A stretch of DNA of 64,000 nucleotides from Natrinema pellirubrum DSM 15624 (lineage in GTDB: Archaea; Halobacteriota; Halobacteria; Halobacteriales; Natrialbaceae), in the NCBI RefSeq assembly GCF_000230735.2, contig NC_019962.1, forward strand, positions 1,488,001 to 1,552,000. Reading direction: 5' to 3'. Numbering within the stretch: position 1 is the first letter of the stretch; every line of letters starts with the position of its first letter. The notes under the pieces are model-generated. The model was not told the DNA's origin, ran no database searches, and worked only from the letters and a program-made list of their open reading frames with translations. Positions 1 through 64,000 of this stretch are shown in pieces. The position numbers and the translations under genes were made by a program.

Positions 1-648
1 GACTTCCGCGAGGAAGACGCCGTTGCCCGAGCCGGTGTCGCGCTCGACGGCGCTTTTGATCGCGCGGGCCGCGACGGACTTCGCGTCCTCGAGCGAGAGG
101 TCGTCCTCATACTCCTGCTCGAGGAGGCCGTAAGCCAGTTGCATCCCGGAGCCGGTGACGGTGTAGTCGTCGGCCATGACACCGCCGGCGGGGTCGATGC
201 TGTAGACGTGACTGCCTTCGCTGTCGACGCCGCCGAGGATGGGGTTGATCGCCCGGAACGGGCCGCCGCGGGCGAAGTTACCCGCCAGCGTCGCCAGCGC
301 CTCGATCGGCATCGGCTCGTCGCGCCGGGATTCATAGAGGTTGACCTCGGCTCGCAGCGTCGAGATGAACGACTGCGCGCCGCCGACGGAGCCGACCAGC
401 GTCAGTGCGCCGGTCGGGTGGATCTGCTCGACCTTCTGGACGTTCTTGTTCGAGACGAACCGCCCGCCGAGGCTGGCGCGCATGTCCGTCGCGATGACGA
501 CGCCCTCGTCGGTCGTGATGCCGATGGTCGTCGTCCCGGTCTTGGTGACCGTCCCGTCGTCGCCGGTCTGGCTGCCGTTCGGCAGCGACCCCAGTTCGGG
601 CTCGTACGGCGACGGGTCGCCGTTGCCCTGCGAGAGCGGGTTATTCAT
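1..648 (-). CDS. psmB: 20S proteasome beta subunit (partial, C-terminus outside window)
   Basis: Catalytic beta subunit of the archaeal 20S proteasome, a cytoplasmic threonine protease. The first 216 codons are visible and the frame is still open at base 1. A propeptide of about 38 residues precedes the motif TGTTTIGI; by family knowledge, cleavage after the Gly exposes the catalytic Thr (about residue 39). The downstream stretch TDMRAS and a lysine in NKNVQK match the conserved active-site Asp and Lys. The ATG overlaps the end of psmA by 8 bp, so the two are translationally coupled. The family is recognised with high certainty; only the 3' end is missing because of the window edge. Confidence 0.95.
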   Translation of the reverse strand, partial: MNNPLSQGNGDPSPYEPELGSLPNGSQTGDDGTVTKTGTTTIGITTDEGVVIATDMRASLGGRFVSNKNVQKVEQIHPTGALTLVGSVGGAQSFISTLRAEVNLYESRRDEPMPIEALATLAGNFARGGPFRAINPILGGVDSEGSHVYSIDPAGGVMADDYTVTGSGMQLAYGLLEQEYEDDLSLEDAKSVAARAIKSAVERDTGSGNGVFLAEV

Positions 649-1381
649 CGCTTTCCTCCGTGTCGATCTCCGCGACGATCGACTCGAGGCGCTCGTCGTC
701 GACCGTACTGAACGACTCGTCCTCGGTCGTGATCGTCGCGACGTCGACCGCTTCGGCCGCGACGGACTCCTCTTCGGGCTCGTTGAGCGCGCTGATGGCG
801 AGTTCGATGCCGGCATCGATGTCCAGGTCCTCGCGGTACTCCTCCTCGAGGTAGCCCTGGATGACGTCGCGGTCGCCGCCGACGGCGGCGGCCTGCCACT
901 CGTAGTCGGTGCCGGAGGGGTCGGTCTCGAACAGCCGCGGCTGGCCGTCCTCGACACCGCCGACCAGCAGCGCGACCCCGAACGGTCGCGCGCCGCCGGT
1001 CTGGGTGTACTCCTGGATATGATCGGTGATCGATCGGGTCAGCGTCTCGACGCCGATATCCTGACCGTAGCGGAGCTGTTCGCCCTGTGCGCGTCGCCGT
1101 GCGAGGTCGATCAACTGGCGCGCATCGGCGACGTGGCCGGCGCTTGCGACGCCGACGTGGTCGTCTGCCTTGTGGATCTTCTCGACGCTCGAGCGCTCCA
1201 TGAGCGGCGAGCTGATCTGGCGGTTCGCGGCGAGGACGACGCCGTCGGGCGTTCGAACGCCGACGCTCGCGGTACCGCGTTTGACGGCTTCGCGAGCGTA
1301 CTCGACTTGGTAGAGGCGTCCGTCCGGGGAGAAGATGGTGATACCCCGGTCGTAGGCCTGCTGTTGGGATTGTCCTTGCAT
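641..1381 (-). CDS. psmA: 20S proteasome alpha subunit
   Basis: Forms the outer heptameric rings and gate of the 20S proteasome and docks AAA ATPases such as PAN. The 246 residues are the normal family length. The N-terminus carries the alpha-type signature YDRGITIFSPDGRLYQVEYA (residues 10-29), and the C-terminus is a haloarchaeal acidic tail. The ATG at 1381 is preceded by a Shine-Dalgarno-like AGGTGA and a clear TATA box. psmB starts inside its last codons (8-bp overlap), an arrangement that favours stoichiometric synthesis of both ring types. Confidence 0.96.
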   Translation of the reverse strand: MQGQSQQQAYDRGITIFSPDGRLYQVEYAREAVKRGTASVGVRTPDGVVLAANRQISSPLMERSSVEKIHKADDHVGVASAGHVADARQLIDLARRRAQGEQLRYGQDIGVETLTRSITDHIQEYTQTGGARPFGVALLVGGVEDGQPRLFETDPSGTDYEWQAAAVGGDRDVIQGYLEEEYREDLDIDAGIELAISALNEPEEESVAAEAVDVATITTEDESFSTVDDERLESIVAEIDTEESDE

Positions 1382-1861
1382 TTGGTCTTCACCTGTGGTA
1401 AGGGATAGAAATATATAGGCCTTCTTCTGAAGGCAACTTGGCCTGTATCGGCCGCTTCGACCCGAACTCCCAAGAAAGTGGTGCCAGCAGGGACTCGAGA
1501 GGGTCGGCCCGATACGGGACCGATCGGCGGCGTCGGCCGACTCTCGAGAGACGACGTCTCGATCGGGTCGGCGGGCTGATCGGTCGGTGTCGGCGATCGT
1601 TGCCGCTCCGAGCCCGACGCCCTCGAGGTCGTCACGCTGGGTCGATCCGTCATGAATCGGTAAACATCGGATTACTCGAGTCGGCGTTGCGAGGGGTGGG
1701 CTGCTATCTCAAGCTTTCCGCTCAACCGGATCCCAATCGTTGCTTCGGGTACAGCATTCCGTGCGACAGTACACAGGTGCAATTCGTCCGGCCGCGAGTC
1801 GATGCGGCCGGACTGGCTCGAGCGGGCAACACGTCTGCCGGTTTTCGGAGCAGTCCCACAC
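1382..1861. other. 480-bp intergenic region psmA / NRAMP-like gene
   Basis: Divergent intergenic region. The psmA promoter occupies the left end. Open frames crossing it on both strands are arginine/serine-rich and run into the neighbouring genes out of frame, so I do not call a gene. I see no RNA gene or long repeat in the rest. Confidence 0.6.
1407..1418 (-). promoter_or_regulatory. TATA box of psmA-psmB
   Basis: Read on the minus strand, CCTATATATTTC lies about 30 bases upstream of the psmA ATG, and AGGTGA (complement of about 1389-1394) is at ribosome-binding distance. Spacing fits an archaeal TBP site with a short leader. Confidence 0.7.
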
Positions 1862-3100
1862 ATGGAAGAACACAGTACCGTGGTCGACGTTCCTGTCGAA
1901 AAGGCCAAACAAACAGTTCACCAGTACGGGCTCGGTCTCCTCTTCGCAGCGAATATTTTCGGAGCCGGGTCCGTCTACATCCTGACACAGGCGGGCGTCA
2001 GTTTCGGGTTCGGCCTGTTGTGGGTCCTGCCGCTGGCACTCGGCGTCGGGCTGACGATGCACGAAATGTCGGCTCGCCTCGCGGCGAAGGACGAACCGCT
2101 CATGGACTATATCAGGGACGTGATCGGCCCGACGGCGGCGAAACCGTTCGCGCTCGGAATCGCGTTCATCATGCAGTTCTGGAGCGTGGCGAACTACGCG
2201 CTCGCGGGAGCCGCACTGGTCTTTCTGACCCCACTGTCGAACCTGTACGTGGGGATAATCCTCATGGCGGCGCTGGGCATCTCGCTCGTTGAACTCCGGG
2301 TGTACAGCCGCATCGAGGGCGTCATCGCGACGCTCGTTCTCGCGATCTTCGCCTCGTATCTGGTCATCGTCGCGAACCTCCAGCCCGCGCTTGGCGGCGT
2401 CGCGATGGGGTTCGTCCCGACGATATCCGGTGATCTGAACTATCTCACGATGATCATCGCGCTGATGGGGACGACCGTCTACTATCCGAACTTCTTCATC
2501 CAGACGAGCATGCAACACGAGAAAGACTGGACGAACGTCTCCCGCTACCGCAAAGATCACACCGTCGGACTGGCGGCCGTCGTCGCGCTCAGCGCGACGG
2601 TCGTCATCGCGGCGGCGATGGCCGTCCCCGACGGGACGCTCACCCTGACTGCCCCCGCGGAACCGCTGATCGACATGATCGGCCCGTGGGTACTCGGGGT
2701 GTTCGTCCTCGCGGTCGGTGCCGCCTCCTTCACGAGCGCGACCGGAACGCTGTTCGCCGCCGGCTTCATGGTCCCGCAGTCGTACGAACTCACGACCCAG
2801 TTCGGCGACATGCACTTCCGCCGGACCGTCCACTTCCTGATCGGCCTCTCGGTCGTCCTCGCGATCCCGATCCTCGCGTTCACCGACTTCACGCCGGTCA
2901 GGCTGGCGCTGCTCATGCCCGCCGTCAACGGCGTCGTCGGGCTGCCGATCACGGCGCTTGCACTGTTTGCGGCGATCAAGCGCTACTTCGAGCCGAGTCG
3001 ACTCGAGCAAGCGATTTTCTTTGCGGCCGTGGTCGCGATGTTCCTGACGTCGCTCGTGACCGCCGAATCGCTCGTTCGCTCGATCGCCGGGCTGCTCTGA
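1862..3100 (+). CDS. NRAMP-related divalent metal transporter-like membrane protein
   Basis: The product is 412 aa with about 11 hydrophobic segments and an arrangement typical of NRAMP/MntH proteins: a GAGS-containing first helix, then GLLWVLPLALGVGLTMHEMSARLA resembling the NRAMP segment ending in Q-x-S-x-R-L. The canonical metal-binding DPGN of TM1 reads GAGS here and the TM6 MPH motif is replaced by VYYPNF, so this is a divergent relative and metal specificity cannot be assumed. I chose the ATG at 1862; an in-frame ATG at 1802 would add 20 polar residues without family character. It stands alone and the next gene is 77 bp downstream. Family placement is fairly secure; substrate is unknown. 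Confidence 0.72.
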   Translation: MEEHSTVVDVPVEKAKQTVHQYGLGLLFAANIFGAGSVYILTQAGVSFGFGLLWVLPLALGVGLTMHEMSARLAAKDEPLMDYIRDVIGPTAAKPFALGIAFIMQFWSVANYALAGAALVFLTPLSNLYVGIILMAALGISLVELRVYSRIEGVIATLVLAIFASYLVIVANLQPALGGVAMGFVPTISGDLNYLTMIIALMGTTVYYPNFFIQTSMQHEKDWTNVSRYRKDHTVGLAAVVALSATVVIAAAMAVPDGTLTLTAPAEPLIDMIGPWVLGVFVLAVGAASFTSATGTLFAAGFMVPQSYELTTQFGDMHFRRTVHFLIGLSVVLAIPILAFTDFTPVRLALLMPAVNGVVGLPITALALFAAIKRYFEPSRLEQAIFFAAVVAMFLTSLVTAESLVRSIAGLL

Positions 3101-3177
3101 CGGCGCTGGCCTCGAACCGGTCCGGCCTGCAGACACGGGCAGCGGCCTCTTTGCGCCGAGGCGTGGATCTCGAGGCC

Positions 3178-3699
3178 ATGAGCGAGTACGACGGCACCGA
3201 GAACCCCGACACTCCCTGGCGAGAGGATGGAACCGACGAACACGACAACCGCGGGGACGAGGGGGTGACCGGCGGGGACAAAACGCCGTTCGAACCAAAC
3301 CGGGCCGAACGCGGAACGTGGCTGTCGGCAGCGATCGCCCTGGCCGGGATCGCGGTCCTCGGGCAGGCGTTGCTTCTCGAACTGGCCGCGGGCCAGTTCT
3401 GGAACGATGTCTTCATCGGCGTGACGCTGTCGATCGCCGGCGCGTACAACTACGTCCGCCGCACGAATGGGGCGTTCGGGAGCATGGGCGTCGCGGTCCT
3501 CGTGGCGCTCGTCGGCCTCTGGCTCGTCGCCGCTCCGTTCCTGCTGGGTGCCGGCAGCGGCGGCGTCGAGACGACGAGCGAACCCGGCTTCTGGATCGAC
3601 GTCGTCGCCGGACTGCTCGCCGCCGGACTGGGGATTTACAGCGCCATCCGGATCCGGCGTCGCCGCCGAGCCGTCGACGTCCGACCCACGGCGACGTGA
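3178..3699 (+). CDS. SPW-repeat type integral membrane protein
   Basis: Small 173-aa membrane protein. Residues 1-45 are a hydrophilic, acidic N-terminus. Four hydrophobic helices follow in two repeated units built around W-x-D-V-x-x-G (FWNDVFIGVTLSIAGAYNY, then FWIDVVAGLLAAGLGIYSA) with a WLVAAPFLLG segment between. This is the layout of the SPW family, whose function is not established. The frame stays open far upstream, overlapping the transporter gene, but composition becomes arginine-rich there, so the ATG at 3178 is preferred. The C-terminus is a basic RIRRRRRA stretch, probably cytoplasmic. Confidence 0.72.
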   Translation: MSEYDGTENPDTPWREDGTDEHDNRGDEGVTGGDKTPFEPNRAERGTWLSAAIALAGIAVLGQALLLELAAGQFWNDVFIGVTLSIAGAYNYVRRTNGAFGSMGVAVLVALVGLWLVAAPFLLGAGSGGVETTSEPGFWIDVVAGLLAAGLGIYSAIRIRRRRRAVDVRPTAT

Positions 3700-3753
3700 A
3701 AGCGGCATTGTCCGGCCCAACCCACTTACCGCCCGTTCCGGTACGATACGTCC

Positions 3754-5013
3754 ATGCTTCCGTTCGTCGCGATCGCCCTCGCGGTGGTCGGCGTCGCGGT
3801 CGTTCTCGAGGTCGTGTCATACCGAGCGCTCGAGCGGGTCCCCTCGGTCGCCACCGAGGAGTTCCCCGAGATCGACCGGGAGTTACTGGGGAAGTTCAGC
3901 AGCTTCGACCCCGAACTGGGCTGGTGTCCACAGCCCGACCGCGAGAAACAGAAAGACACCGGTGACCACCTCCCCGGCGAGGAGGTCCGCAGCGTCGTCA
4001 CGTACTCGACCGACGAGTACGCGAGCCGGGTCTGTCCCGCCAAAGAGCGCGATTCCGACGCCGAGCTGACGGTCTCGACCTACGGCGACTCCTACTGTTT
4101 CTGCCGGGAGGTCGACGACGACGAGACCTTTCAGCACTACCTCGCCCAGGAACTCCACACCCACGTCGCCAACTACGGCGGCGGCAACTACGGCCTCGAT
4201 CAGGCCCTGATGCGGCTCAAACGGCAGTACCCTGAGGACCCGACCGATCACGTCTGCATGGTCGTCACCGCCTCCTCGATCGCCCGCATCCTCTCGGTCT
4301 GGAAACACTATCAGGAGTTCGGCAATATCTTAGCGGTCAAGCCCCGGTACGTGTTAGAAGACGGCGAGTTGGAGCGGATCGAAAGCCCCGTCGACGAGAA
4401 AGAGGAGTTACTCGATCTCGAGTCCAAGGCCGACTTCCTCCGGGAGTACGACTTCCACTACGACCACTGGTTCCAGCCGCATTTCGCGACGCGACCGTAC
4501 ACGGCGGACTTCCTCGAGAAAAACGAACACGTCCGCTACGCGGCCTATACGGCCGGGAAGGACCTCGAGCGGCGGCTCGGCCGATCGATCCCGGGAATCG
4601 ACTTCGACCTGGCCCAGACGCAGTCGGCACTGCGACTGGAGCGGCCCCGCGTGCGGTACCACGAGCGACTGTTCGACACCCACGAGGCCCTCTTCGACGC
4701 GCTCATCGAGGAGTTCGTCGACTACGCCGACGAGCAGGACTTCGAGCCGACGTTCGTGATGGTCCAGCAGCTCCGGTACGCCACCTACGAGGCCGAACAC
4801 GGCCCGATCTACGGCGACCTGCTCGAGCGACTCGACGAGCGGTACGCGGACCTGACGACGATCGACATGGCCACCCACCTCTCGCCGGCCGACGGCGACG
4901 TCGAGTCGCTGTACGTCGAGCGCGGGGAGGGCGGCCACTACAGCCCCGAGACCAACGCGGAGATCGCGCAGGTGCTGGCCGAGACCCTCGAGCAGCGGGC
5001 GGTCGTCGAATGA
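3754..5013 (+). CDS. Membrane-anchored SGNH/GDSL-type hydrolase-like protein
   Basis: The product is 419 aa. Residues 3-22 form a single hydrophobic anchor. A GDS block I motif (TYGDSYCF, about residue 113-116), a glycine/asparagine-rich block (NYGGGNYGLDQAL) and a C-terminal block with His (GGHYSPETNAEIA) follow, in the order of catalytic Ser, oxyanion Gly/Asn and His of SGNH hydrolases. The middle is long, charged and rich in Tyr/Glu. Whether it acts on esters, acetylated glycans or another substrate cannot be read from sequence. Its stop overlaps the next gene by 4 bp (ATGA), so it is coupled to a channel-like membrane protein. Fold assignment is by motif only. Confidence 0.65.
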   Translation: MLPFVAIALAVVGVAVVLEVVSYRALERVPSVATEEFPEIDRELLGKFSSFDPELGWCPQPDREKQKDTGDHLPGEEVRSVVTYSTDEYASRVCPAKERDSDAELTVSTYGDSYCFCREVDDDETFQHYLAQELHTHVANYGGGNYGLDQALMRLKRQYPEDPTDHVCMVVTASSIARILSVWKHYQEFGNILAVKPRYVLEDGELERIESPVDEKEELLDLESKADFLREYDFHYDHWFQPHFATRPYTADFLEKNEHVRYAAYTAGKDLERRLGRSIPGIDFDLAQTQSALRLERPRVRYHERLFDTHEALFDALIEEFVDYADEQDFEPTFVMVQQLRYATYEAEHGPIYGDLLERLDERYADLTTIDMATHLSPADGDVESLYVERGEGGHYSPETNAEIAQVLAETLEQRAVVE

Positions 5014-6014
5014 ATCCGGTCTATCTCGCCGTCGGGATCGTCATCCTCGTCACCGGCATCGTCGACATCGTCTGGACGACGCTGTGGGTCGACGGCGGTT
5101 CCGGCCCCGTGTCGGGCCGGCTCACGACCGGCGTCTGGAAAGGACTCCGCGCCGCGACGGGGGACCGCAACCGCGCGCTCAGCCTTGCCGGTCCCCTCAT
5201 TCTGATGCTCACGCTCGCGACGTGGATCGGTCTCATCTGGGTCGGCTGGACGATTATCTTCGCGAGCGAGCCCCTCGCCGTCGTCAACAGCCGGACCGGC
5301 GGTCCCGCCGATTGGTGGGGGCGGTTCTACTACGTCGCCTACACGATGTTCACGGACGGGAACGGCGACTACACCCCCGTTTACGGCGGCAACATCTGGG
5401 AGGTCGCCAGCGCGTTCACGACGGCCTCCGGAATGGCCTTCGTCACGCTCGGCGTCTCCTACGTCCTGACCGTCCTCGGTGCCGTCGCCGACAAACGCTC
5501 CTTCGCCAGCACCGTGACGGGGTTGGGCAACCGCAGCGAGGCGTTCCTCCGAACCGGCTGGAACGGCGAGGACTTCCGCGGGCTCGAGTTGACCGTCGAG
5601 TCGCTCGCGGCGGACCTGAGTACCCTCGCCGAACAGCACAAGTCCTACCCGATCCTGCACTACTACCACAGCGAGCCGGCCTCCCGAGCCTCGGCCGTCG
5701 CCGTCCCGATCCTCGACGAGGCGCTCATGCTGTCCCGGTACGCGATGCCCGAGGGACAGGGGCTCGACCCCGCCATCGTCGAGAACGGCCGCTCGAGCGC
5801 ACAGAGTTACCTCGAGACGTTAGACGACTCGTTCATCGACCCCGCGCCATCGGTCCCGCGGGCCCCGGACCTCGAGCGCTTGCGCGAGGACGACATCTCG
5901 ACCGTCTCCGACGAGGCGTTCGCCGAGGCACTGGCCGACCAGACCGACCGGCGACGGCGACTCCTCGGTGTGGTCGAGGCGGACGCCTGGGAGTGGCCGC
6001 CGGTCGAGGAATAG
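5010..6014 (+). CDS. Two-TM potassium-channel-like membrane protein
   Basis: The product is 334 aa. Hydrophobic helices lie near residues 3-25, 62-90 and 130-155. Between the last two is a re-entrant pore-like loop with TMFTDGNGDYTP, resembling the P-loop of two-TM K+ channels (T-x-G-Y-G-D-x-x-P), but the selectivity filter is altered. The C-terminal half (160-334) is soluble, helical and acidic, a plausible cytoplasmic regulatory domain. The gene is translationally coupled to the upstream SGNH hydrolase-like gene. Ion selectivity is uncertain because the canonical filter is not intact. Confidence 0.65.
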   Translation: MNPVYLAVGIVILVTGIVDIVWTTLWVDGGSGPVSGRLTTGVWKGLRAATGDRNRALSLAGPLILMLTLATWIGLIWVGWTIIFASEPLAVVNSRTGGPADWWGRFYYVAYTMFTDGNGDYTPVYGGNIWEVASAFTTASGMAFVTLGVSYVLTVLGAVADKRSFASTVTGLGNRSEAFLRTGWNGEDFRGLELTVESLAADLSTLAEQHKSYPILHYYHSEPASRASAVAVPILDEALMLSRYAMPEGQGLDPAIVENGRSSAQSYLETLDDSFIDPAPSVPRAPDLERLREDDISTVSDEAFAEALADQTDRRRRLLGVVEADAWEWPPVEE

Positions 6015-6120
6015 CGCGGAGGCACCCCGCAGTAGTTTTCCGACATCACCGGAGGGATTCCGGCCGAGATACGGGGAAACGTGGCCCGATATTCATTGCG
6101 TTGGCGGCCGTCCCCCACGT

Positions 6121-7578
6121 ATGGAAGAGTACGACTTTCTGGTCATCGGTTCGGGATCGGGACTGGACGTGGCGAACGCGGCGGTGAATCAGGGCCAGTC
6201 GGTCGCGATCGTCGAGAAGGGACGGCTCGGCGGGACCTGTTTGAACCGCGGCTGTATCCCCTCGAAGCAGTTGCTGTATCACGCCGACGTACTGGAGACG
6301 ATCGAGCGGGCCGACGCGTTCCACATCGACGCGACCGTCGAGGACGTCGACGTCGCCGAGATCGTCCGCGAAGTCACCGAGGACGTCCACGGTAGTTCCG
6401 ACTCGCTCGAGCGTGGCCTCTCCTCGTCGGACCGCCACGACCTGTACCAGGCCGAGGCCAGGTTCGTCGACGAGCGGACGATCGAACTCGCCGGCGGCGA
6501 CTACGACGGCGAGCGACTCACCGCCGACACCGTCCTCGTGGCGGCCGGGACCCGCCCGGCGGTTCCGCCGATCGACGGGATCGACTCCGTCGACTACCTC
6601 ACCAGTCGCGAGGCGCTCCAACTCGAGTCTCCGCCGGATCACCTCGTGATCGTCGGTGGCGGCTACATCGCCGCGGAACTGGGCCACTTCTTCGGTACCT
6701 TCGGCAGCGACGTGTCGATCGTCGGCCGGCGGCCGTACTTGCTTCCCGACGCCGACGCGGCGGTCGCCGCCGAGTTCACCGACCGCTACGCCGACCGGTT
6801 CGATGTCTACACGGGCTACGAGGCCACCGCAGCAATGCAGTCGGGGGAGTCGATCACGGTCGAGGCACGGCCGTTCTCCGAGTCGGACGGCGCCGCGGAC
6901 GCGGAGACGGCGGGTCCCGGCGAGACGGTCTCGGTCACCGGCGACGAACTACTCGTCGCCGCCGGCCGCGTCCCCAACACGGACGCGCTGAACGTCGAGG
7001 CCGCCGGGATCGAGACCGACGCCGCCGGCTTCGTCGAAACCGACGAGTACCTGCGGACGACCGCCGACGGCGTCTGGGCGCTGGGCGATATCGTCGGCGA
7101 ATACCTGCTGAAACACAACGCAAACCACGAGGCCCGCGCCGTCGCGCGGAACCTGTTCGGCGAGGCCCTCGATCCGGTCGACTACTCGGCGATGCCCTTC
7201 GCCGTCTTCGGCTCGCCGGAAGTCGCCGGCGTCGGACTGACCGAGCAGGAGTTGCGGGAGTCGGACCGGGAATACGCCACGCGCACCTACCGCTACGAGG
7301 AGACCGCCCGCGGGTCGGCGATGAAAGCCGAGGGGTTCGTCAAGCCGATCATCGACCTCGAGGGCGAGATCCTCGGTTGTCACATCGTCGGGCCGGAGGC
7401 CTCGAACTTGATCCAGGAAGTCGTCGTCGCGATGACGGCCGGCTCCGGGACGGTCCAGGATATCCGCCAGTCGGTCCACATCCACCCCGCGCTCTCGGAG
7501 GTCGTCCAGCGGGCCTTTTCCGGGCAGTTCACGCGGGGCGGACACGACCACAGTCACGATCACAGTCACGATCACTGA
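6121..7578 (+). CDS. FAD-dependent pyridine nucleotide-disulfide oxidoreductase (dihydrolipoyl dehydrogenase / mycothione reductase-like)
   Basis: The product is 485 aa, class I disulfide oxidoreductase. It has an N-terminal FAD GxGxG motif (VIGSGSG, 8-14), the redox disulfide GGTCLNRGC (Cys40, Cys45), a second dinucleotide-binding GGGYIAAELG near 177, the FAD-binding ALGDI near 320, and a C-terminal HPALSEVV (His about 453), which matches the mycothione-reductase type of HPxxxE. Dihydrolipoamide, gamma-glutamylcysteine disulfide or another low-molecular disulfide could be the substrate. The last 12 residues are His/Asp-rich (HDHSHDHSHDH), an unusual potential metal-binding tail. The ATG at 6121 is chosen because the FAD motif starts just after it. 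Confidence 0.85.
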   Translation: MEEYDFLVIGSGSGLDVANAAVNQGQSVAIVEKGRLGGTCLNRGCIPSKQLLYHADVLETIERADAFHIDATVEDVDVAEIVREVTEDVHGSSDSLERGLSSSDRHDLYQAEARFVDERTIELAGGDYDGERLTADTVLVAAGTRPAVPPIDGIDSVDYLTSREALQLESPPDHLVIVGGGYIAAELGHFFGTFGSDVSIVGRRPYLLPDADAAVAAEFTDRYADRFDVYTGYEATAAMQSGESITVEARPFSESDGAADAETAGPGETVSVTGDELLVAAGRVPNTDALNVEAAGIETDAAGFVETDEYLRTTADGVWALGDIVGEYLLKHNANHEARAVARNLFGEALDPVDYSAMPFAVFGSPEVAGVGLTEQELRESDREYATRTYRYEETARGSAMKAEGFVKPIIDLEGEILGCHIVGPEASNLIQEVVVAMTAGSGTVQDIRQSVHIHPALSEVVQRAFSGQFTRGGHDHSHDHSHDH

Positions 7579-7730
7579 CTCAATTCCGGCGAGGCGATAC
7601 CGGTCGTCGCGTTCCGTCCTCGATATCCAACGCCTCGGATCGACGAACACTCGCCGTCGTCGACGGATCTTCGTCCGCGGCACACGACCGCCCGCTTCTT
7701 TTACCTGCCAATCGCCTACGACCCGCCGTA

Positions 7731-8087
7731 ATGACGAACGCAGCAATCGTAATTCTGGCAGGGACCGAATCCCACAGCGACCTCGGGCGGCTCGTCAACG
7801 GCCTCGAGGCGGCCCGGGAGTTCGCCGAGAACCTCGAGGACGATCTGGAACTCATCTTCGACGGGGCCGGCACGCAGTGGATTCCTGAACTGGAAGACGA
7901 GGACCACGACTACCACGACCTCTACCGATCGGTCAGCGACGAGGCGGCGGCCTGTGACTACTGTGCGGGCGCGTTCGGCGTCGAAGACGCCGTCAACGAC
8001 GCCGGCGTCGTCACGGTAGACGACAACGAGGGACACCCAAGCATCCGCTCGCTGGTCGACGACGACTACGAGATTATCACCTTCTAA
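7731..8087 (+). CDS. DsrE-family-like small protein
   Basis: The product is 118 aa and acidic. A beta-strand start (AAIVILAGTE), a long helix with ARE-FAE, then LIFDGAGTQWIPEL and a cysteine pair in ACDYCAGAFGV resemble DsrE/DsrF-like sulfur-relay folds found as single small proteins in haloarchaea. The ATG at 7731 is preceded by pyrimidine-rich CTTTTACC that could serve as a TATA-like element. No operon partner: 152 bp separate it from the flavoprotein and 120 bp from top6B. Role in sulfur transfer is inferred from fold resemblance only. Confidence 0.65.
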   Translation: MTNAAIVILAGTESHSDLGRLVNGLEAAREFAENLEDDLELIFDGAGTQWIPELEDEDHDYHDLYRSVSDEAAACDYCAGAFGVEDAVNDAGVVTVDDNEGHPSIRSLVDDDYEIITF

Positions 8088-8207
8088 GCGGGACGAGGAC
8101 ACTTCTCGGACCGGTCCGTGGCACCGACGAAACGAAAAGGCCGCTGCGGATTCACTTTCACTCCGGTAGCACACACCTTTTAGCCTCCCCGTTAGTACAG
8201 GGAGACG

Positions 8208-10688
8208 ATGACGTCGTTCCAGTCGACACTCGGTGACGAGCCGGGGATCGCCGAGGAGCTGGCCGAGAGCCAGCAGTCGATCTCCATCGCCGAGTTCTTC
8301 GAGAAGAACAAGCACATGCTCGGCTTCGACAGCGGCGCTCGAGGCCTCGTCACGGCCGTCAAAGAGGCCGTCGACAACGCCTTAGACGCCGCCGAGGAGT
8401 CGGGAATTCTCCCGGATATCTACGTCGAGATCGAGGAGGCCGGCGACTACTACCGCCTGATCGTCGAGGACAACGGGCCGGGGCTGACCAAGGAATCGCT
8501 CCCGAAAGTCTTCGGGAAACTGCTCTACGGCTCTCGCTTTCACGCACGCGAACAATCCCGCGGCCAGCAGGGGATCGGGATCTCCGCGGCCGTCCTCTAC
8601 TCACAACTGACCAGCGGCAAGCCCGCGAAGATCACCAGCCGCACGCAGGGTTCCGAGGAGGCCGAATACTTCGAACTCATCATCGATACCGACAGCAACG
8701 AGCCCGAGATCAGCGTCGAGGAAAAGACCACCTGGGACCGGCCCCACGGCACGCGCATCGAACTCGAGATGGAGGCCAACATGCGGGCCCGCCAGCAGCT
8801 CCACGACTACATCAAGCACACGGCGGTCGTCAACCCCCATGCCCGCCTCGAGCTGCGCGAGCCCCAGGAACACTTCAAGTTCGAGCGCGCGACCGATCAG
8901 CTCCCCGAGGAGACCGAGGAGATCCGTCCCCATCCCCACGGCGTCGAACTCGGGACGGTGATGAAGATGCTGACGGCGACGGACTCCCAGACCGTCTCCG
9001 GGTTCGTTCAGGAGGAGTTCACCCGCGTCGGCAAGAAGACTGCCGACTCGATCATCGACGAGTTCCGCGATCGTCACTACGGCCGCGAGATGCGCTGGCG
9101 ACCGCCCGCGAGTCACGAGAACGTCGACCTCCACGCCGCAGTCGAAGACGCGACCGCGAACAAAGGTGCCGAGGCGACGGCTGCGTTCGCCCAGTCCATC
9201 GCCGACGGGGTCGACGACTACGACCGCATCGCCTATCACGAACTGCTCGAGACGGTCGAGTCCGCCGCCGAAGCCGTCGAAGACGACCACGGAACGACGT
9301 TCGGCGATACCGTCCGGGAAAACGCCGTCGAAGCCGTCTGGCTCGAGCTGATCGACGCCGTCGAAACCGAGTCGGTGGACGACGGAGCCGACGGTGGTGC
9401 TGACGACGAGTCGCGACTGGTTGCCGACCTCTACGACCTCGCGGACGAGGCAACGAGTACCCGCAAGGACGACGAGACCATCCACGCCTTCGCCGACCGG
9501 CTCGGGGCCGCGTTCGGGGACGAACTCGCGGCCGGCGACGACGAGGGGAACGTCCGCCACCGGCTCACGCGGACGCGGCTCCGGGCGTTCGTCGACCGCG
9601 CGGCCGACCTCACCGAGGAGTACGACGACGTTTCCTTCGGCGAGACGGCCCGCGAGAACGTTACGAATGCTATCTGGGACGTGATGGCCACCGTGCCCGA
9701 CGACCCACCGCTGGTACGGGAACTGAACGGCGACCGCGACGCCACCAGCGACCTCGTCGACGCGATGCGTGCGACCGACATCATGGCGCCGCCGACGCGG
9801 TGTCTCTCGCCGATCTCCGAGGACCTCATCACCGCGGGCCTCGAGAAGGAGTTCGATGCGGACTTCTACGCTTCGGCGACCCGCGACGCGGGCGTTTCCG
9901 GCGGCGATCCGTTCATCGTCGAGGCCGGGATCGCCTACGGCGGCGACCTCCCCGCGGAGGGCACCGGCGAGGTCATGCGCTTTGCCAACCGGGTGCCGCT
10001 GGTCTACCAGCGCGGGGCCTGTGCCACGACGGACGTAGTGAAGTCGATCGGCTGGCGCAACTACGGGTTAGATCAGCCCGGCGGCTCCGGGCTGCCCAAC
10101 GGCCCGGTCGTGATCATGGTCCACGTCGCCTCGACGAACGTCCCCTTCACCAGCGAGTCGAAGGACGCGGTCGCGAACGTCCCCGAGATCGAAGACGAGA
10201 TCGAACTCGCGATCCGCGAGGCGGCCCGCGATCTCAAGAGCTACCTCAACAAACGGCGCTCGATGCAACAGCGCCGGAAGAAACAGAACGTCCTCGGGAA
10301 GATCCTCCCGGAGATGGCCGAGAAAGTCGCCGAGGTCACCGACCGCGACGAACCCGACATCGACGACGCGATCGCTCGCATCATGAACAACGTCCTCGTC
10401 GAGCGCAACGTCGAGGCAAACGGCGACGGACGGGCCGTCTCGGTCGTCGTCGAGAACAACTCGGGAACGAACGAGTCCCTCGAGATCACCGATATCGTCT
10501 CGGCGGAACCCACCGCCCTCTCGGACGGCGCGACCGTCGTCGAGATGGACGGCGAGTGGTTCGTCAAGTGGGAACCCGAGGTCAAAAGTGACGACGAGGC
10601 GGCCCTCGAGTACGAGGTACCGGACGATGCGACCTTCGATCTGGACGTCAAAGGCGTCGAAAGCGAGAAACTGACCGTAAACCAATGA
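8208..10688 (+). CDS. top6B: DNA topoisomerase VI subunit B
   Basis: ATPase subunit of the type IIB topoisomerase that relaxes and decatenates DNA in an A2B2 complex. The 826 residues begin with a GHKL ATPase domain: helix with [13 protein letters not shown] (N-box), DNGPG (G1), a GQQGIGISA lid region, and the transducer with [12 protein letters not shown] long acidic insertion (about residues 305-520) makes it much longer than non-halophilic homologues (about 530 aa), and it holds two related helical segments around FGDTVREN and FGETAREN. The C-terminal part resembles an Ig/H2TH-type domain tail. top6A starts within its stop codon (ATGA), so the two form an operon. Confidence 0.96.
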
Positions 10689-11776
10689 GCGCAGACGATA
10701 CCCAGGAAGCCAGAGAGCAGTTGATCGATCTCGCCGCGCAGTTTTACGACCAGTTCGAACTGGGCGAGATCCCCCACATGTCCGTGCCGACGCGGACGAA
10801 GAACAACATCGAGTACGACGAGGACAAAGACGTCTGGGTCTACGGCGACCGCGAGTCGACCCGGTCGGCCAACTCGGTCCAGGGGGCGCGGAAGCTCCTG
10901 AAAGCGGTCTACACGATCGAGTTCCTCGCCGACCAGCTCGAGGAGGACCGCTCCTCGACCCTGCGTGAACTCTACTACCTCTCGGAGAGCTGGGACAACG
11001 AAGAGGCCCAGTTCTCGAGCCAGGACGAGTCGAACAACCTCGTCGAGGACCTCGAGATCGTCTCGGGGGTTACCCGCGAGGACTTCCACATGCGGCCCGA
11101 GGAGTCGGGCGCGACGATCATGGGCCCGCTGCACCTGCGCGAGCAGACCCGCCGCGGCGAACGCGAGATCCACTGTCAGGAAGACGTCGGCGAGGGCGGC
11201 TACCAGATCCCGAACAACCCGGACACGATCGAGTTTCTGGGCTCCGACGCCGACTTCATCCTCGCGGTCGAGACCGGTGGGATGCGCGATCGGCTCGTCG
11301 AGAACGGCTTCGACGAGGAGTTCAACGCCCTGATCGTCCACCTGAAGGGCCAGCCCGCCCGCGCGACCCGCCGGATCACCAAGCGGCTCCACGACGAACT
11401 CGACCTGCCGGTCACCGTGTTTACGGACGGCGACCCGTGGTCGTACCGCATCTACGGCTCGGTGGCCTACGGCTCGATCAAGTCCGCCCACCTCTCGGAG
11501 TATCTCGCGACCCCCGAGGCGGACTTCATCGGCATCCAGCCCGCCGACATCGTCGAGTACGATCTGCCCTCCGACCCGCTCTCCGATTCCGACATCAACG
11601 CCCTCGAGAGCGAACTCGAGGATCCGCGGTTCCAGACCGACTACTGGGAGGAACAGATCGAACTCCAGCTCGATCTCGGGAAGAAATCCGAACAGCAGTC
11701 GCTGGCCGCTCGCGGGTTGGACTTCGTGACGGACACCTATCTGCCCGAACGACTCGGCGAGATGGGCGTCCTCTAG
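10685..11776 (+). CDS. top6A: DNA topoisomerase VI subunit A (Spo11-like)
   Basis: Catalytic DNA-cleaving subunit, 363 aa (normal length). The winged-helix 5Y-CAP region contains [13 protein letters not shown] with the active-site tyrosine. The Toprim domain follows with [11 protein letters not shown] (catalytic Glu) and [15 protein letters not shown] (DxD for Mg2+). Overlap of 4 bp with top6B indicates coupled translation and equal stoichiometry. The closing residues LGEMGVL end just before a non-coding gap of 114 bp. No anomalies. Confidence 0.97.
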
Positions 11777-11890
11777 GCCTGCGCCTCGAGGGCCTTCGAC
11801 GCCGACAGAACCAACGCTCGTCGCGTGCCCTGTGACTGCAGGTGCAACCGGTTCCCGTCTGCGTGGCCACTCACCGTCTAGAACGGTGAC

Positions 11891-12196
11891 ATGGCGGACG
11901 ACAAAGACGACCAACGGCCGTTGCACAGCGACCCCGACGAGGGCGCAATAGATGAGCCGACGACCTCGGGCGCACAGGAGGCCGACGAGACCGCGTGGAT
12001 GATGAAAGAGGGGATCACGGTCGGGCTGATCGCCATCGGTGCCATGGTCCTCCTCGGGCTCGGTCTCTTGCAGGGGTCCGGGCTCGTCGACTTCTTCGCC
12101 CCGATCGCCGACTCCGGAGTCGGGCAGTGGCTCGCACTCGGTGTGCTGGCCCTGGCCGCAGTCGCGCTCTTTGCCTGGTCTCGGGTGGGCGTGTAA
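11891..12196 (+). CDS. Small two-TM membrane protein of unknown function
   Basis: The product is 101 aa with an acidic, disordered N-terminus (1-36) followed by two hydrophobic helices (about 42-62 and 76-97) separated by a short polar loop. No catalytic motif is visible. A start at 11891 gives a first codon directly after GGTGAC, a usable ribosome-binding sequence. It converges on the metallo-hydrolase gene with only 18 bp between stops. I do not recognise a function. Confidence 0.7.
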   Translation: MADDKDDQRPLHSDPDEGAIDEPTTSGAQEADETAWMMKEGITVGLIAIGAMVLLGLGLLQGSGLVDFFAPIADSGVGQWLALGVLALAAVALFAWSRVGV

Positions 12197-12214
12197 GCAT
12201 GGCCGCCGGCGTGC

Positions 12215-12913
12215 CTACTCGTCGAGGACGACCGGCACGCCGCGGGTCGCCACGTCGACGACGAACGCCTCGGCGTCGGCCGCGAGCGCCCCGTTCGTGT
12301 CGTAGTGAACCGGCAGGACCAGATCAGGGCGGATTTCGCCCGCCAGCGACGCGGCCTCGTGGCGGTCCATCGTGGCCGACCCGCCGATCGGCGGGAGCAG
12401 GAGGTCGATCGCGAGCGACTCGTGGCGCGGGAGGGCGTCGGTGCCGCCGGGCCAGAACGCCGTGATTCCGTCGATCGTCACACCGAAACCACAGCCCCGT
12501 CCCTCGGGATGTGGAACGGTCCCGTCGGCGTCGGCACGTGGCCCAGCGGGGTCGTTGTACGCCGGCGTCGTGAACAGATCCAGCGGGCCGAGGACGAACG
12601 ACTCGTCCGTACGGACGCGTTCGACGTCGAACGGCAGGGATTCCGGCCGCTCGACGCCGCCGCCGATCTCGCTCGCGTCGACTGACTCGTGAACGACGAC
12701 CAGCGCGTCGTCGCGGGCGACCCGCCGGATCGCGTCGGGATCGTAGTGGTGGCCGTGGGAGACGAGGATCAGGTCGCCGTCCCGTGGATCGAGCCCCTCC
12801 AGTACCCGTTCCGGGCCGGGATCGGTGTAGACGACCGCACCCGTCTGTCCCTCGAGACGGACGGTAGCGTGGCCGAGCCAGTCGACGGTCACCGCGTCGA
12901 ATCGGACGGTCAT
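12215..12913 (-). CDS. Metallo-beta-lactamase fold hydrolase (UlaG-like)
   Basis: The product is 232 aa. The N-terminal VDWLGHATVRLEG and YTDPGP strands are typical of the UlaG/COG2220-type MBL-fold branch. The metal motif reads SHGHHYDPDA, i.e. H-x-H-H-x-D rather than the canonical H-x-H-x-D-H. A late His (LPVHYDTNG) and Asp follow in the expected places. The ATG at 12913 was chosen over 12931 because the family start falls at TVRFDAVTVDW. Substrate is unknown. Confidence 0.8.
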   Translation of the reverse strand: MTVRFDAVTVDWLGHATVRLEGQTGAVVYTDPGPERVLEGLDPRDGDLILVSHGHHYDPDAIRRVARDDALVVVHESVDASEIGGGVERPESLPFDVERVRTDESFVLGPLDLFTTPAYNDPAGPRADADGTVPHPEGRGCGFGVTIDGITAFWPGGTDALPRHESLAIDLLLPPIGGSATMDRHEAASLAGEIRPDLVLPVHYDTNGALAADAEAFVVDVATRGVPVVLDE

Positions 12914-13007
12914 GCCCGGAGACACGCGCAAGAGATCCGAAAAGGCTTCTCTCGAGGGCGGTGAGCGGCTGCGTTCGTCGATCGAGTGCCGCCTCCTGCG
13001 GGCCGGT

Positions 13008-13745
13008 TCAGGGGATCCGGACCGAATGCTCGAGGGTACCGACGCCCTCGACCTCGATCTCGACTGTATCGCCGTCCGAGAGCGGGCCGACGCCCTCGGG
13101 TGTGCCCGTCGCGATCACGTCGCCGGGCTCCAAGGTGAGATACGTCGTGATCTCGGCGATCAGTTCCGGGATCGGGAAGATGAGTTGCTCGCGGGAGCCG
13201 TCCTGCTTTAGTTCGCCGTTGACGCGGGTTTGTACGGACGCGTCCGCCGGGACTTCGTCGGGGGTCGCCAGCACCGGTCCGATCGGAGCCGCGCCGTCGA
13301 AGGCCTTCCCGCGGACCCAGTTCTGTTCCTGTCGTTGATCGTCGCGGTTCGAGAGGTCGTTGACGCAGGTAAAGCCCTCCACGACGTCCATCGCGTCGGC
13401 TTCGGCGACGTGGCGGCACTGTTCGCCGATGACGACGCCGAGTTCGGCCTCGTGGTCGATCCGTTCCTTGCCCGCGGGCAGGGTGACGGTATCGCCGTGG
13501 GCCGCCAGCGCGTTCGGCGGCTTCAGGAAGAGCAAGGGCCGATCCGGCACTTCGGAGTCGAGTTCCGCCGCGTGGTCGGCGTAATTCCGCCCGATACAGA
13601 CGATCTTCGACGGCTCCGTCGGCGGCAACACGTCGATCTCGTCGCTCTCGAGGTCGTAGCTTTCCGTTCCGAAGTGGACAGCGCCGTTCTCGTACTCGCC
13701 ACGGCGGACCGCACCGGCCGGGTCGCGAAAGCGGGCGTATTTCAT
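13008..13745 (-). CDS. Fumarylacetoacetate hydrolase family protein
   Basis: The product is 245 aa, single-domain FAH-type fold that hydrolyses or decarboxylates beta-diketo or oxo acids. Features: KIVCIGRNYADHAAE, the metal-binding acid trio within DHEAELGVVIGEQ, the segment VNDLSNRDDQ, and the terminal TGTPEGVGPLSDGD typical of the family (TxxGVG). The ATG at 13745 gives a start KYARF characteristic of haloarchaeal members; the upstream ATG at 13763 adds only five residues. The gene is isolated, so pathway (aromatic degradation, oxaloacetate decarboxylation) cannot be inferred. Confidence 0.87.
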   Translation of the reverse strand: MKYARFRDPAGAVRRGEYENGAVHFGTESYDLESDEIDVLPPTEPSKIVCIGRNYADHAAELDSEVPDRPLLFLKPPNALAAHGDTVTLPAGKERIDHEAELGVVIGEQCRHVAEADAMDVVEGFTCVNDLSNRDDQRQEQNWVRGKAFDGAAPIGPVLATPDEVPADASVQTRVNGELKQDGSREQLIFPIPELIAEITTYLTLEPGDVIATGTPEGVGPLSDGDTVEIEVEGVGTLEHSVRIP

Positions 13746-14021
13746 GCTCGGTGGAATGGACACCGGGGATCAAAAGCGTTGAGAAGCCGGTCAGTTCGAA
13801 GGATGGTTCGCGGATTCGGCAGCGACCGCCTGCGGGTGAAACGGGTCGCTCGAGCGGGCTGCTGTTAACGGCCTGACGGGTCAGCGTGCGTGATATCGTG
13901 GCACTGCCGGCCCGGAACGGAACGTTTTTCATTAGGCCTCGGCAACAATGAGTTGCGAGACGCGCTCCCGTTGGTGAGACGGACGCAGTCCGTCGAGGCT
14001 CGGTGCGCGAACGCAGTGAAC
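13746..14021. other. Non-coding region upstream of tRNA-Glu
   Basis: Together with the tRNA repeats this makes about 670 bp without protein genes (13746-14416). Apart from the probable tRNA TATA element at 13929-13936 and a GCGAACGCAGTGAACGC palindromic stretch just before the tRNA, I see nothing assignable. Confidence 0.5.
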
Positions 14022-14096
14022 GCTCCGTTGGTGTAGTCCGGCCAATCATTTCGGCCTTTCGAGCCGATGACCTGGGTTCAAATCCCAGACGGAGCA
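14022..14096 (+). tRNA. tRNA-Glu (anticodon TTC)
   Basis: A complete cloverleaf can be folded by eye: acceptor GCTCCGT (14022-14028) with ACGGAGC (14089-14095), discriminator A at 14096, anticodon stem TCGGC/GCCGA with loop CTTTCGA holding TTC, and T-arm CTGGGTTCAAATCCCAG. No intron and no encoded CCA. A TATA-like TCATTAGG lies about 90 bp upstream (13929-13936), implying a processed leader. The 3' end is repeated downstream. Confidence 0.93.
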
Positions 14097-14342
14097 CTCT
14101 TCTGAACGAACGAAGTGAGTGAAGGAGGAAGCGCACGCTCTGGGATTTGAAGTAGAGAAGTCGCAATCCGCGAGCGAACGAAGTGAGTGAGCAGGAACGT
14201 CTTCGCGTGGTTCAAATCCCAGACGGAGTACTTTTCGGCGAACAAATCCGTGAGCCGAAAATGTGACCCTTGATTTGAATCAGACCAGTCGCACACAGCG
14301 TAGTGAGTACGTCTGGGCGTGGTTCAAATCCCAGACAGAACA
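14075..14342 (+). repeat. Repeated copies of the tRNA-Glu 3' end in alternating orientation
   Basis: The 20-mer GGTTCAAATCCCAGACGGAG of the tRNA (14075-14094) recurs exactly at 14209-14228 and with changes at 14321-14340. In between, the same motif appears inverted at 14138-14151 (CTCTGGGATTTGAA) and, degenerate, near 14270-14284. Spacing is 55-70 bp, so downstream copies form two imperfect palindromes whose loops carry GCGAACGAAGTGAGTGAG-like sequence. This could be integrase attachment scars at a tRNA gene or a palindromic element that incorporated the tRNA end. No integrase gene is in the window. Confidence 0.75.
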
Positions 14343-14416
14343 TTTTCCATCAGTAATCCTCGAGCCCCGGCTACGGTTCACGTCCTTCCGGCCAGATACG
14401 TGAGCGGAAATCCGTC

Positions 14417-14740
14417 TCACTCGAGTTTCCGGAAGCAGTTGTGACAGTACGATGCGACGGGGTCGTTCTCCGCGGCACAGACGGCACACTGGTCGTCACG
14501 AGTCGTCGACGGTCGCGATCCCGAGGTGGCCGCAAAGAGCCGTTTCCGGGGGTCGGAGTACGCATCGAGAACATCGCCCCACGTAACCACCGGATCCGTA
14601 TCGGCGTTCCCTGCACGGTCGGTGACGCGTTCGATCAGCGAACTGCGTTGCAGTCGGCCGAGTCCGTGCCAGAGACCGAGAAAGCAAAGCGATGGGAGCA
14701 GACAAAGCGAGAGGACCGCACCCAGGAGGACGAGGCTCAT
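14417..14740 (-). CDS. Membrane protein with C-terminal zinc ribbon
   Basis: The product is 107 aa from the ATG at 14740; an upstream in-frame ATG at 14797 would give 126 aa with a basic extension. One hydrophobic helix (about residues 3-25) is followed by a helical segment with VVTWGDVLDAYSDPRKRL and a C-terminal C-x-x-C ... C-x-x-C ribbon (QCAVC, YCHNCF). The architecture, N-terminal anchor plus cytosolic zinc ribbon, is common among uncharacterised haloarchaeal proteins. The gene directly follows the tRNA repeat region. Function unknown. Confidence 0.65.
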   Translation of the reverse strand: MSLVLLGAVLSLCLLPSLCFLGLWHGLGRLQRSSLIERVTDRAGNADTDPVVTWGDVLDAYSDPRKRLFAATSGSRPSTTRDDQCAVCAAENDPVASYCHNCFRKLE

Positions 14741-14866
14741 AGAAAGCAGTTCGTCTCGGCCACTGTAACCGCGCCCGTGAAATCGTTCGCGAGTCATATA
14801 CGCCGTCGCGGACCACGGCGGGACGATCGGAGTACCCGCTCGTGTGGTGACTCGTCGAACCCCCCG

Positions 14867-15241
14867 CTAATCGGCGTTCACGGTGGTGTTTTGTAGTTCG
14901 CAGTCGACGTAGAACCCGTCCAGTAGATCGCTCCCGAGCAGGACTTCGCCCGTGTACGGCTGGCGGTCGTCCACGTCGGCCAACACGACTCGAGGCCCCC
15001 GGTCGACGCTCCGGACGTCGACGCTGATCGCGACGATGTCGCGACTCTCGGCGCTGCCGCCGGACCTGACGGTGACGTCGTCGATCGCGCCGGTACTACC
15101 GATCCGCTCGAGGAGGGTTTCGTCGATCGTCGTCCGGTCCGCCCCGGTGTCGGCCTTCGCGATGACCGTTTCGGTCGTGTCGGTGCCGCTGACTGCGACC
15201 GTCTCGAGGCGGCCGACAACCGGTTTGGCTGGCGCTGTCAT
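14867..15241 (-). CDS. Retropepsin-like aspartic protease-fold protein (COG4067/RimB-like)
   Basis: The product is 124 aa. The motif KADTGADRTTID (about 28-39) is the D-T-G-A signature of single-domain retropepsin-like proteins; the later VLLGSDLLDGF matches their second conserved (hydrophobic)-G-x-D/N-L block. The closest well-known group is the RimK-linked putative protease family (COG4067). A monomer of this length would need to dimerise to make a two-Asp active site. No rimK-type ligase is adjacent here. Activity is inferred, not shown. Confidence 0.75.
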   Translation of the reverse strand: MTAPAKPVVGRLETVAVSGTDTTETVIAKADTGADRTTIDETLLERIGSTGAIDDVTVRSGGSAESRDIVAISVDVRSVDRGPRVVLADVDDRQPYTGEVLLGSDLLDGFYVDCELQNTTVNAD

Positions 15242-15411
15242 ACCAACCCGTTAGGAGCGACGCCACTAGAGCGTTCCTGTCCGTCGAAGCGCCGCGGGAG
15301 TCGTCGGAACGGTCGCGTTTTCGACCCGTAGGTGGACAGGGGGTGAGCCGAAACCGTCAGTGCCGAAACAGTCCGACCCAAGCCCGAGATAGAAGTTGAT
15401 ATCCGTAAACT

Positions 15412-15422
15412 CCTAATATAAG
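15412..15422 (+). promoter_or_regulatory. TATA box of the Lrp-type gene
   Basis: CCTAATATAAG is centred about 25 bp upstream of the ATG at 15442, with an AT-rich flank. The spacing predicts a leaderless or nearly leaderless mRNA, the usual haloarchaeal arrangement. Confidence 0.65.
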
Positions 15423-15441
15423 AAGCCGTTTAGATCAATCA

Positions 15442-15906
15442 ATGACGTACGAGAATCTGGATTCCGATCTAGTAAACGAACTGCTCGACGACGGCCGCTC
15501 GAGTCTCCGCAGCCTCGCGGAGGAACTCGATGTCTCCGTGACGACCGTTTCGAACCACCTCTCCGACCTCGAGGACGAGGGCGTGATCGAGGGGTATACG
15601 CCGAAGATCGACTACGACGCGGTCGGCTACGACGTGACCGCCGTGATGCAACTCAAGGCCGAAGGGAACGCCCTGCCCGAGATCACGGAGACGCTGAAAG
15701 ACCACCGACAGATGATCTCGGTCTACGAGGTCACGGGTGACTACGACGTGATCGCCATCGGGAAGTTCAAAGACACCGACGACATGAACGATCAGATCAA
15801 GCAGTTGATCACCGATCCCGACATCAACCAGTCGAGTACCAGTATCGTCCTCAACGCCGTCAGCGAGAACGAGCAGTTCGAACTCGAGACCGACGGGGAC
15901 AGCTAA
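15442..15906 (+). CDS. Lrp/AsnC family transcriptional regulator
   Basis: The product is 154 aa with the classic two-domain layout. N-terminal winged helix: [38 protein letters not shown] (residues 18-55, recognition helix near VTTVSNHL). C-terminal RAM ligand-binding domain: [26 protein letters not shown] and a terminal beta-strand. It regulates amino-acid or nitrogen metabolism genes in other archaea; no target is evident in the immediate neighbourhood. Its acidic tail is normal for a halophile. Confidence 0.93.
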
Positions 15907-16319
15907 CGGTCGACCGGCGGCCGGGACCGATTGCATCGATCAGCGGCGGCTTCGGCCCGCGGTCCCACCGGGGAGTTGCCACGGCTGGCTCACGCCGCCC
16001 CGTGAGACCGGCGACGTGGACTGGTCCTCGCCGTCGATCGTGTTCGGTGGAAACGTGGGGCCGTGCCGAATCGGGCCCTCATCGACGAAGCGTGATTCAT
16101 CACTCGTCCCCGGTTCTGGAGAGGGATTACTTCCACAACGGACATTGAAACCGGTGATTGCGTTTCGGAGCGATGTTCTAATCAGTGGTTGTCGACCCCA
16201 TCATATGCTGGGTGTTCGGTCCGTAAATGCATCCCACGGGGCCGCCGGAATAAATATGTTGCAAACGATGCAACTATGAACGCATCTAATGGGTGATGTG
16301 ATGTCCGTTAACAGGCATC
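15907..16319. other. 413-bp intergenic region upstream of the Tat-protein/PQQ dehydrogenase pair
   Basis: Holds no convincing gene; an 87-codon frame inside (16016-16279) has a non-haloarchaeal, basic composition. G+C falls toward the right end, where a TATA-like element and an inverted repeat lie before the next gene. Confidence 0.6.
16249..16274 (+). promoter_or_regulatory. TATA-like element followed by inverted repeat
   Basis: AATAAATATG (from 16249) resembles a haloarchaeal TATA box. Directly after it, GTTGCAAACGATGCAAC (16258-16274) is an inverted repeat with 6-bp arms (GTTGCA/TGCAAC). The repeat sits at the expected transcription start, where a repressor could act on the downstream operon. 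Confidence 0.5.
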
Positions 16320-17255
16320 ATGGCATATGGAACTGCACCTGAAGAGCGATACAGTTACGGGGAGGTAAGCGACGAGGACCGTCGCGAGTTCCTGAAGGCG
16401 CTGGGCGTCGTCGCCGGCGGCGGTGTCGCCGGTGCGACGCTCCGTGATCTCCGCGGGGAGGTCGCAAGCGGCGCTGCGGGCGGGCTCGCCGAGATGGGCG
16501 AGGCGGTACGGGCCGGGTTGACCGGCACGCTGGACGGCGCGCTGTTGGCCGAGGAACTGACTGGACTCGAGGAGAGTTTCGAGTTGTTGCCCCAACTGGC
16601 GTCGATGGGGGTACCCGAGCAGGGGGCGTCGGCCTATCAGGAGCTGACGACGCCGGCATGGACGATCAACGACCACCTCGCTGAGGTCGGGTTCTTCGCG
16701 AGCGCGGAGGAGAATCTGCCGGCGTTTACCCCCGATCACATCGAGGAGACGACCCGACAGCTGCTCCACATCGAGGAGTTGCCGGCGACCCTCGCGGAAG
16801 TCGGGTTCGCCGAGAGCGAGCGGACGGCGCTGGTGACGAACATCGTCAATTCGCGCGAGCAGCTCTCGTGGTGGATGAAGACGCCGGATTATCCGCCGGC
16901 CGAAGCCGTCGAGGACGGGGTCGTCCACGAGTTCGTCGCGCCGCTGCATCGGCGGGCCGCGGAGGGTGCCCTGCTGTGGATCGACGGCCTGGATCACTTC
17001 CTCTGGCAGAACGAGGTACTGGTGACCGACGAGATGATCGACCGCGGGCTCTGGGACATCAAGTCGATGCTCGGTGGCTACTACCTGTTGGGGTCGGCCG
17101 CCCGCGATCTCGCTGGCGGTGAGATCGCCGACGAACAGCTCTCGGCACTGATCACGGGCAGTGCTGCGATCACGATCATCGGCCAGGAGTTCCTCCGTAA
17201 CGACGTGGTTCACATTGACGATCACATGCGAGCGCCCCGCGAGGTGAGTTACTGA
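16320..17255 (+). CDS. Tat-signal protein of unknown function, partner of the PQQ dehydrogenase
   Basis: The product is 311 aa. DEDRREFLKALGVVAGGG (about 18-36) fits the twin-arginine consensus RRxFLK with a weak hydrophobic core and no clear cleavage site, so it may remain anchored. The rest is mostly helical, with conserved-looking acidic and Trp/His residues (WTINDHL, SWWMKTPDYPP, GLDHFLWQNEVL), and matches no catalytic family that I recognise. A GGTGATG sequence upstream could serve as ribosome-binding site. Its stop overlaps the dehydrogenase start by 1 bp (TGATG), so the two are coupled, suggesting an escort or membrane subunit for the dehydrogenase. Confidence 0.8.
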   Translation: MAYGTAPEERYSYGEVSDEDRREFLKALGVVAGGGVAGATLRDLRGEVASGAAGGLAEMGEAVRAGLTGTLDGALLAEELTGLEESFELLPQLASMGVPEQGASAYQELTTPAWTINDHLAEVGFFASAEENLPAFTPDHIEETTRQLLHIEELPATLAEVGFAESERTALVTNIVNSREQLSWWMKTPDYPPAEAVEDGVVHEFVAPLHRRAAEGALLWIDGLDHFLWQNEVLVTDEMIDRGLWDIKSMLGGYYLLGSAARDLAGGEIADEQLSALITGSAAITIIGQEFLRNDVVHIDDHMRAPREVSY

Positions 17256-19165
17256 TGCCGTTCGAGACCGAACACATGGACCTGCCGTCGGACGCACCGT
17301 GGGACGAGAAACCGGGCGAGTCACACGTCGCACAGGGGGATATCGATACCATTCCCGAGCGCGAGATCACCCAAGAAGACCTCAGTCGGACCGCGGACGA
17401 CGAGACGAACTGGCTGCTGTTCGGCGGGGCCTACGAGAACCAACGCCACACTCCGGCGGAACACATCACGCCGGACAACGTCGACCAGCTCGAACTCGAG
17501 TGGCGCATCGATCTCGCGCCGCCGCAGGCGCTCGAGCCGAACCCGAGCCACGAGTTCCAGGGGTCGCCGCTGGTCGTCGACGGCGATCCGCCGATCATGT
17601 ACACGACGGTCGGGGCCGACCAGCTCTACGCGCTCAACGCCCGGACCGGCGAGAAGCTGTGGGAACACTACTACGAGCCGGCCGTGGGCTACTCGGAGGA
17701 CGCGCCGCCGGCCGAGCGTGGCCCGGCAGTCTACGGCGATACCGTCTACAAGAGTACGCTCGATCTGGGCGTGCTGGCGGTCGATCGCTACACCGGCGAG
17801 ACGGAGTGGTACTACAACGGGGCGGCCGCCTATCGCGGCGAGGTCGCCGACGACCTCATCCACGAGGAACTGCAGTGGGAGCGCGAGCGGGGGTCGACCT
17901 CCTCGTTCCCGCCGCTGATCTACGACGGCACCCTGCTGAAAGGGAGTTTCGGCGGCGAGTTCGGCGTCAGCGGCTTCTTCGACGCGATCGATCTCGAGGG
18001 GAACCCGCAGTGGCGGTTCAACATGACGCCGTCGGAGGAGTGGGTCGGCGAGTCGTGGCGTCACGGCGGGGGGACCGCCTGGGCCTCGGCGGCCATCGAA
18101 CCGGAGTCGGGGACGGTGATCGTGCCGTCGGCCAATCCCGGGCCGTGGTACGGCACGGTTCGACCGGGCTACAACCCCTTTACCTGCGGGAAGGTCGGTA
18201 TCGACATCGAGTCCGGCGAGTACCAGTGGCACTACCAGGACTCGCCCCACGACTGGTGGGACTACGACTCGCCGAGCCCGCCGATCGTCTTCCGCGAGGA
18301 ATCGGACGGAGAGACGACGCGATTCGCGGCGTGGCCGGGCAAGACCGGCTGGGTCTACACGGTCGATATGGCAACCGGACAGCTCCACCAGCGCAGCGAG
18401 GAGTACGTCCAGCACGTCAACACCTTCTCCCTGCCGCCGTACGACGACATCGACAGCGCCGAGTGGATGATGCCCCATCTCACCGGCGGCACCAACCCCC
18501 AGCCGAGTTCCTTCGATCCCAACACCCGGACGATGGTCGTCAAGGGGGCCAACGAGCCGATGGCGCTGTCGTGGTACGAAGAGGAGTACGAGGCCGGCGA
18601 GCGGTACATGGGGATGGATATCGTCGGCGGCGAACCGCCCGAAGACATCGAGGAGCCCGACGAGCCGACCCTCGATGCCGAGGAGGTCGCCGAGGGCGAA
18701 GACCCACACCTCGAGGCGGAGGTCGACGAGGGGAACGGCGACGACGCCGAAACCGCGGACGACGAAGCCACTGACGGCGACGGTGACGCGTCGGGCCGAC
18801 CCGCCTATCCGCCGGTGTGGAACGGTGCGATCGGCGTCATCGCTGGCATTGACCCCTACACCGGCGACGTGAAGTGGCAGGAGTGGTACGACTGGTCCAA
18901 CTATCATCCCCGTGGCGGGTCGTTCACCACGCCGACCGGGCTGGCATTCGCGGGCACGCCCAACGGCGTGATGGCCGCCTACGACGTCGAGTCGGGCGAT
19001 CGCCTCGCCGAGTTCGAGGTCGGCGACCACGGCGTCGACGGCGCGCCGATCTCCTGGGTCGACCCCCACGAGGAGAAACAGTACATCGCGATGCCCGCCG
19101 GCGGCGGCCACCACACCGACGTCGAACTCGGGACTACGCTGGCCGTCTTCTCGCTCGAGATCTGA
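17255..19165 (+). CDS. PQQ-dependent alcohol dehydrogenase-like beta-propeller protein
   Basis: The product is 636 aa of the methanol/ethanol dehydrogenase type. Tryptophan-docking repeats are visible (ALNARTGEKLWEHYY, AVDRYTGETEWYYNG, GIDIESGEYQWHYQ, GIDPYTGDVKWQEWY). The active-site block ANPGPWYGTVRPGYNPFTCG (about 292) and SPHDWWDYD (about 330, catalytic-Asp region) match family signatures. The vicinal Cys-Cys of methanol dehydrogenase is not seen. An acidic, low-complexity insertion (about 470-510) follows the core. There is no signal peptide of its own; the coupled upstream Tat protein may export it. Substrate unknown. Confidence 0.85.
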   Translation: MPFETEHMDLPSDAPWDEKPGESHVAQGDIDTIPEREITQEDLSRTADDETNWLLFGGAYENQRHTPAEHITPDNVDQLELEWRIDLAPPQALEPNPSHEFQGSPLVVDGDPPIMYTTVGADQLYALNARTGEKLWEHYYEPAVGYSEDAPPAERGPAVYGDTVYKSTLDLGVLAVDRYTGETEWYYNGAAAYRGEVADDLIHEELQWERERGSTSSFPPLIYDGTLLKGSFGGEFGVSGFFDAIDLEGNPQWRFNMTPSEEWVGESWRHGGGTAWASAAIEPESGTVIVPSANPGPWYGTVRPGYNPFTCGKVGIDIESGEYQWHYQDSPHDWWDYDSPSPPIVFREESDGETTRFAAWPGKTGWVYTVDMATGQLHQRSEEYVQHVNTFSLPPYDDIDSAEWMMPHLTGGTNPQPSSFDPNTRTMVVKGANEPMALSWYEEEYEAGERYMGMDIVGGEPPEDIEEPDEPTLDAEEVAEGEDPHLEAEVDEGNGDDAETADDEATDGDGDASGRPAYPPVWNGAIGVIAGIDPYTGDVKWQEWYDWSNYHPRGGSFTTPTGLAFAGTPNGVMAAYDVESGDRLAEFEVGDHGVDGAPISWVDPHEEKQYIAMPAGGGHHTDVELGTTLAVFSLEI

Positions 19166-19166
19166 G

Positions 19167-19185
19167 CGGCCGGCCGGTCTTTTTT
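19167..19185 (+). terminator. Hairpin plus T-run terminator
   Basis: Self-complementary CGGCCGGCCGG followed by six T residues directly after the dehydrogenase stop, in the 75-bp convergent gap before the sugar dehydrogenase gene on the other strand. Confidence 0.55.
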
Positions 19186-19240
19186 GCGCGGACGGAATCG
19201 CAAGCGACCGCGCCGACGCCAAGTGTCCCGTCCGACGCGG

Positions 19241-21214
19241 TCAGTGTTCGGATCGCTGTTGGGGAACGATCCGGTAGACCGCGCCGTCGTCCTCTTCGAT
19301 GGATGGCGTCGCCGACGTCAGGACGTAGAGTTCGCCGGCGTCGTCGCGGCCGAAGCCGTAGACGAGGCGGTTTATGTCCCCGTCGACAGCGACCGGCTCG
19401 CCGTCATCGTCCTCGGTCCTGTCGTCGTCATCGTCCTCGCTTGCGGTCTCGACCTCGAGTTCCTCGATCGGCCAGAGTCCGTCCTCGCTTTCGGTTTCCC
19501 CGCCGTCACCCTCGCCATCGCCGTCGCCCTCGCCCGGCGGATCGATGAAGGGGTTGTCGTCGTCCTCCTCCGTCTCGACTGTCGCGTTCTCCTCGAGCCA
19601 CGCGGTCGGTGGGCGGGCGACGAACAGTCGGCCGGGGCTCTGGCCGTTCCGGCTCCAGTCGCCGAAGACGTAGGTGCCGGCGAGGGGGTCGACCTCCTCG
19701 CCCTCGTAGAGGTAGCCCCCGATCACGGAGACGCCGACCGGTTCGCCGTCGGCCTCGTGGGGGTACTCGAGGACCGGATCGAGCAGTGGCTCGCCCCCGC
19801 GGACCGACTCGGGGGTCTCCCGGGGACACTCCTCGGGCGGCTCCGTCGGCGATTCGGTGCTGAAACAGTGGGTCCCTTCCCTGACGTTCCAGCCGTAGTT
19901 GCCGCCGCGTTCGACGTGGTCGACCTCCTCGAACAACTCCTGACCGACGTCGGCAGCGAGGATCGTCCCCTCGCTGGTGAGTGTCATCCCCCACGGGTTG
20001 CGCAGCCCCCATGCGTAGTACTCGTCGCGGTGGCCCTCCATATCGACCAGCGGGTTGTCGTCGGGGATGCCGTAGGCGCGCTCGTCGCGCTCCTCGCCTT
20101 CGTCGGCGGCGTCGCCGCCTCCGTCTCGGGACGTCTCCGACGTCCCGCCGTCCACATCGAGCCGAAGAATTCCGCCCAACAGGTTCTCCTCCGTGTCCTG
20201 TCCGTTGCCGCCCTCGTTCTCGTCGTACCAGTCCTCGACGTGTCCCTCGCCCGAATCGTTGGCTCCCCCGCCGTCGCCGGTGGCGACGTAGAGGAAGCCG
20301 TCCGGGCCGAACGCGATCGGGCCCGCGTTGTGGTTGAACTGCGGCTCCGGAATCTCGAGGATCGTCCGTTCGGAGTCGGGATCGGCGCTCGCGTGGTCGT
20401 CGTCCGCCGTCTGGAATTCCGAGAGGACGAACGTGTGATCGTACCCTTCGGGGGTGTCCTCGCGGGGCGGTGCGCTGTAGCGGACGAAAAAGCGGCCGTT
20501 CTCCGCGAAGTCGGGATGGAAGGCCAGTCCGAGCAGGCCACGCTCGTCGAATCCCTCCCGGAGGTCGACCAGTCGGTCCGAGACGTCGAGGAACGGCTCC
20601 GATTCGAGGCCGTCCTCGCCGTGGACGGAGATCGTACCGGTCTGATCGACGATGAACCGGCGGTCGGCGTCCTCGTCGGCCGTCTCGAGCGTGACCGGGT
20701 TGGCGAACCCGTCGGCGACGGGCTCGAGGCCGACCGTCGGTCCCTCGCCGATCAGCGGCCCGTCGTCGGTCGTCGCCCCGTCGCCGCCATCGCCCCCAAC
20801 GAGTTCGATCTCGCCGTTCATCGAGGAGCGATGCGGGCCACAGAAGTACCCGACCATTCCCTCCTCGGCGGTGAACTCGACGGTCTGGGTCTCGCCCGAA
20901 CTGGCCACGAGATCCGTCTCGAGGAGTCGCTCGTCGTTCCCGTCGACGATGACGAAGTTGTGGGCCGCGCCGTCTAGGTTCTCCCACGTGAGGGTGTACT
21001 CCTGGCCCGCCTCGAGCCGGAGGGTCGGGTTCCGCTCGTCGGCGATGGCGTCGGGCGCTTGCCCGACCCAGCTACTGACTCGGCCGCCGAGTTCGATTTC
21101 GCTCGGGAGCGCCTCCTGTGCCAGCGCCGTTGACGCGACGCCGGCTATGGAAAGTGCCGCCGATGATCGAAGGAGCCACCGCCTCGAGAACGCGTGATCG
21201 TCGTTCCGTGTCAT
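19241..21214 (-). CDS. Secreted cupredoxin-glucose/sorbosone dehydrogenase fusion
   Basis: The product is 657 aa. The Tat signal FSRRWLLRSSAALSIAG (9-25) ends at ALA-Q. Residues 35-140 form a cupredoxin domain with a complete type 1 copper set: His85 (AAHNF), Cys125 and His128 (YFCGPH), Met132. From about 160 to the C-terminus lies a six-bladed PQQ-type sugar dehydrogenase domain (LLGLAFHPDF, FNHNAGPIAFGPDGFLYVATGDGG, NPWGM, NYGWNVREG, GGYLY), with acidic insertions near 400 and 590. The copper domain could take electrons directly from the dehydrogenase. I chose ATG 21214 because the Tat motif follows; a GTG at 21346 would add 44 untypical residues. Confidence 0.88.
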   Translation of the reverse strand: MTRNDDHAFSRRWLLRSSAALSIAGVASTALAQEALPSEIELGGRVSSWVGQAPDAIADERNPTLRLEAGQEYTLTWENLDGAAHNFVIVDGNDERLLETDLVASSGETQTVEFTAEEGMVGYFCGPHRSSMNGEIELVGGDGGDGATTDDGPLIGEGPTVGLEPVADGFANPVTLETADEDADRRFIVDQTGTISVHGEDGLESEPFLDVSDRLVDLREGFDERGLLGLAFHPDFAENGRFFVRYSAPPREDTPEGYDHTFVLSEFQTADDDHASADPDSERTILEIPEPQFNHNAGPIAFGPDGFLYVATGDGGGANDSGEGHVEDWYDENEGGNGQDTEENLLGGILRLDVDGGTSETSRDGGGDAADEGEERDERAYGIPDDNPLVDMEGHRDEYYAWGLRNPWGMTLTSEGTILAADVGQELFEEVDHVERGGNYGWNVREGTHCFSTESPTEPPEECPRETPESVRGGEPLLDPVLEYPHEADGEPVGVSVIGGYLYEGEEVDPLAGTYVFGDWSRNGQSPGRLFVARPPTAWLEENATVETEEDDDNPFIDPPGEGDGDGEGDGGETESEDGLWPIEELEVETASEDDDDDRTEDDDGEPVAVDGDINRLVYGFGRDDAGELYVLTSATPSIEEDDGAVYRIVPQQRSEH

Positions 21215-21461
21215 AGTAAACCAGTACGCCGGGTAGCGATCCGTTCCCGCCCGCGTACTGGATACGGGGTCTCGGTAGTGCGCAATAAACCGGTCCGATC
21301 GTTCCCCGCTCAAGATCGACTTGGGCGGCGCGAGCGGTTCCAACACCGGCTTGCCGTTGCCTAATTGCTCCTTTCGATCCGGCCGCCTCGAGACGTGAAT
21401 CGTTACCGTCTCCTCTCACACTGAGAATCGCGGTCCTCCGGCCGTCCGACGGCGGGTCCCG

Positions 21462-22538
21462 TCAGAGGTAGTTCGCGACCCAGTACGCGGCGTAGAGTCC
21501 ACACAGCAGGAGGCCGCCGACGCGGCCGACGCGTCCGCGGGCGAGCATGGCGGTCGCGACGAGCAGACAGACGCCCAGAAACGGCCAGTGGATCGTCAGC
21601 ACGTCCCCGCCGGTTTCGATCGGATGCACCGCGGCGACGATGCCGACGTTGGCGGTGACGTAGAAGACCGTGCTGCCGATCACGTTGCCGACCGCCAGTT
21701 CCGGCCGGTTGCGCCGGACAGGTTCGACGGTGAGCGCGAGTTCCTCGAGCGAGGCGATGAAGCTCAACACCGTCGCCCCGAAGGCCAATCCCGAGATACC
21801 GAGCGCGACGAAGATCGCCTCGGCGCTGACGACCGTGATCCCGGAGCCGATCGTCATCCCCGCGACCGCGAGAGCGGCGACGCCAAGGTTGAAGAGCCCG
21901 CTCCGGTCCTCGAAGGCGGGGACGAACTCGTCGAGGTCGAGATCCCAGCCGTCGTCCGCCGTCTGCCCGTCGGATTCGGAGGCCGTCAGATCTCCGCCAT
22001 CGGGCGTTTCCGGTCTCGGTTCCGCGCCGCCCTCGAGCGGGACGGCATCCTGGACCTCCGCCGAGAGCAGAAACGTCGTCTCGGTCCGGCGCTCGCGCCG
22101 GAAGATGTAGCCGAGCAACGGGACGAACAACACGAGCAGCCCCGCGCCCTCGAGGGGGGTGAGCCGGCCGTCGAGCGACAGCGCGAACGCGGGAAGCGGC
22201 ACCAGCACGAGCATGAGCAGATACGCCCGGGGGACGGCCGTTCGAAAGGGTACGAGGAGGCCGGCGAGGCCGACCGCGACGGCGAGGACGAACAGCGACT
22301 CCCCGAACACGGTCCCGAGCGCGAGGTCGGGGAGGGCGACGAACGCCGCGGTCACGCCGAGGACGGCGTTCTCGAGGTCGATGCCGGCCAACACGACCGC
22401 GAGGAAAAAGCCGGAGAGCCCCAGCGAGACGGCGCTTCTGGCGACGGCCTCGATGAAGACCTCGACACACCAGATCACGAGGACGACGCCGACCAGAAAG
22501 AGGGCCACGAGCGCGACCGGCGAACTGGGGACGACCAT
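21462..22538 (-). CDS. CaCA family sodium/calcium exchanger-like protein
   Basis: The product is 358 aa with about 10 hydrophobic helices in two inverted halves. The alpha-1 repeat holds VVLAGIDLENAVLG, and the alpha-2 repeat FGATVLSFIASLEELALTVEP; the acidic residues within them are the cation-coordinating positions of this family. A charged acidic loop (about 165-215) joins the halves. The ATG at 22538 is preferred over 22565. It is a paralogue of the next gene on the same strand and probably arose with it by tandem duplication. Transported ion not determinable. Confidence 0.82.
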   Translation of the reverse strand: MVVPSSPVALVALFLVGVVLVIWCVEVFIEAVARSAVSLGLSGFFLAVVLAGIDLENAVLGVTAAFVALPDLALGTVFGESLFVLAVAVGLAGLLVPFRTAVPRAYLLMLVLVPLPAFALSLDGRLTPLEGAGLLVLFVPLLGYIFRRERRTETTFLLSAEVQDAVPLEGGAEPRPETPDGGDLTASESDGQTADDGWDLDLDEFVPAFEDRSGLFNLGVAALAVAGMTIGSGITVVSAEAIFVALGISGLAFGATVLSFIASLEELALTVEPVRRNRPELAVGNVIGSTVFYVTANVGIVAAVHPIETGGDVLTIHWPFLGVCLLVATAMLARGRVGRVGGLLLCGLYAAYWVANYL

Positions 22539-22623
22539 CGCGGCCGACCTACACCGTTGTGACACTTAGTTTCGACCGTCGGATCGTACGCGCGCGACCC
22601 GTCCGGCCGGTGCGTCGCCCCGA

Positions 22624-23727
22624 TCAGAGCGCCTCTGGGATCGGTACGCCGCCGAAGACCAGCAGCGAGACGAGCCAGTAGGCGGCGTAGAGGCCCAGCA
22701 AGACGAGCCCGTGTCGCCGTCGGAGCCGTCCGCTCGAGACGAAGACGGCGGCGACGGCGGTGAGGACGACGACGGCGGGCAGATGAAAGTAAAGGACCGC
22801 TCGCGGGATCGTCACGTCGGCGACGAACGTGATGACGCCGACGTTGGCCGTCACCGAGAAGACGACGCTGCCGATGACGTGGCCGATCCCGATCTCCGGG
22901 ATGCCACGCCGGACCGGCTCGATCGTCAACAGCAGGTTCTCGACCGTCAACACGAGCGTCAACACCGTCGCCCCGAAGACGGTCTCCTCGATCCCCCACG
23001 ACTCGACGATCGCCTCGGAGCCGGCCTCGAGCAGCATCGCGCCGGCGATCACGCCGACCAGCGAGACGACCGCGAGCCCGAGCCAGAACAGCCCCTCGTA
23101 GCGTCGCTCGGCGACGTACCGATCCTCGGGGATCTCCTCCAAGACCGTTCGGCTGTCGACATCTCCGATGGCGAGGTCGTCGAGCGGGACGCCGCCGTCG
23201 GCCTCGAGTCGCTCGGCGATCTCGGAGTCCCTGAACACCGGCACGTCGCGCTGGAGTTCTCGGGCGACGATATACCCGAAGAGACCGACGAAGACCGCGA
23301 CGAGGACGAGCCCGTGGACGAACCCGAGCCGATCGACGGCGACGAACGGGACCAGCAAGAGCGGCGCAATCGCGAACAACAGCAGGTAGTCCCGTGGGAC
23401 CTCGACGGGAAACGGCTTGTAGATCGCCGCGGCGGCCAGCGTGATACCGGTGATCGCCAGCGCGGTTCCGAGCGCGGTGCCAAGCGCCACTCCCTCTAAG
23501 TCGCCGGCCCCGAACACCAGCGCGACGACCGTGTCGTCGAACTCGATGCCGGTGAAGACGATCGCCAGCGCGAAGATCGAGACGCCAAGCCCCATCGCCG
23601 CCCGCGTGAGGTAGCTGATGAGTTTCTCGACGCTGTAGGTCAGGGCGATCGCCCCGACGATGAGAACGAGGTACGCGAACCACGTTCCCTGGGAGTCGAC
23701 CACGCCCTCGAGGGCCGCCTCGATCAT
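22624..23727 (-). CDS. CaCA family sodium/calcium exchanger-like protein (paralogue)
   Basis: The product is 367 aa. Alpha-1 motif: IVFTGIEFDDTVVALVFG; alpha-2 motif: FGATVLTLVLTVENLLLTIEP. A central acidic loop with EDRYVAERRYEGLF links the two five-helix halves. The C-termini of both paralogues share LLGLYAAYWL. A TATA-like CATATAGC lies about 30 bp upstream of the ATG (near 23750), so it has its own promoter despite the ArsR-type gene 131 bp upstream on the same strand. The ligand acid in alpha-2 is Glu-Asn here versus Glu-Glu in the neighbour, which may change specificity. Confidence 0.82.
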   Translation of the reverse strand: MIEAALEGVVDSQGTWFAYLVLIVGAIALTYSVEKLISYLTRAAMGLGVSIFALAIVFTGIEFDDTVVALVFGAGDLEGVALGTALGTALAITGITLAAAAIYKPFPVEVPRDYLLLFAIAPLLLVPFVAVDRLGFVHGLVLVAVFVGLFGYIVARELQRDVPVFRDSEIAERLEADGGVPLDDLAIGDVDSRTVLEEIPEDRYVAERRYEGLFWLGLAVVSLVGVIAGAMLLEAGSEAIVESWGIEETVFGATVLTLVLTVENLLLTIEPVRRGIPEIGIGHVIGSVVFSVTANVGVITFVADVTIPRAVLYFHLPAVVVLTAVAAVFVSSGRLRRRHGLVLLGLYAAYWLVSLLVFGGVPIPEAL

Positions 23728-23858
23728 ACCATCGATCCACGGTGCATGGTCACATATAGCTAACAGTCCGGGGAGGAACGTCCGTTGGAAATCTATACAC
23801 GCATCGTGGTCGGTGGTCCGTGACGCTCGCGTCCGACGGGAGACCCGGGCGGAGCGGG

Positions 23859-24155
23859 TCAGTCGTCCGCCGCGGTGTCGTGTTCGTCGGCCTCGTCGGC
23901 TTGCAGGACGAAGGTCCGCTCGGGTGGCGGCGCGATCCGTAACTCGACCCGTTGGACGAGTTCGTAGTACTTCCTGTTGCCGCGTCTGTAGTGGGTCACC
24001 AGTCCGGCCTCCTCCAGCGTCGAGAGGTGATGGACGGCGGTCGTGCCGTCCATACCGGTCGCCTCCGCGAGTTCCGAGACGTACATCGGTTCCCGCGAGA
24101 GCTGCCTGAGGATCGCCAGGCGAGTGCCGTTACCGAGCGCCTCGAGAAGATCCAT
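23859..24155 (-). CDS. ArsR-type winged-helix transcriptional regulator
   Basis: The product is 98 aa from ATG 24155 (an ATG five codons upstream at 24170 is also possible). A full winged helix is visible: DLLEALGNGTRLAILRQL, ELAEATGMDGTTAVHHLSTLEEAGLV and the wing THYRRGNRKYYELV. No cysteine or histidine metal motif is present, so metal sensing is unlikely at the usual sites; an acidic tail follows. It lies directly upstream of the CaCA exchanger pair on the same strand and could regulate them, but that is only positional inference. Confidence 0.85.
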   Translation of the reverse strand: MDLLEALGNGTRLAILRQLSREPMYVSELAEATGMDGTTAVHHLSTLEEAGLVTHYRRGNRKYYELVQRVELRIAPPPERTFVLQADEADEHDTAADD

Positions 24156-24288
24156 GCCACTAGTTTTCACTCGCCGACCACAAGAAGGGCTGCCTCGATT
24201 CGGCTAGATACCCGGCGCGTTCGGCCGCTTCGAACGTATCGAATTCCCTGACTGCGGTTTTATCGGTGCCGGCGTGGGAGCGAGAACC

Positions 24289-24591
24289 ATGAGTGACCGC
24301 GTCGACTTCCCCGACGATCGGACCGGCGACCGGCGGACGATCACCAGCGGCTTCTTCGAACAGGAGGTCTACCTCTCCAGCGAGGAGACCGCGGCGTTCC
24401 TCCACGAACTGGCCGAGCAACTCGAGGCCGGCTCCTCGTTTACGATCTCCGCCTCGGAGTGGGAGATCCCCTTCGAGTACGACGACCCGATCGAGGTCGA
24501 GATCGAGTTCGGCGACCAGCACGACCGGGAACTCGAGGTCGAACTCGAGTTCACTGCCCCAGCGGGCGGCGAGGACCTCTCCGTCCGGTAG
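24289..24591 (+). CDS. amphi-Trp domain-containing protein
   Basis: The product is 100 aa and very acidic. The EVYLSSEETAAFLHELAEQL helix is followed by FTISASEWEIPFEYDDPIEV, the amphipathic strand with conserved Trp that names the amphi-Trp family, which is widespread in halophiles and of unknown biochemical role. Start chosen at ATG 24289; a start at 24274 adds five residues. The gene is monocistronic and converges on the HTH-NMT1 gene with an 18-bp gap. Confidence 0.85.
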   Translation: MSDRVDFPDDRTGDRRTITSGFFEQEVYLSSEETAAFLHELAEQLEAGSSFTISASEWEIPFEYDDPIEVEIEFGDQHDRELEVELEFTAPAGGEDLSVR

Positions 24592-24609
24592 CGGTCGGTT
24601 CTCGCGGAA

Positions 24610-25920
24610 TCACTCGCCCTCAAGAAGGCCACCCTGTGCCAGTGCGTCCCGGAGGTTTCGCCACGCGTCGGGCGAGTGCCAGCCCCAGCCGTTGCGTCGA
24701 ACACCCTCGCTATCGGCGAAGCGATCGGTCGCCCGCTGGAAGGTCCGCGCGAGGCGGTGGGCCGACTCGTCGGTCTCGCTCGCGGCCGTCCGAGCGACCG
24801 ACTCGGGCTCGCACACGGCGTCCGCCCAGCCCGCCAGTACCGTCTCGAGGAACGCCGCGAAACGGTCCCGATCCCGACGGAGCCGGCCTTCCGCCGCGAT
24901 CAGTGCCGGTCCGTACGCCGGGTAGGCCGCCGACACGGCGAGGGAGTCGACGGTTCTGCCCGCCGCCTCGAGCCGGACCGGATCGGGTGCCATTCCAGTC
25001 ACGGCGTCGACAGCGCCCGACTGCAGCGCCGCCCCCTCCTCGCCGTCGACGGCGACGAGTTCGACCGCGTCCCGGATGCCGGCCTGCTCGAGGAGGAGCC
25101 GCCCTAACAGGCCGGTTTCGGTCCCGTTCGGCATCCCAACCCGACGCCCGCGGAGCTGTCCGACGGCCTCGAGGGGCTCGCCGAACGCGGACCGCGTGGT
25201 GTAGAGGACGACCGGTGACCGCTGGAAACAGACCGCGATCGGAACGACGGGGTGGCCGAGCGAGCGCGCCCGGAGAACCGTCGCCGCGCCGGCGACGCCG
25301 ACGGCACACTCTCCGGACGCGACGGCCAGCGCGGCCGCCCGCGAGCCGTCGGCGGACTCGAACGCGAGCGACACGCCGCCGTCGGTGTCTCGCGCGGCCA
25401 GCAGCGGCAGGTGCAGGCCGTTCGGCCGCCAGTTGAGCGCGACGGTGACCCGCTCCGCGTCCGATCGCTCGGCCGATTCGGACGCCGGCCCGTCGGTATC
25501 GCCCCCGTTCCGTTCGTCGTCGGCGGATTCGGCCCCCGCTGGTTCGAGGCCGGCGTATCGCTCGCCCTGCTCGAGCAGGCGGTCGGCGTGGCGGGCGTCG
25601 ACCCGCCGGACCGTCTCGGCCTTGGGGGCGACCGCGTGCCACGCTTTCGGCGGTCGGCCGGGGGACCCGGTCGTCGCCGTCGTCTCGGCGATCAGCCCCG
25701 CGGCAGCCAGTTCGGTCAGCGCGTCCGTGGTCGCGTGCTTGCTCAGTCCGGCCCCGATGTGGGTAGCCGTCCGGCTCGCCGCGTCCGACAGGTCCGGATC
25801 CGCCCGCCGACACAACAGGTACGCCAGCACCCGTGCCTGCCGTTCGCCCGTCCCGAGGGACAGCCGGTCGACTACCGGCTCGTCCTCGTCGGTCAGGACC
25901 GGGAACGTCCGGACGTCCAT
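24610..25920 (-). CDS. Winged-helix regulator fused to an NMT1/THI5-like binding domain
   Basis: The product is 436 aa. Residues 20-95 form a winged helix (ATHIGAGLSKHATTDALTEL, followed by a wing with GSPGRPPKAWHAV). An acidic linker follows, then at about 160-400 a periplasmic-binding-protein fold of the NMT1/THI5 type, starting VALNWRPNGLHLPLLAA, which matches the family motif W-x-P-N-x-x-H. No signal peptide or lipobox exists, so the binding domain must be cytoplasmic. That points to a ligand-sensing transcription factor, perhaps for a pyrimidine precursor of thiamine, rather than a transporter component. No thi gene is adjacent. Confidence 0.75.
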   Translation of the reverse strand: MDVRTFPVLTDEDEPVVDRLSLGTGERQARVLAYLLCRRADPDLSDAASRTATHIGAGLSKHATTDALTELAAAGLIAETTATTGSPGRPPKAWHAVAPKAETVRRVDARHADRLLEQGERYAGLEPAGAESADDERNGGDTDGPASESAERSDAERVTVALNWRPNGLHLPLLAARDTDGGVSLAFESADGSRAAALAVASGECAVGVAGAATVLRARSLGHPVVPIAVCFQRSPVVLYTTRSAFGEPLEAVGQLRGRRVGMPNGTETGLLGRLLLEQAGIRDAVELVAVDGEEGAALQSGAVDAVTGMAPDPVRLEAAGRTVDSLAVSAAYPAYGPALIAAEGRLRRDRDRFAAFLETVLAGWADAVCEPESVARTAASETDESAHRLARTFQRATDRFADSEGVRRNGWGWHSPDAWRNLRDALAQGGLLEGE

Positions 25921-26259
25921 CGGGCGGGCTTCCACGCCGACCGGCTTAAATCGGGTGTCAGTGCGGTGTCGTCACGACCTCGAGAAACGGCGTTAATTCG
26001 ATGATGACGACCGAAAAAGCCGGTGCTGGAGTCGGCATCCGAGAGACGACCGATCGGTTCACGCGTTAGTGTGTCGGCCGAGCGGACGGATCCCTGCGCG
26101 CAGAGACAGCGACCGATATCGATACTCGAGTGTACCGGACCTGATCCATCGGGTACAGAGACGTAACGGCCTACTACTGCTGAACAGGTATTCTGACCCC
26201 GCCCAGAACACGTCGGTATTCCAAAACCTATTAATGTGGCGGTGTGGCCGTAGTCGGCA
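25921..26259. other. 339-bp divergent intergenic region with HalOD1-gene promoter
   Basis: Lies between two divergent genes. A TATA-like CTATTAAT at 26228-26235 sits about 28 bp before the ATG at 26260, consistent with a leaderless transcript. An 81-codon frame on the minus strand (26059-26304) has Arg/Tyr-rich composition unlike real genes here. I see no RNA gene. Confidence 0.55.
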
Positions 26260-26520
26260 ATGGATCAGACCCACCATATAGCGGCAGATGCTGATGCGGT
26301 ACACGAACGGATCGTCGCCGGTATCGCGGCGCTCGAGGGAGCCGACCCGACGGCGTTACCGCCGCTTTTCGACGCAGTCGACCCCGACGCGCTCGCGGCG
26401 CTTTTCGCGACCACCGAATCGGGCAATCGCCGGGCCGGTCACGTCGGCTTCACGTACGCGGGCCACGAGGTCCGTGTCGAGTTCGACGAACGCGGTGACC
26501 CCGTCGTGACGATCGATTGA
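26260..26520 (+). CDS. HalOD1 output domain-containing small protein
   Basis: The product is 86 aa, comprising just the HalOD1 domain: a helix with VHERIVAGIAALEGADPTALPPL, then LFDAVDPDALAALF, and C-terminal strands VGFTYAGHEVRVEFDERGDPVVTI. In haloarchaea this domain occurs alone or at the end of signalling proteins and is thought to be an output module. Standalone form here, under its own promoter. Confidence 0.88.
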   Translation: MDQTHHIAADADAVHERIVAGIAALEGADPTALPPLFDAVDPDALAALFATTESGNRRAGHVGFTYAGHEVRVEFDERGDPVVTID

Positions 26521-26624
26521 CCACGGCTCTCGACGTGACGACCGCCCGATCGGATCGCCGCTCTATTGCGACGCGGTTCCGTTCGAACGAAGACTAATGG
26601 ATCGTCGGCGGATAGCTCCCCGCA

Positions 26625-27398
26625 ATGACACGACTCGACCGGCTCACCGTGTATCCGGTGAAGGGACTGGACGGCATCGACCTCGAGGCGACCGATGTCC
26701 TCACTGGTGGCACGCTCGCTCACGACAGGGAGTTCGCCCTGTTCGACGCCGACGGTGAGGTCATAAACGGCAAGCGGACCGACCGGGTCCACGACCTCGA
26801 GACCGATTTCGAGCCGGCGACGGCGATGCTTTCGGTCACGGCACCGGACGGCGAGCGCCGGCAGTTCGACCTCGAGACGGACCGCGAGGCCGCCGCGGAC
26901 TGGTTCGGTGACTTCTTCGACGCGGAGCTGTCGCTCGAGCGCGACGAATCGCTGGGGTTCGTCGACCGCCGCGAGATGGGGCCATCGGTCATCAGCACGG
27001 CGACGCTCGAGACCGTCGCCTCGTGGTTCGACGGGATGACCGTCGACGGCGCACGGTGGCGGCTCAGGGCCAACGTCGAGATCGGCGGCGTCGGCCCCTT
27101 CTGGGAGGATCGCTTCGTCGGCGAGGACGCCCCGGCGTTCGAGATCGGCGACGTCCGCTTCGAGGGAGTCACGCCCTGTGGCCGCTGTGTCGTCCCCCAG
27201 CGTGATCCCGACACCGGCGAGCCGACCGACGAGTTCCGACGGCGGTTCGTCCAACGGCGCGAGGAAACGTTCCCCGACTGGGCCGACCGGGACGCGTTCG
27301 ATCACTACTACACGCTGATGATCATCACGCGCGTTCCCGAGCGCGACCGCGGCCGCGCTCTGGCGGTCGGTGATCCGGTCGAAACCCGCCGTCAGTGA
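26625..27398 (+). CDS. MOSC domain-containing protein
   Basis: The product is 257 aa. The N-terminal MOSC beta-barrel domain (LTVYPVKGLDGIDLEATDVL, HDREFALFD) is followed by the MOSC domain with RWRLRANVEIGG, PFWEDRFVGE and the conserved cysteine in TPCGRCVVPQRDPDTGEP, the ligand position for a molybdenum cofactor in mARC-type proteins. Molybdenum or sulfur-carrier chemistry is likely; the exact reaction is unknown. The last 7 bp overlap the convergent gene on the other strand. Confidence 0.88.
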   Translation: MTRLDRLTVYPVKGLDGIDLEATDVLTGGTLAHDREFALFDADGEVINGKRTDRVHDLETDFEPATAMLSVTAPDGERRQFDLETDREAAADWFGDFFDAELSLERDESLGFVDRREMGPSVISTATLETVASWFDGMTVDGARWRLRANVEIGGVGPFWEDRFVGEDAPAFEIGDVRFEGVTPCGRCVVPQRDPDTGEPTDEFRRRFVQRREETFPDWADRDAFDHYYTLMIITRVPERDRGRALAVGDPVETRRQ

Positions 27399-27721
27399 TC
27401 GATGCCGGGCCGCTGGAACGTCGTCTCGGCGTCCGATCGACCGCCGGTTCCCGACTCGAGGGCCGCCTCAAGTTCAGTCGCGGCCAGCAGTTCGTTGCGG
27501 TCGGGCTCGCCGGGGCGATAGAAGTAGTAGGTGTCCGCACAGCCGGCGACCAGCTCCGAGAGCGGCCGGTCCTCGTCGTGGACTACCGAGACGAGGTCGC
27601 CGGTCACTGCGATCAGGACTGCGTCGTCGGGTTTGTAGAGGGCGTCCCGAAGCTCGCTCACGGTACTGTCGTCCGGTAGCTCGAGGGTGACGCCGTCGAC
27701 GGTCGCCCAGCGCGTCTCCAT
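27392..27721 (-). CDS. Small acidic protein of unknown function
   Basis: The product is 109 aa. Strand-turn pattern at the start (WATVDGVTLELPDDSTVSEL) resembles a ubiquitin-like beta-grasp entry, followed by ALYKPDDAVLIAVTGDLVSV and YYFYRPGEPDRNELLAA. No cysteines in a metal motif and no terminal Gly-Gly. Strong haloarchaeal acidity and GC3 support coding. It overlaps the end of the MOSC gene by 7 bp, tail to tail. I do not recognise the family. Confidence 0.65.
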   Translation of the reverse strand: METRWATVDGVTLELPDDSTVSELRDALYKPDDAVLIAVTGDLVSVVHDEDRPLSELVAGCADTYYFYRPGEPDRNELLAATELEAALESGTGGRSDAETTFQRPGIDH

Positions 27722-27857
27722 GTGGGACCGTTCGGAGCGGACTTGCTATACGATTGTGCGCGCAGAACCATGCTCGGGCCGAATTCGGGTCCGGGAGCCG
27801 GATCGATTCCCCGGACGGCCAGTGCGATAAAGTAGGGGCGACGAGAGGGTCGATGTG

Positions 27858-28655
27858 ATGTCCGAGCGGACGGAGGCGGCGATCGATACCCTCGAGTTCG
27901 TGACCCGGTCGCCGAGCAGAGTCCGAATCCTCGAGCGACTCGACGCCGAGGGGTCGGTCTCGCGGGACGCGCTGTCGGCCGAGGTCGACGTCGTGCGGAC
28001 GACGCTGAGTCGGAGCCTGTCCGCGCTGGTCGACCGGGGGTTGATCCGCGAACGGGGGCAACGCTACGAGATCACGGCGGCCGGAGCGCTGGTCGCCGAC
28101 GGGGTGACCGCGGCGCTGGAACGGACCGACGCGGCGATCCGCCTGCGGCCGGTCCTCGAGCGACTCGACGAGGAGTGGCTCGGTGTCGATCCCGACAGGC
28201 TGACGGACGCGACGGTGGTCGAGGCCACGATGGCGAACCCGTACGCGCCGGTTACCCACCACGCGACGACGCTGGCCGAGGCCGATCGCGTGCGGGCGGT
28301 GTTGCCGGCGGCCGGCGCCGACCCGCTCGAGGCCTCGACGGAGGCGATCGAGAACGGCGCGAAGTTCGAGATGCTACTTGCGGAACCGGTCGTGGAGAGC
28401 GTCCGGACGGACCCGACACTCGCCGCCGCGTTCGAGTCGATCGTCGACCAGCCGTCCGTCTCCGTGTCCGTCGTCGATCGGGACGTTCCCGTCTATCTGG
28501 GCGTCGTCGACCGGGCCGTCCAGATCGGCGTCCACGACGACACCGGCCTGCCAACGGCGCTGCTCGAGTCGACGGACGACCGCCTCAGGGAGTGGGCGAT
28601 AGCGCGGTTCGATGCCCTCAAGCAGGGGGCGCGGCCGTTCGACCCGGACCCGTAG
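27858..28655 (+). CDS. FilR1-type helix-turn-helix transcriptional regulator
   Basis: The product is 265 aa. N-terminal winged helix: LEFVTRSPSRVRILERLD, DALSAEVDVVRTTLSRSLSALVDRGLIRERGQRYEIT (residues 12-75). The C-terminal half (about 90-255) has the pattern of the methanogenesis-regulator FilR1 domain, including ENGAKFEMLLAEPVVESV and VDRDVPVYLGVVDRAVQIGVHD. Many haloarchaea carry multiple copies of this regulator type; targets are unknown. Start at ATG 27858 (the preceding GTG adds one residue). Two tight palindromes lie about 30-65 bp downstream of its stop. Confidence 0.85.
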   Translation: MSERTEAAIDTLEFVTRSPSRVRILERLDAEGSVSRDALSAEVDVVRTTLSRSLSALVDRGLIRERGQRYEITAAGALVADGVTAALERTDAAIRLRPVLERLDEEWLGVDPDRLTDATVVEATMANPYAPVTHHATTLAEADRVRAVLPAAGADPLEASTEAIENGAKFEMLLAEPVVESVRTDPTLAAAFESIVDQPSVSVSVVDRDVPVYLGVVDRAVQIGVHDDTGLPTALLESTDDRLREWAIARFDALKQGARPFDPDP

Positions 28656-28968
28656 GCGGACTCGGGCGACGACGGCCGGCGCGAGCTGTGCATGGCATGC
28701 ACACGGTGTACGGAGTACACTGATATCCACGGCACCCATTCGTTCGACCGCGGTAGGTGGATTGACGACCGCGCTGACGGCCCACGGATGGGGGAGTACG
28801 CTGTAGACGGGCCGTACCGACCGACTGGCAACCCACCGATCGGCGACGCCTGCTCGTGAGCGACCGCCGATCGGCCACGCACTTTCGATACTGACTCGAT
28901 GGTCTCGAGCGACGGCTGGCGCGATCGGTTCAGGAAACGCTTAGTCGGTCGCGAACGGTAGTCCGACT
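28656..28968. other. 313-bp intergenic region
   Basis: Contains two adjacent palindromes (28687-28720) and, near the right end, the TATA-like CGCTTAGTC about 30 bp before the GTG start of the next gene. Frames across the middle are cysteine/arginine-rich shadows. I see no RNA gene. Confidence 0.55.
28687..28720. repeat. Two adjacent short palindromes
   Basis: TGTGCATG-G-CATGCACA (28687-28703, 8-bp perfect arms) is followed after two bases by GTGTAC-GGA-GTACAC (28706-28720, 6-bp perfect arms). They are in non-coding DNA 31 bp past the FilR1-type gene and could be protein-binding sites or a double hairpin at the transcript end. Confidence 0.7.
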
Positions 28969-29196
28969 GTGAGCGAGAACCGCGTCGTTCAGGGGCGAAT
29001 GGTGACGGCAGGAAAACTCGCGGAACTGATCGAAGGCGAGTCGGTGATGGAGGTCGACTCGATCGAGGAGGCCGACGAGCCGTGTCCGGACTGCGGGGGC
29101 AACGCGTTGAAGGTGGTGTACATGCCCTCCGTGACCGAACTCGTTACCGGCTGGAAGTGCCAGGACTGCGACTGGAGCGAGACGGACCGGGACTAG
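28969..29196 (+). CDS. Small haloarchaeal zinc-ribbon protein (DUF5795-like)
   Basis: The product is 75 aa starting at GTG 28969. An N-terminal QGRMVTAGKLAELIEGESVME precedes a zinc ribbon with two C-x-x-C pairs (CPDCGG ... KCQDCDW). The family is conserved in haloarchaea without known function; nucleic-acid or protein binding is plausible. Leaderless transcription is suggested by a TATA-like element about 30 bp upstream. Confidence 0.8.
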   Translation: MSENRVVQGRMVTAGKLAELIEGESVMEVDSIEEADEPCPDCGGNALKVVYMPSVTELVTGWKCQDCDWSETDRD

Positions 29197-29286
29197 GCCC
29201 GGGACCGACCGGTCGACGGGACACTGCAGCTATCGACGATGGCTCCGTGAGCCGTATCCCGGCTCGAAAATCAGGGGTCGAACGCG

Positions 29287-29523
29287 TTACTGGTCGCTGT
29301 TTGCGAGTCCCGAGACCGGGGACGCGCCCGCGACGATCGCCCCGGTCGAGAGGATTGCGGCCGAGAGGACGACGAAGTCCGCGCCCGGCGAGTAGCCGGC
29401 CAGTCCGGCGCCCGCCTGGACGATGAACACGGTGACGAAGAAACTGAGGACGGCGAAGAGGAGCATGACCAACGCCGTGATGATACTTGCGGCTAAGATG
29501 CCGAACGAATCGAGTACACCCAT
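29287..29523 (-). CDS. Small two-TM membrane protein
   Basis: The product is 78 aa starting at ATG 29523. Two hydrophobic stretches (about 7-38 and 47-70) with a short loop GLAGYSPGAD. The frame runs on upstream into IS sequence, but that part is transposon-derived. On the minus strand GTTTATT lies about 28-34 bases before the ATG, and the IS6 element begins only 50 bp upstream of the ATG, just outside this promoter. Function unknown. Confidence 0.7.
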   Translation of the reverse strand: MGVLDSFGILAASIITALVMLLFAVLSFFVTVFIVQAGAGLAGYSPGADFVVLSAAILSTGAIVAGASPVSGLANSDQ

Positions 29524-29573
29524 GTTTTTCCTGCAAGCCACGGCAGCCGAATAAACGTTGGGACGTAGCTCGA

Positions 29574-30269
29574 GGCGCTGTTTCGTTAAGCGTGAAAAGT
29601 GAGGCGGCATGATTTTGTGGTGTCCATGCCAAAAATCGACCGCCTCAGCGGGTGTAGCGACTGGATCGATTTGAGTTTTGTGGAGCGAGAGCGGACACCA
29701 CAACAGCTGATGGAACTCGGTATTCGACTTCATCTTGCTGGTCTCTCGCTTTCGAATACCGTTCGAGAGTTAGAGAAATTTGGTGTCGAACGCAGTCGGA
29801 AGGCAGTCCACGATTGGGTTCACAAGTGCGATCTACAGCCGGTAGATAACGCAAAGCCGAATCACGTCGCGCTCGACGAGACGGTGATTCAACTTGATGA
29901 ACATCGATATTGGCTGTACACTGCGGTCGATCCAGAAACAAACAAGATACTCCATATTCGGCTGTATTCGACGACTACGACCGCATTGACAGAACGGTTC
30001 CTGCACGAACTCACTGAGAAACATGACCTCGACGATGCCGTGTTTCTCGTCGATGGAGCAAAACATCTCCAGACTGCACTCCGCCGATCTGGGCTTCGAT
30101 TTCGATACGAAAAACATGGAAATCGGAACGCTGCTGAACGTGTCTTTCGTGATATAAAACGCCGTACCTCTTCGTTCTCAAATTGTTTTAGTCACGCAAA
30201 ACCGTCAACCGCAGAATCGTGGCTCCAAGCCTTCGCCGTTTGGCACAATGCTACAAACTAAACACGACC
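29574..30269 (+). mobile_element. IS6-type insertion sequence, copy 1 (696 bp)
   Basis: Ends defined by comparison with the second copy. Left end GGCGCTGTTTCGTTAAGC and the complement of the right end GGTCGTGTTTAGTTTGT form imperfect terminal inverted repeats. It is flanked by an 8-bp target duplication TAGCTCGA at 29566-29573 and 30270-30277, the size expected for IS6. G+C is clearly lower than in the surroundings. Inserted between a small membrane-protein gene and the UbiA gene without breaking either. Confidence 0.92.
29626..30261 (+). CDS. IS6 family transposase (copy 1)
   Basis: The product is 211 aa, normal for short haloarchaeal IS6 transposases. N-terminal HTH (LSLSNTVRELEKFGVERSRKAVHDWVHK, residues 40-68) precedes a DDE catalytic core with Asp84 (ALDETVI), Asp143 (FLVDGAKH) and Glu171 (NAAERVFRDIKRRT). 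The residues and spacing are intact, so the enzyme should be active. Start at ATG 29626; an in-frame ATG at 29599 is also within the IS. Codon use is AT-richer than in host genes. Confidence 0.94.
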   Translation: MPKIDRLSGCSDWIDLSFVERERTPQQLMELGIRLHLAGLSLSNTVRELEKFGVERSRKAVHDWVHKCDLQPVDNAKPNHVALDETVIQLDEHRYWLYTAVDPETNKILHIRLYSTTTTALTERFLHELTEKHDLDDAVFLVDGAKHLQTALRRSGLRFRYEKHGNRNAAERVFRDIKRRTSSFSNCFSHAKPSTAESWLQAFAVWHNATN

Positions 30270-30331
30270 TAGCTCGAGGGGCTGTCGATCCGCCCGGGAC
30301 AGGCATGGTGTCCCCTCGACCGGCGAACCGG

Positions 30332-31204
30332 TCACCAAACCAGCCACTCGAGGGCGAGGACGACGGCCGCGAGGAAGACGTGTTCGCCGTCGACGACGAA
30401 GCCGTAGTAGAGGGGACCCCGATCGGGCGTCGCGAAGGGGATGTAGGTACAGACGTAGGCGTTCATCGCGAGGACCGCGAGGAACTCGCCGGAGACGACG
30501 CCGCTGACGACGCCGCCGACGACCGCCGCCGCGACGGCTGCGGTCGCCAGCAGCGACAGCTGGCGCGTCCGAGCCGGTCCGAACAGGTTCGGTACCGTCG
30601 GGATCCCTTCGGCGCGGTCGCCCTCGATGTCTTTCACATCGAAGACCACCGCGGCGATGGTGATCATGACGGTCACGTAGGTGGCCAGAAACAGGATCTC
30701 GGGGGCAAACACCCGTCCGTAGTAGTAGCCGACGCCCAGCGGGATCGCACCCCAGGCGAACCCGACGACGAGGTTCTTCACCAGGAAGACCTGCTTGATC
30801 CCGCCGACGGAGTACAACAGGACGACCGCGAGCGGAAGAACCAGATAGTGTGCGCCCGAGAGCCCGAGCGCGATGGCAACCGCGACCGCGACGACGTAGA
30901 GGCCGACCCCGATCGGAAGCCAGTACCGGCCGTACCGCTTCGTAAACGCCGCACGCCGCGGGACGTTTTGCTCGTCCTCCGCGAGGTCGGTAAACCGGTT
31001 GACCGTGTAGACGAACATCGTCGCCGCGAAGACGATGAAGACCGGCAGCGCCTCGAGGGGCAGGTCCGCGAGCCGTGTCGTCGTCACGACGACGCTGACC
31101 GTCGCCAGCGAGATAAAGAGGTTACTGTGGACCAGGAATCGGGCCACGGCGGCGAGCGACGACGCCCAACTCGAGGGACGCCGGGTCGCGGTGGGATTCG
31201 TCAC
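30332..31204 (-). CDS. UbiA-family prenyltransferase
   Basis: The product is 290 aa with about nine TM helices. Both Asp-rich motifs are present: NRFTDLAED (first, about 68-76) and DVKDIEGD (second, about 190), which bind the polyprenyl diphosphate through Mg2+. The substrate could be a quinone ring, a carotenoid (as in lycopene elongase) or a lipid; nothing adjacent decides this. Start is GTG 31204. The stop lies about 55 bp from the IS6 right target duplication, so the gene is intact. Confidence 0.87.
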   Translation of the reverse strand: MTNPTATRRPSSWASSLAAVARFLVHSNLFISLATVSVVVTTTRLADLPLEALPVFIVFAATMFVYTVNRFTDLAEDEQNVPRRAAFTKRYGRYWLPIGVGLYVVAVAVAIALGLSGAHYLVLPLAVVLLYSVGGIKQVFLVKNLVVGFAWGAIPLGVGYYYGRVFAPEILFLATYVTVMITIAAVVFDVKDIEGDRAEGIPTVPNLFGPARTRQLSLLATAAVAAAVVGGVVSGVVSGEFLAVLAMNAYVCTYIPFATPDRGPLYYGFVVDGEHVFLAAVVLALEWLVW

Positions 31205-31455
31205 AGCGGTGTTCGTCTCGACCGTTAGGAGAGCCGAGGGTTGAATGCTGTGCCAAGGGCGTGCCGGCCGGCGGGTTGAAAATCGACCAGTCGTGCCGAG
31301 GCTTCGGGTCGGAGTTCGAACGTGTCCCCCCGTAGACGGTCAGTTCAGTTGAGAACCCACACAAAGAAGGGGACTGAAACGACGGTCGGGGGAATCCGGC
31401 GGCAGTGTCGTTAATGCACGTCGATGGATCACCCGTGGCGAGTGGAAACTGGCAG

Positions 31456-31463
31456 GATTTAAG
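31456..31463 (+). promoter_or_regulatory. TATA-like element of sucC-sucD
   Basis: GATTTAAG lies about 30 bp upstream of the sucC ATG (31491), with no Shine-Dalgarno sequence before the start, consistent with a short-leader transcript. Confidence 0.55.
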
Positions 31464-31490
31464 CAAGGCCGGAACGGCCGTTCGAATGGT

Positions 31491-32642
31491 ATGAAATTAC
31501 ACGAGTACCAGGCGAAGCAGGTCTTCGCCGATGCCGGGGTACCGACGCCGGACTCGCAGCTCGCGTCCGACGTCGACGGCGTCGTCGCCGCGGCCGAGGA
31601 GATCGGCTATCCAGTCGCGGTCAAGGCGCAAGTACAGGTCGGCGGCCGGGGGAAGGCCGGCGGAATCAAACTCGCCGAGGACGAGGACGAGGCCCGCGAG
31701 GCTGCCGAGTCTATCCTCGGGATGGACCTGAAGGGCTACCACGTGGACCGCGTTCTCGTCGAGGAAGCGGTCGACTTCGTGAACGAACTCTACGTCGGGA
31801 TCACGATGGACCGCGGCGAGGGCAAACCAGTCGCGATGGTCTCGACCAAGGGCGGGGTCAACATCGAAGAGGTCGCCGAGGAGGACCCCGAGGCGATCGC
31901 CCGCGAACACATCGACCCCGCGTTCGGGATGCATCCCTACCAGGCCCGCAAGGCCGTCTACGACGCCGGCGTCGACCAGTCGATCGCGCGTGACGTCTCG
32001 AGCGTCCTGACGACGCTGTACGAACTCTGGGACGAGAAAGACGGCGCCGACGCCGAGATCAACCCGCTGATGGTCACCAGCGATAACGAGGTCATCGCGG
32101 CCGACGCCGTGATGAACATCGACGAGGATGCGCTGTTCCGCCAGCCCGAACTCGCCGAGATGGAAGAGGAAGCGGCCGGCGGCGACGAACTCGAGCAGAA
32201 GGCCGACGAGTACGGCTTCGACTACGTCCGACTCGACGGCAACGTCGGCATCATCGGCAACGGTGCCGGGCTCGTGATGACGACGCTGGATCTGGTCGAC
32301 TACTACGGCGGCGAACCCGCCAACTTCCTCGACGTGGGCGGCGGCGCGAAGGCCGCCCGCATCGCGAACGCGCTCGATATGGTCTTCTCCGACGACAACG
32401 TCGACTCGGTCGTCTTCAATATCTTCGGCGGCATCACGCGCGGCGACGAGGTCGCCCGCGGGATCAACGAGGCCCTAGAGCAGTTCGACGAGATCCCCAA
32501 GCCGGTCGTCGTCCGACTGGCCGGCACCAACTGGGAGGAAGGCATGGAGATTCTGAACGAGGACCTCGTGACGGTCGATCAGACCCTCGAGGGTGCGGTC
32601 CAGCGTGCTGTCGAATACGCTGACGAGGTGAACGAACAATGA
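31491..32642 (+). CDS. sucC: Succinate-CoA ligase (ADP-forming) beta subunit
   Basis: The product is 383 aa (family about 385-390). ATP-grasp domain at the N-terminus ([35 protein letters not shown], glycine-rich), then the CoA-ligase domain with FLDVGGGA and [14 protein letters not shown]. With SucD it interconverts succinyl-CoA and succinate with nucleotide phosphorylation in the TCA cycle. The 4-bp overlap (ATGA) with sucD couples translation. Confidence 0.97.
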
Positions 32643-33511
32643 GCGTACTAGTCGACGACGACACGCGCGTCGTGGTACAGGGCATCACCGGCGGGGAAGG
32701 CAAGTTCCACGCCGAACAGATGATGGAGTACGGCACCAACGTCGTCGCCGGCGCGGTCCCCGGCAAGGGCGGCCAGGAGGCCGCCGGCGTCCCCGTCTAC
32801 GACACGGTCCACGAAGCGGTCGAGGAGGAGAACGCCGACACCTCGGTCATCTTCGTCCCGCCGGCGTTCGCCGGCGACGCCGTCTTCGAATCGCTCGACG
32901 CCGATCTCGACCTCGCGGTCGCGATCACGGAGGGCATCCCGACCCAGGACATGGCGCGAGTCAACAAGCGCCTCTCCGAGACCGACACCCGTCTCATCGG
33001 GCCGAACTGTCCCGGCCTCATCACGCCCGGCGAGGCCAAACTCGGCATCCTGCCGGGGAACATCTTCTCCGAGGGGAACGTCGGTCTGGTCTCCCGCTCG
33101 GGGACCCTGACCTACCAGGTCGTCGACAGCCTGACCAACCGCGGCATCGGTCAGACCACCGCCATCGGCATCGGCGGCGACCCGATCATCGGCACCGACT
33201 TCGTCGACGCCCTCGAACTGTTCGAGAACGACCCCGACACCGACGCCATCGTCATGTGCGGTGAGATCGGTGGCGAAGACGAGGAGGAAGCGGCCGCGTT
33301 CATCGGCGAGAACGTCGACACGCCGGTCGCTGGCTTCATCGCCGGCCGCACCGCGCCCCCGGGCAAGCGGATGGGCCACGCCGGCGCGATCGTCTCCGGC
33401 TCCGGCACCGGGACCGCCGAGAGCAAGATCTCGGCGCTCAACGACGCCGGCGTCCCCGTCGGTGACACCCCCGAGGAAGTCGCCGACCACATCGAAGGCT
33501 TCCTCGACTAA
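32639..33511 (+). CDS. sucD: Succinate-CoA ligase (ADP-forming) alpha subunit
   Basis: The product is 290 aa. CoA-binding Rossmann domain ([26 protein letters not shown]) precedes the ligase domain with [20 protein letters not shown] and the phospho-histidine loop [18 protein letters not shown], His near residue 247. Complete and normal length. Partner of SucC. Confidence 0.97.
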
Positions 33512-33658
33512 CGCCGTCGGCCCCCGCGTCGGTCCGTGACCGGCGTGGTGACTCTCTCTTTGCGTTCTTCTCTTCGTGTCGCGATCGACCAGCTCGAGTG
33601 TCGACTGCAGTCGAATTCCTGCAGTAGCTTCAGACTGATGGGCCCCGCAGTCACGGCT

Positions 33659-33811
33659 ATGCCGGTCTGGATCGAATGCGACGACTGCGGCCTCGAAGGG
33701 ACGATCCCCGAGCGAGACGTCGTACCCGGCGGCGGGACGCGCTGCCCGTCGTGTGGCGAGCGGACGTTTTCGGTTCGACGGGCGGAACTCGACTGGCATC
33801 CCGATCCGTAA
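33659..33811 (+). CDS. Tiny zinc-ribbon protein
   Basis: The product is 50 aa from ATG 33659; longer in-frame starts at 33536 exist but their residues are not family-like. WIECDDCGLEGTI and TRCPSCGERTFSVRRAELDW give a four-cysteine zinc ribbon. A perfect 14-bp palindrome TCGACTGCAGTCGA (33601-33614) lies upstream. Likely a nucleic acid- or protein-binding accessory factor; function unknown. Confidence 0.68.
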   Translation: MPVWIECDDCGLEGTIPERDVVPGGGTRCPSCGERTFSVRRAELDWHPDP

Positions 33812-33896
33812 CGGTCGGTTCGCTCGAGGCCGGCTTCCGATCCGAAAAAGGGGACGATCCGCCGGACCGTGCAGGCGAAGCGACGGCAGCGAGCGA

Positions 33897-34952
33897 TCAG
33901 AACAACCCGTTCAGCGCCGACCGGAGCCGGGAGAGCGGTCCGCTCGAGCTGTCGGACTCCGTCGTCGATCCGTCGTCCTCGGCCGTGGATTCGTCGGCGT
34001 CGTCCGTCGGACCGTCGCCCTCGTTCGCGGCGGTATCCCGGTCGTCGGTCCCGAGAGAGGGGATCGCGTCGGGCACATCGTCGGCGTGGGTCGCGGTCCC
34101 CTCGAGGCCGTCAGCGAGGTCGGGGTCGGCACCGTTCTCGGCGTCGCTCTCGCTCGTGGCGGTATTGGCGCCAGCGTCCTCGAGGGGGGCCTCGGTCTCG
34201 GTGTCCGCCGGCGATACCGCGCCGTCGGCGTCCGAACTCGTGTCGTCTGTCCCGGGAGCCGAGTCGCCCTCGGACGACGGTTCGGATTCGATGGGCACCG
34301 TGGCGTCGGGCTCGTCCTCGATGCACGTGTCCGTCTCCGGATCGGTCGACGCATCGTCGAACTCGAGGGCCGTGTCTGCCCCGGTCTCGGACTCGTCCGC
34401 CGTGCCGTCGGCAGCTCCCGGTTCGGCTGCGCCGTCGGGTTCAGACGCGGCTCCCTTATCGTCGACCGCATCGCCGAAGACGTCGTCGAGGTCCGTCCCG
34501 CCGGCTTCCCAGGCCGGTGTCGACTCCGTATCCGACGCCGACTGGGAACCAGCAGTCGCCGTCGACTCCCCCGAGCCATCGGGATCGACCCAGTGGAACT
34601 CGCCCTCGCCGTCGGTCGAGCGGCCGGTCAGCAGGAGGTCCGTGAGTTCGTCGTCGTCGGCCAGCAGCGCGTCGTCGATCGTTTCCGTCTCCGGCTCGGG
34701 GTCGTTCGCGCTCGCGATGATATCGTCCGGACTCTCGTCGGCGAGGATGTCGTCGCTCCCACCCACGTCGGCGTCGTCTCGGAGTTGATCGAAGACATCC
34801 GCCGCCGTCCGGTCCTCGGCGGCGTCGATTCCGGACGCGTGTTCGTCGCCTGACTCGGCTGCCGCCTCGAGGTCTCCGAGGTGGTCGTCGGCGTTCGAGC
34901 CCGTCTCGAACGCGCCCTCGCCCGGAGTGATGTCCGTCGTACTATCGTACAT
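33897..34952 (-). CDS. Highly acidic low-complexity protein of unknown function
   Basis: The product is 351 aa, dominated by Asp, Glu, Ser, Thr, Ala and Gly, with no predicted TM segment or signal peptide. The N-terminal 110 residues are more ordered (ADVFDQLRDDADVGGSDDIL, DDDELTDLLLTGR, FHWVDPDG). A 12-residue C-terminus with PLSRLRSALNGLF forms an amphipathic basic helix that could attach to a membrane or partner. The acidic middle is likely disordered. I recognise no family. Start at ATG 34952; another ATG at 34970 is possible. Confidence 0.65.
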   Translation of the reverse strand: MYDSTTDITPGEGAFETGSNADDHLGDLEAAAESGDEHASGIDAAEDRTAADVFDQLRDDADVGGSDDILADESPDDIIASANDPEPETETIDDALLADDDELTDLLLTGRSTDGEGEFHWVDPDGSGESTATAGSQSASDTESTPAWEAGGTDLDDVFGDAVDDKGAASEPDGAAEPGAADGTADESETGADTALEFDDASTDPETDTCIEDEPDATVPIESEPSSEGDSAPGTDDTSSDADGAVSPADTETEAPLEDAGANTATSESDAENGADPDLADGLEGTATHADDVPDAIPSLGTDDRDTAANEGDGPTDDADESTAEDDGSTTESDSSSGPLSRLRSALNGLF

Positions 34953-35207
34953 ACGCTCGCTCTCTATCAATGGATTATCACGCGACTTTAATTTTTGGAA
35001 TTTTTTCAGTCACGGCGGACGATATTGCTGTCGGATTACTCTACTGGCCGTCGGGAGCGTCTGACGGATACGGAGTTGACAATTGTTCAGTAAAACGCCG
35101 ATTCGGATTCCGGTTCGAAGAATCAGGGGTTCGGAGTGATCGGCGTAGAGTCGGCCGTCCCTTCGCCGTCGGCGAATCGGTACAATACCTATTACTCGAG
35201 CCGATGT

Positions 35208-35348
35208 ATGCTGGTCGGTACCACGACTGAGATCGAGGACGACGACTTCCTCGACCGCGCGTACGAACCGTCGGCGACGGACCTGGTCTGTCGGTTCCGC
35301 CTCGAGCCCGCTGTGGGCCTGTCGATGGTCGGCTATGTTCCGTCATAA
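35208..35348 (+). pseudogene. Remnant of a form III RuBisCO large-subunit gene (N-terminus only)
   Basis: A 46-codon frame whose middle matches the RuBisCO N-terminal domain: DDFLDRAYEPSATDLVCRF and RLEPAVGLSM, the pattern of archaeal form III enzymes (FLD-x-x-YEPS-x-x-DLVC-x-FR-x-EPA-x-G-x-SM). After SM the homology ends abruptly at VGYVPS and a stop, where a full protein would continue for about 370 more residues. A TATA-like TACAATACC lies 25-35 bp upstream. No other RuBisCO segment is in the window, so the gene has been truncated by deletion. Assignment rests on motif recognition. Confidence 0.68.
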
Positions 35349-35408
35349 AACCAGACATTTGTCTAGAATTTAGGAAAATTATTATAGATGTAGTTTCGAT
35401 TGGTTTTC

Positions 35409-35906
35409 ATGGCTTATAGACGATCACGGCGCGGTGGGGTTCTCTCACCGGTCACCGTTCTCACGACGGTGACGGCCGCGCTGATCGCCGGCGTGGCTCT
35501 CGGTGGCGTGTTACACGCGACTGGGAACCTTCGAACGGTCGCCGCCGTCTACGGACTCGAGGGGGTCGTCAACGAGTGGACGCTCGTGTTCGGGCACAGC
35601 GTCCTCGCCGCTGGGCCGTTCGTCGCGCTCGTGAACCGCCTGCGGATGGGACGGCGCGTTCCGCGTCCGCTCGCGGAGAGCTATCGGAACCCGTTCCTCT
35701 GTGCCTGCCTGGGGACTGCGTACGGCGTCGTACTGTGGGTCGCCATCATCGCCTACGGAGCGCCGTTCGTGTTCGGACTCGTCACCGCGACCGCGTCTCC
35801 GGTGCCGCACCGACACTGGGGCGCGTTCTATGCGCTGCTCGTGTTCGGAGCGGTCTGTGGTGCGTGGTATCCGCTGCTCCGGGAGTTCTTCGAAGACCGC
35901 CAGTAG
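35409..35906 (+). CDS. Small integral membrane protein (about four TM)
   Basis: The product is 165 aa from ATG 35409; an ATG/GTG at 35400 would add three residues. Basic N-terminus (YRRSRRGG), then hydrophobic helices near 17-38, 50-70, 95-120 and 135-155, ending in a charged tail EFFEDRQ. The upstream sequence is AT-rich with TTATTATAG as probable TATA, about 30 bp before the start. No motif that I can name. Located just after the RuBisCO remnant. Confidence 0.65.
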   Translation: MAYRRSRRGGVLSPVTVLTTVTAALIAGVALGGVLHATGNLRTVAAVYGLEGVVNEWTLVFGHSVLAAGPFVALVNRLRMGRRVPRPLAESYRNPFLCACLGTAYGVVLWVAIIAYGAPFVFGLVTATASPVPHRHWGAFYALLVFGAVCGAWYPLLREFFEDRQ

Positions 35907-35965
35907 TCGTCGACCGTCGGGTCGGACCAGATTTCGCGTGATCGCCCTCCGGTTCGGTGGCCGGA

Positions 35966-36865
35966 TCAGGTCCGGTCGACGAAGTCGACGATGCGGTCGG
36001 CGATCTCCTCGCCGGCGTCTTCCTGCAGGAAGTGCGCCGCCTCGTCGATCCAGACGTCGGGCTGGTCGCTCGCGGTCGGGAGCAGTCCGCGTAGCGGATC
36101 GCGGTTGTCGGCGGTGATCGGGTCTTCCGTCGCGAACAGGACGAACGCGGGTTTCTCCCACGCCGCGAGTCGGTCCCGCGCGTCGGCGAACAGATCGGCG
36201 CCGGGATCGTCGGGCGACTGCGGGACGAGGCCGGGGAACGTCCGCGCGCCGGCCATGTATCGCTCGTCGGGAAACGGCGCGCGGTAGGCGTCGATCACGT
36301 CCTCGGAGAGGTCTCGATAGCAGCCGTTCGCGACCAGTTCGCCGATATCGAGGTCCTCGGCGGTGGCGACCATCTCGGCGAACGCGTGCCAGGTGTCGGT
36401 CATCTCCTGGGTCCCGTCGGGGAGGCCGGTGTTCATCGGCACGAGGCGGGCGAACCGTTCGGACTGGTTGGCCGCGAGCGCGAGACCGAGCAGGCCGCCC
36501 CAGTCCTGACAGACCAACATGATATTCGTTAACTCGAGTTCCTCGACGAACGTCCGGAGCGCGTCGTAGTGCATCTCGACGGTGTAGTCGTCGCGGTCCT
36601 CGTACCGGTCCGAGCGGCCACAGCCGATCAGGTCGGGAACGACGACGCGGCCGCGCTCGGCCAGCGTCGGTATCATCTTGCGGTAGAGAAACGACCACGT
36701 GGGCTCGCCGTGCAGACAGAGAAAGGTCTCCTCGGCATCGCCGCTGCCCTCGCTGCCGCCCGTTTCCACGTACGCCATGTCCAACTCGCCGACGTCGACG
36801 TACTGGGGTTCGTAGTCGAAGTCCGGTACGTCCTCGAAGTGTTCCTCAGAGATACTAACAACCAT
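35966..36865 (-). CDS. Haloalkane dehalogenase-like alpha/beta hydrolase
   Basis: The product is 299 aa. HGEPTWSFLYRKMIP (52-66) is nearly the DhlA-type haloalkane dehalogenase motif with halide-binding Trp. The nucleophile is Asp121 in VCQDWGGL, with an adjacent Trp122 for halide stabilisation. The late acid (DPITADN) and a His in DEAAHFLQED complete the triad. Asp at the nucleophile position rather than Ser distinguishes dehalogenases from esterases. ATG 36865 preferred over 36880. Substrate uncertain; epoxide or fluoroacetate hydrolases share the Asp nucleophile but not HGEPTW-S. Confidence 0.82.
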   Translation of the reverse strand: MVVSISEEHFEDVPDFDYEPQYVDVGELDMAYVETGGSEGSGDAEETFLCLHGEPTWSFLYRKMIPTLAERGRVVVPDLIGCGRSDRYEDRDDYTVEMHYDALRTFVEELELTNIMLVCQDWGGLLGLALAANQSERFARLVPMNTGLPDGTQEMTDTWHAFAEMVATAEDLDIGELVANGCYRDLSEDVIDAYRAPFPDERYMAGARTFPGLVPQSPDDPGADLFADARDRLAAWEKPAFVLFATEDPITADNRDPLRGLLPTASDQPDVWIDEAAHFLQEDAGEEIADRIVDFVDRT

Positions 36866-37079
36866 ACTGCATGACACCATGCAACACTATACAAAAGTTG
36901 GGAAATCGACGTGAACGCTGCGGTCGCTGTTGCGCTCGGACAGCGTCATCGATCCGACGCGGGCCGTCCCGTCGGAGTGGGACCGATCGGTCGTTGACCG
37001 ACTTCTGCCCGCGACGACGTCCCGAAACCACTGCCGAATAACGACAAAACACTTACCAGTTCCGTCTGCAGGAACGGTC

Positions 37080-38054
37080 ATGCGCCGCCCGCGCCGCTCC
37101 CTCCTCGCTGCGATCGGTAGCATGGCACTCGCCGGCTGTCTCGCCGGTGACGACGAGTCGCCCGCGAACGACTCGAGTCCGGACGACGACCTCACGCCGC
37201 TTCCGGACGATGACCGGACGCTCCCACCGTCGGGAACCGACCCCAACGGCTATCCCGACTACGACGTCGATCGGCTCGTCGCGTTCGACGAGATCGACCC
37301 CGGGGAGACCGCGATCTACCTCGAGCCGTCGGCCGCGTCGATCACCGAGTCCGAGCGACTGACGTTCACGCTGTTCAACGAGTCAAGCAGCGGATTCTCG
37401 TACAACCCGTACGCGTGGCAACTCCACAAACGCGTCGACGGCCGCTGGCACTACGTCGCGCCACGGGGGGTAAACGAGCCGGCACACACCCTCGAACCGG
37501 GCGACAACTTCGCCTGGGACCTCACCGTCGATAACGATGGGATCGAGGACGGGCGATCGATCCGCGGCCACGGCGTCGCCGGACCCGATCCGATCGCCGG
37601 TCTCGGTGGCGGCGAGTACGTCTTCGGCACCGACGTGGACTTCGACGACGGTCCCGCCGACGGCTCGGTCGGGTTCTGTGCCCGATTCGACCTCGAGACC
37701 GACTCCCTGTCGCTGACGACGACGGACGCGATCACGAGCGTCGAGTGGGAGGGCGACGTCCTCGTTGCGAGTTCGGGTCGTGTGGCTCCCGAGGACGATG
37801 ACGCACGACTGGGTGCGTACGAACTCGTCCGGACGAACGACGACGTGGAGGGAACCGAACTGATCACGGAAACGCTCCTGCGGAACGATCAGTTACGGGA
37901 CGCCATCGTGTTGGCCCGCGAGTACGACGCCGACCGGGTTCGACTCGAGGAGTACAACGCTGTGATGCCGATATTCGGAGTCGACGACATCCGCTACTAC
38001 CACTACGACGGCGAGACGTACGCGATCTCGGCGCGAGTCATTGACGACGACTGA
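37080..38054 (+). CDS. Secreted lipoprotein of unknown function
   Basis: The product is 324 aa. Positive N-terminus and lipobox LAGC (Cys20) follow a short hydrophobic segment, the archaeal lipoprotein pattern. A Ser/Asp/Pro-rich linker (25-60) separates it from a beta-rich domain (80-220, with YNPYAWQLHKRVDGRWHYV and LEPGDNFAW), reminiscent of immunoglobulin-like outer domains. No catalytic motif. Start at ATG 37080 because the lipobox begins shortly after. A strong hairpin lies downstream. Confidence 0.78.
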   Translation: MRRPRRSLLAAIGSMALAGCLAGDDESPANDSSPDDDLTPLPDDDRTLPPSGTDPNGYPDYDVDRLVAFDEIDPGETAIYLEPSAASITESERLTFTLFNESSSGFSYNPYAWQLHKRVDGRWHYVAPRGVNEPAHTLEPGDNFAWDLTVDNDGIEDGRSIRGHGVAGPDPIAGLGGGEYVFGTDVDFDDGPADGSVGFCARFDLETDSLSLTTTDAITSVEWEGDVLVASSGRVAPEDDDARLGAYELVRTNDDVEGTELITETLLRNDQLRDAIVLAREYDADRVRLEEYNAVMPIFGVDDIRYYHYDGETYAISARVIDDD

Positions 38055-38073
38055 GACGGGTTACTGTGGGTCG

Positions 38074-38117
38074 TTTCCGGCGCAACCGCGACCTTGGCGG
38101 CGGTTGCGCCCCGGAAA
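38074..38117 (+). terminator. Strong hairpin downstream of the lipoprotein gene
   Basis: Arms GGCGCAACCGC (38079-38089) and GCGGTTGCGCC (38100-38110) match over 11 bp; TTTCC (38074-38078) and GGAAA (38113-38117) extend the stem after a 2-nt bulge. It sits 20 bp past the stop and before the bioB promoter, consistent with a transcript-end structure. Confidence 0.65.
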
Positions 38118-38210
38118 ATCGTTCCAGCAATCCGGACGAGCGGCCCACCGATCGGTCGCGTCGCTCCGAGGGGAGGGCGTACGTTTCACCCACGGTGAGA
38201 ATCCACAATC

Positions 38211-38252
38211 ATTATAGTCTCGTCAACCACTATTCGAATCGTGGTTTACGAG
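38211..38252 (+). promoter_or_regulatory. bioB promoter with overlapping BirA-like palindromic operator
   Basis: TATA element ATTATAG at 38211-38217. Immediately after, a 34-bp palindrome spans 38219-38252: arms CTCGTCAACCAC and GTGGTTTACGAG differ by one base pair and are separated by TATTCGAATC. Between AACC and GGTT there are 14 bases, the spacing of the prokaryotic BirA operator (TTGTAAACC-N14-16-GGTTTACAA). The right arm overlaps the GTG start codon of bioB, so a bound repressor would block initiation directly. Confidence 0.8.
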
Positions 38253-39344
38253 ACTGGAAACGAGACGGTCGACGACGCACTCGAGCGGGTCATGGCCGGC
38301 GAACGCCTCGATCGGACCGACGGGCTCGCGCTGATGGCCCAGCCGACCGACGCGCTCGCCGAGGCCGGTGCCGCCGTGCGGGATCACTTCGGCGACGGCA
38401 CGGTCGACGCCTGCTCGATCGTCAACGCGAAGGCGGGCAACTGCGCGGAGGACTGTGGCTTCTGCGCGCAGTCGGTCCACTTCGACACCGGTATCGACAC
38501 CTACGGCTTCCTCGGGCCCGAGAAGGTCCTCGAGGCCGCAAAGCGGGCCGAACGCGACGGTGCCCAGCGCTTCGGCATCGTCGTCGCCGAGAAGGGGGTC
38601 TCGAAGGAACACCGCCCCGACGAGTGGGAAGAGGTCCTCGAGTCGATCCGCCTCGTCCGCGACGAGTGCGACCTCGAGGTCGACGCTTCCCTCGGGATAC
38701 TCACCGAGGAGGAGGCCGCGATCCTCGCCGAGGAGGGGATCAACCACTACAATCACAACATCGAGACCTCCCCGAACTACTTCCCCGAGATCGTCGATTC
38801 CCACAGCTTCGAGGATCGGGTACAGACCCTCGAGGTCGCCAAGGAGGCCGGGATGGACCTCTGTGCGGGCGTGATACTCGGGATGGGCGAGACGCCGACA
38901 GACCGCGTCGAGGCCGCGATCGCCCTGCAGGACATCGGGATCTCCTCGCTGCCAGTCAACGTCCTCAACCCGGTCGCGGGGACGCCGCTGGCCGAGCAGG
39001 GGGTCGACATCACGACCGAAGAGATCGTCAAGACGGTCGCGGTCTACAAACTGCTGCATCCCGACTCGCGGGTCCGCCTGACCGGCGGCCGCGAGGTCAA
39101 CCTCGAGCCCGACGAGCAGCACCTGCCGCTCGAGGCCGGCGCGGACGGCATCCTGACTGGCGACTACCTCACGACGGAGGGGCAATCCCCCGGCGACGAC
39201 ATCGAGATCATCGAGCGTGCGGGACTCGAGCCCAACCGGGGAACCAACGAGTTCGACCCCGACGAAGTCAAGGCCCGCCACAGCGGGGCCGCCGACTCCT
39301 CGAGTGAAACGGCGAGTACGGGCGCGGAACCGAGCGACGACTAA
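38241..39344 (+). CDS. bioB: Biotin synthase
   Basis: The product is 367 aa. Radical SAM enzyme inserting sulfur into dethiobiotin. The [4Fe-4S] motif AKAGNCAEDCGFCAQS holds Cys68, Cys72 and Cys75; YNHNIETS is the conserved SAM-binding segment, and RLTGGREVNL carries the second-cluster Arg. The C-terminal acidic tail is halophile-typical. Starts at GTG 38241 inside the palindromic operator; no ribosome-binding site is present, matching a leaderless transcript. First gene of a biotin cluster. Confidence 0.95.
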   Translation: MVYETGNETVDDALERVMAGERLDRTDGLALMAQPTDALAEAGAAVRDHFGDGTVDACSIVNAKAGNCAEDCGFCAQSVHFDTGIDTYGFLGPEKVLEAAKRAERDGAQRFGIVVAEKGVSKEHRPDEWEEVLESIRLVRDECDLEVDASLGILTEEEAAILAEEGINHYNHNIETSPNYFPEIVDSHSFEDRVQTLEVAKEAGMDLCAGVILGMGETPTDRVEAAIALQDIGISSLPVNVLNPVAGTPLAEQGVDITTEEIVKTVAVYKLLHPDSRVRLTGGREVNLEPDEQHLPLEAGADGILTGDYLTTEGQSPGDDIEIIERAGLEPNRGTNEFDPDEVKARHSGAADSSSETASTGAEPSDD

Positions 39345-39374
39345 CGACACGACGAATTCAGCACATCGACACCT

Positions 39375-40484
39375 ATGGACGAAATCACGTTTGCGGTACT
39401 CGGAACCGGAGGCATCGGCCGACGAGCGCTCGAAGTGAGCCAGCACAAGGACGCGCTGACCCCCGTCGCGGCGTGTGACCGCCACGGCGTCGCCGTCGAC
39501 TTCGACGGCCTCGACGTGGACGAGTTGCTGGCCGCGACGGAAGGGAATATAGACAGCGAGCCGCGAAGCGGCTCGGAAGAGTCGAGCGGCGATGAGCCGC
39601 GAGACAACGAGGTCGCGACCGACGGCGGCACGGGTACGACCGCAGCCGAAAGCGGCGTCAAACAACACGGCGAGCAGAAAGGTGTCGTCGCCTCGAGCCA
39701 GGCACGACCCAGCGAGGGCCCTATTCAGGAGATCATCGACCACGGCGACCGGATCGACGCGGTCCTGCTGGCTCTGCCGAACTACGAACACGACTTCATC
39801 CCGCGGACCGCCGACCGGTTCGCCGAGGGCGGCTACGCCGGCGTCATGATCGACGTCCTCAAGCGTTCGCGCGTGATCGACATGCTCGACGACCGCAGCG
39901 ACGAGTTCGAGGAGAGCGGTATCACGTTCATCTGCGGGGCGGGCGCGACTCCCGGCCTGCTGACCGGCGCGGCCGCGCTGGCCGCCCAGTCGTTCGTCGA
40001 GGTCACCGACGTCGACATCCACTGGGGTGTCGGCCTCAAATCGGGGTACGAGGACAACCGCGGCACCGTCCGCGAGGACATCGCACACCTCCCCGAGTAC
40101 GACATCGAGACCGCCCGCGATCTCTCCGACGCGGAGATCGAGGCCATCATCGACGACCACGACGGCGTCATCGAGTTCGAGGACATGGAACACGCCGACG
40201 ACGTCCTGCTCGAGCGTGCGGGCGTCTGTGACGCCGAAGACGTCACCGTCGGCGGGATCCTCGACGTGCGCAACGACGAGAAGCCGACGACGACGACGGT
40301 CCGCGTGACCGGTCGCACCTTCGACGGCGAGACGGCGACCAACACCTTCCAGTTGGGCGACGAGACGAGTATGGAGGCAAACGTCAACGGGCCCGCGCTG
40401 GGGTATCTGAAAGCGGGCGTCCGGCGTAATCGCGCCGGCGAGTACGGCGTCTTCGGCCCTGCAGATCTACTGCCCGGCTTCTGA
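39375..40484 (+). CDS. Saccharopine dehydrogenase-like oxidoreductase in the biotin cluster
   Basis: The product is 369 aa. Rossmann N-terminus with AVLGTGGIGRRALEV (GxGxxG), a central catalytic-like domain with FICGAGATPGLLTGAAALAA and WGVGLKSGYEDNRGTVREDI, and a C-terminal domain ending in ADLLPGF, as in saccharopine dehydrogenase-like NAD(P)-dependent enzymes. Residues 55-110 are a low-complexity acidic insertion that contains a short palindrome in the DNA. It lies between bioB and bioF on the same strand, with gaps of 30 and about 150 bp, so it likely serves biotin synthesis or its precursor supply, but its substrate is unknown. Confidence 0.78.
   Translation: MDEITFAVLGTGGIGRRALEVSQHKDALTPVAACDRHGVAVDFDGLDVDELLAATEGNIDSEPRSGSEESSGDEPRDNEVATDGGTGTTAAESGVKQHGEQKGVVASSQARPSEGPIQEIIDHGDRIDAVLLALPNYEHDFIPRTADRFAEGGYAGVMIDVLKRSRVIDMLDDRSDEFEESGITFICGAGATPGLLTGAAALAAQSFVEVTDVDIHWGVGLKSGYEDNRGTVREDIAHLPEYDIETARDLSDAEIEAIIDDHDGVIEFEDMEHADDVLLERAGVCDAEDVTVGGILDVRNDEKPTTTTVRVTGRTFDGETATNTFQLGDETSMEANVNGPALGYLKAGVRRNRAGEYGVFGPADLLPGF
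39557..39575. repeat. Palindrome inside the oxidoreductase coding region
   Basis: CGAGCCGC-GAA-GCGGCTCG has perfect 8-bp arms with a 3-base loop, and the arm recurs at 39593-39602 (TGAGCCGCGA). It falls exactly in the low-complexity segment of the protein that lies between ordered domains, so it looks like a small palindromic element tolerated in frame. Confidence 0.65.
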
Positions 40485-40636
40485 ACGCCGGCTTTCGCTC
40501 CGACCGTTTTTATGACTGAAACGAGACGATTCCCGAGACTGCCGTGTATCAACCGGCTCGAGCCGTCTCCGAGCCGAACCAGGCGTCCGTTCCGAACCGT
40601 GAGAGTCAAATCGTGGCACTGAGTCCATCTACCCGA

Positions 40637-41860
40637 ATGGCCGACCGCGGGTTTGACCTCGAGGGGCGACTCGATGCCCTCGAGGAACACGATCTGAAGC
40701 GCGCCCTCTCGCCCGTCGACCGGGTCGCCGAGCGCGGCTACTTCGCCGAGCCCTCGGGCGGCGACCTCCCGGTCCTCGACAGTGCGGAGGCGCTGGTCTT
40801 CGCCTCGAACAACTACCTGGGCCTGACCGACGACCAGCGGGTTCAGGACGCGGCCCGGCAGGCGGCCGCGACCGTCGGCACCGGTGCCGGTGCGAGCCGG
40901 CTCGTTACCGGCGACACGCTGGTTCACCGGGACCTGGAACGCCAGCTCGCAGAGACCAAAGGGACCGAGCGCGCGCTGGCCTTTTCCTCGGGGTATGCCG
41001 CCAACGTCGGCACGATCGCCGCCCTCGAGCCGGACGTCGTCTTCTCCGACGAGCTGAACCACGCTAGTATCATCGACGGCTGCCGGCTCGCCGACACCGA
41101 GACGGTCGTCTACGACCACTGCGACGCCGCGGACCTGCGAGCGAGACTCGAGGAACGAGTCGAGCGTGCGGCTCGCGAGGGCCGGGAGCCGGCCGACGAG
41201 TCGTGGCTGATCGTCACCGATTCGGTGTTCAGCATGGACGGCACCGTCGCGCCGCTCGAGGCGATCTGTGACGCCGCCGAGGAGTACGGCGCATGGGTGA
41301 TGGTCGACGAGGCCCACGCGACCGGCCTCTACGCCGACGGCGGCGGCGTCGTCCAGGCCGAAGGGCTCGAGGACCGCGTCCAGATCCAACTGGGGACGCT
41401 CTCGAAGGCGCTGGCGAGCCAGGGCGGCTACGTCGCCGGCAGCTCGGACCTGATCGAGTGTCTGTGCAACGACGCGCGGTCGTTCGTCTTCTCGACCGGC
41501 CTCGCGCCGCCGGCTGCCGCGGCGGCCAGTGAGGCGTTACACGTCGCCCGTCACGGCGACGCGCGCGAGCGCCTCTGGGAGAACGTCGCCCACCTCCGGG
41601 ACGGCCTCGAGTCGATGGGGTTCGAGGTCTGGGGCGACTCCCAGATCCTCCCCGTCGTCGTCGGCGACCGGCGGGACGCGATCGCCCTCGCCGACGGGGT
41701 CCGTGAACGCGACGTCGTCGCACCGGCGATCCGACCGCCGACGGTCCCTGAGGGAACGAGCCGGATCCGCGTCGTTCCGATGGCTACACACGATCGAGAC
41801 GACATCATCGCCTGCCTCGAGGCCTTTCAGGCCGCGGGCGAAGAGGTGGGGCTGCTATGA
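40637..41860 (+). CDS. bioF: 8-amino-7-oxononanoate synthase (BioF-type)
   Basis: The product is 407 aa, PLP-dependent alpha-oxoamine synthase that condenses pimeloyl thioester with alanine. Signatures: FASNNYLGLTDD, GTGAGASRLVTGDT, DEAHATGLYADGG and the PLP lysine in LGTLSKALASQGGY (about Lys260). Start at ATG 40637 is chosen; a GTG at 40544 would add 31 poorly conserved residues. bioD starts within its stop (ATGA overlap). Confidence 0.92.
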   Translation: MADRGFDLEGRLDALEEHDLKRALSPVDRVAERGYFAEPSGGDLPVLDSAEALVFASNNYLGLTDDQRVQDAARQAAATVGTGAGASRLVTGDTLVHRDLERQLAETKGTERALAFSSGYAANVGTIAALEPDVVFSDELNHASIIDGCRLADTETVVYDHCDAADLRARLEERVERAAREGREPADESWLIVTDSVFSMDGTVAPLEAICDAAEEYGAWVMVDEAHATGLYADGGGVVQAEGLEDRVQIQLGTLSKALASQGGYVAGSSDLIECLCNDARSFVFSTGLAPPAAAAASEALHVARHGDARERLWENVAHLRDGLESMGFEVWGDSQILPVVVGDRRDAIALADGVRERDVVAPAIRPPTVPEGTSRIRVVPMATHDRDDIIACLEAFQAAGEEVGLL

Positions 41861-42543
41861 CCCGGCCACTCGCCGTCGTCGGCACCGGCACCGGCGTCGG
41901 AAAGACGGTCGTCACGGCCGGCCTCACCCGGCTGCTCCGGGAGGACGGACACGAGGCGAGGGCGATCAAGCCCGCCCAGACTGGCCACCCGCCCGACGAC
42001 GACGCCGGGTTCGTCGCCGCGGCCTGTGACGACCCCGACGCCGCCACCTGTCCGCGCTTTCTCGAGCCGGCGCTGGCCCCGCGAGTCGCGGCCGAAGTCG
42101 CCGACGAGGACCTCGCATACGAGCCGATCCGCGAGGCCTGCGAGCGCGAGATCGACGTGACGCCGGTCCCGATCGTCGAGGGGATCGGCGGGCTCCGGGT
42201 GCCGCTGGCCGGCGACACGGAAGTGATCGACCTCGTCGACGACCTCGACGCGGCGGCGATCGTCGTCACGCGCTCGGGACTGGGCACGCTCAACCACACC
42301 GCGCTCTCGATCGACGCCCTCGAGGACCGCGGGATCGACGTCCGCGGCGTCGTCGTCAACGAGTACGCGGGCGAGACGCTCGCCGAGCGGACGAACCCCG
42401 ACGAATTAGAGCGGATGACGGGCCACGCGGTCGAGACGGTGCCGCCGCTCGAGGACGAAACCGCGACCCCGCAGGAACTCGCAGCCGGCGTCTGCGATGC
42501 GCTGTCACCGGCGTTTCGCGACCGGCTCCCCGTCGACGACTGA
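41857..42543 (+). CDS. bioD: Dethiobiotin synthetase
   Basis: The product is 228 aa. P-loop GTGTGVGKTVVTAGL (9-23), AIKPAQTG binding the diamine, and IVEGIGGLRVPL after it, all in the family order. It forms the ureido ring with CO2 and ATP. Translationally coupled to bioF; last gene of the cluster. No bioA (aminotransferase) or pimeloyl-forming gene occurs in the cluster, so those steps are encoded elsewhere or differ. Confidence 0.95.
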   Translation: MTRPLAVVGTGTGVGKTVVTAGLTRLLREDGHEARAIKPAQTGHPPDDDAGFVAAACDDPDAATCPRFLEPALAPRVAAEVADEDLAYEPIREACEREIDVTPVPIVEGIGGLRVPLAGDTEVIDLVDDLDAAAIVVTRSGLGTLNHTALSIDALEDRGIDVRGVVVNEYAGETLAERTNPDELERMTGHAVETVPPLEDETATPQELAAGVCDALSPAFRDRLPVDD

Positions 42544-42557
42544 TCGGGACGACGGTC

Positions 42558-42755
42558 TCAGGCCGTCGGCGCCGGCGGTTCGTCGTCGGCCGCACTCGGT
42601 TTCTCGTCGGAAGAACCGTCGGCTACTGCAGCGTCGAGACCGACGAGGTAGCTGACGACCTCGGATTTCCGGTGTTCCACCTCGAGGTGGACCCGGAGCC
42701 CGTTGCGGTCGTCGTAGGATTCGGCACAGAGCGGGCAGCTGTTGGGGTCTGTCAT
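42558..42755 (-). CDS. Small C2H2 zinc-finger protein
   Basis: The product is 65 aa from ATG 42755 (an ATG at 42770 adds five residues). SCPLCAESYDDRNGLRVHLEVEHRKSE is a single C2H2 finger (C-x2-C ... H-x4-H), followed by an acidic Pro/Ala-rich tail. Convergent to bioD with a 14-bp gap. Small C2H2 proteins of this kind are frequent in haloarchaea; some are regulators of biofilm or lipid genes, but this one is unassigned. Confidence 0.75.
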   Translation of the reverse strand: MTDPNSCPLCAESYDDRNGLRVHLEVEHRKSEVVSYLVGLDAAVADGSSDEKPSAADDEPPAPTA

Positions 42756-42876
42756 TCGACCGATCACCAAGAGAGGGTCTCACCGTTTATCGACCTAATA
42801 GTATCGATCAGTCGGCGGATTGAGGTGTCGGGGCGAATACGGCTCGTCGTCGGTATCCGCAGCCGGCCGCGAGCGG

Positions 42877-44373
42877 TCACATGAAGTCGCTCAGTCCCGA
42901 CTGATCGTCGTCGGGTTCGTCGACCGTCGCCGTGTCGTCGCCGCCCTCGGAGCCGGCCTGCTCGCTCCCGTCCTCGGCGTCCGACGCCGCGAGGGTCCGC
43001 TGGTTCTCGCCGTCGTCGGCGTCGGCGTCGGCCTCCGCCGTCGCGTCCCCGCTCGAGCGCTCGGCCTCGAAGAAGGCGTCGCCGGAGTGTTCGACGGCCA
43101 GTTCGGCCCTGCGTTCCTCTGCGTCCTCGACGATCGACTGGACCTTGTTGGTGTCTTTCCCGCTGCCGGTGATAAAGGAGACCTCCGACTCCTCGAGGTC
43201 GTAGGCAGCGGCCATCCGGACGGTCAGGTCGCGGTTCTTGCAGTGGTGGGTCATCGCCGAGAGGAACGGGAGGATCTCCCGACGGACGGTGGCGACGCTT
43301 GCTCCCTCCCGCTCGGCGATGCGCTCGGCGATCGAATCGCGGGTGTTCCGGGTCCCCTTCGTCCGGCCGAGCTTCGACCAGTAGCTGGGCGGCCCGTAGC
43401 GGGTCCAGCCACCCTTTTCGCCTCGGCGGGAGGCGGCGACGCCGGCGGTCATGTTGTCCGTCGCGTAGCGCCAGTAGGAGTAGTCCTGGGTCGCGCGTAC
43501 CCGTCCGAGCCAGCGGTCGGCGTTCGAGAGGAACTCGTAGGCGTCGGCCAGTTCCGCGCCTGCGTAGTCCTTCGGGACGTTGTCCTCGATCCAGTTAAGC
43601 AGGTCGTCTGGCGTCTCGTCGACGTCGTAAGAGGCTCGCAGCGCGCCCTCGGCGTCTTTCTCCTTGATGAGTTCGTCGAGGAAGTCGAAGATCCCCTCGG
43701 TCGTGTCGCGTTCGCTGGTCACCACGTCGTCGACGGTCAGGCGCTCTGCCTCCTCGGCGACCGCCTGGAGGTCGTTGACCGCCGAGCGCAGGTCACCGCT
43801 GGTCGACTCCGCGATCTTCTCCAAGGCCTCCTCCTCGAACTCGATGCCCTCCCGCCGGCAGACGTCCCGCAGGACGGGGACGATCGACCGTTTCGAGACG
43901 TCGCGGAACTCGATGGTCTCGCAGGCGTTGCGAAGCGACTGGCTCATCTCGTAGAACTCGTTGGCCACGAGGACGATCGGCTGATTGGCGTCCTTGACGA
44001 CGCGGGTGACCTCCCGCGAGCCGCCGTAGTCGGCGTTGCCGTGGAAGTTGTCCGCCTCGTCTAAGATGACCAGCCGTCGTCCCGACTCGCCGGCAGTGAG
44101 GGTGCCGCTCTTGGACGCCTCGCCCGCGATCTTCTCGATGACGTCGGCCCCCCGGCTGTCGCTGGCGTTGAGTTCCATCACCGGCCACCCCATGTCGTTG
44201 GCCAGCGCGTGGGCGGCGGAGGTCTTCCCCACGCCGGGACTGCCGTGGACGATCACCGACTCGCGGTGGTCGTCCCACGTCTCGGCCCACTCCTCTAACT
44301 GGTCGCGGGCCTTGTTGTTGCCGCGTACCTCCGACAGCGTCGTCGGGCGGTACTTCTCCGTCCAGTCGGTCAT
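42877..44373 (-). CDS. rfcL: Replication factor C large subunit
   Basis: The product is 498 aa, clamp loader subunit that opens the PCNA ring. AAA+ domain with WTEKYRPTTLSEVRG, Walker A HGSPGVGKTS (about 45), ELNASDSRG, Walker B LVILDEADN and sensor motifs. An acidic linker follows, then the extreme C-terminus QSGLSDFM forms a PIP box for PCNA binding. Start ATG 44373 selected: the frame continues upstream but without family sequence. No frameshift or intein. Confidence 0.95.
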   Translation of the reverse strand: MTDWTEKYRPTTLSEVRGNNKARDQLEEWAETWDDHRESVIVHGSPGVGKTSAAHALANDMGWPVMELNASDSRGADVIEKIAGEASKSGTLTAGESGRRLVILDEADNFHGNADYGGSREVTRVVKDANQPIVLVANEFYEMSQSLRNACETIEFRDVSKRSIVPVLRDVCRREGIEFEEEALEKIAESTSGDLRSAVNDLQAVAEEAERLTVDDVVTSERDTTEGIFDFLDELIKEKDAEGALRASYDVDETPDDLLNWIEDNVPKDYAGAELADAYEFLSNADRWLGRVRATQDYSYWRYATDNMTAGVAASRRGEKGGWTRYGPPSYWSKLGRTKGTRNTRDSIAERIAEREGASVATVRREILPFLSAMTHHCKNRDLTVRMAAAYDLEESEVSFITGSGKDTNKVQSIVEDAEERRAELAVEHSGDAFFEAERSSGDATAEADADADDGENQRTLAASDAEDGSEQAGSEGGDDTATVDEPDDDQSGLSDFM

Positions 44374-44458
44374 TGCCCCGTGGTTGGGGTGAGTCGCGTT
44401 TAGTGGTTGCGGAGCGGTGTTCGTCACCGATCGGTTTCCGGGATCGGGCCGCACTCGT

Positions 44459-44944
44459 CTACTCGGGCCCGATGGCCTCGAGGCACTCGCTTGCCCGGGG
44501 ATGCTCGTGAGTCGGCGCGCCCATCCGGTAATCCTCCCGCTGGGTCGTCAGCGACGTGATGGCGGTCCCGTCGCTCCCGTAGTCCGGGACCCCGACGACG
44601 ACGCGGTCCGATTCGACGCTCACGCCCGATCTTTCGCCGATCCCGAAGACGATCGTCCCGGAAAACGGCGTGTCGACGTCGTCGCCGACGGCGACGCCGT
44701 CCTCGAGGATCGTGTCGCCGAACAGGCCGTCGTCGTAGAAGCCGGTGTTCGCGTAGGCGATATCGCCGTCCTCGAAGTCGCCGGTCACCGTCGCTCGAGA
44801 ACAGGAGTGAAACGTAATCGTTCGGTCGGCCCGTTCGATCGTCGTTGGTTCGTCGTCGTTGTCCCGCCCGTCGACCGTCGGTGATCGGGTTTCGGGGCTC
44901 GAGTCGTCGACGGAGTCGGGTCCGTCGTTCGTCTCGTGGCTCAT
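44459..44944 (-). CDS. Hypothetical acidic protein
   Basis: The product is 161 aa. Ser/Asp-rich N-terminus (1-40), then a folded-looking beta domain: TITFHSCSRATVTGDFEDGD, YANTGFYDDGLFGDTI, TIVFGIGERSGV and VPDYGSDGTAI. It contains three cysteines and a terminal Cys-Leu-Glu segment but no clear metal motif. Short beta-strand pairs suggest a compact barrel. It precedes a CNNM protein on the same strand at a distance of 137 bp. Family not recognised. Confidence 0.6.
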   Translation of the reverse strand: MSHETNDGPDSVDDSSPETRSPTVDGRDNDDEPTTIERADRTITFHSCSRATVTGDFEDGDIAYANTGFYDDGLFGDTILEDGVAVGDDVDTPFSGTIVFGIGERSGVSVESDRVVVGVPDYGSDGTAITSLTTQREDYRMGAPTHEHPRASECLEAIGPE

Positions 44945-45081
44945 CGCGGGACACCTCGACTGACGACGGCGCGCGTCGGGTAGCTCATACGGAGGCCACC
45001 ACGTCGGAAGCAAAAGGAGTGGCGTCGGTCGGATTCGGTGACGGTCCCCGGATCGGACGGATCGAATCGGCCGGCGGCCGA

Positions 45082-46431
45082 TCAGCCCGCCGACTCTTCG
45101 GCCGGTGCGGTCGCCTCGACGATCACCCGCGAGATCCGCGTCCCCTCGGTTTCCTCGACGGTCACCTCGTAGCCGTCGACTGCGATCGAATCGCCAACCT
45201 CGGGCGCGCGGCCGAGGCGGCTCAGGACCAGGCCGCCGACGGTGTCGAACGCCTCGCCCTCGAGGTCGGTCCCCAGCGTTTCGTTGGCCGTCTCGAGCGT
45301 GACGCCGCCATCGACGGCATAACGGCCGTCGGGGAGTTCGTCGATCGACGCTTCCGCGTCGGGGGCGTCGAACTCGTCGCGGATATCGCCGACGACCTCC
45401 TCGATTACGTCCTCGACCGTCAGGATCCCCTCGAAGGCACCCCACTCGTCGATGACGACGGCCAACTGGGCGTCCTGCCGGCGAAACTCCGCGAGGATCC
45501 CGTCGATCCGGCGCGTTTCGGGGACGATGAGGGCGTCCCGCACGAGGTCGCGCGCGGTCGGTTCGTCCGCCGTCGCGTCCTCCTCGTCGACGGATTCGAT
45601 GGCCTGGAGGATGTCTTTGGCGTGGACGAATCCGACGACCGGGTCGTCGGCGTCCTCGTCGACGACTGGGTAGCGAGTGTAGTTCCCGCCGGCGGCGACC
45701 CCGCGGAGTTCCGAGAGGGGCATGTCGGCGCGGACGGTGACGACGTCCGGTCGGGGAATCATCACCTCGCGGGCGACGGTGTCGCCGAGGTCGAACACCG
45801 ATTCGATCATCTCGACCTCGTCCGTGTCGACGACGCCCTGCTCGCCGGACTTGGCGACGATCTGTAGGATCTCCTCCTCGCTGTGGCTTTCCTCGCGCTC
45901 CGAGGCCGGCGGAACGCCGAGCAGGCGCGTGAAGAAGTTCGCCGTCCCGTTGAACACGATGATTCCCGGGATGAAGATGTAGTAAAAGACCTTCATCGGC
46001 GCGGCGACCAGCAAGGCGATGCGTTCTGCGTCGGCGATGGCCAGCGTCTTCGGCGCGAGTTCCCCGAAGACGACGTGCAGGAAGGTAATGACGCTGAAGC
46101 CGATCGCGATCGAGACGAGATGCAACGTTCCGGCCGGCAGGACCGGCCCCAGCACGGGCTCGAGCAGCGAGGCGATCGCAGGTTCGCCGACCCACCCGAG
46201 CCCCAGCGAGGCGATCGTGATGCCAAGCTGGGTCGTCGCGAGGTAGTCGTCGAGGTTCTCCTCGGCCTCCTGCAGGAGTTTCGCCGACCGGCGTCCCTCA
46301 TCGACGAGGGCGTCGATCTGGGTCGGGCGAATCCGGACGTAGGCGAACTCGGCCGCGACGAAAAAGCCGTTCAGAAAGACCAGAAAGAACGCAAAGAGGA
46401 GCCGTCCGACCGAGAAGACGAGGTCTACCAT
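45082..46431 (-). CDS. CNNM/CorC (HlyC) family protein with CBS pair
   Basis: The product is 449 aa. N-terminal DUF21/CNNM transmembrane domain with FLNGFFVAAEFAYVRIRPTQ and four TM helices (residues 1-150), then a tandem CBS domain (REVMIPRPDVVTVRADM, SELRGV and DQ-like segments; about 200-330), and a CorC/HlyC C-terminal domain (SIDELPDGRYAVDGG onward). Proteins of this type export magnesium or sodium. Start at ATG 46431; an ATG at 46461 would add ten residues. About 180 bp without genes separates it from the CinA-like gene. Confidence 0.9.
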   Translation of the reverse strand: MVDLVFSVGRLLFAFFLVFLNGFFVAAEFAYVRIRPTQIDALVDEGRRSAKLLQEAEENLDDYLATTQLGITIASLGLGWVGEPAIASLLEPVLGPVLPAGTLHLVSIAIGFSVITFLHVVFGELAPKTLAIADAERIALLVAAPMKVFYYIFIPGIIVFNGTANFFTRLLGVPPASEREESHSEEEILQIVAKSGEQGVVDTDEVEMIESVFDLGDTVAREVMIPRPDVVTVRADMPLSELRGVAAGGNYTRYPVVDEDADDPVVGFVHAKDILQAIESVDEEDATADEPTARDLVRDALIVPETRRIDGILAEFRRQDAQLAVVIDEWGAFEGILTVEDVIEEVVGDIRDEFDAPDAEASIDELPDGRYAVDGGVTLETANETLGTDLEGEAFDTVGGLVLSRLGRAPEVGDSIAVDGYEVTVEETEGTRISRVIVEATAPAEESAG

Positions 46432-46642
46432 CGGTCCCACCCGGGCGATCCCGAGCGACACAGTGCCGTCGGCGTCCGACCGCAGCTACATACGATCATA
46501 CGGACAGTTGGGACAGGGCTGACAAAACCGTGGCGCTGCAGGAGCGGCGACTCCGCCGCTCGAGGGCGCTCGATTATGATAGCCGGATCGACCGGCGGTC
46601 ACATCCCGGAGCGGCTAACTGTACGGGGTCCCAACGCCGCCC

Positions 46643-47392
46643 ATGAACGTCGCGATCGTTACCGTCGGCGACGAGATCCTCGCGGGGTCGACGACCAACA
46701 CCAACGCGTCGTGGCTGGCAGCGCGGATCACCGAACGGGGCAGCAGCGTCGAGCGGGTCCTGACGATCCCCGACGACCGCGACCTGATCGCAGACACCGT
46801 CGCCCGCTGGAGCGACGCGTTCGACGCCGTGATCGTCACCGGCGGTATCGGCGGCACGCCCGACGACGTGACCGTCGAAGCCGTCGCCGACGGCCTGGAG
46901 CGGGAGTTCGTCGTCCACGGCGAGATCCGCGAGCGGCTGGTCGAGAAAGCCGCCGCGTTCCGCGACGAGAACCCCGACCTGGTCGAGGAGTACGACCTGC
47001 AACTCGATATCGACGCGGCGGCCTCGATCCCCGAGGGCGCGACGCCGATCGTCATCGACGAGGGATGGGCCCCCGGCTGTATCGTCGAGAACGTCTACGT
47101 CTTCGCGGGCATCCCCGACGAGATGCAGGCCATGTTCGAGGCCGTCGCCGACGAGTTTCAGGGCGACGCCGTCGCCCGGACGATCTACACGCCGGCCCCC
47201 GAGGGCTCGCTCCACGAGGCCCTCGAGGGCGTGACCGAGCGGTTCGACGTGGCGGTCGGCAGCTACCCGCGCAGCGATCATCGACCGGGACGGATCCGCG
47301 TCTCGAGTACCGATTCCGAGACGGTCGACGCGGCCATCGAGTGGCTGTGCGAGCGCGTCGAGACGACGGAGCCGCCGTCCGAACACGAGTGA
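46643..47392 (+). CDS. CinA-like/molybdopterin-binding domain protein
   Basis: The product is 249 aa. MNVAIVTVGDEILAGSTTNTN and VIVTGGIGGTPDDVTVEAVA match the MoaB/MogA-type molybdopterin-binding fold found at the N-terminus of CinA, without the C-terminal deamidase. The C-terminal part (170-249) is an acidic alpha/beta extension with PEGSLHEALEGVTERFDV. It probably binds a nucleotide or pterin; function in archaea is not settled. Starts soon after a TATA-like region at about 46570-46580. Confidence 0.85.
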   Translation: MNVAIVTVGDEILAGSTTNTNASWLAARITERGSSVERVLTIPDDRDLIADTVARWSDAFDAVIVTGGIGGTPDDVTVEAVADGLEREFVVHGEIRERLVEKAAAFRDENPDLVEEYDLQLDIDAAASIPEGATPIVIDEGWAPGCIVENVYVFAGIPDEMQAMFEAVADEFQGDAVARTIYTPAPEGSLHEALEGVTERFDVAVGSYPRSDHRPGRIRVSSTDSETVDAAIEWLCERVETTEPPSEHE

Positions 47393-47449
47393 CTGGCGAC
47401 ATCGCATCGAGCCCTCGGCGGCGTCGGGTCCCGTCGGGCCGCCGCCCGG

Positions 47450-48091
47450 TCAGTCCGCCCGCTGGTCCTCGAGGATCCGCACGCCCACCGCGGTGAGCCC
47501 CGCGACGGTGAGGACGAACCGTTCGCTCGTCGCCGCGAGGGGGAAGATCCGCTCGACCCCCGTCGCGGGCTCGTCCCGGGTTGGGTCGACGCCAGTCCGG
47601 TAGTGGGTGTTCTCGGTCGTGCCCCGCGCCGTCTCCTCGGCGACGCCGCTGCCCTCGAGTTCGACGAACGTCTGGACGAGGCCGCGTTGATCCGTGACGA
47701 GCAGTTCGCCCGAGAGATCGTAGAACCGGTTGTGGACCGGCCAGAAGAGGTTGACGCCGTTGAAGAAGGCGTCCAGCAGGACGTGTGCGAACAGCAACGC
47801 GGCGAGAGTCGCCCACGCGAGGCGGTGGCCGTACGCGCCCCACCGATTCCGGACGATCGACTTCCCACGACGGCCGTCCCATAGCAGGGCAGCGGCGGGG
47901 AGAAGGACGATCCAGAGGTTGTGCAACGCCGCGCGGTGAGTCCCCGGGACGACGATGCCGATCAGCGTATCGAGGTCGAGCAGGGCCGTCGCACCCATTA
48001 CGAGCAGGATCGCCCGCGTGTCGAACTCGTCGCCAATCAGGGCGATCCCGATCAGTCCCGCGAACGCGACGTGGACGACCGTCGATGGCAC
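47450..48091 (-). CDS. Membrane-bound metal-dependent hydrolase (DUF457/YdjM-like)
   Basis: The product is 213 aa. PSTVVHVAFAGLIG at the N-terminus with the histidine typical of this family, then LLDLDTLIGIVVPG, RAALHNLWIVLL and HVLLDAFFNGVNLFWP, giving the conserved His/Asp residues on several TM helices that bind metal. A soluble C-terminal segment carries acidic residues. Role unknown, possibly membrane-lipid or signal processing. Confidence 0.82.
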   Translation of the reverse strand: MPSTVVHVAFAGLIGIALIGDEFDTRAILLVMGATALLDLDTLIGIVVPGTHRAALHNLWIVLLPAAALLWDGRRGKSIVRNRWGAYGHRLAWATLAALLFAHVLLDAFFNGVNLFWPVHNRFYDLSGELLVTDQRGLVQTFVELEGSGVAEETARGTTENTHYRTGVDPTRDEPATGVERIFPLAATSERFVLTVAGLTAVGVRILEDQRAD

Positions 48092-48169
48092 ATCTCGGCG
48101 ACTCGAACCGCGGGGGCTTGATTGTTTGGTCGGCGTCGCGGACTCGCCCCGCCACGGCGAACGCGTCCC

Positions 48170-49738
48170 CTACCCCGTTCGGCGGTGGCGAACGTACTGC
48201 CGGAGAAAGACGAGCGCGAGAACGGCGCTTCCGACCTCGAGCGGCTCCGGATGGAACGTCAAGACGGCGCTCGCGAGCAACAGGGACCCGGCGATGACGG
48301 CGTACCCGACGGCCGGATCACCGCCGTCGCTGGGCTCGACCGGCTCGGTCTTGACGACCAGTTCGCCGCGCTCGAGTTGGCCGAAGACGGCATCGAACCG
48401 CGCCGGGGCCCGCGTCAGGACGGGGGCCGACTCGCGGAGGTCGGTCCGGACGTCCGCAAGCAGCGCGTCGACCTCGCTCTCGATGAACCCGTGGTCGACG
48501 AGGAACGAGCGCGTGGCCGCGATGAAGTCGAACTCCGGATCGAGGCTCCGGCAGACGCCCTCGCCGACCGTGCCGACCCGGACGAGCAACATGACGTTCG
48601 GCGGGATCCGGAACGGGAACTCCTGAAGCGTCGAGAACAGTTCGGTAATGATCTGCCGCCAGGTTATCTCCGACCGGCCCTCGAGGTTCTCGATCACCAG
48701 TTCGAGGACCTGCCTGACCGCGGCCCGGTCGACCGACTGATCTAACACCTCGAGTGCGATCAGTGTGTTCAGCAGGCCGTCGATGTCGCGGCGGACCAGG
48801 TGCCGGTAGAGGCTCGTGATGTCTTCCTGTTCGGCCTCGGTGAGTCGCCGACTCATGCCATAATCGTAGATGACGAGCCGGCCGTCCGCCGTCACCGCGA
48901 GGTTGCCGGGATGTGGATCGGCGTGGAACACGCCGTCGATCAGCCCCATCTTCAGATACGTGCGGGCCAGCAGCGTGGCCATCTCGGTCCGGTCGCGTCC
49001 GGCTTCCGCGAGCGCGTCCTCGTCGGTGATCTTCGTCCCCTCGATGTACTCCATCGCGACGATCCGGTCCGAGCAGAGGGCGTCGTAGGTCGCCGGAATG
49101 CGGACCCGGTCGTCGTCGGCGAAATTGTCCGCGATCGTCCGCATGATCTCGGCCTCGCGTTCGAAATCCAGTTCCTCGAGGACGATCGCCTCGAAGTCGT
49201 CGGCGACGTTCTCGATCGAGTAGCGCTGGTCCTCGTCGGCGACGGCCCGAAGCAGCGGGACGAGCCCCCTAACGACGCGCAGGTCCCGCTCGATCATCGG
49301 CTCGAGGCCGGGCCGGCGGACCTTCAGCGCGATCCGGTCGCCATCGTAGTCGACGGTGTAGACGAACGCCAGCGACCCTCCGGCGACCGGCTCGAGCGTC
49401 TCGAGATCGAGGTCGTCGCCGAGTTCCGATTCGACGACGGTCAGCGGATCGCCGCCGGCGTCTTCGGGGATCTCGTCTTGCAGCGACGCGAACTCCTCGA
49501 CATAGATCGGCGGCACGAGATCGGGACGGGTCGACAGCACCTGGCCGATCTTGATAAACGCCGGTCCGAGATCGACCATCGTCTCGGTCAACTGCCGGGC
49601 ACGCTCCCGGTGGGTGGCCTCGGCGACCCGTCTGGGCGGTCCGAACACGAGGAACCGCCGGCGGTCCCGGAGAAAGGCGACCGCGATCGGGAGGAACCGA
49701 ACGAGGACCTGCAGGTATCGGAGATAGTACCCCTTCAT
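48170..49738 (-). CDS. ABC1/UbiB-family atypical kinase
   Basis: The product is 522 aa. The signature KxGQ motif is present (AFIKIGQVLSTRPDLVPP, about 60-78). The nucleotide loop reads VAGGSLAFVY where the family usually has A-A-A-S-I-x-Q. The catalytic region VFHADPHPGNLAV and metal motif VIYDYGMSRRL follow. Two hydrophobic helices lie at the C-terminus (about 470-510) for membrane attachment, as in UbiB/Coq8. Linked to lipid or quinone metabolism in other organisms. It stands alone here. Confidence 0.9.
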   Translation of the reverse strand: MKGYYLRYLQVLVRFLPIAVAFLRDRRRFLVFGPPRRVAEATHRERARQLTETMVDLGPAFIKIGQVLSTRPDLVPPIYVEEFASLQDEIPEDAGGDPLTVVESELGDDLDLETLEPVAGGSLAFVYTVDYDGDRIALKVRRPGLEPMIERDLRVVRGLVPLLRAVADEDQRYSIENVADDFEAIVLEELDFEREAEIMRTIADNFADDDRVRIPATYDALCSDRIVAMEYIEGTKITDEDALAEAGRDRTEMATLLARTYLKMGLIDGVFHADPHPGNLAVTADGRLVIYDYGMSRRLTEAEQEDITSLYRHLVRRDIDGLLNTLIALEVLDQSVDRAAVRQVLELVIENLEGRSEITWRQIITELFSTLQEFPFRIPPNVMLLVRVGTVGEGVCRSLDPEFDFIAATRSFLVDHGFIESEVDALLADVRTDLRESAPVLTRAPARFDAVFGQLERGELVVKTEPVEPSDGGDPAVGYAVIAGSLLLASAVLTFHPEPLEVGSAVLALVFLRQYVRHRRTG

Positions 49739-49923
49739 TCGCTCGTCGGCGGGGCGTCGATCGGTCGACAGCTCATACCCCGTCTTCGAACACCGGCCAC
49801 AAATACGTCCGTGGTCGCTCTCGGTATCGCGTAGTCGGCCGATCGACTCCGGTTCGAGGGAACGAGCGGCCGGCCCGCGGTCGTCTCCGGTAGCTACTTG
49901 GACCGACCGGGCGACCGTCGGGT

Positions 49924-50634
49924 ATGAGCGGACGCGGACCCAAACGGGAACTCGCGGAGAAGATCGCCGGCGAGATCACGCTGAGCGACGACCCCGGCGC
50001 GACCCTGCGCAAGTGGCGCACCGATTTCGACGTCTCCCAGACCGATCTGGCGACCGAACTCGAGGTCTCCTCCTCGGTCATCTCCGACTACGAGAGCGGC
50101 CGCCGGGAGAGCCCCGGCATCGGCGTCGTCGGCCGACTCGTCGAGGGACTGCTCGCGATCGACGAGCGCCGCGGCGGCGAGCGTATCCGACAGTACGGTC
50201 GAGTCCTCTCGGCAGGATTCGAGAGCGACGTCGTCTACGATCTCCGGGAGTACGCCACCTCGATCCCCCTCGAGCGGCTGCACGACGACCTCGAGGCGAC
50301 GGAGGTCGCCTCGAGCGGCACCGACCGGGTCAGCGGCCACACCGTCATCGACAGCATCGAGGCGATCACCCGGCTCTCGAGCGAGGAGTTCTTTCGGCTC
50401 TACGGCCAGAGTACGAACCGCGTTCTCGTCTTTACGAACGTCACGCAGGGCGAGGGCGTCGGGATCGCCCTGCGAGTGGTCAACCCGACGCCGAACGCCG
50501 TCATCCTCCATGGCCTCGAGGAGGACGATCTCTGGGATCACGCGAAGGAACTCGCCCGCATCGACGGCTACTCGCTGGCCGTGACGAACGCGGAACTGGA
50601 CGGCGTCCTCGACAGTCTGGTTTCGATCGAATAG
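49924..50634 (+). CDS. XRE-type helix-turn-helix transcriptional regulator
   Basis: The product is 236 aa. The HTH is at residues 28-65 (LRKWRTDFDVSQTDLATELE, VSSSVISDYESGRRES). The C-terminal domain (90-236) with RVLVFTNVTQGEGVGIALRV and VILHGL is the archaeal form found in conserved regulators of this type (MJ1164-like); it may bind a small ligand. Monocistronic with a purine-rich start. Targets unknown. Confidence 0.85.
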   Translation: MSGRGPKRELAEKIAGEITLSDDPGATLRKWRTDFDVSQTDLATELEVSSSVISDYESGRRESPGIGVVGRLVEGLLAIDERRGGERIRQYGRVLSAGFESDVVYDLREYATSIPLERLHDDLEATEVASSGTDRVSGHTVIDSIEAITRLSSEEFFRLYGQSTNRVLVFTNVTQGEGVGIALRVVNPTPNAVILHGLEEDDLWDHAKELARIDGYSLAVTNAELDGVLDSLVSIE

Positions 50635-50981
50635 CGGCGTTCGGTCCGTCTCGTGGCGTTCGACGGCCACTGGTTCCCTCGAGTGCCCCGCGGCCCCATC
50701 CCAGATCTCCGCAGATTTGTTTCGTTTTGGCGAAGGTTTTCGTACGATCAGTACATTCGTACCGATGTAGGCGGGAACACGTCCCACATACGTTCGCCTT
50801 CCGTGACGTTTATACTGTCTCCGGCCCACGTCTCTCATAAGCGGGTATCCGGTTTCTGGATACCCTCTACGCGTCTCTCGGTACCGTTGCCCGGACGAGT
50901 GTCCTGAAACGATGGAGACGGACTCACCGTCGGACCGGTTCGAGAGACCGAACGGACTCGTCGCCGCTACCCCACTATCCA
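50635..50981. other. 347-bp leader/intergenic region before the permease gene
   Basis: Contains an inverted repeat GTACGA-N9-TCGTAC (50742-50762), a TATA-like TTTATACT (50809-50816), and a perfect hairpin at 50843-50865. Frames on either strand (e.g. 50653-50907) look non-coding. A transcript beginning about 25 bases after the TATA element would have a leader of about 140 nt, long for a haloarchaeon. Confidence 0.6.
50843..50865 (+). promoter_or_regulatory. Perfect 8-bp hairpin in the permease leader
   Basis: GGGTATCC-GGTTTCT-GGATACCC: arms 50843-50850 and 50858-50865, loop 7 nt. It lies about 30 bp downstream of the TATA-like element, i.e. at the predicted 5' end of the permease mRNA, and could be an RNA stability or sensing structure or an operator. 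Confidence 0.6.
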
Positions 50982-53189
50982 ATGACGAAAGACCTCGAGC
51001 GAGACCTCGGACTGGCCTCGGTAATGGCCATCAGTATCGGAGCGATGATCGGCAGCGGCATCTTCATCCTGCCCGCGTTAGCGATCAAAATCGCCGGACC
51101 CGGCGTCGTGATCGCGTACCTGCTCGCTGGGCTGTTGGTCGTTCCCGCTGCCCTGAGCAAGTCCGAGATGGCGACGGCGATGCCCGAGGCCGGCGGCACC
51201 TACATCTACATCGAACGGGGGATGGGACCGCTTCTCGGGACCGTTGCCGGCGTCGGCACGTGGTTCTCGCTGGCGTTCAAGGGCGCGCTGGCGCTGGTCG
51301 GTGGCGTCCCCTATCTCGTCTTACTCCTCGATTTGCCGGTCAAACCCGTCGCGTTGACGCTGGCGGTCGTTCTCATCGCGGTCAACGTCTTCGGGGCGAA
51401 ACAGACCGGACAACTGCAGGTCGTGATCGTCGTCGTCATGCTCGCCGCCCTGGCCTGGTTCGTCGGCGGGGGCGTGACGACGGTCGATCCCGGCCAGTTC
51501 GACGACTCGCTCAGCGATGGCATCAGCGGTCTACTGGCCGCGACCGGCCTGGTCTTCGTCTCCTACGCCGGCGTCACCAAGGTCGCGAGCGTCGCCGAGG
51601 AGATCGAGGATCCCGGACGGAACATCCCGCTGGGCATCCTCGGCTCCCTGACGTTCACGACGGTCCTCTACGTCCTCATCGTCGCGGTGATGGTCGGCGT
51701 CTCCCCGCTCGAGGACCTGGCGGACTCGGCGACCCCGATGGCGGTCGCCGCGGGAGAATCGCTCGCGGGTCCGGGCGTCGTCGCCGTCGTCCTCGCGGCG
51801 ATCCTCGCGCTGATCAGCACCGCCAACGCCGGCATCCTCTCCTCGTCGCGGTACCCCTTCGCGATGAGTCGCGACGACCTCGCGCCGCCGCGATTCGCGA
51901 CCGTCAGCGATCGGTTCGGGACACCGATCACCGCGATCACGCTGACCGGCGGCGTCATGCTCGCCCTGATCGCGTTCGTCCCCATCCTCGAGATCGCCAA
52001 GCTCGCGAGCGCGTTCCAGATCCTCGTGTTCGTCCTGATCAACGTCGCCGTGATCGCCTTCCGGTACGCCGATCCCGACGAGTACGAGCCGACGTTCGAG
52101 TCGCCGCTGTATCCGACCATCCAGCTGTTCGGGGTCGTAAGCGGCCTCGTCTTGCTGACGCAGATGGGAACCGTCGCCCTCGTGGGCGCGGCCGTCATCA
52201 CCGCCGGCAGCGTCGGCTGGTACTGGTTCTATGCCCGCCCACGGATCGATCGGTCCGGCATCGCCGTCGATACCGTCCGACAGAGTACTGGCCGCTCGGC
52301 CGTCGACCGGACCGAGGACGTCCTCGAGTCGGGGTCGGACGATGTCCTCGTGGCGCTCACCGAGGGGACTGGGCAGGACCGCGAACGACAGCTGATCCGC
52401 ATCGCCGCCGACGTCGCTCGCGAGCGGGGCGGCGGCGTCACGGTCGTGCAGTTCGACGAGGTACCCGACCAGATCTCGCTGGGCTATGCCTCGGCGACGC
52501 AGTCGCCGGCCGACCTGCAGTTCGAGGAACAGACGGACCAGCTCTCGGCGGAGTTCGACGTGCCGATCACCTGTGGCGAGATCGTCAGCCACGACACGAA
52601 ACACGCGATCGTTAATTTCGCGGCCCACGAGGAGGCCGACGTCCTCCTCATGGAGCGCCAGCCCGGCGGGCTCCGGCACCAACTGCTCGGGAGCCCGGTC
52701 GAGTGGATCCTCGAACACGCGCCGTGTGACGTCGTCCTCGTCGAGGACCGGGATTTCGACGCCGTCTCCGAGGTAACGGTCCTGACCGACCGGAGCCCGT
52801 TCGACGCCTCGAAGGTCAGGATCGCCGACGCGCTCGCAGGTGAGTTCGACGCGACGGTACGGCTCGTCTACGCGGTCGAGTCGTCGGCCTCGTCGGATCT
52901 CAAGCGGACCGTCGAGGAGTATCAGACCGAACTGAGCGATCTGTGTTCCGCACCGGTGGCGACCGAACTCGTCGAGACCGACGGCTCCGTCTCGGAACTG
53001 ATCGACGTCGCGCGCGGCGCCGAGTTCCTCGTCGTCGGCCGGTCGAGCGGCCGACTACGGCCGATCGTCGGGAACGACCTCGCGGATCGGCTCATCGATG
53101 CGACCGACTCGCCCGCCCTCGGCGTCCACGCACACGAGTCCCGCCGGCCCGGATTGGTCGGCCGGATCGTCGAGCGGTTCGTCTTCTAA
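50982..53189 (+). CDS. APC-family amino acid permease with two C-terminal USP domains
   Basis: The product is 735 aa. Residues 1-425 are a 12-TM APC transporter (ISIGAMIGSGIFILPALA, the G-x-G-I-F motif of TM1; FVSYAGVTKVASVAEEIEDPGR). Two USP-type domains follow (about 450-600 and 605-720), of which the second keeps a glycine-rich nucleotide-like loop VVGRSSGRLRPIVGNDLADRL. Fusions of APC transporters with USP domains are common in haloarchaea, where the domains are thought to sense nucleotides. The ATG at 50982 is the first in-frame start. Substrate not inferable. Confidence 0.93.
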   Translation: MTKDLERDLGLASVMAISIGAMIGSGIFILPALAIKIAGPGVVIAYLLAGLLVVPAALSKSEMATAMPEAGGTYIYIERGMGPLLGTVAGVGTWFSLAFKGALALVGGVPYLVLLLDLPVKPVALTLAVVLIAVNVFGAKQTGQLQVVIVVVMLAALAWFVGGGVTTVDPGQFDDSLSDGISGLLAATGLVFVSYAGVTKVASVAEEIEDPGRNIPLGILGSLTFTTVLYVLIVAVMVGVSPLEDLADSATPMAVAAGESLAGPGVVAVVLAAILALISTANAGILSSSRYPFAMSRDDLAPPRFATVSDRFGTPITAITLTGGVMLALIAFVPILEIAKLASAFQILVFVLINVAVIAFRYADPDEYEPTFESPLYPTIQLFGVVSGLVLLTQMGTVALVGAAVITAGSVGWYWFYARPRIDRSGIAVDTVRQSTGRSAVDRTEDVLESGSDDVLVALTEGTGQDRERQLIRIAADVARERGGGVTVVQFDEVPDQISLGYASATQSPADLQFEEQTDQLSAEFDVPITCGEIVSHDTKHAIVNFAAHEEADVLLMERQPGGLRHQLLGSPVEWILEHAPCDVVLVEDRDFDAVSEVTVLTDRSPFDASKVRIADALAGEFDATVRLVYAVESSASSDLKRTVEEYQTELSDLCSAPVATELVETDGSVSELIDVARGAEFLVVGRSSGRLRPIVGNDLADRLIDATDSPALGVHAHESRRPGLVGRIVERFVF

Positions 53190-53219
53190 GACGTACCGTT
53201 TTCCGCGGCGTTGGCCGGC

Positions 53220-53603
53220 TCAGGCGATCTGTTCTTCGTACTCGTCGGCGGTCAGCAGCGCCTCGAGGTCGTCGGGATCGTCGGGTTCGATCTCGAGCAT
53301 CCAGCCCTCGCCGAACGGGTCCTCGTTGACGAGTTCGGGGGCGTCGAAGAGGTCGTCGTTGATCGCGACGACCTCGCCGCCGACCGGCGCGTAGAGATCG
53401 GAGACGGCCTTGATCGATTCGACGACGCCGAACTCCGCCTTCTGGTCGAGGTCGTCGCCCTCGTCGGGGAGTTCGACGAAGACCACGTCGCCGAGTTCGT
53501 CCTGTGCGAAGTCCGAGATGCCCACGCGGACGACGCCGTCGGTCTCGAGCGCCCACTCGTGTGATTCCAGATACCGTCTGTCGTCGGGAACGTCGAAGCT
53601 CAT
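53220..53603 (-). CDS. gcvH: Glycine cleavage system H protein
   Basis: The product is 127 aa. Lipoyl-carrier domain with the lipoylated lysine in VESIKAVSD (Lys65), preceded by [10 protein letters not shown], and followed by the acidic tail ADEYEEQIA. It shuttles the methylamine intermediate between the P, T and L proteins. Its start overlaps the gcvT stop by 4 bp (ATGA), so it is translationally coupled. gcvP genes are not in the window. Confidence 0.96.
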
Positions 53604-54697
53604 ACTGTATCGATGAAGGGTGTGGTTTCAACTCTTGCTTTTTTCGACTGGCCACGGACGACCACCTGTAGCGTCGTCCCCGGCTCGGCGTACTCGACCG
53701 GGACGTACCCCAGTCCGATCGGCTGCTCCACCGTTGGGCTCATCGTGCCGCTGGTGACGGTGCCGATGACCCGCCCCTCGGAGTTCGTGATGTCGTAGCC
53801 GTGCCGGGGGACGCCGCGATCGATCAACTGGAAGCCGACCAGTCGCTCTTCGACGCCCCGCTCGTGGATCTCAGCTAAGGCGTCCCGACCGACGAACTCG
53901 GTCTCGAGCGCGACGGTGAAGCCGATGCCGGCCTCGTAGGGGGTCCGGGGGTCGTCGTCGTGATGGAAGTCCTGTCCGGCCAACAGCAGACCAGCCTCGA
54001 TGCGGAGCGTGTCGCGAGCGCCCAGTCCGCAGGGCTGGCAGTCGAAGGCGGTCCAGATCTCCTCGGCGGCCGCCCAGGGGACGATCAGTTCGACGCCGTC
54101 CTCGCCGGTGTAGCCCGTCCGGGCCGTCCAGCAGTCGACGCCCTCGATCGTCGCGTATCGGGCCTCGAAGCGCGCGAGATCGGCGACCGACTCCTCGGTC
54201 ACGCCGTCGACTAACTCGACAGCCTCGGGTCCCTGAACCGCGAACATCGCGTACTCGTCGGTCCGGTTGTCGACGGTCGCCTCGAGGTCCCACTCGTTAC
54301 GGTAGTCGATCCAGCGCTGGTGGGTGGCCTCGTCGGTACCGGCGTTGGGGACGAACAGATAGGTCGGCTCCTCGGCTTCGTCCGGTAGCCGGTAGACGAC
54401 GGTGTCGTCGATGATGATCCCGTCCTCGTCGGTGATCGTCGCGTACTGGGAGTCGCCGACCGCGAGCCGCGAGACGTCGTTCGACGTCAGCCGTTGCATC
54501 AGCTCGGTCGCGTCCGGGCCGGTGACGTGCAGTTGGCCCATGTGTGAGACGTCGAAGATCCCGACGCCCTCCCGGACGGCCGCGTGTTCGGTCCGGATCG
54601 ACTCGAACTCGACCGGCATGTCCCAGCCGCCAAACTCCGTGAACTTCGCCCCGTACTCGTCGTGTAACCCACGTAACGGCGGCGTCTGAAGCGGCAT
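53600..54697 (-). CDS. gcvT: Glycine cleavage system T protein (aminomethyltransferase)
   Basis: The product is 365 aa from ATG 54697 (a GTG two codons upstream is also possible). GcvT/DMGDH-type three-domain protein: [10 protein letters not shown] near 20-30, [13 protein letters not shown], and the folate-binding region with [13 protein letters not shown], followed by C-terminal [18 protein letters not shown]. It transfers the one-carbon unit to tetrahydrofolate. Divergent from the aldehyde dehydrogenase gene over a shared 200-bp promoter region. Confidence 0.96.
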
Positions 54698-54820
54698 ATT
54701 CACACCGTCATCCGCGGAGTAGTAATGTCTTTTCGTCGACCGAACACGGGGGCGATCGCCCGCGGCGCGAGGAGACGCATGACGCCGGCCCGGCGTCGAA
54801 ACCGACCCCGGTCCGGACGG

Positions 54821-54838
54821 GTAACCGATTCAGGTTAC
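54821..54838. promoter_or_regulatory. Inverted repeat in the gcvT/aldehyde dehydrogenase divergent region
   Basis: GTAACC-GATTCA-GGTTAC has perfect 6-bp arms. It lies between two divergent genes, about 125 bp upstream of the gcvT ATG and 70 bp upstream of the other start, so it could be an operator shared by both. It does not resemble a glycine riboswitch, which would be longer and transcribed. Confidence 0.45.
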
Positions 54839-54906
54839 AACGATACGAGCTACTGTCTCCGGTTGCCGAAAACATATGTTCGGAAATAACGTATCCGAGG
54901 TACAGT

Positions 54907-56388
54907 ATGAGTGCGCCGACACTCGAGCCGCAGGCCGATTGGAACCAGCTGTATATCGACGGCGAGTGGCGCGACGCCACCGGCGGCGAGACGATCCCCG
55001 TGGAGAACCCGGCGAAACAGGAAGTGTTTACGGAGGTACCGGCGGGGACCGAAGCGGACGTCGACGCCGCCTACGAGGCGGCCGAGGCGGCCCAGTCCGA
55101 CTGGGCGGCGACCCCTCGAGCGGAGCGCAACGAGATCGTCCAGAACCTGCTGGACGAACTCAACGCGCGCTTCGAGGAGGTCGCTGGCCTGCTCGCGACC
55201 GAAGCCGGCACCCCGGGCTATCGCGCTATGGGCGAGTTCGCCACTGCGACCGGCGACGTCGAGATGGCCCTGGAGTTAGAGCCGCCGGAGGAGGAGGTCC
55301 GCCCCTCCCCGTCGGTCGACGACAAGGACAACCACATCGTCTACGAGCCGGTCGGCGTCGTCGGCGTCATCTCGCCGTGGAACTTCCCGCTGCATCTCTC
55401 CCTGCGGGCTGTTGCGCCCGCGATCGCGCTGGGCAACACCGTCGTCCTGAAGCCGGCAACGGACACGCCGATCACCGGCGGGCTGCTCATCGCGAAACTC
55501 TGCGAGGCCGCGGGCGTCCCCGACGGCGTCGTCAACGTCGTCACCGGCCGCGGCTCGGAGATCGGCGACCGAATCGCCAACCACCCGACGCCGCGAGTCG
55601 TCTCCTTTACCGGCTCGACGTCCGTCGGTAAGGGCGTCGCCGAGCAGGCCGGCAAGAACCTCGCGCTGCCGGCGCTCGAACTCGGCGGGAACGCCCCCTT
55701 CATCGTCACCGACGACGTCGACCTCGAGCGGGCCGCCCGCGCCGGTGCCTTCGGATCCTTCTTCCATCAGGGGCAGGTCTGTATCTCGATCAACCGCCAT
55801 CTGGTCCACGAGTCGGTCTACGACGAGTACGTCGACCTGCTGGTCGACCACGCCGAGTCGCTCGTCATCGGCGACCCTTCCGAGAACGAGGACGTCACCT
55901 TCGGCCCGGTGCAAAACGAGACCCAGCGCGACGACTTAGTCGAGTTCATCGAGGGCTCGCTCGAGGATGGCGCGACCCTCGAGACCGGCGGCGAGGCAGA
56001 CGGGCTGTTCGTCGAGCCGACGGTGCTGTCGGACTGCACCAACGACATGCCGACGGCCTGTAACGAACACTTCGGGCCGGTCGCGCCGGTCATCCCGTTC
56101 TCGGACGACGACGAGGCCATCGAACTGGCGAACGACACCGAGTACGGCCTCTCGGCGTCGGTCTTCTGCGAGGACGCCGAGCGGGCTCGCGACCTCGCCG
56201 ACCGCGTCGAAGCGGGCATGGTCCACATCAACGACCAGCCGATCAACGAGGACCACAACGCGCCCTTCGGCGGCGTCAAGCAATCCGGCCTCGGGCGCTA
56301 CCACGGCGAGTGGATCACGCAGGAACTCACCGAACCCAAGTGGATCTCGGTACAGGGCGAGGAGCGCGATTACTTCGTCTTCGAGTAG
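54907..56388 (+). CDS. Aldehyde dehydrogenase family protein
   Basis: The product is 493 aa, NAD(P)-dependent. GVVGVISPWNFPLHLSLRA (cofactor-binding, with N of the oxyanion site), the GSTSVGKGV Rossmann turn, catalytic base Glu in LELGGNAPF (about 258) and nucleophile Cys in QGQVCISINR (about 293) are all in place. ATG at 54907; TATA-like AACATATG is about 35 bp upstream. Substrate could be an aliphatic or aromatic aldehyde; nothing adjacent decides it. Confidence 0.94.
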   Translation: MSAPTLEPQADWNQLYIDGEWRDATGGETIPVENPAKQEVFTEVPAGTEADVDAAYEAAEAAQSDWAATPRAERNEIVQNLLDELNARFEEVAGLLATEAGTPGYRAMGEFATATGDVEMALELEPPEEEVRPSPSVDDKDNHIVYEPVGVVGVISPWNFPLHLSLRAVAPAIALGNTVVLKPATDTPITGGLLIAKLCEAAGVPDGVVNVVTGRGSEIGDRIANHPTPRVVSFTGSTSVGKGVAEQAGKNLALPALELGGNAPFIVTDDVDLERAARAGAFGSFFHQGQVCISINRHLVHESVYDEYVDLLVDHAESLVIGDPSENEDVTFGPVQNETQRDDLVEFIEGSLEDGATLETGGEADGLFVEPTVLSDCTNDMPTACNEHFGPVAPVIPFSDDDEAIELANDTEYGLSASVFCEDAERARDLADRVEAGMVHINDQPINEDHNAPFGGVKQSGLGRYHGEWITQELTEPKWISVQGEERDYFVFE

Positions 56389-56514
56389 TTACTCGTCCGA
56401 GGTCGAGCCGCCTTTCGAATTGGCGACGATCTTTGCTGACACTCGTCCGTCGTCATTTTCCTCGACGCCGTCCGGTTTTTCCTCCCCAGAACGGTCCGAG
56501 TCGGAATCGCTCAT
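56389..56514 (-). CDS. Small acidic ORF (41 codons) downstream of the interrupted membrane gene
   Basis: A frame of 41 residues beginning SDSDSDRSGEEKPDG and ending GGSTSDE, acidic and with one lysine-rich short strand (RVSAKIVANSKGG). Its ATG is 6 bp after the stop of the upstream gene on the same strand, the spacing of a coupled operon partner; it also abuts the end of the aldehyde dehydrogenase gene. Short, so coding status is uncertain, but haloarchaeal composition and position support it. Function unknown. Confidence 0.5.
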   Translation of the reverse strand: MSDSDSDRSGEEKPDGVEENDDGRVSAKIVANSKGGSTSDE

Positions 56515-57009
56515 GAATAGCTAGTCACGCTCGAGTACCAAGTAATGTTCGCCGTGGATATAGAACACGACGATGCCGACACACGCTGTGAAAACAATTC
56601 CGACTAAAAGTTCTATTGAACCCGGTAGTTGACCGAGAAAATAATACCCAGAGAGCGATAGATACCCGATTCCGAGAAAGAGACACTCGAGCGTGTATCG
56701 GAACCGTCTCGAGTTCGCTCGTATAACGTCTCGATTGTTCTCAACCATCGATGAATAAGCGTTGAGTGCGTATTCCTCGTAGTTTGGAGATTGGATCGTC
56801 CCGTCTGCTACATCGTATCCGAACTCCTTCGCAAGCCCATACTCGATTTCGCTTGAAAGGTACGTGATTATTCCCAAACAGATACAGAACAGTAGCGAAG
56901 TAACTCCGATTACGAAGGCAATTTCTGCGGACAATGGGACGTCGGTAAATGCTAATTCGTCCGAACGTGGAATCAACGAGACGGCGGTAAAAACGAGGCC
57001 GATGAGGAC

Positions 57010-57705
57010 GGCGCTGTTTCGTTAAGCGTGAAAAGTGAGGCGGCATGATTTTGTGGTGTCCATGCCAAAAATCGACCGCCTCAGCGGGTGTAGCGACTGG
57101 ATCGATTTGAGTTTTGTGGAGCGAGAGCGGACACCACAACAGCTGATGGAACTCGGTATTCGACTTCATCTTGCTGGTCTCTCGCTTTCGAATACCGTTC
57201 GAGAGTTAGAGAAATTTGGTGTCGAACGCAGTCGGAAGGCAGTCCACGATTGGGTTCACAAGTGCGATCTACAGCCGGTAGATAACGCAAAGCCGAATCA
57301 CGTCGCGCTCGACGAGACGGTGATTCAACTTGATGAACATCGATATTGGCTGTACACTGCGGTCGATCCAGAAACAAACAAGATACTCCATATTCGGCTG
57401 TATTCGACGACTACGACCGCATTGACAGAACGGTTCCTGCACGAACTCACTGAGAAACATGACCTCGACGATGCCGTGTTTCTCGTCGATGGAGCAAAAC
57501 ATCTCCAGACTGCACTCCGCCGATCTGGGCTTCGATTTCGATACGAAAAACATGGAAATCGGAACGCTGCTGAACGTGTCTTTCGTGATATAAAACGCCG
57601 TACCTCTTCGTTCTCAAATTGTTTTAGTCACGCAAAACCGTCAACCGCAGAATCGTGGCTCCAAGCCTTCGCCGTTTGGCACAATGCTACAAACTAAACA
57701 CGACC
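57010..57705 (+). mobile_element. IS6-type insertion sequence, copy 2 (696 bp)
   Basis: By eye identical over its whole length to the copy at 29574-30269 and in the same orientation. Its 8-bp target duplication is ATGAGGAC at 57002-57009 and 57706-57713, different from that of copy 1, which shows an independent insertion. It splits a small membrane-protein gene. Terminal repeats as in copy 1. Confidence 0.93.
57062..57697 (+). CDS. IS6 family transposase (copy 2)
   Basis: The product is 211 aa with the same translation as copy 1 (DDE residues Asp84, Asp143, Glu171 intact). The identity of both copies points to recent transposition or gene conversion. Confidence 0.94.
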   Translation: MPKIDRLSGCSDWIDLSFVERERTPQQLMELGIRLHLAGLSLSNTVRELEKFGVERSRKAVHDWVHKCDLQPVDNAKPNHVALDETVIQLDEHRYWLYTAVDPETNKILHIRLYSTTTTALTERFLHELTEKHDLDDAVFLVDGAKHLQTALRRSGLRFRYEKHGNRNAAERVFRDIKRRTSSFSNCFSHAKPSTAESWLQAFAVWHNATN

Positions 57706-57929
57706 ATGAGGACGGTCGTATACTGGACTATCTTCTGGGCCTTCGAATCGATTTGGTCGAGAAGGTTAATTTGGTGATCGATCGTTCGTTCGTATCGGTC
57801 AATTGCATCTCCGCGTTCATCGCCCGCCATTCCCTTTCATCACTGTAGATACCAACTGTTAATAAATTCTCTTTTAGTATCAAAGAAGTGGGTTCAACCG
57901 GTTGTGCTACTGCTTCGAGTCGGCTATTG

Positions 57930-59561
57930 CTATCGACCCCGTTCTTCCACCTGCAGCGTGTACGCCCCGCTGCCGCTATTTGCGTGGACCTGCAGCCCGA
58001 ACGACTCGTCGCCCTCGAGATCGAGCGTGAGCGACGGGCTCGTGCCCGAGCCCGCGGCCGCTTCGTCGTGGCTCCATCTGGTGGGGCTACTGCCGTCGGT
58101 AGTCACGTAGAGGTCGAAATCGCCCCTCGAGGGGCCCTCGAGCGCGATCGTGATCGAGCAGGGGTCGTCGGTGCGAAGCGAGTAGCCGTACCGTTTGCTC
58201 TCCCCCCACCAGCCGCTGCCGTCGAGGGAGCCGCTCGCGCTCGCGGTAACCGTCTCGTCGCCGCAGTCGCCGGTGTCGGATTCGGACTCGTCCTCGTTGC
58301 CACCGTCGCCGTCGTCCCCGAAGGGGTCCGTTTCGACGGCGGCGGCCGCGTCGACCCGACCGTACCCCTGCTGGTCGTCCGCGAGGCCGACATCGACGGC
58401 CGTCTCGCGGAGATGATCGCGGAGTTGTGATCGCGAGAGGTCGGGATGGGCCGACAGCGCGAGGCCGGCGACGCCGGCGACGACTGGGGTCGCCATCGAC
58501 GTGCCGGACATCCGGCCGTAGTCGCCACCGGTCGTACTCGAGACGATGCGGCTGCCCGGGGCGGCCAGTTCGATTTCGGGGCCGGTGTTGGAGAAAGAGG
58601 CGATCGAGTCGTCGCTGTCGACGGCCGAGACGGCGACGACGCTGTCCTCGGCGGCCGGCGAGTAGACCCGGTCGCTGCCGTCGTTGCCGGCGGCAGCGAC
58701 GAGCAGGACGCCCCGGTCGGCCGCGTACTCACAGGCCGCAGTCAGGGTTCGGTAGGAGCCGTCGACGCCCAGCGAGAGGGTGACGACGTCCGCGTCGGCG
58801 TCGGCGGCCCACTGGATCGCGTCCGCGATATCCGACAGCGAGCCGACGCCGTCCGCGTCGAGTGCCCGGAGCGACAGGAGAGAGCAGTCGCTGATCCCCG
58901 CGTGGCCGGTGCCGTCGTCGGTCCCGCCGGCGGCGATGCCACCGACGTGGGTACCGTGGTCCCCGCCGCTGCTGGGGTAGGGATCGCCGTCGCCGTTCAG
59001 GAAGTCCCGGCCGATCCGCTCGTCCATGGTGCCCTCGAGCGCCGGGTGGTCGTACTGGATCCCCTGATCGACGACCGCGATGACGACGTCTTCGCTTCCG
59101 CGAGTCGTCTCCCAGGCCCGCTCGCAGCCGATCAGTTCGGGGGCATACTGGTAGCCGTAGTAAGGGTCGTTGGGCTCGAGCAGCGACTGAAGCGTCACGT
59201 TGGGTTCGGCGTACTCGACCGCCGGCGAGGCAGTGACCGCGTCGATGAACTGCTCGCGGGCACGGTCGGGGGCCGTAGACGGGAACTCGACGACGGCGTA
59301 GCGGATCGTCTCGTTGGTATGGACCACCTCGGCGTCGCCGGGGATGGCGCTTCGTGCCTCGGCGGCGACGTCGTCGGCACCCGCCGAGATGCCGAGGACG
59401 ATCTCGTCCGTCCGCGGTCCGGGATCGCGACCCGGCGTCGCGCTCGTGACGGTACTCGAGCCAAGCAGGCCGGCGAGCCCGATCGCGCCGGTGCCGGACA
59501 GGATCGACCGGCGGTCGTAGGTCGGCTCTGCGGTGTCGTCCGGGGGACCGTTCGGTGTCAT
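57930..59561 (-). CDS. Tat-exported subtilisin-like serine protease (S8)
   Basis: The product is 543 aa. The Tat signal TYDRRSILSGTGAIGLAGL (about 14-32) is followed by a propeptide of about 85 residues, then the S8 domain with catalytic Asp165 (VVDQGIQYDHP), His202 (GDHGTHVGG), oxyanion Asn293 (AAAGND) and Ser355 (MSGTSMATP). An acidic linker and a C-terminal PPC-like beta domain (WWGESKRYGYSL, GDFDLYV) end it. A halolysin-like extracellular protease, paralogous to the next gene. ATG 59561 fits the Tat motif; earlier starts add non-family residues. Confidence 0.93.
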   Translation of the reverse strand: MTPNGPPDDTAEPTYDRRSILSGTGAIGLAGLLGSSTVTSATPGRDPGPRTDEIVLGISAGADDVAAEARSAIPGDAEVVHTNETIRYAVVEFPSTAPDRAREQFIDAVTASPAVEYAEPNVTLQSLLEPNDPYYGYQYAPELIGCERAWETTRGSEDVVIAVVDQGIQYDHPALEGTMDERIGRDFLNGDGDPYPSSGGDHGTHVGGIAAGGTDDGTGHAGISDCSLLSLRALDADGVGSLSDIADAIQWAADADADVVTLSLGVDGSYRTLTAACEYAADRGVLLVAAAGNDGSDRVYSPAAEDSVVAVSAVDSDDSIASFSNTGPEIELAAPGSRIVSSTTGGDYGRMSGTSMATPVVAGVAGLALSAHPDLSRSQLRDHLRETAVDVGLADDQQGYGRVDAAAAVETDPFGDDGDGGNEDESESDTGDCGDETVTASASGSLDGSGWWGESKRYGYSLRTDDPCSITIALEGPSRGDFDLYVTTDGSSPTRWSHDEAAAGSGTSPSLTLDLEGDESFGLQVHANSGSGAYTLQVEERGR

Positions 59562-59822
59562 GGGACGACAGTCATCACTCCCTGAAATTAGTAAACTCTT
59601 ATCGAACTTCGTCTGATTTATTCTCGAAATAACCGTGGCTATAATGATTGGATGAAATAACATCTGCTAATAGTGAGCGAATATATGAAGTCGGTCGGTT
59701 ACGGGAACCGACCGGCACGCGAGAAACGCCGTCGCGGTTTCGACGGACCCCGACCGGTCAGCGGCCGGTCTCGATCGGTGACGTCGAACGGCGTTCTGAT
59801 CTCGGTTCCGACCTGAGCGGAT

Positions 59823-61496
59823 CTATTTGCCCAGTTCTTCGACGCCAACCGTGTAGGAACCGCTGCCGCTGTATCGCCTGACGAGGATACCGAACTCCTC
59901 GTCGCCGCTGAGGTCCACGTCGATCGATTCGCTCGAGTCGTTGCTGGCCGACCGTTTATCGTAGTCCTGCCGCGTTGGCGTCCGTCCGTCGAGAGTCAGG
60001 TAGAGATCGAAGTCCGCACTCGACGGCCCCTCGAGGGTGACGGTAGCGCTGCAGGGGTTCGCCGTCTTGAGTGTGTAGGTATAGGTGTCGCTCGGATTGC
60101 CCCACCAGCCACCGCTGAGTTGGCCGTCCTTACTGGCCGTGTTCACTTCGTCGCCACACTCGCCGGGCTCGGGGTCCGGATCCGGTTCGGGAGTCGTCCC
60201 GGGTTCGGTGGTGACGGCGTTCGCGGCGTCGACGCGACCGTTTCCTTGTTCGGTAGCGTCCAGACCGATGTCGACGGCCGTCTCGTGGAGGTGTGTCCGC
60301 AACTCGTCGTTCGAGAGGGACGGCCAGGCCGACAGCGTCAGTCCGGCGACGCCGGCGACGACCGGGGTCGCCATCGAGGTGCCGCTGAAGGTGTCGTAGT
60401 CGTCGAAGGGGATCGACGAGAGGACGTTGCCACCGGGTGCGGCCAGTTCGATCTCCGGGCCGACGTTCGAGAAGTCCGATAGCGTTTCGCCCTCGTCGAG
60501 CGAGGAGACGGCCAGCACGGTGTCGTAGGCGGCCGGATACGAGACGGGGCTGCCGTAATCGTTGCCGGCAGCCGCAACGAGCAACGAGCCCTGCGATTGT
60601 GCGTACTCACAGGCCTGTCGCATGAGATTCGTCGCATCGCCGCCACCGAGGGACATGTTGATGATATCGGCACCCTGATCGGCCGACCACTGGACCGCGT
60701 CGGCGATGTCAGAGAGTGACCCGCCGCCACCGGACCCGAGCGCACGGGCCGAGAGGAGCGAACAGTTCGAAATGCCGGCATGACCCGTTCCGTTGTCGGT
60801 GCCGCCGCCGGCGATTCCGCCGACGTGCGTCCCGTGGTTCTCGCTCGCGTCTACCGGATACGGATCGCCGTCTGAGTCGACGAAATCCTCACCGTTGTTG
60901 GAGACGCTGTCGTCCATGTTTTCCGCGAGGTCCGGGTGATCGTACTGGACCCCCTGGTCGACGATCGCGATCGTCACGTCCGGATCGCCGAGGGTCTCCT
61001 CCCAGGCTTCCTCACAGTTGACCTGCTGTGGCGCGTACTGACTCCCGAAGCTCGGATCGTTCGGCGTGTACAGTGGCGATGCACTCCCTTGTGCGTCCGC
61101 CGTCTCATCGTCGGCTTCCGACCCGAGCGGCTCGGCCTCGAGTGCGTGATACGTGACGTTGTCCTCCGTGTACTGGACCTCGTTGACGTCCATGAGGTTC
61201 CGCTGGACGTTTTCCTTGGCCTGGATGGAGGCTTCGTCGGCGATCTCTACCGACGCGTAGCCGAGCGTTTCGTTCGTGTGGACGATGTTCGCGTTGCTCG
61301 GGAGCTTCGGTTCGACTGCCGCTTCGATGTCCGATACGTCGGCATCGACACCGACGATCAGTTCGTCTTTTTTCGGCCCCGGTTCACGACCCGGCGTTGC
61401 GGACGTAATGCCGCTGAGACCGAGAATCGCACCGAACGCACCGGCTGCTTCGAGGACTGAACGTCGATTCACGTTCGAATGGTTATCTTCTGCCAT
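59823..61496 (-). CDS. Tat-exported subtilisin-like serine protease (S8), paralogue
   Basis: The product is 557 aa. Tat signal [17 protein letters not shown] (10-26), propeptide, S8 domain with Asp180 ([11 protein letters not shown]), His221 (ENHGTHVGG), Asn312 (AAAGND) and Ser374 (FSGTSMATP), then a Pro/Asp linker and a PPC-like domain ([24 protein letters not shown]). Domain order and many motifs equal those of the neighbour 260 bp away, so the two derive from tandem duplication, though sequence has diverged considerably. The propeptide is about 15 residues longer, with an acidic insertion ahead of the catalytic domain. Confidence 0.93.
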
Positions 61497-61821
61497 GACG
61501 CAACTAAACGAATCGCAGTCTTGTACTAAATCATTTTTAAATCTATTAGGATTTAATATAACATATAGGTATGCTAAGAATAGAACTCGATGGGGAGTTA
61601 TTACTGGTAGAAACCACTATTGTGCGATCTTCGTCTCGTATCCACAATAGATACAAATCCCAAATAGAGTTTATTAATTAATTAGGTGGTGCGTATTTTT
61701 CACACCGGCGTCATGTTGGGCGAGTCTCGATGGGGACTCCGGTCGAGCCGATGAGAATAGCAGCGACGTTGGCGTTTCGCCACACCTATCTCCGGGCACG
61801 GGAAAGAGCGGGCAACTGACT
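61497..61821. other. 325-bp AT-rich divergent intergenic region
   Basis: Upstream of the second subtilase and the NYN gene. A/T-rich with TTTAATATAACATATAGG and TTTATTAATTAATTAGG, which supply several TATA-like elements for both directions. No gene or RNA structure seen. Confidence 0.55.
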
Positions 61822-62286
61822 ATGTTCGACCGCGTTCGTACCCGTCTCGCGCCCGATACCGAAACCGAGCCGACAGTCGGGCTGTTCGTCGACGGGCCGA
61901 ACGTCTTCCGCGATGAGTTCGACGTCGATCTCGACGATCTCCGGGACGCCGCCGGCGAACTCGGCCGCGTCGGCGTCATCCGTCTCTACCTCGACGAACA
62001 CGCGACGCCCGGCCTCATTCAGGCCGCGGAAGCCCGCGGCTTCGAAGTGATCGTCACCAGCGGCGACGTCGACGTCAAACTCGCGGTCGACGCGACCGCG
62101 CTGGCCGGCGATGCTACGATCGACCGGCTCGCGATCGCCTCACGCGATACCGACTTTAAACCCGTCCTCGAGCACGCGGGCACTCTCGGCGTGAAAACGT
62201 ACGCGATCGCGCCGGGATCGTACGGCCGCTCGGATGCACTGCGAAACGCGGCCGACGAGGCCGTCACGCTCGAGCCGGACGGTTAG
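61822..62286 (+). CDS. NYN-domain (LabA/DUF88-like) nuclease-like protein
   Basis: The product is 154 aa. VGLFVDGPNVFRDEF (first Asp cluster), SGDVDVKLAVDAT (central Asp) and IASRDTDFKPVLEHAG (late Asp pair) give the PIN-like metal-binding acidic residues of NYN domains. The family (TIGR00288-like) is conserved in archaea as probable RNA-processing nucleases. It ends 4 bp inside the convergent TRAM-like gene. Confidence 0.88.
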   Translation: MFDRVRTRLAPDTETEPTVGLFVDGPNVFRDEFDVDLDDLRDAAGELGRVGVIRLYLDEHATPGLIQAAEARGFEVIVTSGDVDVKLAVDATALAGDATIDRLAIASRDTDFKPVLEHAGTLGVKTYAIAPGSYGRSDALRNAADEAVTLEPDG

Positions 62287-62555
62287 CCGCTGTACGAGCT
62301 TTCGCCGACGACCTCGACGAGGTCGCCCTCGCCTGTTGCCGTGGTCTCGTCGAAGTCGGTCACGCGAACACGGACTTGCTTCTCGACGGTCTCGGGTCCG
62401 GCTCCCTCGACGAGCAGTTCGGTGTCGCCGATGTAGGCCCGTCCCGCCGAGCCGTTGGTCTCGGAGATGAAGACGTCTATTTCGCTCCCTACCTCGAGGG
62501 AGGGTCGGTTCGCCCGGAACGTCCAGCCTGTGAGGTATTTGTCGAAGATGCTCAT
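62283..62555 (-). CDS. TRAM-like small protein
   Basis: The product is 90 aa. A beta-barrel-like pattern with GSAGRAYIGDTELLVEGAGP and VRVRVTDFDETTATGEGDLV is close to TRAM domains, which bind RNA. Start ATG 62555 overlaps the antiporter stop by 4 bp (ATGA), so it is coupled to that gene. It may influence RNA or serve an unrelated role; no cysteine motif. Confidence 0.7.
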   Translation of the reverse strand: MSIFDKYLTGWTFRANRPSLEVGSEIDVFISETNGSAGRAYIGDTELLVEGAGPETVEKQVRVRVTDFDETTATGEGDLVEVVGESSYSG

Positions 62556-64000
62556 ACGCGTGCCACCTCCTCGCTCTCGCGGTCGATCAGGTATTCGCGG
62601 CCGAAGCCGGTCAGCGCTGCGACGATGAACACCGCCACCAGCAGCCAGCCCTGGAAGACGTAGGGAACGACGTCGATCGGCGTGACGACCATCGACTGCT
62701 CGAACCAGTCGTAATCGCCGGGCAGTTGCTGCATCGCCGAGTAGCCGGCCAGCACCCCGCCCGACCACGGGAAGATGTAGCCCATGGCCGCGGTCTGGCC
62801 GTCTAAGATGTTCGCCCGGCGGTAGCCGTTCAGGTTGAACCGCTCGCCGATCTTCGAGATGTAAGGGCCGATCGCGACCTCGGCCGCGGTGTTGATCGTG
62901 ATGATCGCGTTGATCAACGCCGCGGTCCCGACCATCGTCAACTCGGCGTTGCGGACGTTCGTCGCGAGGTTCTCGATCGACCACTCGAGCAACACGTCGA
63001 AGGCCCCGCCACGGATCATGATCTGGGCCGCGCCGATGATCAGCAAGACGAGGATCGAGAGTTCGAGGAAGCCGGCGACGCCGTTCATCAGGCTGCCGCC
63101 GACGCCGACCGCATCGGGGTTCTCGACGATCGTCAGGATCGGCAGGGACTCGAGCGGACCGGCCAGCGGCGCATCCTGTGGGGCGTTGAACATGACGATG
63201 TCACCGGGGCTCGCGAGGCCGAAGACGAGGTTGAAGGCGACGGCGACGACGATCCCCCACGAGATCGCCTCGACGATGTGTCGGCCGGCGATAGCCGTCC
63301 CGATCACGGCGGCCATCGAGATGACGTGAACCAGCCCGATCGCGTCGCTCTCCTCGAGGAAGATCTCCTGGGCCTGTGCGCCGACCTCGATGCCGTCCAT
63401 CGCACCGCCGGCGACGACGTAGCCGAGGAAGGCGAGGACGGCAGCGATGATGACGTATTTGAACCGGGAGGCGACGACGCCCCCGATGTCGGCGTCCTGG
63501 GTGACAGCGCTAACGATCGTGGTGTCACTGACGGGCGCTAAGTTGTCACCGAAGATCGCCCCCGAGAGGATCGCACCGAACAGGAGGACGGGGTTCGCAC
63601 CGAGCAACACGCCGGCCGGGAAAAAGAGACCGACGAACGCGATGCTTGCACCGTAGCCGGTCCCGATCCCCGTCGTGAAGACGGCCGCGAGGACGAACGT
63701 GATCGCGGGGAACAGCGCCGCGCCGACGCCGGCAGTGTCGGCTAACCAGACGAGTCCGCCGACGAAGCCGCCGTCCTGCAGGAGCTGGGCGAACATACCG
63801 GCCCAGATCCACGCGACGATCGCCGTCACCGCGACGGGCTGGGTCATCCCCTCGAAGATCGTGTTGGCGTAGTGCTTCCAGTCGCCTCGGGCGAAGAACA
63901 TCCCGACGATGAGCCCGACCAGGATGCCCACGATGAGTCCGCCGGTATCGCCGATCCGCCAGAGGGCAGTCTGGACGATGGCCCAGACGATGAAGAAGGC
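62552..64000 (-). CDS. NhaC-type Na+/H+ antiporter (partial; N-terminus outside window)
   Basis: The frame is open to the right edge; 482 codons are visible. Multiple TM helices with GAIFGDNLAPVSDTTIVSA, the NhaC/ArsB-type signature, and TTGIGTGYGASIAFVGLFFP. A GxxxDG-like acidic residue set is present in the middle (INAIITINTAAEVAIGPYI). It exports sodium (or exchanges related cations) for protons. The start is beyond base 64000. Coupled with the TRAM-like gene downstream. Confidence 0.88.
   Translation of the reverse strand, partial: AFFIVWAIVQTALWRIGDTGGLIVGILVGLIVGMFFARGDWKHYANTIFEGMTQPVAVTAIVAWIWAGMFAQLLQDGGFVGGLVWLADTAGVGAALFPAITFVLAAVFTTGIGTGYGASIAFVGLFFPAGVLLGANPVLLFGAILSGAIFGDNLAPVSDTTIVSAVTQDADIGGVVASRFKYVIIAAVLAFLGYVVAGGAMDGIEVGAQAQEIFLEESDAIGLVHVISMAAVIGTAIAGRHIVEAISWGIVVAVAFNLVFGLASPGDIVMFNAPQDAPLAGPLESLPILTIVENPDAVGVGGSLMNGVAGFLELSILVLLIIGAAQIMIRGGAFDVLLEWSIENLATNVRNAELTMVGTAALINAIITINTAAEVAIGPYISKIGERFNLNGYRRANILDGQTAAMGYIFPWSGGVLAGYSAMQQLPGDYDWFEQSMVVTPIDVVPYVFQGWLLVAVFIVAALTGFGREYLIDRESEEVARV

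Follow-up and report, generated by a model that had tools for sequence, protein, structure and literature searches.

A non-carboxylating pentose bisphosphate pathway has been described in halophilic archaea, in which RuBisCO-using and RuBisCO-free nucleoside pathways are scattered in a manner unrelated to phylogeny, according to the accessible text of Sato et al. 2022 (PMC9700705), where Natrinema pellirubrum is placed among the species that have ribose-1,5-bisphosphate (R15P) isomerase and lack RuBisCO. Here we describe a stretch of 64,000 nucleotides from N. pellirubrum DSM 15624 (the window; NC_019962.1, positions 1,488,001 to 1,552,000) that carries a remnant of a form III RuBisCO large-subunit gene (rbcL). 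The window lies on a contig of 3,790,479 bases in a genome of 4,354,100 bases that is 99.9% complete in 3 contigs. The nearest relative, N. thermotolerans DSM 11552, is ∼96% identical over the DNA around the remnant, and the named relatives of the neighbouring gene all belong to Natrinema or Haloterrigena.

The remnant, or stub, is contained in an open reading frame of 46 codons (35208-35348, + strand) with the translation MLVGTTTEIEDDDFLDRAYEPSATDLVCRFRLEPAVGLSMVGYVPS*. A preliminary description had taken this frame for a fragment of form III RuBisCO, and that identification is upheld by two profile matches and by tblastn. The frame aligns with model positions 1-28 of both Pfam PF02788 (RuBisCO_large_N; E 1.1e-4; 22.8 bits against a cut-off of 20.7 bits) and NCBIfam TIGR03326 (form III RuBisCO; E 5e-5), and its first ∼35 codons are 56-68% identical to the intact rbcL genes of congeners (tblastn, E down to 1e-13). 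When the window was scanned with the rbcL N-terminus, the stub scored 50.8 bits, as compared to 19.6 bits at the runner-up site and at most 20.4 bits in 20 shuffled windows, so the similarity is not due to chance. Tblastn, Pfam, NCBIfam, and the congener alignment together place codons 1 to ∼30 of rbcL at 35223-35312 (+). Only this segment is cleanly RuBisCO, as the last ∼12 codons are junction and 3′ flank. Nor was the ATG at 35208 the start codon of the ancestral gene: comparison with congeners puts that start at 35223-35225, where all 14 intact genes have ATG and the window has ACG. Within codons 1-35, 22 residues are invariant among the 14 intact genes, and the stub is altered at 7 of them, whereas any intact gene left out in turn alters 0-1 such residues. 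These changes, along with the ACG start, indicate a remnant under relaxed constraint. Because over 90% of rbcL is absent from it, including the catalytic domain, the stub is, to judge from its sequence, not a RuBisCO but what is left, without function, of a form III RuBisCO gene that was once complete.

An intact 416-codon rbcL occupies the same site in 14 of 29 Natrinema genomes, which identifies the stub as the product of a deletion. The window aligns with these intact loci to about codon 36 and again from just past the stop codon, leaving ∼1.2 kb unaccounted for (e.g., 1208-2409 of locus L012), as expected from the earlier proposal that all but the first segment of the gene had been deleted. 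The junction zone, GTGGGCCTGTCGATGG (35313-35328, +), was compared with its two presumptive parents, the intact rbcL of G011 around codons 31-36 (GACGGGATGTCGATGG) and the sequence 3′ of rbcL in N. thermotolerans (locus L023; GACGGGTCCTGTTCGATGG). Since both parents carry GACGGG-N(2-3)-TGT(T)CGATGG, the breakpoint can be placed only to within codons ∼30-36, and the residues GLSM, lying within this microhomology, may derive from either parent. The remaining bases (35329-35348, +), read by chance as GYVPS*, are former 3′ flank, as they are also present after the rbcL stop codon in L023. Recombination or slippage between imperfect direct repeats of ∼17 bp, the first within rbcL and the second in its 3′ flank, would be the simplest account of the junction.

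Upstream of the stub, alignment with the regions preceding the 14 intact rbcL genes revealed a retained block, CGGTACAATACCTATTA (35178-35194, +), whose CTATTA element begins 34 nt 5′ of the old rbcL start codon. The block is promoter-like and probably served rbcL in that role, which is consistent with the earlier suggestion that the promoter might have been left behind. The flanking genes likewise mark the site. The upstream neighbour (33897-34970, − strand) encodes an acidic protein and is also found upstream of intact rbcL in all 14 congeners that have it, and the downstream neighbour (35412-35906, +), whose product is small, hydrophobic, and membrane-like, comes immediately after intact rbcL in 9 of the 14; neither has a Pfam or NCBIfam match. 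Upstream of the membrane-protein gene there is also a palindrome-like motif, CTAGACATTYGTCTAG (35351-35366, with one mismatch in the window), which is conserved in several congeners (e.g., L012 2414-2429 and L023 5937-5952) and might serve this gene as an operator.

The preliminary description had made its metabolic consequences depend on whether a second rbcL copy exists. None was found: a profile search of all three contigs with RuBisCO_large (PF00016) gave no match, and a genome search with the RuBisCO N-terminal domain returned only the stub site and one weak match. It had also expected the RuBP branch to be removed or reduced in this strain. RuBisCO is indeed lost, but the genome retains R15P isomerase (TIGR00511, 442.7 bits; cut-off 314), whose presence elsewhere in the genome had been proposed as a check, and, in the same gene cluster, ATP-dependent R1P kinase (NF053626, 449.5 bits; cut-off 330). 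This cluster also encodes a uridine-phosphorylase-like protein, a possible candidate for the guanosine phosphorylase (Urdpase1) of the pathway, which scores below the TIGR01718 cut-off. At ∼775,836-777,184 of contig G000:C1, two adjacent genes overlapping by 4 bases encode a predicted RuBP 5-phosphatase (NF053830, 394.8 bits; cut-off 330) and a predicted Ru1P aldolase (NF053831, 363.6 bits; cut-off 300). These identities were assigned by homology to curated NCBIfam equivalogs; with all four enzymes encoded, RuBP retains a predicted outlet that requires no carboxylation. AMP phosphorylase, an entry enzyme that the preliminary description had proposed to look for, is absent here: TIGR03327 gave only a weak partial match in the source genome (31 bits; cut-off 535), and the enzyme is absent from most of the genus, with full-length genes confined to the related, RuBisCO-bearing G002, G012, G017, G020, and G025. 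One genome without intact RuBisCO, G019, carries a C-terminal piece of AMP phosphorylase (positions 377-494, at G019:C8:343987-344340), perhaps another remnant of the pathway.

Further pieces of rbcL were found at the same site in other Natrinema species. N. thermotolerans (G007) retains codons 301-416 and the stop codon and has lost the 5′ part; G004 retains codons 141-254 in two frames; G008, codons 227-269 and 369-416; G016, codons 380-416; and G019, codons 199-228. By eye, G005 perhaps keeps some 20 bases of the rbcL 3′ end, and the remaining RuBisCO-less Natrinema genomes have no significant rbcL piece at the site. In the genus tree, the source genome, G007, G004, and G005 form one clade with support of 100/100. 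As the window and G007 hold opposite ends of rbcL, their ancestor must have had both, and two separate deletions must have followed the split between these lineages. The genus tree calls for a minimum of four to five changes in RuBisCO state, and the rbcL gene tree roughly parallels it.

The distribution of the two RuBP outlets within the genus follows an either/or pattern: of the 29 genomes, 14 have only RuBisCO, 11 have only the phosphatase/aldolase pair, and 4 have neither. The pair is present in every one of the 11 genomes that lack RuBisCO and have R15P isomerase, between pyrE and thrS wherever contigs extend that far, and in none of the 14 RuBisCO-positive genomes. The four with neither outlet (G015, G021, G026, and G028) are also without R15P isomerase and seem to have dropped the pathway altogether. 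Additional class II aldolases in G010 and G016, being only 44% identical to the Ru1P aldolase, were not counted as such. The association is strong when relatedness is left uncorrected (Fisher p 5e-5); however, only four independent sister contrasts involve branches with strong support (p 0.125 in a sign test), so with relatedness taken into account it is suggestive and not significant.

Across 391 haloarchaeal genomes, RuBisCO and the phosphatase occurred together in 17 by raw count, as compared to 47 expected. Six of these 17 overlaps were due to OiaX-type RuBisCO-like proteins, leaving 11 genomes with both as compared to ∼45 expected. Seven belong to the same family as the source (G034, G036, G239, G240, G258, G342, and G343) and four to the same order (G066, G074, G161, and G269); RuBisCO was confirmed by sequence in three of the 11 (G034, G036, and G066). 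Because these 11 genomes outside the genus count as having both, strict exclusivity across the class was rejected; the two outlets can coexist, and presence of the pair does not invariably entail loss of RuBisCO.

The direction of the replacement is suggested by the fragments. At least 6 of the 11 pair-carrying Natrinema genomes contain rbcL fragments, and a DNA model search found no fragments of the pair in RuBisCO-carrying ones (Fisher p 0.0007 with G005 as the seventh, relatedness uncorrected), an asymmetry that favours loss of RuBisCO in the presence of the pair. In five genomes with RuBisCO, apparent phosphatase leftovers (residues 79-124, ∼35% identity) lie 5′ of thrS; they were rejected, as the match of the DNA model at these places is essentially limited to a conserved stretch immediately preceding thrS. 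As judged by curated family models, R1P kinase and R15P isomerase make RuBP from ribose 1-phosphate; we propose that the pair would convert RuBP to Ru1P and then to DHAP and glycolaldehyde. This alternative outlet, probably present before RuBisCO was lost, would have made RuBisCO dispensable and permitted piecemeal, independent deletions in several Natrinema lineages. We thus regard the stub as a dead rbcL remnant, left by a repeat-mediated deletion once an alternative RuBP outlet had made RuBisCO dispensable, with a probability of roughly 90%, and repeated, recent decay of RuBisCO after functional replacement as the most likely course of events in the genus.

Two other explanations of the stub itself are very improbable. 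The frame is open, begins with ATG, and has a promoter-like block upstream, as would a small protein recruited from the RuBisCO N-terminus; yet the otherwise 96% identical N. thermotolerans has deleted exactly this part, residues conserved in RuBisCO are drifting, and the ATG at 35208, only 14-19 nt past CTATTA, probably lies upstream of the transcript start. Even less credit is due to the idea that a normal rbcL was lost through misassembly or sequencing error. Although only a single assembly was examined, it is nearly complete (3 contigs, 99.9%) and without a RuBisCO_large match, the stub differs from intact genes by substitutions, one of them in the start codon, as well as by the deletion, and close relatives likewise have no intact rbcL at the site.

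How the genus came to be divided is less clear-cut. The Natrinema ancestor may have had both RuBisCO and the pair, each lineage keeping one, in which case the stub would reflect the sorting of redundant outlets. The common pyrE-thrS site of the pair in all 11 genomes, gene trees for the pair that, like that of rbcL, roughly follow the genus tree, and the occurrence of both outlets in other genera would all be expected under such differential loss, which we nevertheless consider the less probable history. The one-sided distribution of fragments speaks against it, as does the divergence at fourfold sites: 0.15 for the HAD gene as compared to 0.30 for rpoB between G000 and G016, and 0.08 as compared to 0.21 between G022 and G008. 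Some pair genes are thus more alike than core genes and too similar for vertical descent alone, which suggests that they were exchanged between species. The strongest form of the replacement reading, that the two outlets are true alternatives in this genus, having both being selected against and each acquisition of the pair triggering loss of RuBisCO, is one we hold only tentatively, with the odds somewhat against it; under this reading, Natrinema would comprise closely related species in which the RuBisCO pathway was swapped several times for a non-carboxylating one. Decay of a dispensable RuBisCO, as proposed above, implies that RuBisCO is ancestral at this Natrinema site and that separate deletions are eliminating it from species equipped with the alternative enzymes. 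The remnants show how the scatter of pathways among haloarchaea can arise. Sister species that differ in this respect (RuBisCO in G010, the pair in G027; likewise G011 and G016) make the reason for RuBisCO loss testable in closely related hosts.

Among known systems, the stub is closest to form III RuBisCO (TIGR03326; PF02788 plus PF00016), with which it is homologous over codons 1 to ∼30, and it occupies the syntenic position of rbcL in Natrinema; unlike a working enzyme, it has no catalytic domain and has lost its start codon. It is unrelated to the OiaX-type proteins (3-oxo-isoapionate-4-phosphate decarboxylase, NF042437) of some haloarchaea, including G016, which match the RuBisCO_large profile and are 29-37% identical to the rbcL of the genus. 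The one OiaX-type protein that was scanned scored best with OiaX, below the OiaX cut-off. The second RuBisCO-like gene of G016 (locus L064, G016:C2:146500-151500, at ∼1899-3100, − strand) is 29% identical to the genus rbcL and has an apparent frame shift around codon 363; loci L173-L178, of which four lie on secondary contigs, contain similar OiaX-like genes. In the accessible text of Sato et al. 2022 (PMC9700705), pathway type is inferred from the presence or absence of genes, RuBisCO remnants are not mentioned, and the word pseudogene does not appear; our literature search likewise found no earlier report of a RuBisCO remnant or pseudogene in Natrinema. The source genome encodes equivalogs of the R1P kinase, R15P isomerase, RuBP 5-phosphatase, and Ru1P aldolase of the pathway as that text describes it. 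Pseudogenes that persist after functional replacement are ordinary and of a known kind; what the present locus adds is its place in a series of differing remnants within one genus, together with a complete either/or split between two RuBP outlets.
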